Shown in pieces: positions 1-33,847 of a DNA stretch of 33,847 nucleotides. A program made the position numbers and the translations under genes. The DNA lies in NCBI GenBank assembly GCA_017465745.1, contig JAFTVM010000102.1, forward strand, positions 1 to 33,847, read 5' to 3'. Each line of letters opens with the position of its first letter. Position 1 is the stretch's first letter. Under the pieces are notes generated by a model. It did not search any database, had not been told where the DNA came from, and saw only the letters and a program-made list of their open reading frames with translations. The stretch is from Oscillospiraceae bacterium. GTDB taxonomy: Bacteria; Bacillota; Clostridia; Oscillospirales; Oscillospiraceae.

Positions 1-5
1 ACAGG

Positions 6-132
6 TGGCCGCCGGGCCGCAAACTGGCCGATTTTCACCGCAAAACCGTCTTAAAAAGGCTAACTCAGGCCGACCGCTGATGCACCGCACTGTGGCCGTT
101 TACCACCGCACCAGTGGCCGTTGGTGACCGCA
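6..132. repeat. Cluster of 18-bp direct repeats (TGGCCG-N6-ACCGCA)
   Basis: Three copies of TGGCCG, six bases, ACCGCA lie at 25-42, 93-110 and 115-132. The last two are spaced 22 bp apart. Half copies occur at 6-11 (TGGCCG) and 84-89 (ACCGCA). Multiple short repeats at one edge are typical of the ends of IS21-like insertion sequences, but no transposase gene is in the window and the left side is cut off, so this identity is a guess. The first ORF begins inside the third copy, which suggests an insertion removed the natural 5' end of that gene. Confidence 0.55.
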
Positions 133-785
133 GATTGCAGTTTTCGCAAAAAGCGAATTATTTGCACAGAAAAATACGTCGTGCCAGTCAAGCTGAATTA
201 AATGCTTTATCAACGAAGATGGCTACACTCAAGGAAAACATGGCGCGTGCAAGTGATAATGCCGAATCGCTTTTAGATATGCTGAAAGAGTGCGAACAAG
301 AGCTTGTATACGTGATGGAGAATTCAATCACAGATGCATTAGAAGTTCTGGAAGCAGCGAAACAAAGCAAAGATCCAATCACCAGATATTTGTATAGGAT
401 TTACTTTGAACCCGGCTTTTTTGAGCGGGTGCTATTGGCTGTAAAAGAAAAGCAAGGACTGGGTCTGTACAAGTATAAACATTTTTATTTTGTTGCACCA
501 AGTTTTGCCGAAATCAATCTGCCTCACAAAACCTACAGTGGTACCCGGAAGAAAATAAAAGTGAACGTAAAAAAATCGGCTCCATCTGACAAACCATTAT
601 ATGGCAACAGCTGGTTTTCCGCCAATGCACACCACGATAAGGAACAATTAAAAGCTGAGTATCATAAACTGGCAAAACTGTACCATCCTGATGTAAGCAA
701 ACACCCAAACGGCAGCAAATTGTTCCTGCATATATCAGAAGAATATCAAACCATTCTTAATTCTATCGCGCAAAACGAAAAATAA
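114..785 (+). CDS. J-domain protein, probably 5'-truncated
   Basis: The open frame of 223 codons starts at GTG 114 with no visible ribosome binding site, and a stop lies just upstream at 78-80. The C-terminal ~55 residues form a J domain: a helix rich in K/E/Y, the HPD tripeptide in YHPDVSKHP, then a final helix. J domains stimulate Hsp70 (DnaK) ATPase activity. The N-terminal ~110 residues are helical and charged, probably coiled coil, and match nothing I recognise. The first ~7 codons lie in the repeat cluster, so the original start is probably lost and the ORF may be non-functional. AT-richer codon use than the downstream core genes fits acquired DNA. Confidence 0.6.
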   Translation: MAVGDRRLQFSQKANYLHRKIRRASQAELNALSTKMATLKENMARASDNAESLLDMLKECEQELVYVMENSITDALEVLEAAKQSKDPITRYLYRIYFEPGFFERVLLAVKEKQGLGLYKYKHFYFVAPSFAEINLPHKTYSGTRKKIKVNVKKSAPSDKPLYGNSWFSANAHHDKEQLKAEYHKLAKLYHPDVSKHPNGSKLFLHISEEYQTILNSIAQNEK

Positions 786-828
786 ACCAACATCATGGTA
801 AATCAATATCCAGAAAGGATGTTTTACC

Positions 829-1164
829 ATGTTTGAAGAAAGCGTAAAAAGTATGCGAAGACGGACTGTACGTCTGGATCGTGAGGGTGATTACTGGACT
901 GAGGACGAAAAACAGCAGTTAGTCACCATGTTCAATGATGGCGAAGGCATTACTTCTATGGCCGTGCAGCTCCAGCGGACCGAGCCTGCAATCATCCAAA
1001 TGATTGAAAAACTGGATCTGTTCAATCGCAAGGAGCAGCCTGTTCGTAGGAAGTCCGCTCCCAAGCCTGCTGAGTGCTTATGTGCCCACTGTCAGCTTGA
1101 TCCTGCCTCATGTCCTCGCGGGGATCATTGTCCGAAGGTGCTGGAGGGAGAAGCCAATGCTTGA
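829..1164 (+). CDS. Small Cys-containing putative DNA-binding protein of mobile element
   Basis: This 111-residue protein has a good ribosome binding site (AAAGGATG) upstream. Residues ~20-65 (WTEDEKQQLVTMF, then GITSMAVQLQRTE) resemble a SANT/Myb-like or sigma-type helix-turn-helix. The tail carries C-x-C-x2-C-x6-C-x4-C within residues ~83-101, a possible metal-binding cluster. The 3' end overlaps the next gene by 8 nt, so the two are probably translationally coupled. Function unknown; position beside an excisionase-type gene suggests a regulatory or accessory protein of the element. Confidence 0.6.
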   Translation: MFEESVKSMRRRTVRLDREGDYWTEDEKQQLVTMFNDGEGITSMAVQLQRTEPAIIQMIEKLDLFNRKEQPVRRKSAPKPAECLCAHCQLDPASCPRGDHCPKVLEGEANA

Positions 1165-1342
1165 AGAATATGCTGATATTCTGACAGTAGAAGAGGCTTG
1201 CGAAGCTCTCAGAGTGGGGCACAATGCCATGTATGAGCTCCTAAACAGCGGTAAGCTTCATGCGTATAAGAATGGGCGCGTATGGCGGATTCCTAAAATT
1301 TCTATACAGAAGTTCGTCCTAGAGAACGCAAAAATCAATTAG
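1157..1342 (+). CDS. Excisionase-type helix-turn-helix protein
   Basis: A 61-residue protein started at ATG 1157, which has GGAGGGAG just upstream; a longer frame from 1004 exists but would run through the preceding gene. The sequence LTVEEACEALRVGHNAMYEL followed by SGKLHAYKNGRVWRIPK is the MerR/Xis-like HTH_17 fold used by excisionases of Tn916-like elements, which bend DNA at the attachment site and bias the integrase toward excision. In such elements the integrase gene normally follows directly. Here the gene is followed by a hairpin and the tRNA fragment only. Confidence 0.75.
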   Translation: MLEEYADILTVEEACEALRVGHNAMYELLNSGKLHAYKNGRVWRIPKISIQKFVLENAKIN

Positions 1343-1353
1343 TGCAAGCTTTT

Positions 1354-1381
1354 CTTCCTACCACCAAATGGTGGTAGGAAG
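1354..1381. terminator. Perfect 12-bp hairpin after the excisionase gene
   Basis: CTTCCTACCACC (1354-1365) pairs perfectly with GGTGGTAGGAAG (1370-1381) around an AAAT loop, 11 nt after the stop codon. A short T run (1387-1391) follows after GCAG, so it may terminate transcription weakly. It could also be a recombination-related structure. Confidence 0.55.
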
Positions 1382-1404
1382 GCAGGTTTTTGGGCTCCAA
1401 AGTG

Positions 1405-1424
1405 TACGACAAAAATACGACAAA
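1405..1424 (+). repeat. Tandem TACGACAAA repeats, possible integrase arm sites
   Basis: TACGACAAA occurs at 1405-1413 and again at 1416-1424, an 11-bp period (about one helical turn). Short tandem direct repeats next to a tRNA attachment site are typical arm-type binding sites of tyrosine recombinases. The role is inferred from position. Confidence 0.45.
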
Positions 1425-1450
1425 TTCCTATGCTCAACTACGGTTAAAGT

Positions 1451-1495
1451 GTGCCACTAGGGTCGATTTTCCCTTTTTGGTATGTGCCATAAGGG
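1451..1495 (+). repeat. Second direct repeat pair near attachment site
   Basis: GTGCCACTAGGG (1451-1462) and GTGCCATAAGGG (1484-1495) match at 10 of 12 positions, 33 bp apart (about three helical turns). They lie between the TACGACAAA repeats and the tRNA fragment. Possible second class of recombinase or excisionase binding site. Confidence 0.35.
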
Positions 1496-1506
1496 AACTG
1501 ATTCCT

Positions 1507-1551
1507 TTGACGTGCGGAAGGTCATAGGTTCGAGTCCTATATCGTCCACCA
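1507..1551 (+). other. tRNA-Val(GAC) 3' fragment: probable attachment site
   Basis: From 1507 the sequence reads as an anticodon loop TTGACGT (anticodon GAC at 1509-1511), a 3' anticodon-stem strand (1514-1518) and a five-base variable loop AGGTC. Then come a T arm ATAGG/CCTAT (1524-1540) with loop TTCGAGT, a 3' acceptor strand ATCGTCC (1541-1547), discriminator A and encoded CCA (1549-1551). There is no D arm or 5' acceptor strand (GGACGAT expected) upstream. Only 4 of 5 anticodon-stem pairs can form with 1502-1506, including two wobbles. This is the usual product of integration into the 3' half of a tRNA gene. Confidence 0.75.
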
Positions 1552-1557
1552 GAAAAA

Positions 1558-1583
1558 GACCATCCGAATGGATGGTCTTTTTT
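1558..1583 (+). terminator. Rho-independent terminator of the tRNA locus
   Basis: GACCATCC (1558-1565) pairs with GGATGGTC (1570-1577) around GAAT, followed by six T residues (1578-1583). It begins seven bases after the tRNA CCA, so it is probably the original tRNA terminator. Confidence 0.85.
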
Positions 1584-1650
1584 GTTTGCCATGGAGTTCC
1601 AGATATAAGGCTCGAGGAGGGCGGCGATGGGGAGGCGTCTGATATCACCC

Positions 1651-1679
1651 TTGCTTCGGCACATCAGCTGTGCTAAAAT
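1651..1679 (+). promoter_or_regulatory. Promoter of pcp
   Basis: TTGCTT (1651-1656), a 17-bp spacer and TAAAAT (1674-1679) resemble a sigma-A promoter. The pcp start lies about 30 bp downstream with AAGGTGA as ribosome binding site. Confidence 0.55.
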
Positions 1680-1709
1680 AGGCTCATCCTATCCCATGAA
1701 GGTGATCTC

Positions 1710-2309
1710 ATGACCATTCTCGTAACTGCCTTCGATCCCTTCGGCGGTGAATCCGTCAATCCCGCCCAGCTGGCAGTGGAAGCTCTGCCGGATATCATCG
1801 GCGGCCATACCATCATCAAAGCCATTATCCCCACGGTTTTCGGGCAGTCTGCGGATCAGGTGACCGCGCTGATGGACGCCCACTCCCCCGACGCCGTGGT
1901 GTGCATCGGGCAGGCAGGCGGGCGGGACGCCATCACCCCGGAGCGGGTGGCGATCAACATCATGGACGCCAAAAGACCCGACAACGCAGGTATGATCCCC
2001 GAAGATGTCCCCATCGTCCCGGACGGCCCCGCCGCTTACTTTTCCACCCTGCCCGTCAAGGCCATGGTTTCCGCCATCACGGCTGCGGGAATTCCCGCCA
2101 GACTCTCCAACACCGCGGGAACCTTCGTCTGCAACCAGCTGCTCTACCGCTGCCTGCACCACGCCGCCACCCGAATGCCGGACTGCCGCTGCGGGTTCAT
2201 TCATGTGCCCTATATTCCGGAGCAAACTTCCGAAAAACCGGACATGTTCGCCATGGCGCTGGAAGATATCGTCAAGGGATTAACAGCCGCCATGGCGGCG
2301 ATCGAATGA
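1710..2309 (+). CDS. pcp: Pyroglutamyl-peptidase I
   Basis: A 199-residue cytosolic cysteine peptidase (family C15) that removes N-terminal pyroglutamate from peptides. The N-terminus carries the family motif TAFDPFGG. The catalytic triad is visible as Glu78 (in TPERVAIN), Cys141 (in AGTFVCNQ) and His165 (in GFIHVPYIP). Length is slightly under the usual ~215, with nothing essential missing. It has its own promoter and stands alone, immediately after the tRNA terminator, so it probably belongs to the chromosome rather than to the integrated element. Its last 30 bases overlap a convergent small ORF. Confidence 0.93.
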   Translation: MTILVTAFDPFGGESVNPAQLAVEALPDIIGGHTIIKAIIPTVFGQSADQVTALMDAHSPDAVVCIGQAGGRDAITPERVAINIMDAKRPDNAGMIPEDVPIVPDGPAAYFSTLPVKAMVSAITAAGIPARLSNTAGTFVCNQLLYRCLHHAATRMPDCRCGFIHVPYIPEQTSEKPDMFAMALEDIVKGLTAAMAAIE

Positions 2310-2453
2310 CCTCCCGCGCGGACAATCCAGGTCGCCACAGGTCAGACACATTTCTTCCCAGTGTTCCTCCGTGCAACATAACAGATAATCATAATCGTCA
2401 CAGCAACATTCCATTCCCGCATATCCCCAGTTACCAGGGCAGTCTGCTCCCAT
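2280..2453 (-). CDS. Cysteine-rich small protein (hypothetical)
   Basis: Reading leftward from ATG 2453 gives 57 residues with ten cysteines: C5, a CCC triplet at 16-18, CC at 26-27, then C36, C39, C44 and C57. Motifs such as ECCCDDYDYLLCC and CLTCGDLDCPRG look like a structured metal-binding protein rather than noise. The frame upstream (IELIPGN) also looks coding but has no standard start after an in-frame TAG; the next upstream ATG in frame lies before that TAG. The 3' end overlaps pcp convergently. It fills an otherwise empty interval and is divergent from the XRE gene. Function unknown; it could be a decayed gene. Confidence 0.45.
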   Translation of the reverse strand: MGADCPGNWGYAGMECCCDDYDYLLCCTEEHWEEMCLTCGDLDCPRGRSFDRRHGGC

Positions 2454-2513
2454 ATTTCCGGGAATCAGCTCAATGCCAGTCTAATCTATAATCATTTCTC
2501 CATACCGCCTATT

Positions 2514-2585
2514 TGACATTCAGTAAATGTCATTTCCGTGGCCATTTTATCATATACTTTCCCTATTGACAAGCACAAAATGTCA
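2514..2585. promoter_or_regulatory. Twin operator palindromes and promoter of XRE gene
   Basis: TGACA-N9-TGTCA occurs exactly at 2514-2532 and 2567-2585, 53 bp apart (about five helical turns). The first has longer arms (TGACATT/AATGTCA). A -10-like TATACT (2553-2558) lies between them with no good -35. The second palindrome would sit at the transcription start, just upstream of the XRE ribosome binding site. This suggests autorepression by the adjacent regulator, with possible looping. Confidence 0.6.
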
Positions 2586-2601
2586 GCGAGGGAGATGCGG
2601 T

Positions 2602-2847
2602 ATGTTCACAAATAAAGCAGGCGACGGCCGAAACAATATCTGCGGCGCGCAGATTGCCAGATACCGTAAGAAAATGGGAAAGTCTCAGCGCCAGCTTGCC
2701 GACGCACTGCAGCTGGAAGGACTGGATGTGGACAAGAACGCCATTCAGCGTATTGAAGCAGGGAAGCGATTTGTCACGGATATCGAACTGGTGTATCTTT
2801 GCAAAGTGCTGAATACAACCTACGAAGATTTACTGAATATTGATTGA
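2602..2847 (+). CDS. XRE-family transcriptional regulator
   Basis: I choose ATG 2602 because GAGGGAG lies 7 nt upstream and the longer frame from 2527 would start inside the first operator. The 81-residue protein is essentially one Cro/C1-type HTH: GAQIARYRKKMGKSQRQLADAL, then DKNAIQRIEAGKRFVTDIEL and a closing helix LCKVLNTTYEDLL. It probably binds the two TGACA-N9-TGTCA palindromes in front of it. A neighbouring efflux gene and lower GC suggest it belongs to an acquired patch. Target genes beyond its own are not evident. Confidence 0.85.
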   Translation: MFTNKAGDGRNNICGAQIARYRKKMGKSQRQLADALQLEGLDVDKNAIQRIEAGKRFVTDIELVYLCKVLNTTYEDLLNID

Positions 2848-2887
2848 CAAAAAGACCACCCTTCGACGGGCGCTTGTAAAACAGTTA

Positions 2888-2911
2888 ACGGAGCATATCG
2901 GTATGCTCCGT
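2888..2911. terminator. Convergent terminator between XRE gene and 45-residue ORF
   Basis: ACGGAGCATA (2888-2897) pairs with TATGCTCCGT (2902-2911) around TCGG: ten base pairs. A weak T run follows on the plus strand (TTCTTATAT). On the minus strand it lies four bases past the stop of the small ORF, so it may serve both directions. Confidence 0.65.
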
Positions 2912-2914
2912 TTC

Positions 2915-3052
2915 TTATATCCGCACACTCGGTTGCAAGACCCTTGGCTTTCCATCTGGGATCGTCAAATATCGCACCCAACGCACTACACCGAACGGGG
3001 TATAGAAATGCGCACTTAGTAAACTAAGGGTTTTGAATGGATTTCTCAGCAT
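2915..3052 (-). CDS. Small hypothetical protein (45 residues)
   Basis: ATG 3052 to TAA 2915 encodes 45 residues: an N-terminal LRNPFKTLSLLS, then HFYTPFGVVRWVRYLTIPDG and KPRVLQPSVRI. Composition is plausible for a protein (aromatic and basic residues, no low complexity) and the gene ends right before a terminator hairpin. The ribosome binding site is weak (AGAGAAAG). It may be a genuine small protein or the 3' remnant of a larger gene. No function assigned. Confidence 0.4.
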   Translation of the reverse strand: MLRNPFKTLSLLSAHFYTPFGVVRWVRYLTIPDGKPRVLQPSVRI

Positions 3053-3105
3053 CGCTTTCTCTCACAGGTGAAAAACAGCAATAGTTAGAACTAAACTTCC
3101 CATGC

Positions 3106-3133
3106 TTGACACCAGAAAAAATAGTGGTAGAAT
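3106..3133 (+). promoter_or_regulatory. Promoter of leader ORF and MFS gene
   Basis: Consensus TTGACA (3106-3111), a 16-bp spacer and TAGAAT (3128-3133). The predicted start near 3140 leaves about 20 nt before the leader ORF, which is typical of attenuated resistance genes. Confidence 0.7.
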
Positions 3134-3161
3134 TAAGAAAAAACAGAAAGGAGAGCGCACC

Positions 3162-3266
3162 ATGGGCTGGAAAAACCAGGTAATTTATCAGCTGAAAGGC
3201 TATGTTCAGGCACCCTATGGGGGAGGTGCGCCCTTTTTGGGTAAAACTAATTATCATATATACTGA
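3162..3266 (+). CDS. 34-residue leader peptide upstream of MFS efflux gene
   Basis: ATG 3162 to TGA 3264-3266, with a strong ribosome binding site AGAAAGGAGAG (3145-3155). The peptide begins MGWKNQVIYQLKGY and ends KTNYHIY; it has no membrane segment. The coding sequence contains two RNA segments (3211-3216 and 3219-3228) that take part in alternative base pairing with the region in front of the MFS start. Its role is therefore probably regulatory: ribosome position on this ORF would decide whether the MFS ribosome binding site is open. Too short to assign by homology. Confidence 0.65.
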   Translation: MGWKNQVIYQLKGYVQAPYGGGAPFLGKTNYHIY

Positions 3267-3309
3267 AAGACACCTCCCTTTTTCTAAATCATCACGATTT
3301 GAAAGGGAG
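3211..3309 (+). promoter_or_regulatory. Translational attenuator in front of MFS gene
   Basis: Four RNA segments can pair in alternative ways. Segment 1 CACC (3211-3214) can pair with GGTG (3225-3228). Segment 2 GGGAGGTG (3221-3228) pairs perfectly with segment 3 CACCTCCC (3271-3278). Segment 3 also pairs with the MFS ribosome binding site: CTCCC (3274-3278) with GGGAG (3305-3309), TTTC (3281-3284) with GAAA (3301-3304), and AAATC (3286-3290) with GATTT (3296-3300). Pairing 3:4 hides AAAGGGAG; pairing 2:3 frees it. A ribosome stalled early in the leader ORF would favour the open form. The logic is inferred; the pairings are seen directly. Confidence 0.6.
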
Positions 3310-3316
3310 TATTTTT

Positions 3317-4402
3317 ATGTTCAACATCAAAAAACAAATACGCAATTTTTATATCATCAGCACCTTAAGCAGCTTCCAGATTGCCGGGGCTTCTTGGGTG
3401 GCACTGCTGGCAGCTCGTGGTTTTTCCTTGGCAGAGATTGGCATTGCTGAGGGCGTATTTCACATGGCAAGTCTGCTGTTCGAAATCCCTTCTGGGGTGA
3501 TCTCAGATGTATTCGGACGAAAAAAGTGCATGATATTGAGTCAATTTATGTTTATTATCTCGGCACTTCTAATGATCCTTTCTAAAGGTTTGCCAGGAAT
3601 ATGTGTCAGTTTGGTTGCCAGTGCCTTTGGTTATAATTTTGCCTCTGGCACACGAGAAGCCCTGGCATATGATAGTCTGAAGGTTGCAGGGCAGGAAGAA
3701 AGTTATCTGGCCTACTCATCCATGGAGTACAGTATTTACCGGATCGGTTCTGCCTGCGCTACTATGTGTGCCGGACTTGCTCTATATTTGGGCTATCGCC
3801 GTGCCAACCTAATAGATATGGCTATGGGAAGCCTTTGTTTGCTGTTTTGTTTCCGCCTAAAAGAAGTAGAAGCAGAGCAGCGTCAATTTGATGGAATATT
3901 GGGGCAGCGGTTGCTGCGGTGTTTTCGAGAGAGCTTTCATTTCTTAACTCACAATAGCAGTAGTCTTACACTGATGTTGTTCAACGCCTTTTGCGGCAGC
4001 ATCCCAGTTCTTACGGCCTTTTTCCTTCAAGCAAGGTTGACGGAAAACGGTCTGAGTGCTGTTTGGTTAGGGCCTGGTTTATTTGCCATCACCTTAGGCG
4101 GTGCAGTGGGAGCGAAAGCAGTTACAATAGTAGCAAAATGGGATTATCGGAAAGTTGCGGTTATGTGTGTGCTCGGTATTGCAGTCGGACTGGCACTGAG
4201 CCTACACACAACTCCTCTGGTAATGATTATTGGAGGCTTTATCGGCAATCTTTTCGACGATATGCTACAAGTGCGAACCGATGCGCTGTTGAACGAACGA
4301 TTCCCCTCTGCTCAGCGGGCCACACTGCTCTCGACATCCTCTCTGACTTTTTCACTGGTAATGATTCTGATGTCTCCTCTAATGGGATGGTTACTATCCT
4401 AA
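3317..4402 (+). CDS. MFS drug-efflux-type transporter
   Basis: I place the start at ATG 3317, 7 nt after AAAGGGAG, instead of the TTG at 3299. The product has 361 residues with about 11-12 membrane segments. The loop-2/3 motif of the major facilitator superfamily is visible as SGVISDVFGRKK near residue 60, followed by the GTREALAYDSL region seen in Firmicute drug-efflux members. It would pump a small molecule out at the expense of the proton gradient. The substrate cannot be read from sequence, but the leader-peptide attenuator points to a translation-inhibiting drug. GC content and codon use are lower than in the core neighbours, which suggests horizontal transfer. Confidence 0.85.
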   Translation: MFNIKKQIRNFYIISTLSSFQIAGASWVALLAARGFSLAEIGIAEGVFHMASLLFEIPSGVISDVFGRKKCMILSQFMFIISALLMILSKGLPGICVSLVASAFGYNFASGTREALAYDSLKVAGQEESYLAYSSMEYSIYRIGSACATMCAGLALYLGYRRANLIDMAMGSLCLLFCFRLKEVEAEQRQFDGILGQRLLRCFRESFHFLTHNSSSLTLMLFNAFCGSIPVLTAFFLQARLTENGLSAVWLGPGLFAITLGGAVGAKAVTIVAKWDYRKVAVMCVLGIAVGLALSLHTTPLVMIIGGFIGNLFDDMLQVRTDALLNERFPSAQRATLLSTSSLTFSLVMILMSPLMGWLLS

Positions 4403-4430
4403 TGAACTGATATACACCTAAGTAAACACG

Positions 4431-4456
4431 CAGCCGGAGGTATACACCTCCGGCTG
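4431..4456. terminator. Hairpin downstream of MFS gene
   Basis: CAGCCGGAGGT (4431-4441) pairs with ACCTCCGGCTG (4446-4456) around ATAC, an 11-bp stem. No strong T run follows on either strand, so termination efficiency is uncertain. It sits between convergent genes. Confidence 0.5.
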
Positions 4457-4521
4457 TCACTGTATGTTGTTACCAATCCCGCCTGACAGATACCTGCCGT
4501 TTCGGGTGGTCTTTTCATATT

Positions 4522-5808
4522 TTACACGCTCTCCAGTGCCTGGGCGATATCCTCGATGAGGTCCTGGGTGTTTTCCAGGCCGCAGCTCAGTCGGATCAGG
4601 TCAGCACCCACGCCGGCGGCTTCCAGCTGCTCGTCAGTCATCTGACGGTGGGTGGCGGAGGCGGGATGCAGGCAGCAGGTACGGGAATCGGCCACATGGG
4701 TCTCGATGGAGCCCAGACGCAGATGCTTCATGAACACCTCGGCTGCCTTGCGACCGCCATTGAGACCGAAGGAGATGACGCCGCAGGAGCCGCCCGGCAT
4801 ATACTTTTTCGCCAGTTCATAATACTTGTCGCCCTCCAGGCCGCAGTACTTGACCCACTTGACCTTTTCGTGGTCCTTCAGATACCGGGCGATGGCCTGG
4901 GCGTTGGCGCAGTGCTGCTTCATGCGGAAGGGCAGGCTCTCCAGGCCCAGGTTCAGGATAAATGCGCTCTGAGGAGACTGGCCGCAGCCGAAGTCACGCA
5001 TCAGCTGGGCCGTACACTTGGTGATAAAGGCGCCGCCGAGGCCAAAACGCTCGGTGTAGGTGACGCCGTGGTAGCTGTCGTCGGGAGTGGTCAGGCCGGG
5101 GAACTTGTCGGCGTGGGCAGTCCAGTCGAACTTGCCGGAGTCGACAATAACGCCGCCCACAGCGGAAGCGTGGCCGTCCATGTACTTGGTGGTGGAGTGG
5201 GTGACGATGTCCGCGCCCCACTGGAAGGGACGGCAGTTGACGGGGGTGGCAAAGGTGTTGTCCACGATCAGGGGCACGCCGTGGGCGTGAGCAGCCTTGG
5301 CGAACTTCTCGATATCCAGCACCGTCAGCGCGGGGTTGGCGATGGTCTCACCGAAAACAGCCTTGGTGTTGGGACGGAAAGCAGCGTTCAGCTCCTCTTC
5401 CGTGCAGTCGGGATCGATGAAGGTGGTCTCCAGGCCCATCTTCTTCATGGTGACGGAGAACAGGTTGAAGCTGCCGCCGTAGATGGCAGAGCTGGCCACA
5501 ATGTGGTCGCCGCAGCCTGCGATATTGAACACCGCCAGGAAATTGGCGGCCTGGCCGGAGCTGGTCAGCATGGCGGCGGAGCCGCCCTCCAGGGCGCAGA
5601 TCTTGGCCGCCACCGCATCACAGGTGGGGTTGGCCAGACGGGAGTAGAAATAGCCCTCAGCCTCCAGATCGAACAGCTTGCCCATGTCCTCGGAAGTGGC
5701 ATACTTGAACGTGGTGCTCTGGATGATGGGGATCTGGCGGGGCTCGCCGTTGCCGGGGGTATAGCCTGCCTGGATACAAAGGGTTTCAGTGCGGAGCTTG
5801 GATTCCAT
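4522..5808 (-). CDS. metY: O-acetylhomoserine aminocarboxypropyltransferase (sulfhydrylase)
   Basis: A 428-residue PLP enzyme of the Cys/Met metabolism family that makes homocysteine from O-acetylhomoserine and sulfide (direct sulfhydrylation). The PLP lysine is K208 in THSTTKYMDGH; the cofactor aspartate is D183 in VDNTFATP; the substrate region YFYSRLANPT lies near residue 55. The full length and long insertion after residue 225 (KFPGLTTPDDSYHG) separate it from cystathionine gamma-synthase and lyase. The start has GAGGTGA upstream. Its leader is under 40 nt and contains no S-box or T-box, so it is probably not riboswitch controlled. Confidence 0.92.
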   Translation of the reverse strand: MESKLRTETLCIQAGYTPGNGEPRQIPIIQSTTFKYATSEDMGKLFDLEAEGYFYSRLANPTCDAVAAKICALEGGSAAMLTSSGQAANFLAVFNIAGCGDHIVASSAIYGGSFNLFSVTMKKMGLETTFIDPDCTEEELNAAFRPNTKAVFGETIANPALTVLDIEKFAKAAHAHGVPLIVDNTFATPVNCRPFQWGADIVTHSTTKYMDGHASAVGGVIVDSGKFDWTAHADKFPGLTTPDDSYHGVTYTERFGLGGAFITKCTAQLMRDFGCGQSPQSAFILNLGLESLPFRMKQHCANAQAIARYLKDHEKVKWVKYCGLEGDKYYELAKKYMPGGSCGVISFGLNGGRKAAEVFMKHLRLGSIETHVADSRTCCLHPASATHRQMTDEQLEAAGVGADLIRLSCGLENTQDLIEDIAQALESV

Positions 5809-5847
5809 AATGGGTCACCTCATAGTTTCGTTTATTTCCTGGTGTCC

Positions 5848-5876
5848 ATTGTAATCACATTTGCAAATCTTGTCAA
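5848..5876 (-). promoter_or_regulatory. Promoter of metY
   Basis: On the minus strand TTGACA (5871-5876), a 17-bp spacer and TACAAT (5848-5853): a near-consensus sigma-A promoter about 40 bp before the start codon. Confidence 0.8.
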
Positions 5877-5915
5877 CGGAATTTGTCGCCATGCCCGGCT
5901 GCGCCATTTTTCCTG

Positions 5916-5944
5916 TTGTATATATTGAAAAACTATGATATACT
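5916..5944 (+). promoter_or_regulatory. Promoter of rlmB
   Basis: TTGTAT (5916-5921), 17-bp spacer, TATACT (5939-5944). Divergent from the metY promoter. The rlmB start follows with CAGGAGA as ribosome binding site. Confidence 0.6.
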
Positions 5945-5985
5945 GTTAACATCTATAACTATTTCCAAAAACAGGAGATTTTACC

Positions 5986-6831
5986 ATGAAAGACAATAAG
6001 CGCCGTTTTGACGGCGAGCGTAAGAACGACCGCCCCGCCCACAGCGAGCGTCCCCGCCGGGCCGACCGGTTTGCAGAGCGCCAGGCAGTCGAAGAAGTCG
6101 AGGGCCAGCTGGAGGGCCGCAACGCCCTGACCGAGGCACTGAAGGCAGGCCGCACCATCGACAAGGTCTTCGTGGCCGAGGGCAACACCGACCGCAGCCT
6201 GCAGCGCCTGACCGCCCAGGCCCAGGAGGCCGGCGCCGTCATCGTCCCCGTTGACCGCCGGAAGCTGGACCAGATGTCCTTCACCCGTGCCCATCAGGGC
6301 GTCATCGCCCTGGCCGCCGCCCATGACTATTACACCATCGACGATATTCTGGCCGAGGCCGCTTCCCGTGGCCAGGCGCCCCTGATCGTCATCTGCGATG
6401 AGCTTTCCGACCCCCACAACCTGGGCGCCATCATGAGAAGCGCCGAGTGCGCCGGCGCCCACGGCGTCATCATCCCCAAGCGCCGCAGCGTTGGCCTGAC
6501 CGCCACCGTGGCCAAGGCTTCCGCCGGCGCCATGGAGTATATGAAGGTGGCCCGGGTCACCAACATCAATCATGCCATCGCCGATCTGAAGGAGAAGGGC
6601 GTCTGGGTCTTCGGTGCCGCCGGCGAGGGCTCCGTGCCCATGTACAAGGCAGACCTGACCGGCCCCGCTGCCATCGTCATCGGCAACGAGGGCGACGGCC
6701 TGAGCCAGCTGGTGCGCAAGAACTGCGACATGCTGGTCCACATTCCCATGGCCGGCCGGATCTCTTCCCTCAACGCCTCCGCCGCCGCTTCCATCCTGCT
6801 CTATGAAGCCGTCCGCCAGCGGCTGGGCTGA
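5986..6831 (+). CDS. rlmB: 23S rRNA 2'-O-ribose methyltransferase, SpoU/TrmH family
   Basis: The 281-residue product has a basic, probably disordered first ~40 residues. An SpoU substrate-binding domain (GRNALTEAL to ~110) follows, then a SPOUT methyltransferase domain (133-281). The three SpoU motifs are clear: N145-to-R151 in PHNLGAIMRSAE, IVIGNEGDGLS at 230-240, and IPMAGRISSLNASAAASI at 253-270. Family members methylate the 2'-OH of a guanosine in 23S rRNA (G2251 in E. coli) using SAM. The exact target site could differ. It is monocistronic, followed by a palindromic repeat element. Confidence 0.88.
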   Translation: MKDNKRRFDGERKNDRPAHSERPRRADRFAERQAVEEVEGQLEGRNALTEALKAGRTIDKVFVAEGNTDRSLQRLTAQAQEAGAVIVPVDRRKLDQMSFTRAHQGVIALAAAHDYYTIDDILAEAASRGQAPLIVICDELSDPHNLGAIMRSAECAGAHGVIIPKRRSVGLTATVAKASAGAMEYMKVARVTNINHAIADLKEKGVWVFGAAGEGSVPMYKADLTGPAAIVIGNEGDGLSQLVRKNCDMLVHIPMAGRISSLNASAAASILLYEAVRQRLG

Positions 6832-6850
6832 TTCAAACACCCTGCAACGG

Positions 6851-6952
6851 TAGGGGCTGATGCCCACATCAGTCCCATGCAGAATTGTACGTATTTGCAC
6901 GACACCAATCAATACACGTTTTCCCGAGGGTCGATGTGGGCATCGTCCCCTA
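6851..6952. repeat. 102-bp palindromic repeat element (MITE-like), copy 1
   Basis: The element starts TAGGGG (6851) and ends CCCCTA (6952). Its ~25-bp arms are inverted repeats of each other (GATGCCCACATC on the left, GATGTGGGCATC on the right), and each arm can also fold on itself. An offset inverted pair, CACCAATCA (6903-6911) with TGATTGGTG (6959-6967), spans the right arm. A 103-bp relative with the same architecture ends the window and a solo hairpin lies at 32957-32984. There is no coding potential. Confidence 0.75.
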
Positions 6953-6989
6953 TGCGAATGATTGGTGCCGATCGAAGGAGTGAATTCCT

Positions 6990-8990
6990 ATGAACGATAA
7001 GGAACTGGATCTGCGGGAGGACACCGTGGTCTTTGAGCCCCCCCTGGGAGATACCCAGCCCATCCCCGATCTGAAATCCGTCACCATACCGCCCCAGGAA
7101 GTGGACGCAGAGCCTGTGGCCGAGGCCGAAAATCCGGAACCCCCTGCTGTCCCCGGTCTGGATGGTTCCACCATCCGCCTGGATCAGCTGCCCCATCTGA
7201 ACGCCTCCTTTGTGGCGGCTCAGGAGGCAGCCATGGACAGGGAAATGCCTCAAATCGAGTCCTATGCCGCTCAGCCGGAGGATGACGAATCTGCCGGATA
7301 CATCCCCCCTGCCCGGATCATCGAGCACCCCCGCTCCCGAATGCGGGAGATCAAGCGTAAGCTGGTGGCCGGCCCCGAAAAGCGGTACTATGAGCTGTCC
7401 GAAAAGGGCACAGGCAAGCTCCAGCTGACCATCTTCCTGACGGTGGTGCTGGTGGCCCTCTCTGCGGGCGCTGCCGCCCTGTACGCCGCAGGCTTCGTGG
7501 GCACCGAGCGGATCCGGCTGATGATCTTCAGCCAGGTCATGATCATGATGATGGCCGCCCTGCTTGGCTCCGGCCGGATCATGGAGGGCGTGGGCGATCT
7601 GTTCGTCCGGGGCCGCTTTACCCTCAACACCCTGCTGGCTGTGACCTTTGTGGCCTGCTGTCTGGACGCGGTGTACTGCTTCCAGGAGGAGCGGGTCCCC
7701 ATCTGCGCCGCCTTCGCCCTGGAGGTGACCATGTCCCTGTGGGCCAATTACCACAAGCGCACCACGGAGCTGGGCCAGATGGACACCCTGCGCAAGGCTA
7801 CCCGCCTGGACGGCCTGTTCCGGGTGGAGGACTTCTATGACGGCAGGCCCGGCATCATCCGGGATCAGGGACAGGTGGAGGATTTCATGGATCACTACGC
7901 CGAACCCTCCCGCCCCGCTGAGCGGCAGAACCGCTATGCCCTGGTCAGCTGCTTCATCAGCCTGGCCATCGCGGTGGTGGCCGGTGTACTCAACGGCGTG
8001 CCCATGGCCATGCTGATCCTGTCCACCACACTGCTGGTTGCGGTACCCGCCAGCTTCTTCATTGCCCTGACCCGTCCCGCCGCAGTACTGGAGCGGAAGC
8101 TCCACCGGCTGGGCACCGTGATCTGCGGCTGGCAGGGTGTGGCAGGGCTTCTCGGCAGGCTGGCCGTGCCCCTGACCGACAACGACATGTTCCCCCGGGG
8201 CACCACCAAGATGAACGGCGTCAAGTTCTACGGCGACCACGACCCCGAAGAGGTGATCGCCTACGCAGCGGCACTGTTCCGGGCCACGGGCGGCGGTCTG
8301 GCGCCCCTGTTTGAAGACCTGCTGGTCAGCCGCAACGGCCCCCGGTACGACGCAGTCCGGGTCCGCAAGTATCCCGGCGGCGGCGTGGGCGGCGAGGTGG
8401 AGGGCGAGCCCGTTCTGGTGGGCACCCTGCAGTTTTTGAAGGACATGGGCGTGGAAGTCCCCGCCGGCACCATGGTCAACCAGGCGGTGCATCTGTCCAT
8501 CGACGGCCAGCTGGCAGGCCTGTTTGCCATCAATTACAACCGTTCCAAGTATTCCGCCTCCGGCCTTGCCACTCTGGGCGGCGACCGGAAGCTGACGGCG
8601 GTCATCACTGCCGGCGACTTCCTGCTCAACGACGATTTCCTCAAGAGCAAATTCGGCATCAGCCCAAAACGGGTGGCCTTCCCCGACCTGCGGGACCGGT
8701 TCAAGCTGAACCGGACAGGCCCCGAAGAGGGTGAGCCGGCACTGGCTCTGGTGACCCGGGAGGGTCTGGCCCCCGCAGCCTACGCCATCACCGGCGCCCG
8801 GGCCCTGCGGACGGCATACCACCTGGGTATGACCATCCACATCATCGGCGGCGTGCTGGGTATGCTGATCATGCTGGTGCTGGCGATCCTGGGCAGTGCC
8901 GAGCTGCTGACCCCCATCAACGTGCTGCTCTACCAGCTCATCTGGACAATTCCCGGTCTGCTGGTCACCACCTGGCCCAAGACCATCTGA
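6990..8990 (+). CDS. P-type-ATPase-like membrane protein lacking catalytic motifs
   Basis: A 666-residue protein: an acidic, proline-rich cytoplasmic N-terminus (1-140), membrane segments near 145-170, 177-196, 211-232 and 236-252, a pair at 317-361, and a final pair at 613-662. After the sixth helix, where P-type ATPases carry DKTGT, it has DNDMFPRGTTKMNG (397-410). This keeps the surrounding pattern but lacks the phosphorylated Asp-Lys-Thr. A degenerate nucleotide-domain pattern follows (EPVLVGTLQFL, then IDGQLAGLFAINYNRSK), but no TGD or GDGxND hinge. It is best read as a P-type ATPase pseudoenzyme of unknown role. Ribosome binding site GAAGGAG. Confidence 0.7.
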   Translation: MNDKELDLREDTVVFEPPLGDTQPIPDLKSVTIPPQEVDAEPVAEAENPEPPAVPGLDGSTIRLDQLPHLNASFVAAQEAAMDREMPQIESYAAQPEDDESAGYIPPARIIEHPRSRMREIKRKLVAGPEKRYYELSEKGTGKLQLTIFLTVVLVALSAGAAALYAAGFVGTERIRLMIFSQVMIMMMAALLGSGRIMEGVGDLFVRGRFTLNTLLAVTFVACCLDAVYCFQEERVPICAAFALEVTMSLWANYHKRTTELGQMDTLRKATRLDGLFRVEDFYDGRPGIIRDQGQVEDFMDHYAEPSRPAERQNRYALVSCFISLAIAVVAGVLNGVPMAMLILSTTLLVAVPASFFIALTRPAAVLERKLHRLGTVICGWQGVAGLLGRLAVPLTDNDMFPRGTTKMNGVKFYGDHDPEEVIAYAAALFRATGGGLAPLFEDLLVSRNGPRYDAVRVRKYPGGGVGGEVEGEPVLVGTLQFLKDMGVEVPAGTMVNQAVHLSIDGQLAGLFAINYNRSKYSASGLATLGGDRKLTAVITAGDFLLNDDFLKSKFGISPKRVAFPDLRDRFKLNRTGPEEGEPALALVTREGLAPAAYAITGARALRTAYHLGMTIHIIGGVLGMLIMLVLAILGSAELLTPINVLLYQLIWTIPGLLVTTWPKTI

Positions 8991-8996
8991 GCATGG

Positions 8997-9023
8997 AAAC
9001 CGCACCCTTTCGGGTGCGGTTTT
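8997..9023 (+). terminator. Terminator of the P-type-ATPase-like gene
   Basis: AAACCGCACCC (8997-9007) pairs with GGGTGCGGTTT (9012-9022) around TTTC, ending in a T run; six bases after the stop codon. Confidence 0.9.
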
Positions 9024-9038
9024 CTTATATTCCTGCCG

Positions 9039-9074
9039 CAAAAACACCCCGTCTGCTTTCAGCAGACGGAGTGT
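9039..9074 (-). terminator. Terminator of the transketolase operon
   Basis: On the minus strand ACACTCCGTCTGCT pairs with AGCAGACGGGGTGT (9061-9074 with 9044-9057, one G-T wobble) and is followed by TTTTT (9043-9039). Confidence 0.9.
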
Positions 9075-9088
9075 CGTATACAGGGGTC

Positions 9089-10030
9089 TTACTTGCCGCA
9101 GACTTCCTTGGCAACCTTGACGATGTTCTCAGCGGACAGGCCGAATGCTTTCAGCAGAGCGGCTGCGGGGCCGGAGTGGCCGAACTCGTCGTTGACGCCG
9201 ATGCGGCGCACCAGGGTGGGCTGCTTCTCTGCCAGCAGGGAGGCCACAGCCTCGCCCAGGCCGCCGATGACGGAGTGCTCTTCACAGGTGATGACCTTGC
9301 CGCACTTCTTGGCAGCAGCCAGCACCAGTTCGTCGTCCAGGGGCTTGATGGTAGCCATGTTGATGACCATGGCATCGATACCGGCGGCAGCCAGTTCCTC
9401 AGCGGCGGTCAGGGCCTCAGCGACCATCAGACCGTTGGCGATGATGGCGACATCAGCGCCGTCGCGGAGGGTCTCGCCCTTGCCGATGACGAAGGGCGTG
9501 CCTTCTTCATGGACAACGGGAACAGCAGCGCGGCCGAAGCGCATGTAGACGGGGCCAACATGCTCGTAAGCAGCCTTGACCATGGCCCGGGCTTCCACAT
9601 CGTCGGCGGGGCTCATGACCACCATGCCGGGGATGGAGCGCATCAGGGCAAAGTCCTCGCAGCACTGATGGGAAGCGCCGTCCTCACCGACGGAGATGCC
9701 GCCGTGGGTGGCGCCGATCTTCACGTTCAGGTGGGGATAGCCGATGGAGTTGCGGACCTGCTCGAAGGCGCGGCCGGCAGCAAACATGGCGAAGGAGGAA
9801 GCAAAGGGCACCAGACCGGTGGTGGACATACCGGCGGCCACGCAGATCATGTTGGCCTCGGCAATGCCGCAGTCATAGAAACGGTCGGGGAAGGCCTTCT
9901 TAAAGGTGCCGGTCTTGGTGGCGCCGGCCAGGTCGGCATCCAGAACCACGATGTTGTCGTGCTTTTCACCCAGCTCCACCAGAGCCTTGCCATAGGATTC
10001 TCGGGTAGCGATCTTCTTTACGTCTGCCAT
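9089..10030 (-). CDS. Transketolase, C-terminal subunit
   Basis: A 313-residue protein covering the pyrimidine-binding and C-terminal domains of transketolase. The conserved region runs from DADLAGATKTGTFKKAFPDR through the FDCGIAEANM-type motif (YDCGIAEANM) to GATHGGISVGEDGASHQ and RIGVNDEFGHSG. It pairs with the upstream gene to form a split heterotetrameric enzyme, as in many Firmicutes and archaea. Transketolase moves two-carbon units between sugar phosphates in the pentose phosphate pathway. The glutamate activating the thiamine ring is in GIAEAN. One base separates it from the upstream subunit's stop codon. Confidence 0.92.
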   Translation of the reverse strand: MADVKKIATRESYGKALVELGEKHDNIVVLDADLAGATKTGTFKKAFPDRFYDCGIAEANMICVAAGMSTTGLVPFASSFAMFAAGRAFEQVRNSIGYPHLNVKIGATHGGISVGEDGASHQCCEDFALMRSIPGMVVMSPADDVEARAMVKAAYEHVGPVYMRFGRAAVPVVHEEGTPFVIGKGETLRDGADVAIIANGLMVAEALTAAEELAAAGIDAMVINMATIKPLDDELVLAAAKKCGKVITCEEHSVIGGLGEAVASLLAEKQPTLVRRIGVNDEFGHSGPAAALLKAFGLSAENIVKVAKEVCGK

Positions 10031-10031
10031 A

Positions 10032-10877
10032 TCACTTGCCCTCCAGTTCAGAAAGAATTGCGTTCAGTTCGTTCATTGCCTGCTCGTACTCGGCATCATT
10101 GGGCGCCTTGCCGTGCCAGCCGGCCTGGTTCTCCATGAAGGAGACATTCTTGCCCTTGGTGGTCTTCATGACGATGGCAGAGGGCTGCCCCTTGACTTCC
10201 CTGGCCCGCTCCAGCGCGGCCTCGATCTGGTTAAAGTCATGGCCGTCAATGTGGTTGACGTGGAAGCCGAAGGCTGCCAGCTTGTCGCCGATGGGATAGG
10301 GGCTCATGACGTCAGCAACGTCGCCGTCGATCTGCAGGCCGTTGTTGTCCACGATGACCACGAAGTTGTCCAGCTTGTAGTGGGCTGCCAGCATGCAGGC
10401 CTCCCAAACCTGGCCTTCCTGGATCTCACCGTCACCCAGCAGGGTGTAGACCCGGGCGGTGCTGCCCTGGTGCTTCAGGCCCAGGGCCATACCGGCGGCG
10501 CAGGAGATGCCCTGGCCCAGGGAACCGGTGGACATGTCCACGCCGGGAACGGTGTTCATATTGGGATGGCCCTGCAGGTAGGAGTCGATGTGGCGCAGGG
10601 TGGGCAGGTCGGATACGGGGAAGAAGCCGCGCAGCGCCAGTGCGGCGTACAGGCCGGGTGCAGTGTGGCCCTTGGAAAGGACGAAGCGGTCACGGCCTTC
10701 CCACTTGGGGTTGGCGGGGTCCACGTTCATTTCCTTGAAGTACAGATAGGTGAACATGTCAGCTGCGGACAGGCTGCCGCCGGGATGGCCGGCCTTGGCG
10801 CCGTGGGTGGATTCGATCACGCCCATGCGGACCTTGCAGGCAGTTTTCTGCAGCTGGATCTTCTCGCTGGATGTCAT
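10032..10877 (-). CDS. Transketolase, N-terminal subunit
   Basis: The 281-residue product is the pyrophosphate-binding half of a split transketolase. The thiamine diphosphate/Mg motif starts GDGEIQEG at 148 and ends with NNGLQIDG near 178. The N-terminal histidine regions HGAKAGHPGGSLSAAD and SKGHTAPGLYAAL are intact. AAGGAGG precedes the start. It is the first gene of a two-gene operon with its own promoter and a terminator beyond the partner. Confidence 0.93.
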   Translation of the reverse strand: MTSSEKIQLQKTACKVRMGVIESTHGAKAGHPGGSLSAADMFTYLYFKEMNVDPANPKWEGRDRFVLSKGHTAPGLYAALALRGFFPVSDLPTLRHIDSYLQGHPNMNTVPGVDMSTGSLGQGISCAAGMALGLKHQGSTARVYTLLGDGEIQEGQVWEACMLAAHYKLDNFVVIVDNNGLQIDGDVADVMSPYPIGDKLAAFGFHVNHIDGHDFNQIEAALERAREVKGQPSAIVMKTTKGKNVSFMENQAGWHGKAPNDAEYEQAMNELNAILSELEGK

Positions 10878-10911
10878 AGTATTCCTCCTTAAGTATTGTT
10901 AGGACATGCTT

Positions 10912-10947
10912 GTATACAGTATACTACCCCGCCCGAAGTCTTGTCAA
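10912..10947 (-). promoter_or_regulatory. Transketolase promoter with overlapping palindrome
   Basis: TTGACA (10942-10947), an 18-bp spacer and TATACT (10918-10923) on the minus strand. The perfect palindrome GTATAC-A-GTATAC (10912-10924) covers the -10 box, a position suited to a repressor. A near-identical palindrome lies in front of the CcdA-like gene (33675-33687). Confidence 0.65.
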
Positions 10948-11001
10948 CCGCCGCCGGGTGAAATCTATGTTATTGCCGAAAAATGCGGTCAAAATATGGA
11001 G

Positions 11002-11029
11002 AAACGGTGCAGAAAATTCTGCACCGTTT
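11002..11029. terminator. Terminator of AI-2E family gene
   Basis: AAACGGTGCAGAA (11002-11014) pairs with TTCTGCACCGTTT (11017-11029) with a two-base spacer. It lies 21 bases after the stop of the minus-strand gene and is nearly symmetrical, so it could act in both directions. Confidence 0.75.
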
Positions 11030-11049
11030 TCATTGTTTCAAGGCTTCAG

Positions 11050-12252
11050 CTACTTTTTCCCGGCCCGGTATTGCCGGTACTCCGTCAACGTGTCCTCGCA
11101 GCCCTGCTTGCGCAGTCCCCGGAACACAAGACGGCGGATCAGGTCATAGATGACCGCAAACAGCGGCACAGCCACCACCATGCCCACCAGGCCCCACAGG
11201 CCGCCGAAGAGCAGAATGGAGAACAGCACCCAGAAGCTGGATACGCCGGTGGCGTCGCCCAGGATCAGCGGGCCGATGACGTTTCCGTCCAGCTGCTGCA
11301 GCGCGAATACGAAGATCACAAACCACAGTGCCTGGATGGGGTTTTCAATGAGGATCAGCAGCGTGGCGGGGATCGCGCCCAGGAAGGGGCCGAAGAAGGG
11401 GATCACATTGGTGACGCCCACGATGGCAGACACCAGCAGGGCATTGGGGAATTTCAGGATGCTGCAGCCGATGTAGCACAGCACGCCGATGATCAGGGAA
11501 TCGACTATCTTGCCCTCGATGAAGCCGCCGAACATCTTGTCCACGAACTTGATCTCCTCGATCACCAGCTCCGCCCACCGGGGCTTCAGCGCAGCGCGGA
11601 TGAGCAGTGCGCCCTGCCGCTTGAAGAGGTTCCGGTTGGCCAGCAGATACAGCGCCGCAATGATGCCGATGAGGAAATCCATCAGGAAATTCAGCACCCG
11701 CATCACGCCCATACCCACGCCGCTGACAATATTGGAAATATAGGGCACCAGGGTATTTTCCGCCCAGGTATCCACCGCGTCATAAATGGTGTCATAGCTG
11801 GTATTCAGGTAGGCCAGGATCTGCTGCAGCTCCTCGCTGTCGCCGTACTTCTCCTGGAACCAGTTGAACAGGTCCTCCACTTCCCCGGGCAGGGAATTCC
11901 AGATGGAGACGATGCTGTCCACCAGCTGGGGTACCATCATGATGATCAGCACATAGACGATCAACGCGCCGGAGAGCATGCTCAGCGTCAGGGCAATTGG
12001 CTCTGCCCATTTTTTCTGCTTCTGCGGCAGGATCCGGCTGAAGAAACCGGAGTATTTGTTGCACATGGGACGCAGCAGATAGGCAATGACGCCGCCATAG
12101 ACGAAGGGCATCAGGATATCTTTGATCTGCCGCACCACGTCGCCCAGGGCCTGGGCCCGGTATAGGATGAAGAAGAACGCCACACTGAGGCTGATGGCAC
12201 CGAAGCCCGCCAGCATGCCCAGAATATAGGGTCTGTTCTGCGGTTTGTTCAT
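11050..12252 (-). CDS. AI-2E family (PerM/UPF0118) membrane transporter
   Basis: A 400-residue protein with about eight membrane segments. A large extracytoplasmic or re-entrant region (residues ~110-190) is rich in acidic and aromatic residues. The conserved C-terminal family blocks are present: KFPNALLVSAIVGVTNVIPF, FFGPFLGAIPATLLILI and LDGNVIGPLILGD. Members include permeases implicated in autoinducer-2 export and in Na+(Li+)/H+ exchange, so substrate assignment by family name alone is unsafe. A good -10 box and an inverted repeat precede it. Confidence 0.85.
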   Translation of the reverse strand: MNKPQNRPYILGMLAGFGAISLSVAFFFILYRAQALGDVVRQIKDILMPFVYGGVIAYLLRPMCNKYSGFFSRILPQKQKKWAEPIALTLSMLSGALIVYVLIIMMVPQLVDSIVSIWNSLPGEVEDLFNWFQEKYGDSEELQQILAYLNTSYDTIYDAVDTWAENTLVPYISNIVSGVGMGVMRVLNFLMDFLIGIIAALYLLANRNLFKRQGALLIRAALKPRWAELVIEEIKFVDKMFGGFIEGKIVDSLIIGVLCYIGCSILKFPNALLVSAIVGVTNVIPFFGPFLGAIPATLLILIENPIQALWFVIFVFALQQLDGNVIGPLILGDATGVSSFWVLFSILLFGGLWGLVGMVVAVPLFAVIYDLIRRLVFRGLRKQGCEDTLTEYRQYRAGKK

Positions 12253-12275
12253 AGGCTTTCACTTCCCTTTTGTCA

Positions 12276-12297
12276 GTTATCGTTTGATAACAGTATA
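12276..12297 (-). promoter_or_regulatory. Promoter -10 and possible operator of AI-2E family gene
   Basis: TATACT (12292-12297, minus strand) is a good -10 but the -35 is weak. The inverted repeat GTTATC-N4-GATAAC (12276-12291) lies directly downstream at the expected transcription start, suggesting a repressor site. Confidence 0.4.
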
Positions 12298-12347
12298 ACA
12301 TAAATCCACCGGGATTGCATTATAAAGTTTGTTTAATTTGGACGCAG

Positions 12348-12369
12348 AAAAGGCGCGGTTTCCCGCGCC
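12348..12369 (-). terminator. Terminator of the sugar-uptake operon
   Basis: GGCGCGG/CCGCGCC (12352-12358 with 12363-12369) around GAAA on the minus strand, then TTTT; about 10 bases beyond the kinase stop codon. Confidence 0.85.
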
Positions 12370-12379
12370 CTTCTGTTTG

Positions 12380-13441
12380 TCAGCCTTCTTCTTCGACGAT
12401 CTTCATCATCTCATCCCACTTGGCCTCCATGTCGGTCACCAGCTTGAACTGGGTCCGGCAGCGGTCCAGGTTGTGGTCCGGATAGTGGATGCCGAAATAA
12501 TGGTCGCCGTCCAGGTAGTCCGTCAGGAACCGGACGCCGCATTCCAGAGTCATGGTCATGGCGCCCAGGGGCAGCGCCTTGCGCTCTTCCCCGGTCAGGC
12601 CGGGGCAGGCCTTCAGGAAGCCCCGGGTGAAGGTACGGAACAGCTCCAGATCCATTTCCATCTTGCTCAGATCCTTCTCGTCCTCGGCGGCGGTGGCGGC
12701 GCCGAAGCGGATGGAGTCACCGAAGTCATAGGCGCTCAGGCCGGGCATGGTGGTGTCCAGGTCGATGACGCACAGCGGCTTGCGCTCGGACTCGGAGAGC
12801 ATGACATTATTGAGCTTGGTGTCGTTGTGGGTGACCCGCAGGGGCAGCTTGCCCTCATTCAGCAGGCCCACCAGGCGGCTGCCCATTTCCTCATGGGCCA
12901 GGGCGAAGTCGATTTCGGGCTGCACATCCTTGGCCCGTCCCATCACGTCCTTGGCCAGCACCTCCTTGAAGATCCGGTAGCGGTCGGGGGTGTTGTGGAA
13001 GTTCTTGATGGTCTCGTGCAGGGTGTGGGCGGGGAAACCGGCCAGCTGCTGCTGGAAGGTGCCGAAGGCGATGGCGCTCTGGTAGAAATCCTCGGCGGTC
13101 TCGGGCTTCTGCAGGCAGATGCTGCCCTCGATGAAGTCATAGACGCGCCAGTCACTGTTTTCGCCCAGGTGCAGCCAGACCTTGCCCTCGTCGGTGGGGA
13201 TCAGGGTCAGAGCGCCGTAGGGGTCATCAGTCTGGGTGTGCAGGAATTCGGTGACGGCGGAGATATTCTCCTGCAGGCCGGCAACATCGGGGAAGGCCCG
13301 GTTGCTGATCTTCTGGAGAATATAGCGGCGGCCGGATTCGGTGACCACCAGGTAAGTCTCGTTGATATGGCCGCAGCCGTAGCGCTCGCAGGAAACTGCG
13401 GGTGCGTCCAGCTGGAAACGGGCCAGAACATCAAAATGCAT
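12380..13441 (-). CDS. NahK-like N-acetylhexosamine 1-kinase (phosphotransferase family)
   Basis: A 353-residue member of the aminoglycoside phosphotransferase/choline kinase fold. The catalytic loop is H205-N206-D207 in THNDTKLNNVML, with metal ligands D227/D229 in VIDLDT. The pattern TMPGLSAYDFGDSIRFGA is characteristic of bifidobacterial NahK, which phosphorylates GlcNAc or GalNAc at the anomeric carbon. Length matches NahK (~360). It is the last gene of an operon with a CUT1 sugar importer, 18 nt after the second permease, like the bifidobacterial lacto-N-biose/galacto-N-biose cluster. Here no GH112 phosphorylase or epimerase is adjacent, so the imported sugar is uncertain. Confidence 0.75.
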   Translation of the reverse strand: MHFDVLARFQLDAPAVSCERYGCGHINETYLVVTESGRRYILQKISNRAFPDVAGLQENISAVTEFLHTQTDDPYGALTLIPTDEGKVWLHLGENSDWRVYDFIEGSICLQKPETAEDFYQSAIAFGTFQQQLAGFPAHTLHETIKNFHNTPDRYRIFKEVLAKDVMGRAKDVQPEIDFALAHEEMGSRLVGLLNEGKLPLRVTHNDTKLNNVMLSESERKPLCVIDLDTTMPGLSAYDFGDSIRFGAATAAEDEKDLSKMEMDLELFRTFTRGFLKACPGLTGEERKALPLGAMTMTLECGVRFLTDYLDGDHYFGIHYPDHNLDRCRTQFKLVTDMEAKWDEMMKIVEEEG

Positions 13442-13459
13442 AGCGATTCCTTTCCGGGA

Positions 13460-14320
13460 TTAACCCTTGACGCCGCCGGCGGTGAGGCCTTCGGTCAGGT
13501 TCTTCTCGATGCTCATGAACATAATGACAACAGGAATAATGGCGAAAATGGATGCGGCGAACAGATACTGCCACTCGATGATGTTGTAGCCGTTGAAGAT
13601 GTTGATACCCACGGTCAGAGGCTTGAAGGTATCGGTGGAGATCAGGCACAGGGCAACGGTGTACTCATTCCATGCGTTGATGAAAATGAAGATCAGGGTG
13701 GTGACGATGCCGGGAGCGGCCACAGGCAGCAGCACCTTGAACATGGCCTGCAGGCGGTTGCAGCCGTCGATGGTGGCAGCCTGCTCCATCTCGGCGGAGA
13801 TGCTCAGGAAGGTACCCCGCAGCAGCCAGATGGTAAAGGCCTGGTTGAAGGCAGCATTGATGAAGATCAGACCCAGAATGTTATTGGTCAGGTTCATGGC
13901 CTTCATGACGGAGTAGATACCGATCAGCAGCACCACAGGCGCGAACATCTGGGAAACGATGATGAAGCCCAGGAACGCGGTCTGGCCCTTGAACTTCATA
14001 CGGCTCAGGGCGTAGGCGGCAGGAATGCCGCAGACCATGGCGATGGCGGTGGAGCCGCCGGCGATGATGATGGAGTTGAGCATGTACTGGGCCATGGGCG
14101 CCTTTTCCCAGATGTCAACAAAGTTGGACCACAGAGGCTCGATGGGCAGCACGGTGCCGTCGATGGAGAAGATCTCCTGGCGGCTCTTCAGAGCGGTGCA
14201 GACCATGACAAAATAGGGGTACAGGATGACGATGCAGATGACGGTGACCACAAAGTACAGCAGCGTCTTGAGCATCAGTTCCTTGACAGGCATGGGCTTA
14301 TTGATTCTTGCCATGATCAT
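13460..14320 (-). CDS. Sugar ABC transporter permease (MalG-like, CUT1)
   Basis: A 286-residue inner-membrane permease with six predicted membrane segments. The ATPase-contacting EAA loop reads EQAATIDGCNRLQAMFKVLLPVAAPGI in two parts near residues 185-211. The MalG-type beginning (TLLYFVVTVICIVILYPYF) and end (GLTAGGVKG) are typical. Its ATG overlaps the TGA of the upstream permease by four bases, so the two subunits are made in equal amounts. A second in-frame ATG lies two codons in. Confidence 0.93.
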   Translation of the reverse strand: MIMARINKPMPVKELMLKTLLYFVVTVICIVILYPYFVMVCTALKSRQEIFSIDGTVLPIEPLWSNFVDIWEKAPMAQYMLNSIIIAGGSTAIAMVCGIPAAYALSRMKFKGQTAFLGFIIVSQMFAPVVLLIGIYSVMKAMNLTNNILGLIFINAAFNQAFTIWLLRGTFLSISAEMEQAATIDGCNRLQAMFKVLLPVAAPGIVTTLIFIFINAWNEYTVALCLISTDTFKPLTVGINIFNGYNIIEWQYLFAASIFAIIPVVIMFMSIEKNLTEGLTAGGVKG

Positions 14321-15210
14321 TCATCTCCCTTCTTCAGCGTAGAAACCATGTACACGCTGGCGCAGACCAGCAGGATGCAGAAGCCGATGACGGACACGGC
14401 GGCTGCCTCGCCCTGCTTGCCGTTGTAGAAGGCCAGCTTATACAGGTAGGTGACCAGGGTGTCGGTGCGGCTTGCGGGGTCGCCCTTGGTCATGGTCCAG
14501 ACGATGGGGAAAGAGTTAAAGACGTAGATGATGTTCAGCACGGTGGCCACGGTCAGGCTGGGCTTGACCAGGGGCAGGGTAATGTTGAACAGCTTCTGCC
14601 AGTAGCTGGCGCCGTCGACGATGGCGGCCTCATAGTAGGAGCCGTCGATGCTCTGCAGACCGGACAGGACGGTGAAGCAGACGAAGGGGATCGTGACGAA
14701 GATGCCGCAGGCGATTTCCCAGGCGAAGTAGGCCTCGGGGGTGGGGGTCCAGTTGATGTTGGTCTGAATGATGCCCAGGGTTTTCAGCAGGGTATTCAGG
14801 GCGCCGTAGTCCACGTCGATGATGAACTTCCACACGGAGGCCTGAATGACCAGGGTGGTGGCCCAGGGGAAGACCACAATGGCGCGGGCGATCTTGCGGC
14901 CCTTGAACTTGTTGTTCAGCAGCAGCGCCAGGATGAAGCCCAGCACAGTGGACAGCACCACCACCAGGATGGTCCAGACCACGGTGTTTTTCAGGACCAT
15001 GCCGAACTTGGCGCTCTTGAGGACCTTGGTAAAGTTTTCGATGCCGGCGAAGCCCTTGATGAGGCCTGCCTTGGAGATCTCACTGAATGCCATCCGGAAC
15101 ACATAGCCGATGGGGATGATGATGAAGATGGACATCAGGATGATGCTCGGCGCGATCCAGATATAAGGCTCGATCTTATTCTGGAGTCTGTAAGGTTTGT
15201 TTTTTCTCAC
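14317..15210 (-). CDS. Sugar ABC transporter permease (MalF-like, CUT1)
   Basis: The 297-residue permease has a basic N-terminus, a first membrane segment YIWIAPSIILMSIFIIIPIG and five further segments. The EAA loop is YEAAIVDGASYWQKLFNITLP near residues 195-215. It forms a heterodimer with the downstream MalG-like subunit. No ATPase gene is in the operon; CUT1 importers in Firmicutes often share one MsmK/UgpC-type ATPase encoded elsewhere. Confidence 0.93.
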   Translation of the reverse strand: MRKNKPYRLQNKIEPYIWIAPSIILMSIFIIIPIGYVFRMAFSEISKAGLIKGFAGIENFTKVLKSAKFGMVLKNTVVWTILVVVLSTVLGFILALLLNNKFKGRKIARAIVVFPWATTLVIQASVWKFIIDVDYGALNTLLKTLGIIQTNINWTPTPEAYFAWEIACGIFVTIPFVCFTVLSGLQSIDGSYYEAAIVDGASYWQKLFNITLPLVKPSLTVATVLNIIYVFNSFPIVWTMTKGDPASRTDTLVTYLYKLAFYNGKQGEAAAVSVIGFCILLVCASVYMVSTLKKGDE

Positions 15211-15261
15211 GAGAGTACCTCCCTTTCAGAAATATTGGAGTGCTCATGCAAACAGCTGCGA

Positions 15262-15347
15262 TGCAGCCATTTTCAAAATGCCGCGTGTTGCAGCACCTTG
15301 AAAATGGCTGCAATCAAAATGGGCCGGGCCTTTTGGACCCGGCCCAT
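15262..15347. promoter_or_regulatory. Two intergenic hairpins between binding protein and permease genes
   Basis: ATGGGCCGGG (15319-15328) pairs with CCCGGCCCAT (15338-15347), a very stable ten-bp stem about 40 bases after the binding-protein stop and followed by TTTTG on the minus strand. A second stem of 15 bp (15262-15276 with 15298-15312) follows. Such structures commonly stop or stabilise transcripts so that the lipoprotein is made in excess over the permeases. Confidence 0.65.
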
Positions 15348-15386
15348 CTCATGCCTTGACTAGATCAGTGATGTACTGGATATGGA

Positions 15387-16673
15387 TTAGCCGGCGATTT
15401 CAGCCTGCAGATCGTCCAGCAGAGTCTGAGCGTCGCCGCCCAGCAGGGTCTGCTGCAGAACATCGATGACGCCCAGCTTGACGTCAGCCCACTCAGCCTT
15501 GGCGGTGGGATAGAACTTAGCGGAGCCGATGACCTCGATCCATGCGGTCATGCCGGGGTTGGCCTGTGCGCACAGCTCGTTGCCGGTGGAGGTAGCGGGC
15601 AGGAAGTCCTCCATCAGAACCCACTCGGAGTAGGGCTCGTCATCGTAGAAAGCGTCGACGACTGCGGTGATGGCAGCCAGCTCAGCGTCGGAACGGCCTT
15701 CCTCAGCGAAGCACATGATGCGGTCCATAACACCGACGGAAGCGCCGGCCTTATCGCCGTTGGTGGGCAGGGAAGCAACACCGTAGTTGATGCCGCCGTT
15801 CTGCTCACAGTACTTGGAGATCTGGTTGGGTCCGATCATCATGGCGACCTTGCCGGAAGCGAACATTTCCTGCAGATCGTAACGGGTCTCGGTGGTGGGA
15901 TCGGTGTTGGTCAGGCCGGACTTGACCATGTCAACGATGAAGTTGACAGCTTCCACGTTCTCAGCGGAGTTCAGAGTCCAGTTGCCCTCGGCGTCGGTGA
16001 AGTCGCCGCCGTTGTTCCATGCGTAGTAAGCGAAGCAAGCCTGACCCTCGTCAGTGGTCATGTCAACGCCCCAGGGGTAGATCTCAGCGTCGTAAGCCTT
16101 GATGGCCTCACAGGCAGTCTTCAGCTCTTCCCAGGTGGTGGGAACGGCAACACCGGCAGCCTCCAGGATGTCAGCATTGTAGTACAGAGCGCGGGCGGAA
16201 GCCAGATCGGGAACGGCCCAGACGGTGCCGTCAACGACGGACTGATCCAGGAAGGACTCGAAGAACTTGGCGTAAGTCTCTTCGGAGACCCACTCGGAAG
16301 CGGGCAGCAGCAGGTCGTCGGCCTGGTAGTCGGCGAAGACGTCGATGTTCAGCAGGTCGGGAGCCTCGCCGTTGGCGATGCGGGTGTTGACGACGGTGTA
16401 GATGTCGTTCCAGGAGACGACGTCGACGACCAGGTCGATGGTGTCGTTGGCAGCCTCGAAGTCAGCCTCGAAGCCCTTCCACCAGTCAGCAGTCTCGTTG
16501 CCGTACTGAGCAGCGATGACTTCGACAGTGACCTTGTCATCAGAAGGATTGGGGTTCTCGTTCTCGTTGTTGGTGGTGTCGCCGGTAGTGGGATCAGGGG
16601 TGTTGGTTTCGCCGCAGGCAGCGAAGGACAGAACCATGACCAGGACCAGCAGCAGAGCGATGATCTTTTTCAT
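15387..16673 (-). CDS. Sugar ABC transporter substrate-binding lipoprotein (family 1)
   Basis: I choose ATG 16673, eight bases after AGGAGG, which gives 428 residues starting with a lipoprotein signal MKKIIALLLVLVMVL and lipobox FAAC (Cys20). A Thr/Asn/Pro/Glu-rich linker follows (to ~50), then a family-1 (CUT1) periplasmic-type binding fold containing TWEELKTACEAIKA and GKVAMMIGPNQISKY. The mature protein is strongly acidic. It would capture an oligosaccharide or amino sugar outside the membrane and hand it to the two downstream permeases. The NahK-like kinase in the operon points to N-acetylhexosamine-containing sugars, which is an inference. Confidence 0.9.
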   Translation of the reverse strand: MKKIIALLLVLVMVLSFAACGETNTPDPTTGDTTNNENENPNPSDDKVTVEVIAAQYGNETADWWKGFEADFEAANDTIDLVVDVVSWNDIYTVVNTRIANGEAPDLLNIDVFADYQADDLLLPASEWVSEETYAKFFESFLDQSVVDGTVWAVPDLASARALYYNADILEAAGVAVPTTWEELKTACEAIKAYDAEIYPWGVDMTTDEGQACFAYYAWNNGGDFTDAEGNWTLNSAENVEAVNFIVDMVKSGLTNTDPTTETRYDLQEMFASGKVAMMIGPNQISKYCEQNGGINYGVASLPTNGDKAGASVGVMDRIMCFAEEGRSDAELAAITAVVDAFYDDEPYSEWVLMEDFLPATSTGNELCAQANPGMTAWIEVIGSAKFYPTAKAEWADVKLGVIDVLQQTLLGGDAQTLLDDLQAEIAG

Positions 16674-16741
16674 TTGTTTTCCTCCTATAAAAGAATAAAC
16701 TGTATGCATCCACGGCAAATCGCCGCAAAAGCCAAATATCA

Positions 16742-16828
16742 TTCTTTCCTTACGAAGTAAGGAAAGAAAAAGGGCCGGCCCTTTTCGCATAAATTGCCGA
16801 AATAGAGATGTGTTTTACACAATCTCTA
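16742..16828 (-). promoter_or_regulatory. Structured leader with three palindromes before sugar operon
   Basis: Directly after the predicted transcription start lies a 26-bp inverted repeat TAGAGAT...ATCTCTA (16803-16828), a likely repressor site. Further down the leader are the exact 18-bp palindrome AAAAGGGCC/GGCCCTTTT (16768-16785) and a 12-bp hairpin TTCTTTCCTTAC/GTAAGGAAAGAA (16742-16768) with a three-base loop. The two share one base, so they compete. No known riboswitch class is recognisable. Confidence 0.5.
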
Positions 16829-16836
16829 CTGTATAG

Positions 16837-16865
16837 ATTTTACTTCCATTTGGTGATAATGTCAA
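16837..16865 (-). promoter_or_regulatory. Promoter of sugar-uptake operon
   Basis: TTGACA (16860-16865), 17-bp spacer, TAAAAT (16837-16842) on the minus strand, giving a leader of about 155 nt before the binding-protein start. Confidence 0.7.
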
Positions 16866-16980
16866 GAAGGGATCATCTGCCAGCGGCGTTTTTGTCGGAA
16901 AGCTACTATTTCCAGTGGTATTTTTGTGCAGATATACCGGGTCGTTTTGGGAATACGGATTTTTCCTTTATCTTTTTCAA

Positions 16981-19605
16981 TTATTTCACACCGGCTTCAA
17001 TTCCGAAACTTTCCGATACGCGGCTGGAATTGCACACCAGGTAGATGATCTGCCGGTCCCGGCTCAGCTCCTGCAGCAGCGCCAGGGCATCCCTCGTCCG
17101 CTCGTCATCGAGATTGACGAAAGGGTCGTCCAGGATCACGAAGGGCTTTGCGATGCGGAACAGGGCGTCCACCAGGGCCAGGCGCATGCACAGCATCACA
17201 AGATCCGTCTGTCCGGCGCTGAAATAGGCCAGCTCCCGGCTTGCACCGTCACGTTCCAGCTGCACATCCAGTTCCGGGGTCATCAGGATCTTCCCGGGAT
17301 CCTCCCCCGCCATCCGTGCCATCAGGGCGGTGAAGCTCTCCCGGATGGGACCCATGCAGGCCGTGGACAGGTCATCCCGTGCCCGGGTCAGGAAGGCCAT
17401 GGTATCGTCCAGCAGGGCGGCCTTTTCCTCATGCTCCCGCTTCTGCTCCTGACAGCGGACCAGCTCATCCTGGAGCTGGGGGATCCGGTCGGCGCTTTCC
17501 CGCAGCTGCCGCTCCTGCTGCCCCAGCCGGGCCAGGCGGTCAGCATTCCGCCCCTGCCGGGCCAGCAGCTCCGCCTCCCGGCTGCGCAGCACCGCGGGAT
17601 CCTCCCCCGTCTCCGGCACAGGAGACGCCAGGATCGCCGCGTATTCCCGGCGGTACCGGGCGATCTGCCCTTCCAGATCCCGTGCAGCGGCCGTCAGGGC
17701 GTCATACTGCCGCACATCCTCCCGGATGGCCAGCACCTGTTCCCGGTTGCTGGGCGCGGCGGCAAACGCTTCCCGGAAATCATCCAGGATCTGCCGCACC
17801 TGCTCCGTTTCCTGCCGGTGCTGCGCCTGCCGCTGATCCCGGTCCGCCAGCTGCTTTTGGGCGCGCTCCCAGGTATCGCAGGCCCGCTGGAACCGGTTCA
17901 GGGCTTCATGGGTACTGCTGTCGGTGCGGCAATGGTATTTCTCAAAAAAGGCCGCCAGTTCCCTGTCATATTCCTCCAGCTGCGCCGTCAGTGCCCGGCG
18001 CTTCTTTGCCAGAGCCGCATCCCGCTGCGCCAGCACATGCAGCCGCTCCAGCCGCCGGCGGATCCAGGCAGGCTGCACGCCGCCGTATTCCGCCGTAAAG
18101 GCGCTGACCGCCTCCTCCAGGCCAGCCGCCCGTTCCTCATTCTCCCGCACCAGCGCCTGGAGCTGAGGACTGAGGACGGAAACGGGACGGGTCATGGCGC
18201 TGCGCAAGGCCAGCCACAGCGCCGCGGCCAGGGCCAGCACACCCAGGGCGATGGTCGCACCGCCGGGGGCCGTGTTCCCCCTGACCATCATCAGGACGCC
18301 TGCCAGAACAGCCGCCGCGCCGCCGCCCAGCAGCAGGGGCACCGTCAGGGGACTGGGCACCTTGTAGCGGGGTATTTCCACGGTTTTCGATGCCAGCCGC
18401 AGGTTTTCACTCCGCAGCCGGGCCGCCTCCTCCAGGGATGCTTCGTGGCGGGCGAGGACAGCCTCGTCAGGCAGTCCCGGCGTGAAAAAGGCATCCAGCG
18501 CACCCAGCTCCGCCGCCTCTTCCTCCGGCATCGCCGCCATTTCCAGCTGAAGCTCCGCCGCCCGGCGCTGATCCCGGATCTGATAGATCCGGTCGAATTC
18601 CTCCCCCGTGGGGATTCCCCCGGCGAAGTGCTCCTGATATTCCGCCACAAACCGCTGGGCACGGCGGTCTTCCCCGGTGACCACGCTCTGCACCGCCAGC
18701 CGTCCGGCCCGTTCCACCGCATCGGTGACCGCATCCAGCGCCTGTGCGTCGGGAAATCCCTTGGGATACCGGCCTTCCAGTTCCGCCAGATGTCCATTGG
18801 TCCGGTTCAGGGAATCGGTGAGTTTTTCGTACTGCAGCCGATGAGCGCGCCGCAGGGCCGCCTCATTGGCATCTGTCAGCTCCCGGCGGACGGTGTCGAT
18901 CTCCGCCGCCAGCCGGGTCTGTTCTTCTTCCAGGGCGGCCAGCTCCGCCGCCGCTTTTTTCTGGCTCCGCTGGCTCTCCCCGGCGGCGTCCAGGGCCTGC
19001 TGAGTACGGGTGATGCGGCTGATATCCTCCGCCACTGCGCCGCCCCGGCCCCGGAAGGGCATGTACGCGCTGCGTCTGGCCCGGAGGGCCTCCATGGCCT
19101 TTTCGTAATTGCCCACATCATCCGTGTCCTCCACCAGATCGCCCAGCTTGGCCCGGATGGAATCGGTGGTCAGGGGGGCATTTTCCCGGTTCTGGGGCAG
19201 ATAGGTGCTGCGCTCGAAGGAGTCGGCATCCAGACCGAACAGCTCCACGCCGATCTCGGAGGAGAACCGGCCGGTCTCCTGTCCGGTGGTCAGGTCATAA
19301 ATTTTGCAGAGATCCCCCTTGGGGGTGGTGCCGAAGGTACGCTCGATGCGGTAGCGGACGCCCTCATGCTCGAAGGTCAGATGGCCCCGGCATTTGCCGC
19401 CGTTCCAGGGGCGGTATTTCTCCCGCCGGCTCAGCGTCCGGGGCGTCTTCCGGGGGAAGCCGTAGAACATGGCCCGGATGAATTCCGCCAGAGTGGTCTT
19501 GCCGAAGCCGTTGGGCTGCTGCACCACCGTCAGGCCGTCGTTAAATTCCATGGAGAATTTGCTCAGGCCGCCGAAATTGTCGATATAGCAGCTGATCAGC
19601 TTCAT
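16981..19605 (-). CDS. YhaN/SbcC-like SMC-type ATPase with central membrane segments
   Basis: An 874-residue protein of the SMC/RecN/Rad50 type. The N-terminal ATPase half has a P-loop PNGFGKTT at 31-38, where the usual first glycine is Gln30. Long coiled-coil arms follow, and two membrane-like segments lie near 415-465 (VPLLLGGGAAAVLAGVLMMV and ALGVLALAAALWLAL). The C-terminal half has an ABC signature FSAGQ (795-799) and Walker B FVILDD (822-827). Where most relatives have a switch histidine, this one has YLVCNSS (Asn ~859). Central membrane helices match the YhaN family of Firmicutes. Its ATG overlaps the stop of the nuclease gene by four bases, so the two form a complex. Likely role: processing DNA ends at the membrane. 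Confidence 0.8.
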   Translation of the reverse strand: MKLISCYIDNFGGLSKFSMEFNDGLTVVQQPNGFGKTTLAEFIRAMFYGFPRKTPRTLSRREKYRPWNGGKCRGHLTFEHEGVRYRIERTFGTTPKGDLCKIYDLTTGQETGRFSSEIGVELFGLDADSFERSTYLPQNRENAPLTTDSIRAKLGDLVEDTDDVGNYEKAMEALRARRSAYMPFRGRGGAVAEDISRITRTQQALDAAGESQRSQKKAAAELAALEEEQTRLAAEIDTVRRELTDANEAALRRAHRLQYEKLTDSLNRTNGHLAELEGRYPKGFPDAQALDAVTDAVERAGRLAVQSVVTGEDRRAQRFVAEYQEHFAGGIPTGEEFDRIYQIRDQRRAAELQLEMAAMPEEEAAELGALDAFFTPGLPDEAVLARHEASLEEAARLRSENLRLASKTVEIPRYKVPSPLTVPLLLGGGAAAVLAGVLMMVRGNTAPGGATIALGVLALAAALWLALRSAMTRPVSVLSPQLQALVRENEERAAGLEEAVSAFTAEYGGVQPAWIRRRLERLHVLAQRDAALAKKRRALTAQLEEYDRELAAFFEKYHCRTDSSTHEALNRFQRACDTWERAQKQLADRDQRQAQHRQETEQVRQILDDFREAFAAAPSNREQVLAIREDVRQYDALTAAARDLEGQIARYRREYAAILASPVPETGEDPAVLRSREAELLARQGRNADRLARLGQQERQLRESADRIPQLQDELVRCQEQKREHEEKAALLDDTMAFLTRARDDLSTACMGPIRESFTALMARMAGEDPGKILMTPELDVQLERDGASRELAYFSAGQTDLVMLCMRLALVDALFRIAKPFVILDDPFVNLDDERTRDALALLQELSRDRQIIYLVCNSSRVSESFGIEAGVK

Positions 19606-20675
19606 ATGGCCACCTCCTCCCCCGCCAGGGCCTGGAGCCCGGCGCAGATGATCTTTGCCTTTTCCGCCTCGCTCCTGCCGGAGGCCATCACCAGTCGGAT
19701 GAAGGCCCCCTTCAGGGATGCGTCATGCGCGTAATCCCCCCGCTCCAGGCGGAAGCGGCTGTCGTCCTTGATCTTCACGAACCAGAACCGCCGGCTCAGA
19801 ATTTTGGACAGATAGGTCAGATCCTTCTGGGTCTCCGGGGTGTAGGCGCCCACCAGGGTAAATTTTACCAGGCTCTCCGGGCTGATCCCCGCCGCAGCCG
19901 CTTCCGCGGCGGCCTGCAGCTGGGTAATGGTGACGCATTCGGTAATATCCACCACCACCTCCCGCAGCTGCCGGGCGGCGAAGGGCACGAAAGCAGTCTT
20001 CACCTGCCCCGGCCGGATGTCCAGCACCACAAACCCCTTTTCGCCGCATTCATCGAAGCCCCGGCCCTCCAGGCAGCCGCAGTAGGCCCAGACGCCCCGG
20101 CTGTCCAGCCGGGATTTCTGGTAGCTGTGGATATGTCCCAGCGCAAGGTAGTCGATGTTCCGGCCCCGCAGCCTGGGGATGGCGATATTTTCCGCTCCGG
20201 GCTGTGCAGCATCCTGGCCGTGGAGCAGAACAACGTTGGCGGTGTCCGACCGCAGATCCAGGGTGTCGTACATGCTGCCCCAGTTCTCCCGGTCCAGCTC
20301 CAGTCCCGCGATGACCACATCCCCCCGGCGGTAGTAGGTCCAGTCATGGCCGAAGGTCCTTACATTTTCCGGCAGCTTTCTTCCGCCGAAGATGTCCCGG
20401 CTCTCATCATGGTTGCCCCGGAGGTAGAAGAATTCCACCTCTGCTGCCTGCTCCATGATATCCAGCACCAGATTCGCCGTTGCGGCGGATACCCGGCGGC
20501 TGTCGAAGAGGTCGCCGGCAATAAGCACGCCGTCCACTTTCTGTTCCCGGGCCACATCCGCCAGCCGGGCGAAGGTGTGCAGCAGCTCCGCTTTCCGCTC
20601 CCTGGCCTGGGCTGCCGATAGATTTGCCTCCATCTTCGAATCCAGATGGAGATCTGCGCAATGGATCAACCGCAT
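19602..20675 (-). CDS. YhaO/SbcD-like metallophosphoesterase (DNA nuclease)
   Basis: A 357-residue calcineurin-like phosphoesterase. All metal-binding motifs are visible: D8-x-H10 in CADLHLDSK, D55 in AGDLFDS, GNHDE at 87-91, H152 in LLHGQ, and GHIH at 180-183. The C-terminal ~100 residues form the capping domain that contacts the ATPase partner in Mre11/SbcD/YhaO proteins. It is the first gene of the pair, with GAGGAGG upstream and its own promoter. Family members cut DNA with Mn2+ under ATPase control. Confidence 0.88.
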   Translation of the reverse strand: MRLIHCADLHLDSKMEANLSAAQARERKAELLHTFARLADVAREQKVDGVLIAGDLFDSRRVSAATANLVLDIMEQAAEVEFFYLRGNHDESRDIFGGRKLPENVRTFGHDWTYYRRGDVVIAGLELDRENWGSMYDTLDLRSDTANVVLLHGQDAAQPGAENIAIPRLRGRNIDYLALGHIHSYQKSRLDSRGVWAYCGCLEGRGFDECGEKGFVVLDIRPGQVKTAFVPFAARQLREVVVDITECVTITQLQAAAEAAAAGISPESLVKFTLVGAYTPETQKDLTYLSKILSRRFWFVKIKDDSRFRLERGDYAHDASLKGAFIRLVMASGRSEAEKAKIICAGLQALAGEEVAI

Positions 20676-20707
20676 GATGATCCCTCCTCACGTTCTTGTT
20701 TTCAAAA

Positions 20708-20736
20708 AGAATACCATAATTCGAACATTCTTTCAA
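20708..20736 (-). promoter_or_regulatory. Promoter of the YhaO/YhaN-like pair
   Basis: TTGAAA (20731-20736), 17-bp spacer, TATTCT (20708-20713) on the minus strand. No GAAC-N4-GTTC LexA site is present around it. Confidence 0.65.
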
Positions 20737-20793
20737 GTTGGTAGTCTTATGATATGCCGCCACCAGTCCAATAAAGCGGACTGTTTCAAAAGG

Positions 20794-20822
20794 TTGACAG
20801 TGTTCACTTCCTTTTATATAAT
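20794..20822 (+). promoter_or_regulatory. Consensus promoter of HAD/radical SAM operon
   Basis: TTGACA (20794-20799), 17-bp spacer and TATAAT (20817-20822): exact consensus for sigma A, which suggests strong constitutive expression. Divergent from the nuclease promoter. Confidence 0.85.
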
Positions 20823-20852
20823 GATGGTATTCTATGAAATGAGGCATCATCT

Positions 20853-21560
20853 ATGGCAATCACCACTGTTCTGTTCGACCTGGACGGCACCCTGCTCCCC
20901 ATGGATCAGGATGTGTTCGTCAAAACCTATTTCGGCCTGCTGGCAAAGAAGCTGGCACCCCACGGCTACGAGCCTGACGCGCTGATCAAGGCCGTCTGGA
21001 CCGGCACCGGAGCTATGATCAAAAATAACAGCGGCAAGACCAACGAGGACATGTTCTGGGATACCTTCTGCGCCATCATGGGTGCCGATTGCCGCAAGGA
21101 CGAGCCCCTGTTCCGGGAATTCTATGAAAATGAATTCTCCCAGGTGCGGCAGGTCTGCGGCTTTGCCCCCAAGGCCGTTGATGTCATTGCCCTGGTGAAG
21201 CGCAGGGGCTTCCGCGTGGCCCTGGCCACCAATCCCCTCTTCCCCGCCATCGCCACGGAAAGCCGGGCCCGCTGGGCCGGCCTCGATCCCGCGGATTTTG
21301 AGCTAATCACCACCTACGAAACCTCTACCGCCTGCAAACCCAATCCCGACTACTACCGGGAAGTCCTGGCTAGGCTGGGCGTCAGCGCCGCAGAATGCCT
21401 GATGGTGGGCAACGATGTGGACGAGGATATGATGGCCCGGGAGTTGGGCATGGAGGTATTCCTGCTGACTGATTGCATGATCAACCGGCACAGCACCGAC
21501 ATCGAGCAGTATCCCCACGGCGGCTTCGACGAGCTGATGGCATTTATCGAAAAGCTGTAA
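20853..21560 (+). CDS. HAD-superfamily hydrolase (phosphatase)
   Basis: A 235-residue subfamily-I HAD enzyme. Motif I is D9-L-D11-G-T (FDLDGTLL), with D9 the phosphorylated nucleophile. Motif II is the threonine in ALATNP, motif III the lysine in TACKPNPDYY, and motif IV the acidic pair in VGNDVDEDMMA. An alpha-helical cap sits between motifs I and II. The substrate cannot be read, though phosphoglycolate-type and other small sugar-phosphate phosphatases share this layout. It is 24 nt upstream of a radical SAM gene and probably cotranscribed with it. Confidence 0.85.
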   Translation: MAITTVLFDLDGTLLPMDQDVFVKTYFGLLAKKLAPHGYEPDALIKAVWTGTGAMIKNNSGKTNEDMFWDTFCAIMGADCRKDEPLFREFYENEFSQVRQVCGFAPKAVDVIALVKRRGFRVALATNPLFPAIATESRARWAGLDPADFELITTYETSTACKPNPDYYREVLARLGVSAAECLMVGNDVDEDMMARELGMEVFLLTDCMINRHSTDIEQYPHGGFDELMAFIEKL

Positions 21561-21584
21561 TTCATTTCACAAGGGAGGTTCCCC

Positions 21585-22421
21585 ATGAAGCGCTTCAATA
21601 AAATCTATCTGGAGATCTCCAATCTGTGCAACCTCCGCTGCGCCTTCTGCCCCGGCACGAAGCGTCCCGGCCACCGGATGACGGAGGCAGAATTCTCCGC
21701 ATTGCTTCCCAAGCTGCGGCCCTTTTCGGACTATCTCTACTTCCACCTGATGGGCGAGCCTCTGTGCCACCCGCTGTTGGGCCGCTTCCTGGAACTGGCC
21801 GGGGAAGCCGGATTCAAGGTCATCCTGACTACCAACGGCACCTTGCTTCCCAAATTGCAGGACACGCTTCTCTCCGCCCCTGCCCTGCACAAGGTCAATA
21901 TTTCCCTCCACGCTTTTGAGGCCAACGACCTGGCGGTGCCTTTTTCGGAATACCTCCGGGGCTGCTTCGCCTTTGGCAGGGCGGCTGAGGGCAGCAAGAT
22001 CATCGCCTACCGCCTCTGGAACCAGGGCGGTGCGGACGCCCTGAACGGCGAGATCCTGGATACCATGGCGGAATTCTTCCCCCGCCCCTGGACTGAGGAA
22101 CGCCGGGGCACCCGGGTGGGCCAGAAGGTGTATCTGGAGTACGGCGACAAATTCGACTGGCCCGACCTGTCCGCCGCCGACAACGGTGAGCGGGTCTTCT
22201 GCTACGGCCTGCGGGACCAGCTGGGCGTCCTGTGCGACGGCACGGTGGTGCCCTGCTGCCTGGATCACGAGGGCGATATCGCCCTGGGCAATCTCTTTGA
22301 CAGCGATCTGGGCGATATTCTGGCAACGGACCGGGCCAAAGCCATCTACGAAGGCTTCTCCAACGGAAAAGCCGCTGAGACGCTCTGCCGCCGCTGCGGT
22401 TATGCCACCAGATTCCGATAA
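21585..22421 (+). CDS. Radical SAM protein with SPASM-type C-terminus
   Basis: About 278 residues. The radical SAM cluster motif is C15-x3-C19-x2-C22 in SNLCNLRCAFCPG, followed by MGEP (SAM-binding GGE-type motif) near 55. The C-terminus has a Cys set (about 205, 216, 223, 224, 267, 270) in GVLCDGTVVPCCLDHEGDIALG and LCRRCGY, typical of SPASM domains that hold extra Fe-S clusters. SPASM members modify peptides or enzymes, or act as dehydrogenases. No precursor peptide gene is adjacent, so the substrate is unknown. GGGAGG precedes the start. Confidence 0.85.
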   Translation: MKRFNKIYLEISNLCNLRCAFCPGTKRPGHRMTEAEFSALLPKLRPFSDYLYFHLMGEPLCHPLLGRFLELAGEAGFKVILTTNGTLLPKLQDTLLSAPALHKVNISLHAFEANDLAVPFSEYLRGCFAFGRAAEGSKIIAYRLWNQGGADALNGEILDTMAEFFPRPWTEERRGTRVGQKVYLEYGDKFDWPDLSAADNGERVFCYGLRDQLGVLCDGTVVPCCLDHEGDIALGNLFDSDLGDILATDRAKAIYEGFSNGKAAETLCRRCGYATRFR

Positions 22422-22435
22422 ACTACAATTTGAAT
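22420..22435. repeat. 16-bp word shared with 33704-33719 in inverse orientation
   Basis: AAACTACAATTTGAAT overlaps the stop codon of the radical SAM gene and recurs exactly, on the other strand, upstream of the CcdA-like gene. Extending left gives CGAT/CGAC with one mismatch. Too long for chance in 34 kb at this base composition; probably part of a dispersed repeat. Confidence 0.5.
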
Positions 22436-22484
22436 CATCTCGAAACGCTTCGAAACTTTTTTCGGTTCCTAAATACGAAACCCT

Positions 22485-22512
22485 TTGCATTTTGTATCGC
22501 CTGTGCTATAAT
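22485..22512 (+). promoter_or_regulatory. Promoter of glgB
   Basis: TTGCAT (22485-22490), 16-bp spacer, TATAAT (22507-22512), leaving a 5' leader of about 55 nt with AAGGAGTGA as ribosome binding site. Confidence 0.7.
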
Positions 22513-22572
22513 GAATCTGTATGAAACAAGGAAACACCATTCATCGATATATCAATAAGGAGTGACGCGATC

Positions 22573-24585
22573 ATGTACAGAATTCTGGAACTGAATCCCC
22601 AGCTGCAGTCTTTCGCCGGCGATATCGACCTGCGGATGTTCCTGTACCGGGCGACCAAGAACCGCATCCTGGGCGAGGGTCAGACCCTCAATGAGTTTGC
22701 AAACGCCCACAACTACTATGGCTTCCATCATGTCCCCGGCGGCTGGTACTACCGCGAATGGGCCCCCAGCGCCTACCAGCTGTACCTGACCGGCGAATTC
22801 AATAACTGGAACCAGACCAGCCATCCCCTGCAGAATCTGGGCGGCGGCTCCTGGGAGCTCTACCTGGAGGGCGACGACGCCCTGTGGGCCGGCTGCAAGG
22901 TCAAGACCGTGGTGGATGCCAACCTGACCCGCACCGAGCATCTGCCCCTGTTCGCCCGCCGCGTGGTCCAGGATCCCCACACCATCACCTGGTGCGCCGA
23001 GGTCCAGGACGAGCAGAACACCTTCGAATGGACCGACGCCGGTTTCGAGGGCGAAAAGCGCTTGTACATCTACGAGGCCCACATCGGCATGAGCCAGGAA
23101 GAGGGCAAGGTGGGCTCCTACCGGGAATTCGCCGACAATGTCCTGCCCCATGTGAAGAAGGCCGGCTACAACACCATCCAGCTCATGGCCATCATGGAGC
23201 ATCCCTACTACGGCTCCTTCGGCTACCAGGTCTCCAATTTCTTCGCCGCCTCCTCCTGGTTCGGCAAGCCCGAGGATCTCAAGTACCTGGTCAACACCGC
23301 CCACAATATGGGCATCCGGGTCCTGCTGGATGTGGTGCACTCCCACGCCGTCAAGAACACCGCCGAGGGCATCAACATGTTCGACGGCACCGAGTGGCAG
23401 TTCTTCCACTCCGGTCCCAAGGGCGACCATCCCGCCTGGGGCACCAAGTGCTTCGACTACGGCAAGACCGGCGTGCTGCACTTCCTGCTTTCCAACCTGA
23501 AGTTCTGGATGACCGAGTACCATTTCGACGGCTTCCGCTTCGACGGCATCACCTCCATGCTCTACCACGACCATGGCCTGGGTACCGATTTTAATGACAA
23601 CTCCAAGTACTTCTCCTACAACACCCACACCGAAGCCATCACCTATCTGCAGCTGGCCAACGAGCTGATCCGCGAGGTCAATCCCAAGGCCATCACCATC
23701 GCCGAGGATATGTCCGGTATGCCCGGCATGTGCCTACCCATCGAGGACGGCGGCATCGGCTTCGACTACCGCCTGGGTATGGGCCTGCCCGATATGTGGA
23801 TCAAGGCCGTGAAGCAGCAGGACGAGTTCTGGGACATCTTCAAGATGTGGTGCGACATGTGCCTGCGCCGTCCCGGCGAGGGGACTGTTGCCTACGTGGA
23901 ATCCCACGACCAGGCCCTGGTGGGCGACCAGACCATGATCTTCCGCCTGGCAGGCGCTTCCATGTACACCGACATGGAGACCGGCACCCACAATCCCGTT
24001 GTGGACCGCGCCATCGCCCTGCACAAGATGATCCGCATCTTCACCCTGGGCGCCGGCGGCGAGGGCTACCTGAACTTCATGGGCAACGAATTCGGCCATC
24101 CCGAATGGATCGACTTCCCCCGGGAGGGCAACGGCTGGAGCTTCCACTACTGCCGCCGCCAGTGGAGCCTGAAGAACAACGAAAATCTGAAGTACCAGTG
24201 GCTGGACGCCTTCGATCACGACATGATCCACCTGACCAAGGATACCGACATGTTCGCCGAGCGGATGGGCAACCTGCTGCTGATGAAGTCCCCCGAGCAG
24301 ACCATCGTCTTCTCCAGGAAGGACCTGATGTTCGCCCTGAACTTCTCCCCCGCCAATTCTCTGACCAATGTGCTGGTTCCCCTGCCTGCCAAGGCCGACT
24401 ACGAGGTGGCCATGTGCTCTGACGACGTCAAGTACGGCGGCCAGGGTCTGGTGGAGCACATGACCTACACCGCCAAGACCTTCGACGGCCAGCATTTCGT
24501 GGAACTGTACATCCCCGCCCGGACCGCCATCGTCCTGCGGGAAGTTCCCGGCAGCCGTGAAAAGTACGCTGCGGAGCTGGCATAG
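22573..24585 (+). CDS. glgB: 1,4-alpha-glucan branching enzyme, eukaryotic-type (GH13_8-like)
   Basis: A 670-residue enzyme that makes alpha-1,6 branches in glycogen. An N-terminal CBM48 module (YYREWAPSAYQLYLTGEFNNW, residues 59-79 in part) precedes the GH13 barrel. Catalytic blocks are DVVHSH (253-258), GFRFDG with nucleophile D324, AEDMSG with acid E378, and ESHDQ with D446. Blocks such as TSMLYHDHG and NFMGNEFGHPEWIDFPREGN are those of animal, plant and fungal branching enzymes rather than E. coli GlgB. It stands alone, with no glgC, glgA or glgP beside it. The stop is TAG, followed in frame by 25 coding-like codons. Confidence 0.92.
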   Translation: MYRILELNPQLQSFAGDIDLRMFLYRATKNRILGEGQTLNEFANAHNYYGFHHVPGGWYYREWAPSAYQLYLTGEFNNWNQTSHPLQNLGGGSWELYLEGDDALWAGCKVKTVVDANLTRTEHLPLFARRVVQDPHTITWCAEVQDEQNTFEWTDAGFEGEKRLYIYEAHIGMSQEEGKVGSYREFADNVLPHVKKAGYNTIQLMAIMEHPYYGSFGYQVSNFFAASSWFGKPEDLKYLVNTAHNMGIRVLLDVVHSHAVKNTAEGINMFDGTEWQFFHSGPKGDHPAWGTKCFDYGKTGVLHFLLSNLKFWMTEYHFDGFRFDGITSMLYHDHGLGTDFNDNSKYFSYNTHTEAITYLQLANELIREVNPKAITIAEDMSGMPGMCLPIEDGGIGFDYRLGMGLPDMWIKAVKQQDEFWDIFKMWCDMCLRRPGEGTVAYVESHDQALVGDQTMIFRLAGASMYTDMETGTHNPVVDRAIALHKMIRIFTLGAGGEGYLNFMGNEFGHPEWIDFPREGNGWSFHYCRRQWSLKNNENLKYQWLDAFDHDMIHLTKDTDMFAERMGNLLLMKSPEQTIVFSRKDLMFALNFSPANSLTNVLVPLPAKADYEVAMCSDDVKYGGQGLVEHMTYTAKTFDGQHFVELYIPARTAIVLREVPGSREKYAAELA

Positions 24586-24663
24586 GAGGCCGCTGAAAAG
24601 GCCGCAGCCGAAGCAGCCGCCAAGGCAAAGGAAACCAAGACCAAAGAAAAGACCGCTGAATAA
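24586..24663 (+). other. In-frame Ala/Lys/Glu-rich extension after the glgB TAG
   Basis: Reading on through TAG 24583-24585 gives 25 codons before TAA 24661-24663. They encode only E, A, K and T with C/G-biased third positions, like tails seen on other clostridial proteins. The terminator follows the TAA, not the TAG, at normal distance. It is probably a former C-terminal tail cut off by a nonsense change, or alternatively a readthrough product. Confidence 0.6.
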
Positions 24664-24672
24664 ATAACGAAA

Positions 24673-24706
24673 GGGACTTCCCACACCGGGAAGTCCCTCT
24701 TTTTTA
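24673..24706. terminator. Bidirectional terminator between glgB and agcS paralogue
   Basis: GGGACTTCCC (24673-24682) pairs with GGGAAGTCCC (24688-24697) around ACACC, followed by TCTTTTTTT. It begins 10 bases after the TAA; on the minus strand it lies just past the symporter stop codon. Confidence 0.9.
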
Positions 24707-26083
24707 TTGCAGCTTGCGGATTTCGTTGTATTCCTCCAGCACCCTGACGGCCTGGCCGGACATGGGGATAATGGCGATCATATTGAACACAGTCATCAGG
24801 CCGATGCCGATGTCGCCCAGATCCCAGACGAAGGTATAGGCGGCAAGGCCGCCGATGAACAGCATCACCAGAGCCAGCAGCTTGAAGATCAGCTGGGGCT
24901 TGGTGCCGTCGCCGAAGAGGAACGCCACATTGCTCCGGGCGTAGTACAGCACGCCAACAAAGGTGGAGAAGCTGAACAGCCACAGCGTCACGGCGATGAA
25001 CACCACGCCGATATCGCCGAAGTGATGGCGCATGGCTTCCTGCAGCAGTTCCATCCCCTGCAGGCCCGCGATCTTGTCCTGGGGAGCCAGCAGCATGATC
25101 ATGGCGGTGCAGGAGCAGATGACGATGGTATCGATGAAGACGCCAAAAGCCTGCAGCAGGCCCGCCTTGGCGGGGTGGCTCACGTTGGCAGCCGCGGCGG
25201 CGCAGGGAGCGGAGCCGGAGCCTGCCTCATTGGAGAACAGACCGCGCTTGACGCCGTTCATCAGGGCCGCGCCGAAGCCGCCCGCCACCATCTGCCGCAG
25301 ACCGAAAGCCTCCTGGAAAATCCGGGTGAAAACTTCAGGCAGCAGGGGAGCATTAACAATGATGACGTAAATCGTGACCAGGAAATAGAACACCGCCATG
25401 ACGGGCACCATGATATCCAGCACCTTGACCGTGGCGTTTTTCCGCAGGACGATGACCGCCGCCAGCGCCACCAGGAACACCGTGGACCAGATGGGCGGGA
25501 TCTGGAAAGCGTTCTCAAAGGCGGAGGACACGGAATTGCCGATGACCTGGCTGACGCCGCACCAGCACAGCAGGCCGGACAGGGCGAAGAGAATGGCGAT
25601 GATGCTCTTCTTTCCGTTTCTTCCCAGGAAATTCTGCAGATAGTAAGCAGGACCGCCCCGGTAGCCGCCGTAGATGGGATCCTCCTGCTTGTGGATCTGG
25701 GCCAGGACAGCTTCGACATAGGCGGTGGAGGAACCGATGATGGCGGTGATCCACATCCAGAACACCGCACCCGCACCGCCGGCGGAGACCGCCGCCACCA
25801 CACCCACCATGTTGCCCATGCCCACACGGGTGGCGGTGGACACGATCAGTGCCTGCAGGCCGGACAGCGCGTCCTTCTTGTCGGGATTCTTCTTCTCCAC
25901 GGAGAGGCGCAGCATCTCCGGGAAGAACCGGAACAGGACGAACTTGGTGCGGAAGGTGAAGAAAACACCGGCGGGGATCAGGATCAGCACCAGCAGCGAA
26001 ATGCCGATGGAACTGCCGCCGGGCAGGGGGATCGTGATCAGATCGCCCCACAGCAGATTATAAAGAGCCGTGATAATAGCCAT
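24704..26083 (-). CDS. Alanine/glycine:cation symporter, AgcS family (paralogue A)
   Basis: A 459-residue sodium (or proton) coupled amino acid carrier with about ten to eleven membrane segments. Family blocks include STATRVGMGNMVGVVAAVSAG, WITAIIGSSTAYVEA, GGYRGGPAYYLQ, and NGVKRGLFSNEAGSGSAP near residue 280. The family imports alanine or glycine, in some members D-alanine. It is strikingly similar to the second copy at 29606-31015, by eye about four in five residues; one visible difference is GAGSGSAP here versus GAGCGSAP there. Monocistronic with its own promoter; GGAG precedes the start. Confidence 0.92.
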   Translation of the reverse strand: MAIITALYNLLWGDLITIPLPGGSSIGISLLVLILIPAGVFFTFRTKFVLFRFFPEMLRLSVEKKNPDKKDALSGLQALIVSTATRVGMGNMVGVVAAVSAGGAGAVFWMWITAIIGSSTAYVEAVLAQIHKQEDPIYGGYRGGPAYYLQNFLGRNGKKSIIAILFALSGLLCWCGVSQVIGNSVSSAFENAFQIPPIWSTVFLVALAAVIVLRKNATVKVLDIMVPVMAVFYFLVTIYVIIVNAPLLPEVFTRIFQEAFGLRQMVAGGFGAALMNGVKRGLFSNEAGSGSAPCAAAAANVSHPAKAGLLQAFGVFIDTIVICSCTAMIMLLAPQDKIAGLQGMELLQEAMRHHFGDIGVVFIAVTLWLFSFSTFVGVLYYARSNVAFLFGDGTKPQLIFKLLALVMLFIGGLAAYTFVWDLGDIGIGLMTVFNMIAIIPMSGQAVRVLEEYNEIRKLQ

Positions 26084-26115
26084 AACTACTCCTTCATTTT
26101 TATGTATTTTGACCG

Positions 26116-26144
26116 ATTATAGCAGATGTCACTGCATAAGGCAA
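26116..26144 (-). promoter_or_regulatory. Promoter of AgcS paralogue A
   Basis: TTGCCT (26139-26144), 17-bp spacer, TATAAT (26116-26121) on the minus strand. The stretch GC-TATAAT also precedes paralogue B. Confidence 0.65.
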
Positions 26145-26233
26145 CCCTTTTTGCCACTTTTCGCCTGAATTTCTGCAAATTTTCTGTCATTTTCAGCGTC
26201 CCTTCAGGGAAGACTGCGAATGAGGTGATCGCA

Positions 26234-26491
26234 ATGGCAAAGCAGGGCATGAAGCGCCCCGGGGTGACCCATACCCATCCGAGAAATGAAGTATCCCCCG
26301 TTCCCCAGATTCAGGGAAAAGCAAAATCCGGTAAAAAGAAAGCCGCTCCCATCATCGCGGAGACGATGGGGGCTGCGCAGAAGGTCTGGCATGAAACGCC
26401 GATCCCCAAGGCCCACGGCATCATTGACACCGACCTGGCCCGGGACAATCTGGAGAATGACATGACATTTGCGGATCTGCAGGATCTGTAA
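26234..26491 (+). CDS. Small conserved-looking hypothetical protein (85 residues)
   Basis: I start at ATG 26234, which follows GAGGTGATCGC; a longer frame from 26126 overlaps the opposite promoter. The 85-residue product has a basic N-terminal half (KRPGVTHTHPRNE, then GKAKSGKKKAAP) and an acidic C-terminus (IDTDLARDNLENDMTFADLQ). No signal peptide or membrane segment. C/G-biased third positions support real coding. It is isolated on the plus strand among minus-strand transporters. Function unknown. Confidence 0.65.
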   Translation: MAKQGMKRPGVTHTHPRNEVSPVPQIQGKAKSGKKKAAPIIAETMGAAQKVWHETPIPKAHGIIDTDLARDNLENDMTFADLQDL

Positions 26492-26497
26492 AAAGAA

Positions 26498-26672
26498 GCA
26501 TGTCATTCCGAACCACAGTGCCGCAGCACATACAGCGTGCAACCGCCAACGGCGGCTCTTCGCGCGCAGCAGTGCGCACACTGGTGTGGAAATCCCCCAC
26601 GGTTTTTAGATACGTGCCTAAAAATCCAGGGGATTGCCACACCAGCCTGCGGGCCGGTTCGAAATGACATGC
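26498..26672. mobile_element. 175-bp MITE-like element
   Basis: Terminal inverted repeats of 17 bp match at 16 positions: GCATGTCATTCCGAACC (26498-26514) and GGTTCGAAATGACATGC (26656-26672). Inside is a second long palindrome with arms TGGTGTGG-A-AATCCCC and GGGGATT-G-CCACACCA (about 26582-26643), itself enclosing TTTTTAG/CCTAAAAA. There is no coding capacity. The structure is that of a non-autonomous miniature element. It sits right after the 85-residue ORF and just past the stop of the ABC ATPase gene, where it may also serve as terminator. Confidence 0.75.
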
Positions 26673-26682
26673 ATTTTCATTT

Positions 26683-27477
26683 TCAGGACAGCACCATCTT
26701 GTCGTCCACTTCGTCGGAGCCGGAGGCCTGGCTGAACAGATTCAGCAGCTGCTCCACGGTGAGGTTCTTCTTCTCCTCGCCGGCGACGTCGACGGCGATG
26801 TGGCCGTTGTACATCATGATCAGGCGGTCGCCGTACTGGATGGCGTCGCGCATGTTGTGGGTGATCATCATGGTGGTCAGGCCGCTGCGGGAGACGATTC
26901 TTTGGGTGGCTTCCAGAACCTTGGCAGCGGTCTTGGGATCCAGGGCGGCGGTGTGCTCGTCCAGCAGCAGGAGCTTGGGCTGCTGCAGCGTGGCCATCAG
27001 CAGTGTCAGCGCCTGGCGCTGACCGCCGGACAGGAGGCCGACCTTACTGGTCATGCGGTCTTCCAGACCCAGATCCAGGATCTTCAGCTGCTCCCGGTAG
27101 TTTTCCCGCTCGGCCTTGGAAATACCGGCGCGCAGGCCCCGGGGCTTGCCCCGGCGGGCGGCCAGAGCCAGATTCTCCTCGATCTGCATGGTGGCGGCGG
27201 TGCCCATCATGGGATCCTGGAACACGCGGCCGATATACTTGGCCCGCTTGTATTCGGGCAGATGGGTGACATCGATGTCGTCGATGAGGATCCTTCCCTC
27301 ATCCACTTCCCAGACGCCTGCCACGGCGTTGAGCATGGTGGACTTGCCTGCGCCGTTGCCGCCAATGACGGTGACGAACTCGCCCTTGCGCAGGTGCAGG
27401 TTCAGGCCGTTGAGGGCGACCTTTTCGTTGATGGTGCCGGCATTGAATACCTTGACCACATTTTCGATCTTAAGCAT
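26683..27477 (-). CDS. ABC transporter ATPase (partner of PF04392-type system)
   Basis: A 264-residue ABC ATPase with Walker A GGNGAGKST (39-47), Q-loop in VFQDPMMG (~85-92), signature LSGGQ (149-153), Walker B LLLLDE (169-174) and switch His207 in ITHNMRDA. It overlaps the permease gene by eight bases, so the two are translationally coupled. With the binding lipoprotein and permease it forms a TrpXYZ-like uptake system whose known or predicted cargo in other Firmicutes is aromatic amino acids or other small molecules. Cargo here is not determined. Confidence 0.92.
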   Translation of the reverse strand: MLKIENVVKVFNAGTINEKVALNGLNLHLRKGEFVTVIGGNGAGKSTMLNAVAGVWEVDEGRILIDDIDVTHLPEYKRAKYIGRVFQDPMMGTAATMQIEENLALAARRGKPRGLRAGISKAERENYREQLKILDLGLEDRMTSKVGLLSGGQRQALTLLMATLQQPKLLLLDEHTAALDPKTAAKVLEATQRIVSRSGLTTMMITHNMRDAIQYGDRLIMMYNGHIAVDVAGEEKKNLTVEQLLNLFSQASGSDEVDDKMVLS

Positions 27478-28429
27478 GACGGGTTCCTCCCTTCTTCAGC
27501 TTGGCGTGGCGCTTGCCCGTCAGGTAAGGCACCGTCAGGAATGCGGCGACCACCAGGGCAGTCAGCAGCTTCAGGTCGGTGGATTCCAGACCCAGCCGCA
27601 GCACCAGGGTGATGACCACGTAGTAGATGATGGCGCCCAGACACACGGAAACCATCTTGGCGGCGAAATTGGCGAAACGCTTGAATACCACTTCGCCGAT
27701 GATGACGGCAGCCAGGCCGATGACGATGGCACCGCGGCCCATATCCACGGTGGCGCTGCCCTGATACTGGGCCAGCAGGGCGCCGGACAGAGCCACGAGA
27801 CCGTTGCTGACCACCAGTGCCAGCACCTTGCCGGAATCGGTGTTGATGCCCTGGGCCCGGGCCATGTTCTGGTTGGCGCCGGTGGCACGCAGGGAGCAGC
27901 CCAGCTCCGTGCCGAAGAACCAATACAGGCCCGCAATCAGGGCAAGGACCACGATCAGCAGCAGGAAGATGGGGTTGTTCTCCTCCAGCTTCCAGCTCAG
28001 CTCCAGGCTCCGCACGAACCGGGAGGAAAGCAGGAGGTCCTGGTTGTCAACGCTGAGGGCGACGGTGGCCTTGGTGTTGGCGTCAGAACCGATGGCCATG
28101 ATCCGAAGATTCAGGGAATACAGCGCCAGCTGGGTCAGGATGCCGGACAGGATGGCGGGGATACCGCACATCGTGTGGAAAATGCCTGTTGCCAGACCGG
28201 CCAGCATACCGGCGAGAACTGCCAGCAGCACGGCCAGCCAGGGGTTCATACCAAGGCTGATGCAGATGGCGGCCACAGCACCGCCGGTGGCCAGAGAGCC
28301 GTCCACCGTCAGGTCGGCAATGTCGAGAATACGATAGGTAATGTATACGCCGATGGCCATGATGCCCCAGGCGAGGCCCTGGCCAAAAGCGCCGGGCAGT
28401 GAATTGATGAAAGATATGATAACGTTCAT
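27470..28429 (-). CDS. ABC transporter permease (LivH/RbsC-like fold)
   Basis: A 319-residue permease with about eight to ten membrane segments. It has the BPD_transp_2 family layout: GQGLAWGIMAIGVYITYRIL, then DLTVDGSLATGGAVAA, and RATGANQNMARAQGI before the last membrane pairs. This permease class pairs with PF04392-type binding proteins. It begins 15 nt after the lipoprotein gene and overlaps the ATPase gene. A single permease serves two candidate binding proteins in the window. Confidence 0.92.
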   Translation of the reverse strand: MNVIISFINSLPGAFGQGLAWGIMAIGVYITYRILDIADLTVDGSLATGGAVAAICISLGMNPWLAVLLAVLAGMLAGLATGIFHTMCGIPAILSGILTQLALYSLNLRIMAIGSDANTKATVALSVDNQDLLLSSRFVRSLELSWKLEENNPIFLLLIVVLALIAGLYWFFGTELGCSLRATGANQNMARAQGINTDSGKVLALVVSNGLVALSGALLAQYQGSATVDMGRGAIVIGLAAVIIGEVVFKRFANFAAKMVSVCLGAIIYYVVITLVLRLGLESTDLKLLTALVVAAFLTVPYLTGKRHAKLKKGGTRHA

Positions 28430-28444
28430 TCGTTTCCTCCGAGT

Positions 28445-29404
28445 TTATTCCACAGCCTTGTAGCCTTCGGGAATGGTGATGCCCAGCAGCTCACAATTGG
28501 CAGGGTTGTACATTTTCACGGCTTCGCCGGCGGGACGGACAGCCATGGTGGAGATGTCGGCTTCGCCGGTGAGGATCTGCGCGGCCATTTCGCCGGTGGC
28601 CAGACCCAGTTCATAATAGCTGATGGAGAAGGTCGCCACACCGGCAGCGGCACAGGTGGATGCATCGCCGGTCACCACAGGAACGCCGGCGGGCAGAACC
28701 ACGTTGGCGATGTTCTCGGTGTAGGTGGCGCAGATGTTGTCGGTGGGGATGTAGATGACGTCGGACTCGTCGCTGGCGTCCTGAACAACGGCGGACAGGT
28801 CATTGACGTCGGCAAAGGAGAACCGGGTGCACCGGTAGCCCATGTCAGTCAGGAAGCGCTCCATCAGGTCAATCTGATAGACAGAGTTGGGTTCGCCGGA
28901 GCAGTACAGCAGACCTATTTTTTCTGCGTCGGGGAACAGCTCGGCGATGACGGCCGCCTGCATATCCACAGGCGCCAGGTCGGCGGTACCGGAGACATTG
29001 CCTCCAACCGTGCCGGTCCATTCGGTCATATTCAGCGCAGCGGCATAATCGGTGACGGAGGTGCCAAGAATGGGAATATCACCGGTGGCAGCGGCCGCGA
29101 CCTGCAGGGGCACCGTGGCGTTGGCCAGGATCAGATCCACATTCTCCGCAATAAAGCCGTCGATGATGGCGCCGCAGTTGGTATATTCGCCGGCAGCGTT
29201 CTGGTGCCGGAATTCCACATTCTCTGCCCCCAGAGCGGCGATGACGGCATCCTGAAAGCCTTCGGATGCCTGATCCAGCGAGGAGTGCTTGTTCATCTGG
29301 CAGATACCGATCACATATTTGCCGTCGTTCCGAGCCGTCCCGCCGCAGGCGGCCAGGGACAGGAGCATCGCAGCAGCCAGCGCAATTGCGAGGGTCTTCT
29401 TCAT
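28445..29404 (-). CDS. ABC substrate-binding lipoprotein, PF04392-like (copy 1)
   Basis: I choose ATG 29404, which has GGAGA upstream, giving 319 residues. The signal MKKTLAIALAAAMLL ends in lipobox LAAC (Cys20). The mature part matches the TrpX/ABC_sub_bind family: VIGICQMNKHSSLDQASEGF, then DLILANATVPLQ, DIPILGTSVTDY, EKIGLLYCSGEPNSVYQ and DVIYIPTDN. It heads the lipoprotein-permease-ATPase operon. By eye about two-thirds identical to the stand-alone copy at 31181-32158. Confidence 0.92.
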   Translation of the reverse strand: MKKTLAIALAAAMLLSLAACGGTARNDGKYVIGICQMNKHSSLDQASEGFQDAVIAALGAENVEFRHQNAAGEYTNCGAIIDGFIAENVDLILANATVPLQVAAAATGDIPILGTSVTDYAAALNMTEWTGTVGGNVSGTADLAPVDMQAAVIAELFPDAEKIGLLYCSGEPNSVYQIDLMERFLTDMGYRCTRFSFADVNDLSAVVQDASDESDVIYIPTDNICATYTENIANVVLPAGVPVVTGDASTCAAAGVATFSISYYELGLATGEMAAQILTGEADISTMAVRPAGEAVKMYNPANCELLGITIPEGYKAVE

Positions 29405-29470
29405 ATAGATTGTCTCCTTTTGTTTTCGGTCGAAATACGTTTTTGCGTATAGCGTGGACTTTACTGTCAT

Positions 29471-29499
29471 AATATACACCGACGAAAAATGAAAGTCAA
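29471..29499 (-). promoter_or_regulatory. Promoter of ABC importer operon
   Basis: TTGACT (29494-29499), 17-bp spacer, TATATT (29471-29476) on the minus strand. The ~65-nt leader contains the small inverted repeat ATACG-N5-CGTAT but no T-box or known riboswitch. Confidence 0.7.
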
Positions 29500-29572
29500 T
29501 GGATAAATATAAATTTTTATCGAATAAATTGTATGTAGTTGTAGGCGCACCGGTTTTTCGGCTCCGGGGAGC

Positions 29573-29604
29573 AAAAAACGGAACCCCGCAGGGTTCCGTT
29601 TTTT
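29573..29604. terminator. Perfect bidirectional terminator of AgcS paralogue B
   Basis: AAAAAACGGAACCC (29573-29586) pairs perfectly with GGGTTCCGTTTTTT (29591-29604) around CGCA. It begins one base past the symporter stop codon. Confidence 0.92.
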
Positions 29605-29605
29605 C

Positions 29606-31015
29606 TCAGCGCTTTCGCAGCTGTTCGTATTCTTTCAGAGCCTTCACAGCCTGACCGGACATGGGGATAATGGCCAGCATGTTGAACACGGTCATCAGAC
29701 CAATACCGAGATCGCCCAGATCCCAGACAAAGGTGTAGGCAGCCAGACCGCCGATGAACAGCATCAGCAGTGCCCACAGCTTGAAGATAAACTGCGCCTT
29801 CATGCTGTCACCGAAGAGGAACGCCACGTTGCTCCGGGCGTAGTAGAGAACGCCCACGAAGGTGGAGAAGCTGAACAGCCACAAGGTCACGGCGATGAAG
29901 ATCACGCCGATATCGCCGAAGTGGCAGCGCATGGCTTCCTGCAGCAGCTGCATCCCCTCCAGCCCTGCGATCTTGTCCTGGGGGGCCAGCAGCATGATCA
30001 TGGAGGTACAGGTGCAGATGACGATGGTGTCGATGAACACACCGAAGGACTGCAGCAGGCCCGCCTTGGCGGGGTGGTCCACGTTGGCGGCGGCAGCAGC
30101 ACAGGGAGCGGAGCCGCAGCCGGCTTCGTTGGAGAAGAGGCCCCGCTTGACGCCGTTCATCAGCGCAGCGCCGAATCCGCCGGCCACCATCTGCCGCAGG
30201 CCAAAGGCCTCCTCAATGATCCGGGTGAAGACAGCGGGCAGCGCGGAAGCGTTGGTGATTATGATGTAGAAGGTCACCAGGATATAGAATACCGCCATAA
30301 TGGGAACCATAATATCCAGCACCTTCATGGTAGCGTTCTTGCGCAGGACGATGACCGCCGCAAGGGCCACCAGAACCACCGTAGACCAGATGGGCGGAAT
30401 GTTGAAGGCATTCTCCAGGGAGGAGGACACGGAATTTCCGATGACCTGGCTGATGCCGCACCAGCATACCAGACATGCCAGACCGAACAGAATGGCCAGG
30501 ATATGCTTTTTGCCGCCCTTGCCGTAGAAGTTCTGCAGATAATGGGTGGGGCCGCCCCGGTAGCCGCCGTAGATGGGATCCTTTTCCTTATGCAGCTGGG
30601 CCAGGGTGGCTTCCACAAAGGCGGTGGAGGAACCCACAAGAGCAGTGATCCACATCCAGAACACGGCGCCCGCGCCGCCGGCAGAGATCGCCGCCACAAC
30701 GCCCACCATGTTGCCCATGCCTACCCGGGTGGCCGTGGAGAGGATCAGCGCCTGCAGACCGGACAGGGCGTCCTTTTGCTTCTCGTCCTTCTCCTCGAAG
30801 GACAGGCGCACCATCTCCGGGAAGAGACGGATCAGAGGAAATCTGGTGCGGATGGTGAAGAAAATACCGGCTGGGATCAGGAGCAGCACCAGCAGGGAAA
30901 TACCGATGGAACTGCCGCCGGGCAGGGGAATCGTGATCAGATCGCCCCACAGCAGATTCATGACCGCTTTGAAAACAGCCATCAGCAGGTTGGAAATTGC
31001 CGTGATAATTGCCAT
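29606..31015 (-). CDS. Alanine/glycine:cation symporter, AgcS family (paralogue B)
   Basis: A 469-residue carrier, about ten residues longer at the N-terminus (NLLMAVFKAVMNLL) than paralogue A and otherwise nearly collinear with it. The motifs STATRVGMGNMVGVVAAISAG, GGYRGGPTHYLQ and LFSNEAGCGSAP are intact. It lies between the two PF04392-type lipoprotein genes, with its own promoter and terminator, so it is a separate transcription unit. The pair probably arose by duplication, perhaps to separate expression conditions or substrates (alanine versus glycine); that is inference. Confidence 0.92.
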   Translation of the reverse strand: MAIITAISNLLMAVFKAVMNLLWGDLITIPLPGGSSIGISLLVLLLIPAGIFFTIRTRFPLIRLFPEMVRLSFEEKDEKQKDALSGLQALILSTATRVGMGNMVGVVAAISAGGAGAVFWMWITALVGSSTAFVEATLAQLHKEKDPIYGGYRGGPTHYLQNFYGKGGKKHILAILFGLACLVCWCGISQVIGNSVSSSLENAFNIPPIWSTVVLVALAAVIVLRKNATMKVLDIMVPIMAVFYILVTFYIIITNASALPAVFTRIIEEAFGLRQMVAGGFGAALMNGVKRGLFSNEAGCGSAPCAAAAANVDHPAKAGLLQSFGVFIDTIVICTCTSMIMLLAPQDKIAGLEGMQLLQEAMRCHFGDIGVIFIAVTLWLFSFSTFVGVLYYARSNVAFLFGDSMKAQFIFKLWALLMLFIGGLAAYTFVWDLGDLGIGLMTVFNMLAIIPMSGQAVKALKEYEQLRKR

Positions 31016-31047
31016 ATAGATTCCTTCTTTTTTGATTGGATTTATTT

Positions 31048-31075
31048 ATTATAGCAGGATTATTTCGTGATGCAA
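31048..31075 (-). promoter_or_regulatory. Promoter of AgcS paralogue B
   Basis: TTGCAT (31070-31075), 16-bp spacer, TATAAT (31048-31053) on the minus strand. Confidence 0.7.
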
Positions 31076-31130
31076 TACATTTTTCCATATTGTGGATACA
31101 GACTGCAATTTTCTTTTATGCCATCCGTCC

Positions 31131-31165
31131 AAAAAAAGACGGGACGCATTTCGCATCCCGTCTTT
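31131..31165 (-). terminator. Terminator of stand-alone binding-protein gene
   Basis: AAAGACGGGA (31165-31156, minus strand) pairs with TCCCGTCTTT (31144-31135), with TTTTTTT continuing to 31131; 15 bases after the stop codon. Confidence 0.9.
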
Positions 31166-31180
31166 ATTCATGAAGTTGGA

Positions 31181-32158
31181 TCAGGCGATGGGCTCGTAGT
31201 CGTCGGGGATGGTGACGCCCAGAGCCTCGCAGTTGGCAGCGTTGTACATCTTGGTGACCTCGGGAGCGAACTCCACGGGCATCTCGGAGATGTCTGCCTC
31301 GCCGGTGAGGATCTTCACTGCCATTTCGCCGGTGGTGTAGCCCAGGTCGTAGTAGCTGATGGACAGGGTAGCCACGCCGCAGCCGGAGCAGATGCCGGAT
31401 TCACCAGCCACAACAGGAATGCCGGCGGCCAGAACCACGTTGGCGATGGACTCGGTGTAGGTGGCGCAGGTATTGTCGGTGGGGATGTAGATGACGTCGG
31501 AGCCGTCGCAGGCGGTCTGGGTCACGGATGCCAGGTCATTGGCGTCGGAGAAACCAAACTGTTCGCAGGTGTAGCCCATCTCGGTCAGGTAGCCTTCGAC
31601 AACATTGACCTGGTAGACGGAGTTGGGCTCGGCGGAGCAGTACAGCAGGCCGACGTTCTTGGCGTCGGGGAACAGCTCCTGGATCATGGCAGCCTGCTGG
31701 TCCAGAGGAGCCAGGTCGGAGGTGCCGGAGATATTGCCGCCCACAGTACCGGTCCAGTCAGCGATGTTCAGCGCAGTGGCATAATCGGTGACGGAGGTGC
31801 CCAGGATGGGGATGTCAGCAGTTGCGGAAGCAGCAGCCTGCAGAGGAGGGGTGGCGTTGGCCAGGATCAGGTCAACGTTCTCGGCCACGAAGCCGTCCAT
31901 GATGGTGCCGCAGTTGGGGAATTCGCCGCCGGCGTCCTGATACTTGAAGTCCACCTTGTCTTCGCCCAGAGCAGCGACGACAGCGTCCTTGAAGCCCTGG
32001 GTGGCGGAATCAAGGGCGGGGTGGGTCTGGATCTGGCAGATGCCGATGGTGTAGGTATCGCCGCCGGCTTCGGTAGTGTTCTCACCGGAAGCTTCGCCGC
32101 AGGCGGCCAGAGAAGCCAGCATCAGAACAGCCAGTGCGATGGCAATGATTTTTTTCAT
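31181..32158 (-). CDS. ABC substrate-binding lipoprotein, PF04392-like (copy 2, stand-alone)
   Basis: ATG 32158, with AAAGGAGAG upstream, gives 325 residues. Signal MKKIIAIALAVLMLA ends in LAAC (Cys20), followed by a Glu/Gly/Thr-rich linker. The fold matches copy 1: IGICQIQTHPALDSATQGF, DLILANATPPLQ, NVGLLYCSAEPNSVYQ, DVIYIPTDN. The gene has its own promoter and terminator and no permease or ATPase of its own. It probably loads the transporter encoded at 26683-28429, widening its substrate range or affinity. Confidence 0.9.
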   Translation of the reverse strand: MKKIIAIALAVLMLASLAACGEASGENTTEAGGDTYTIGICQIQTHPALDSATQGFKDAVVAALGEDKVDFKYQDAGGEFPNCGTIMDGFVAENVDLILANATPPLQAAASATADIPILGTSVTDYATALNIADWTGTVGGNISGTSDLAPLDQQAAMIQELFPDAKNVGLLYCSAEPNSVYQVNVVEGYLTEMGYTCEQFGFSDANDLASVTQTACDGSDVIYIPTDNTCATYTESIANVVLAAGIPVVAGESGICSGCGVATLSISYYDLGYTTGEMAVKILTGEADISEMPVEFAPEVTKMYNAANCEALGVTIPDDYEPIA

Positions 32159-32222
32159 TTTGATTCTCTCCTTTGTTTTTGTCCCAAAGATGTTTGTTCG
32201 CTGTCGCGGGACACTTTTGGAT

Positions 32223-32251
32223 AATATACCATTTATACCTGCAAAATGCAA
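32223..32251 (-). promoter_or_regulatory. Promoter of stand-alone binding-protein gene
   Basis: TTGCAT (32246-32251), 17-bp spacer, TATATT (32223-32228) on the minus strand. The short leader contains TGTCCC and GGGACA about 24 bases apart, which can form a hairpin just before the ribosome binding site. Confidence 0.7.
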
Positions 32252-32298
32252 TGGATAAAATCACATATTTTTCAATATATACAGGACTTTATTTATGG

Positions 32299-32330
32299 AA
32301 AACGCCCATTCCTTCCGGAACGGGCGTTTT
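32299..32330 (-). terminator. Terminator of the CcdA/TlpA-like pair
   Basis: AAAACGCCC (32299-32307) pairs with GGGCGTTTT (32322-32330); an A-C mismatch is followed by TTCC/GGAA and a four-base loop. On the minus strand it ends in TTTT about 20 bases after the thioredoxin stop codon. Confidence 0.85.
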
Positions 32331-32349
32331 AGGTCGAATGAATATTCAT

Positions 32350-32943
32350 TTATTCAAGAATCATATCGATTCCGGTCTGCAGCACCTCACCGCTGATGGC
32401 GCCGCTGGCATAGGCCACGCCGTAGCCCTGTGCATCGATGAAGTAGGTGGTGGGGATGGAATAGACCCCGTAGGCATAGGCCGCGCTCTGGTCAGTGTCG
32501 TAGAACACCGGGAAGGTGTAGCCCTGGGCCTCGATGAAGGCAGATGCCGTCTCCACGGTCTCCTGGCCGCCGTCGGTGAGATTCACCATCAGAAACTGCA
32601 CCTCCCCTTCCAGGGTCTTTGCCTTTTCGTCAAAATCCGGCATCTCCATTTTGCAGGGGCCGCACCAGCTGGCCCAGAAGTTCAGCACCACCGGGGTGCC
32701 CCGGAAGTCGGAAAGCCTGCAGGGGTTGCCATCCCGGTCGTAAACTGTGAAATCCGGGGCATATTGCTGCTCCGGCGTGGCAGCTCCCGGGGCCGTCCCG
32801 GCGGGAACCGTCACAGTCTCCCCCTGGGTAGCCAGCTGCTGGGCAGCCACTTCATCACCAAGGCCGTGGTAAAGGGCCGCCGCGCCGGCGATCAGAAGCC
32901 CCAGCGCAAGGACAAGGATCAATAAGGTTTTCTTCTGGTTCAT
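32350..32943 (-). CDS. TlpA/ResA-like membrane-anchored thiol-disulfide oxidoreductase
   Basis: A 197-residue protein. One N-terminal membrane anchor (LLILVLALGLLIAGAAALY) is followed by a spacer and a redoxin domain (~60-197). The active site is WCGPC with C94 and C97, and the cis-proline is P164 in YSIPTTYF. No lipobox. The domain faces the outside, where it would reduce disulfides using electrons passed through the CcdA-like membrane protein encoded just upstream in the same operon. The 46-bp gap between them holds a solo palindromic repeat. Confidence 0.9.
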   Translation of the reverse strand: MNQKKTLLILVLALGLLIAGAAALYHGLGDEVAAQQLATQGETVTVPAGTAPGAATPEQQYAPDFTVYDRDGNPCRLSDFRGTPVVLNFWASWCGPCKMEMPDFDEKAKTLEGEVQFLMVNLTDGGQETVETASAFIEAQGYTFPVFYDTDQSAAYAYGVYSIPTTYFIDAQGYGVAYASGAISGEVLQTGIDMILE

Positions 32944-32956
32944 AAAAACACCTCGT

Positions 32957-32984
32957 ATGGGTCGATGCGGGCATCGATCCCTGC
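32957..32984. repeat. Solo hairpin of the 102/103-bp repeat family
   Basis: GGGTCGATGC (32959-32968) can pair with GCATCGA-T-CCC (32971-32981), one bulge. The stretch matches the right arm of the copy at 6851-6952 almost base for base. It is lodged between the two genes of the redox operon, so its RNA hairpin would lie in the shared transcript. Confidence 0.65.
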
Positions 32985-32989
32985 AAAAG

Positions 32990-33649
32990 TTAACTTAACA
33001 ACCCGATCAGCCTGCTCATCACGCCCGTCGCCATCAGAATGCCGATGACGATCAGCAGGCCGCCGCTGATGAGATTGACAATGCGGTAATTTCTTTTAAT
33101 AAAATTAAACGCCGTCTTCAGCCGGTCAATGAGCACCGCGCTGATGATAAACGGCACGCCAAGGCCCAGGGAGTAGCTCAGCAGCATCCCCATGCCCTTC
33201 AGCGCCGTGCCCTGCTGGGAGGCCATCACCAGCGCCGAGCCCAGGAACGCCCCCACACAGGGCGTCCAGCCCACGGAGAAGACCACGCCGAAGAGTGCGG
33301 CGGAGCAGAAGCCCAGCTCCCGGCCGTCAAAATTCACGCCGCCCCGGAACAGGTTCAGCTTGAATACGCCCAGGAAATTCAGGCCGAAGAAAATGACGAT
33401 GAGGCCGGAGATGATGTTGACAGCGGTCTGATACCTGGTCAGAAAGCTGCCCAGGGTACCCGCCAGGGCGCCCATGGCCACGAACACCGCCGTAAAGCCC
33501 AGAACAAAGCCAAATGCGGTGGTAACTGTTTTGCGGGTACTGCGGACGCCGCCCCCGGCGAAATAGGAGATATAAATGGGCAGCATCGGCAGAAGACACG
33601 GAGAGATGAAGGTGATGATGCCCTCCAGGAAGGAAATAAAGTATTCCAT
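32990..33649 (-). CDS. CcdA/DsbD-like membrane electron carrier
   Basis: I choose ATG 33649, with AAAGGA upstream; the longer frame to 33799 would run through the promoter and a repeat. The 219-residue protein has six membrane segments and the two redox cysteines of the CcdA family: C18 in TFISPCLLPMLP and C131 in VGWTPCVGAFLG. It carries reducing equivalents from cytoplasmic thioredoxin to extracytoplasmic proteins such as the TlpA-like partner. No cytochrome c maturation genes are nearby, so the target may be another thiol protein. Confidence 0.9.
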   Translation of the reverse strand: MEYFISFLEGIITFISPCLLPMLPIYISYFAGGGVRSTRKTVTTAFGFVLGFTAVFVAMGALAGTLGSFLTRYQTAVNIISGLIVIFFGLNFLGVFKLNLFRGGVNFDGRELGFCSAALFGVVFSVGWTPCVGAFLGSALVMASQQGTALKGMGMLLSYSLGLGVPFIISAVLIDRLKTAFNFIKRNYRIVNLISGGLLIVIGILMATGVMSRLIGLLS

Positions 33650-33671
33650 AGGTCGGTTCCTTTCGTTTGCG

Positions 33672-33699
33672 TTTGTATATAGTATACCCGAAGTGTCAA
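33672..33699 (-). promoter_or_regulatory. Promoter of CcdA-like gene with GTATAC-type palindrome
   Basis: TTGACA (33694-33699), 16-bp spacer and TACAAA (33672-33677) on the minus strand. The near-palindrome GTATATAGTATAC (33675-33687) overlaps the -10 and differs at one base from the transketolase palindrome at 10912-10924. Confidence 0.5.
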
Positions 33700-33703
33700 T
33701 GGA

Positions 33704-33719
33704 ATTCAAATTGTAGTTT
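33704..33719. repeat. 16-bp word shared with 22420-22435
   Basis: ATTCAAATTGTAGTTT is the exact reverse complement of the word at 22420-22435. It lies between the CcdA-like promoter and the 103-bp repeat. Confidence 0.5.
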
Positions 33720-33744
33720 GTCGTTCCGATATGGTACACCAATG

Positions 33745-33847
33745 TAGGGGACGGGTTCCCCGTCCCGTGAACCTTCCGATTACGAATTCGCCGATACAAA
33801 TGTCAATTCGCCAGGTTTTACCGCCGGGACGGGTGACCCGTCCCCTA
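33745..33847. repeat. 103-bp palindromic repeat element (MITE-like), copy 2
   Basis: It begins TAGGGG and ends CCCCTA at the last base of the window. The 23-bp arms are inverted repeats matching at 21 positions (ACGGGTTCCCCGTCCCG on the left, CGGGACGGGTGACCCGT on the right), and each arm folds on itself. Its middle resembles that of copy 1 (CG-ATT-GC... then CAAT... then GGTTTT). Whether it extends past the window cannot be seen, but the ends match those of copy 1. Confidence 0.7.

Follow-up and report, generated by a model that had tools for sequence, protein, structure and literature searches.

A probable ribosome-mediated attenuator upstream of an MFS exporter gene, with relatives in Clostridia and Treponema

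The window, that is, the whole stretch of DNA analysed, comprises positions 1 to 33,847 of the forward strand of contig JAFTVM010000102.1 (GCA_017465745.1) from an Oscillospiraceae bacterium. Within it a promoter, a short leader ORF, a set of alternative RNA segments and an MFS exporter gene follow one another on the plus strand (Table 1). The promoter, described as strong in the original prediction, matches 11 of 12 consensus bases and carries TG ahead of its second hexamer, a consensus match only. The 34-codon leader with a good ribosome binding site (RBS) was likewise found as predicted, AAAGGAG lying 8 nt upstream of the leader ATG. The leader-MFS unit is flanked by two terminator-like hairpins of 11 pairs each, of which the one at 2887-2912 scores on both strands and the one at 4431-4456 on the minus strand only.

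Table 1. Features of the leader-exporter unit (positions in the window)
Feature	Position	Strand	Basis or remark
Sigma-70-type promoter, TTGACA-16 nt-TAGAAT	3106..3133	+	consensus match only
Leader RBS AAAGGAG (3147-3153) and next bases, also segment 1a	3147..3161	+	sequence, fold, swap test
Leader ORF, 34 aa, MGWKNQVIYQLKGYVQAPYGGGAPFLGKTNYHIY	3162..3266	+	ATG at 3162, stop 3264-3266
Trp3 codon	3168..3170	+	invariant, 25/25 Clostridia-type leaders
Gly13 (invariant, 25/25) and Tyr14 codons, predicted stall position	3198..3203	+	conservation, footprint folding
Segment 1b, GCACC	3210..3214	+	can pair with 3225-3229 (sequence); swap test
Segment 2, GGGGGAGGTG, inside leader ORF	3219..3228	+	conserved as RNA
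Segment 3	3271..3280	+	ON: paired with segment 2; OFF: its 3' part and following bases paired with segment 4
3:4 hairpin, 14 pairs, over MFS RBS AAAGGGAG (3302-3309)	3274..3309	+	fold, covariation
U-tract TATTTTT, directly after 3:4 stem, abuts MFS start	3310..3316	+	terminator-like
MFS exporter, 361 aa	3317..4402	+	distantly related to drug efflux proteins of the HP1165 and TetA(P) type

The stems that had been proposed are present. The stretch GGGAGGTG (3221-3228) inside the ORF has its perfect complement, CACCTCCC, after the stop codon at 3271-3278, and the second complement, over the MFS RBS, forms exactly the 14 pairs expected of the 3:4 stem (3274-3282 with 3301-3309, and 3286-3290 with 3296-3300). 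The 2:3 stem takes up 3219-3228/3271-3280, and one segment is common to the two stems. The MFS RBS is enclosed in the OFF hairpin, as in translation attenuators of the ermC type, with a computed P(3:4) of 0.92 in the absence of a ribosome. The RNA from 3134 to 3330 has a folding energy of -51.7 kcal/mol (z -2.47), a stability matched by 2 of 200 shuffles. In 20000 dinucleotide shuffles of 3162-3300, with 3301-3319 held fixed, an 8-nt leader/spacer complement arose 996 times, an exact complement of the RBS octamer 109 times, and both complements through one common segment 6 times. The 2:3 complement alone is thus an event of about 5%; the combination is not. The suggested 1:2 stem CACC/GGTG is possible (GCACC 3210-3214 with GGTGC 3225-3229), but in the minimum-energy fold the segment 2 tail is instead bound to the leader RBS region (GCGCACC 3155-3161 with GGTGCGC 3225-3231), and AAAGG pairs with the T-run. 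Segment 1 seems to include the RBS region of the leader itself.

The exporter is related only distantly to described families. In protein alignment A3, which covers 34 of the 44 loci introduced below (omitted: L015, L020, L024, L027-L029, L031, L032, L033 and L035), the family models score weakly: HP1165 in 34/34 members, TetA(P) in 31/34 and Tet(40) in 14/34. Membership in the Tet(40) or TetA(P) family was rejected, the window protein reaching 24.2 of 800 and 22.5 of 750 bits of the respective NCBIfam cut-offs. A PDB profile search returned one weak match (3wdo, E 7e-4) that is uninformative on substrate. The MFS frame is ended by an early stop in L032 (274 aa) and L035 (115 aa). Among plasmids, 49 records matched the protein, all below 60% identity. 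The gene had been called acquired, and this agrees with its absence from 60 same-genus genomes (0/60 at E <= 1e-30) and with a G+C content of 41-49% over the gene versus 53-68% at 4501 to 12000, although the stretch 1-1800 is also low (39-48%).

Homologues of the exporter were collected in two sets. The first consists of 33 homologues from genome contigs, all of them MAGs, labelled Clostridia, Lachnospiraceae and similar, or Treponema/Spirochaetaceae; over the best segment two are 89% identical and the others 38-53%. The second contains 14 further homologues from 391 class genomes (E <= 1e-40). The original prediction named homologous loci that lack the leader, or in which both stems are broken, as the evidence that would speak against it. 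A leader with an equivalent of segment 2 is present upstream of the MFS gene in 32 of the 33 loci, and a leader in 12 of the 14, where it adjoins the gene in 11 and is displaced by an inserted element in one. No leader was seen at L014, where the contig ends with only 182 nt upstream, and none upstream of the MFS gene at L043 and L052. At L043 a hairpin resembling 3:4 is kept upstream of the MFS gene and no leader ORF was seen. In the displaced case (G443) the leader is intact about 1.7 kb from the MFS gene, and between the switch and the MFS start lies a 408-aa ORF (L113, 912-2138, minus strand), which we take to be an IS91-type transposase; the pump there should be uncoupled from the switch. 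The analyses below use 44 loci (the window, 32 and 11), 25 of the Clostridia type and 19 of the Treponema type.

The distribution of the leader follows that of the exporter in the genomes searched. The leader model R1, built without the Treponema rows, gave 13 strong matches in the 391 class genomes (E <= 2.7e-12; next best 2.6e-4), and all 13 positive genomes are among the 15 that carry the MFS gene; 12 of these leaders had gone into building the model, so that their match is a given, whereas G443 had not. In 398 phylum genomes the window's own leader was the sole strong match. Of the 19 Treponema leaders R1 misses two, L017 and L021, and recovers 17, at E 5e-6 to 2e-3. Fourteen loci with weak matches were examined by eye, and several are presumably terminators, transposase or recombinase ends, or 6S-like RNA. 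Neither the leader DNA of L018 nor a leader-like peptide matched plasmids. The pattern TACGGGGATAGTGCNCC had two matches in viral contigs (L037 and L038), seemingly near-identical phage gene regions, which were judged to be chance. At the Rfam gathering score there was no match for the window or for 9 homologous loci, and the accessible portion of the open-licence PMC literature yielded no description of the leader peptide.

Three further loci, read by eye, resemble the leader to varying degrees. In the window's own genome (L112, G000:C113:46726-46758, minus strand) a leader-like ORF, MDQWNHCMLRRVSQGVHALLLEG, is followed by AGGGGTAGTGCGCC and a terminator-like hairpin, ahead of a 143-aa HNH_repeat domain protein; it may be a second attenuator. 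At L003 (1325-1381) an MFS protein of about 30% identity has a leader that is divergent, MLFTWYIPMLSSWKNAFNAAADGITAPFFSL, and that shares the TGCGCCCTTTTT motif. L102 (1501-1546) has a short ORF, MVNYYDSTVGLAY, which ends just ahead of GGGAGTAGTCTGCCCTTTTTT, and no exporter was noticed in the stretch inspected.

The leader is constrained in two different ways along its length. Over codons 2-14 of the Clostridia type (25 leaders, 24 distinct) pN/pS is 0.45 in frame versus 1.35 and 1.17 when the two other frames are read. All 25 leaders have Trp3 and Gly13. Codons 15-19 are variable, three of the 25 leaders having a stop at codon 19, so the peptide sequence past this codon seems unneeded. The commonest codons at positions 20-23 are GGG (19 of 25), GAT (13), AGT (20) and GCG (19). 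Every Ser22 is encoded by AGT (20/20) and every Ala23 by GCG (19/19), which indicates constraint at the nucleotide level. The check for constraint on the leader thus came out in favour of the original prediction, with protein-level conservation up to codon 14 and RNA-level conservation beyond it in these 25 leaders. The Treponema leaders (19, of which 9 are distinct over codons 2-13) give a weaker signal (0.61 versus 0.79 and 1.45) and have Gly12 in 10/19 and Cys12 in 8/19. The coding constraint supports the view that the leader is a translated short ORF, and codons 1-14, the conserved part, are probably also the part that stalls.

Covariation of the stems was measured per locus by duplex because the MAFFT alignment A1 misregisters the window-type segment 3 by one base, and swap controls were used because duplex counting leans to canonical pairs. 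Over the 25 Clostridia-type loci the native 2:3 duplexes average -18.65 versus -14.59 kcal/mol when swapped, and the 3:4 duplexes -14.66 versus -11.23 kcal/mol; no permutation in 20000 reached the native value for either stem; in this run the MFS start was misplaced by a few codons at L040, L042, L044 and L047-L051. As these swaps ignore kinship, the test was repeated with one locus for each of the 8 versions of segment 2 and with re-set MFS starts. Of 40320 permutations, 4 were equally strong for 2:3 and 55 for 3:4, and each row's own partner was the best in 5 of 8 rows for 2:3 and in 6 of 8 for 3:4. Individual positions change together: at position 5 of segment 2, 9 of the 25 loci have G-C, 13 have A-U and 3 have another canonical pair, and at position 6, 9 have A-U, 13 have U-A, 2 have C-G and 1 has U-G. 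For the pairing between the leader RBS region and the segment 2 tail, 3 of 20000 swaps were as strong (24 distinct Clostridia-type loci), and for that between the codon 13-19 stretch and segment 2, 132 of 20000. The covariation predicted for 2:3 and 3:4 is thus present in the Clostridia type, where it supports two mutually exclusive stems. In the Treponema type it was not significant for either stem: among 16 distinct loci 15027 of 20000 swaps for 2:3 and 4204 of 20000 for 3:4 were as strong, in a test whose fixed segment-3 window misses the candidate segment 3 at some loci.

The effect of a ribosome on the leader was modelled by keeping the nucleotides from -14 to +16 relative to each P-site codon unpaired. 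This footprint is assumed, and the exact best codon depends on it. The mean accessibility of the pump RBS in the Clostridia type (n=25) is 0.02 without a ribosome, 0.11 at codon 12, 0.20 at codon 13 and 0.00 from codon 16 on; when a second ribosome occupies the start codon, the value at codon 13 is 0.35. The Treponema-type mean (n=19) climbs from 0.13 in the ribosome-free RNA to 0.49-0.50 with codon 12 or 13 in the P site; from codon 16 it is back at about 0.1. A rise of at least 0.1 is found at codons 11-15 in 17/25 Clostridia and 18/19 Treponema loci, and at codons 17-24 in 0/25 and 3/19. The rise stays below 0.1 in 8 of the 25 Clostridia-type loci, and the absolute mean opening is modest (0.20). 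The best codon falls within 11-15 at 19/25 and 16/19 loci and outside at 6/25 and 3/19; with a second ribosome, codons from 11 on being tried, it is codon 12-15 in 25/25 Clostridia-type loci. The peak of the Clostridia mean, P-site codon 13, is the invariant Gly that was found independently from the protein side. A ribosome placed there covers segment 1b if it has the footprint assumed.

The folding of the window's own RNA is less clear-cut. Under a lone ribosome the full-length RNA stays OFF, with P(2:3) at or below 0.04 at all 16 codons tried. A trailing ribosome on the leader RBS and start brings P(2:3) to 0.92-0.97 at codons 12-15 and to 0.60 at codon 30, with 0.09 at codon 16. When the RNA ends at 3285, P(2:3) is 0.71, 0.99 and 0.87 at codons 13, 14 and 15, and 0.00 at codon 12 and at the codons tried from 16 to 25; it is also 0.99, 0.67 and 0.59 at codons 1, 3 and 10, 0.89 at codon 30 and 0.31 without a ribosome. 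Because 2:3 also forms at codons 1, 3, 10 and 30, codon 13 does not stand out in the folding of the window RNA. In silico, the mean over loci has a clear peak at codon 13, which the full window RNA with a single ribosome does not show.

The U-tract after the 3:4 stem suggests a second function for this hairpin. With re-set MFS starts, the last 8 nt ahead of the pump gene contain 5 or more T in 25/25 Clostridia-type loci and in 0/19 Treponema loci; the same holds for 5 of 81 other ORF starts, taken from the same loci and five further ones. The Clostridia-type hairpin therefore looks like a terminator and an RBS lock in one, and may also terminate transcription; it is not among the results of a terminator scan that permits loops of 3-8. 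The Treponema hairpin looks like a lock at most. The Treponema loci differ in another respect. Their promoters match at least 9 of 12 consensus bases in 19/19 loci (TTGACA in 18, a spacing of 17 in 18), and in 19/19 (L011-L035) the distance from the end of the -10 box to the leader ATG is exactly 9 nt. The predicted 5' UTR is therefore about 2-3 nt, with no leader RBS, and judged by this predicted start site the Treponema leader ORFs look leaderless, which makes it puzzling that they could drive an attenuator.

We consider the window unit to be a ribosome-mediated attenuator of the pump, with a probability of about 0.8. Homologous leaders and folds stand before related pumps, which makes a real switch very probable, and the four-segment design linked to the MFS gene, as originally proposed, has drawn support from conservation, coding constraint, covariation and footprint folding alike. 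The parts, the coding constraint, the Clostridia covariation and the codon position that best opens the switch are computed results; the course of events proposed is as follows. In the uninduced state ribosomes would read through the leader or fail to load, and segment 2 would be covered or held by segment 1. The 3:4 hairpin would then lock the MFS RBS and, together with the U-tract, probably also end transcription. On induction the leader ribosome would stall at or beside Gly13, in a manner dependent on the nascent peptide, namely Trp3 and the residues up to 13; the trigger would most likely be a ribosome-targeting compound exported by the pump. The stalled ribosome would cover segment 1 and end just before segment 2, which could then pair with segment 3, free segment 4 and allow the pump to be made. 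We infer that the pump is induced by a ribosome-targeting drug and exports its inducer.

Other readings of the same parts differ in what they make of the hairpins. The switch might act on translation alone, the 3:4 stem locking the RBS and the U-tract being an incidental spacer. The Treponema type, in which the leader is kept, the RBS hairpin is seen at several loci and no U-tract occurs (0/19), indicates that the lock may work without termination; this reading is nevertheless rather unlikely given a U-tract at every Clostridia-type locus and at so few other ORF starts. The logic might also be inverted in the window type, with 2:3 followed by TTTTT (3279-3283) as the terminator and 3:4 as the read-through form. 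There is a T-run after segment 3 in the window, L004 and L005, but TTAAC-like sequence stands there in 11 Lachnospiraceae-type rows of A1, and the 2:3 loop of 42 nt is long for an intrinsic terminator. Moreover, 3:4 would still lock the RBS, so that neither form would be ON, and we regard the inverted arrangement as most improbable.

The nature of the signal is a separate matter. Instead of a drug-specific stall, the leader could sense any slowing or loss of its translation, through starvation or many inhibitors, that frees segment 2. Segment 2 lies within the ORF and would be covered by passing ribosomes, and the RNA ending at 3285 forms 2:3 at codons 1, 3 and 10, and in part without a ribosome. 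A general sensor of this kind is unlikely, however, as codons 2-14 are conserved as amino acids with Trp3 and Gly13 fixed, and the mean opening is confined to codons of about 12-15; both argue for a positioned stall. A stall tied to glycine alone was also considered, since bottromycin A2 causes pausing exclusively when Gly enters the A site of the ribosome, the P- and E-site codons being irrelevant to it, according to the available part of PMC13410324. The first Gly codon is codon 13 in 22/25 Clostridia-type leaders. Gly is, however, already present at codon 2 in the window, L004 and L005, and the eight Treponema leaders with Cys12 have no Gly in codons 1-14. In addition, residues 3-12 are conserved despite the irrelevance of P- and E-site codons to the drug (PMC13410324, same part), and the Clostridia mean opening is greater with codon 13 in the P site than with codon 12. 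An inducer of the bottromycin type is thus very doubtful, and a stall that depends on the nascent peptide remains the preferred reading.

Attenuator leaders reveal the compounds to which a resistance gene answers. A conserved and probably stalling peptide in gut and rumen MAGs points to an inhibitor that these communities may meet, and the leader could serve as a biosensor to find it. A broader reading, to which we give somewhat less than even chances, is that of an undescribed arrest-peptide sensor of the pattern M-x-W-K/I-T-x-N-I/L-Q/H-L-x-x-G, shared by two phyla and attached to one exporter family, with a merged terminator-lock in Clostridia and a leaderless, terminator-free form in Treponema, responding to a class of compound that known leaders do not sense.

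Several known systems resemble the unit in part. The leaders of tet ribosomal-protection genes are also short ORFs upstream of a resistance gene in Clostridia genomes, but they read, by eye, MRQGILK (L119-L125) and MRHSIFK (L118). Membership in this tet(M/O/W)-type leader family was rejected, R1 matching 0/11 of the loci L118-L128, 8 of which are above the tet_protect cut-off. A macrolide leader was rejected as well, for there is no R/K-X-R/K motif at the predicted stall, where residues 12-14 are K/N/F, G and Y/F/S/N in 25/25 Clostridia-type leaders. A NusG-type pause was also discarded: TTNTTT, the NusG pause motif, follows segment 2 in just 9/44 loci. The tlrB (yxjB) gene of Bacillus subtilis, in the part of PMC6851288 that was available, likewise combines transcription and translation attenuation and has a required leader peptide and an RBS-locking hairpin, but its 9-aa leader ends in RYR and it needs NusG-dependent pausing; the string TTNTTT does not occur in that part of the text. 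The mef(E)/mel system is similar in that a leader peptide governs an MFS drug exporter and a stalled ribosome permits an anti-attenuator form; it differs in its 8-aa leader, MTASMRLR, and in a terminator (R5/R6) that is followed by a stem-loop (R7/R8), as given in the accessible sections of PMC4335068. Attenuators of the ermC type (erm, cat, cmlA and fexA) share the short leader, the alternative RNA structures and the locking of the resistance-gene RBS until a ribosome stalls (PMC5418344, available sections). Compared with the leaders described there, the peptide found here is unlike, with about 14 conserved residues, segment 2 is within the ORF and a U-tract follows the locking hairpin. On this evidence the kind of attenuator is known, and its novelty lies in the peptide, in the merging of terminator and lock and in the leaderless version.
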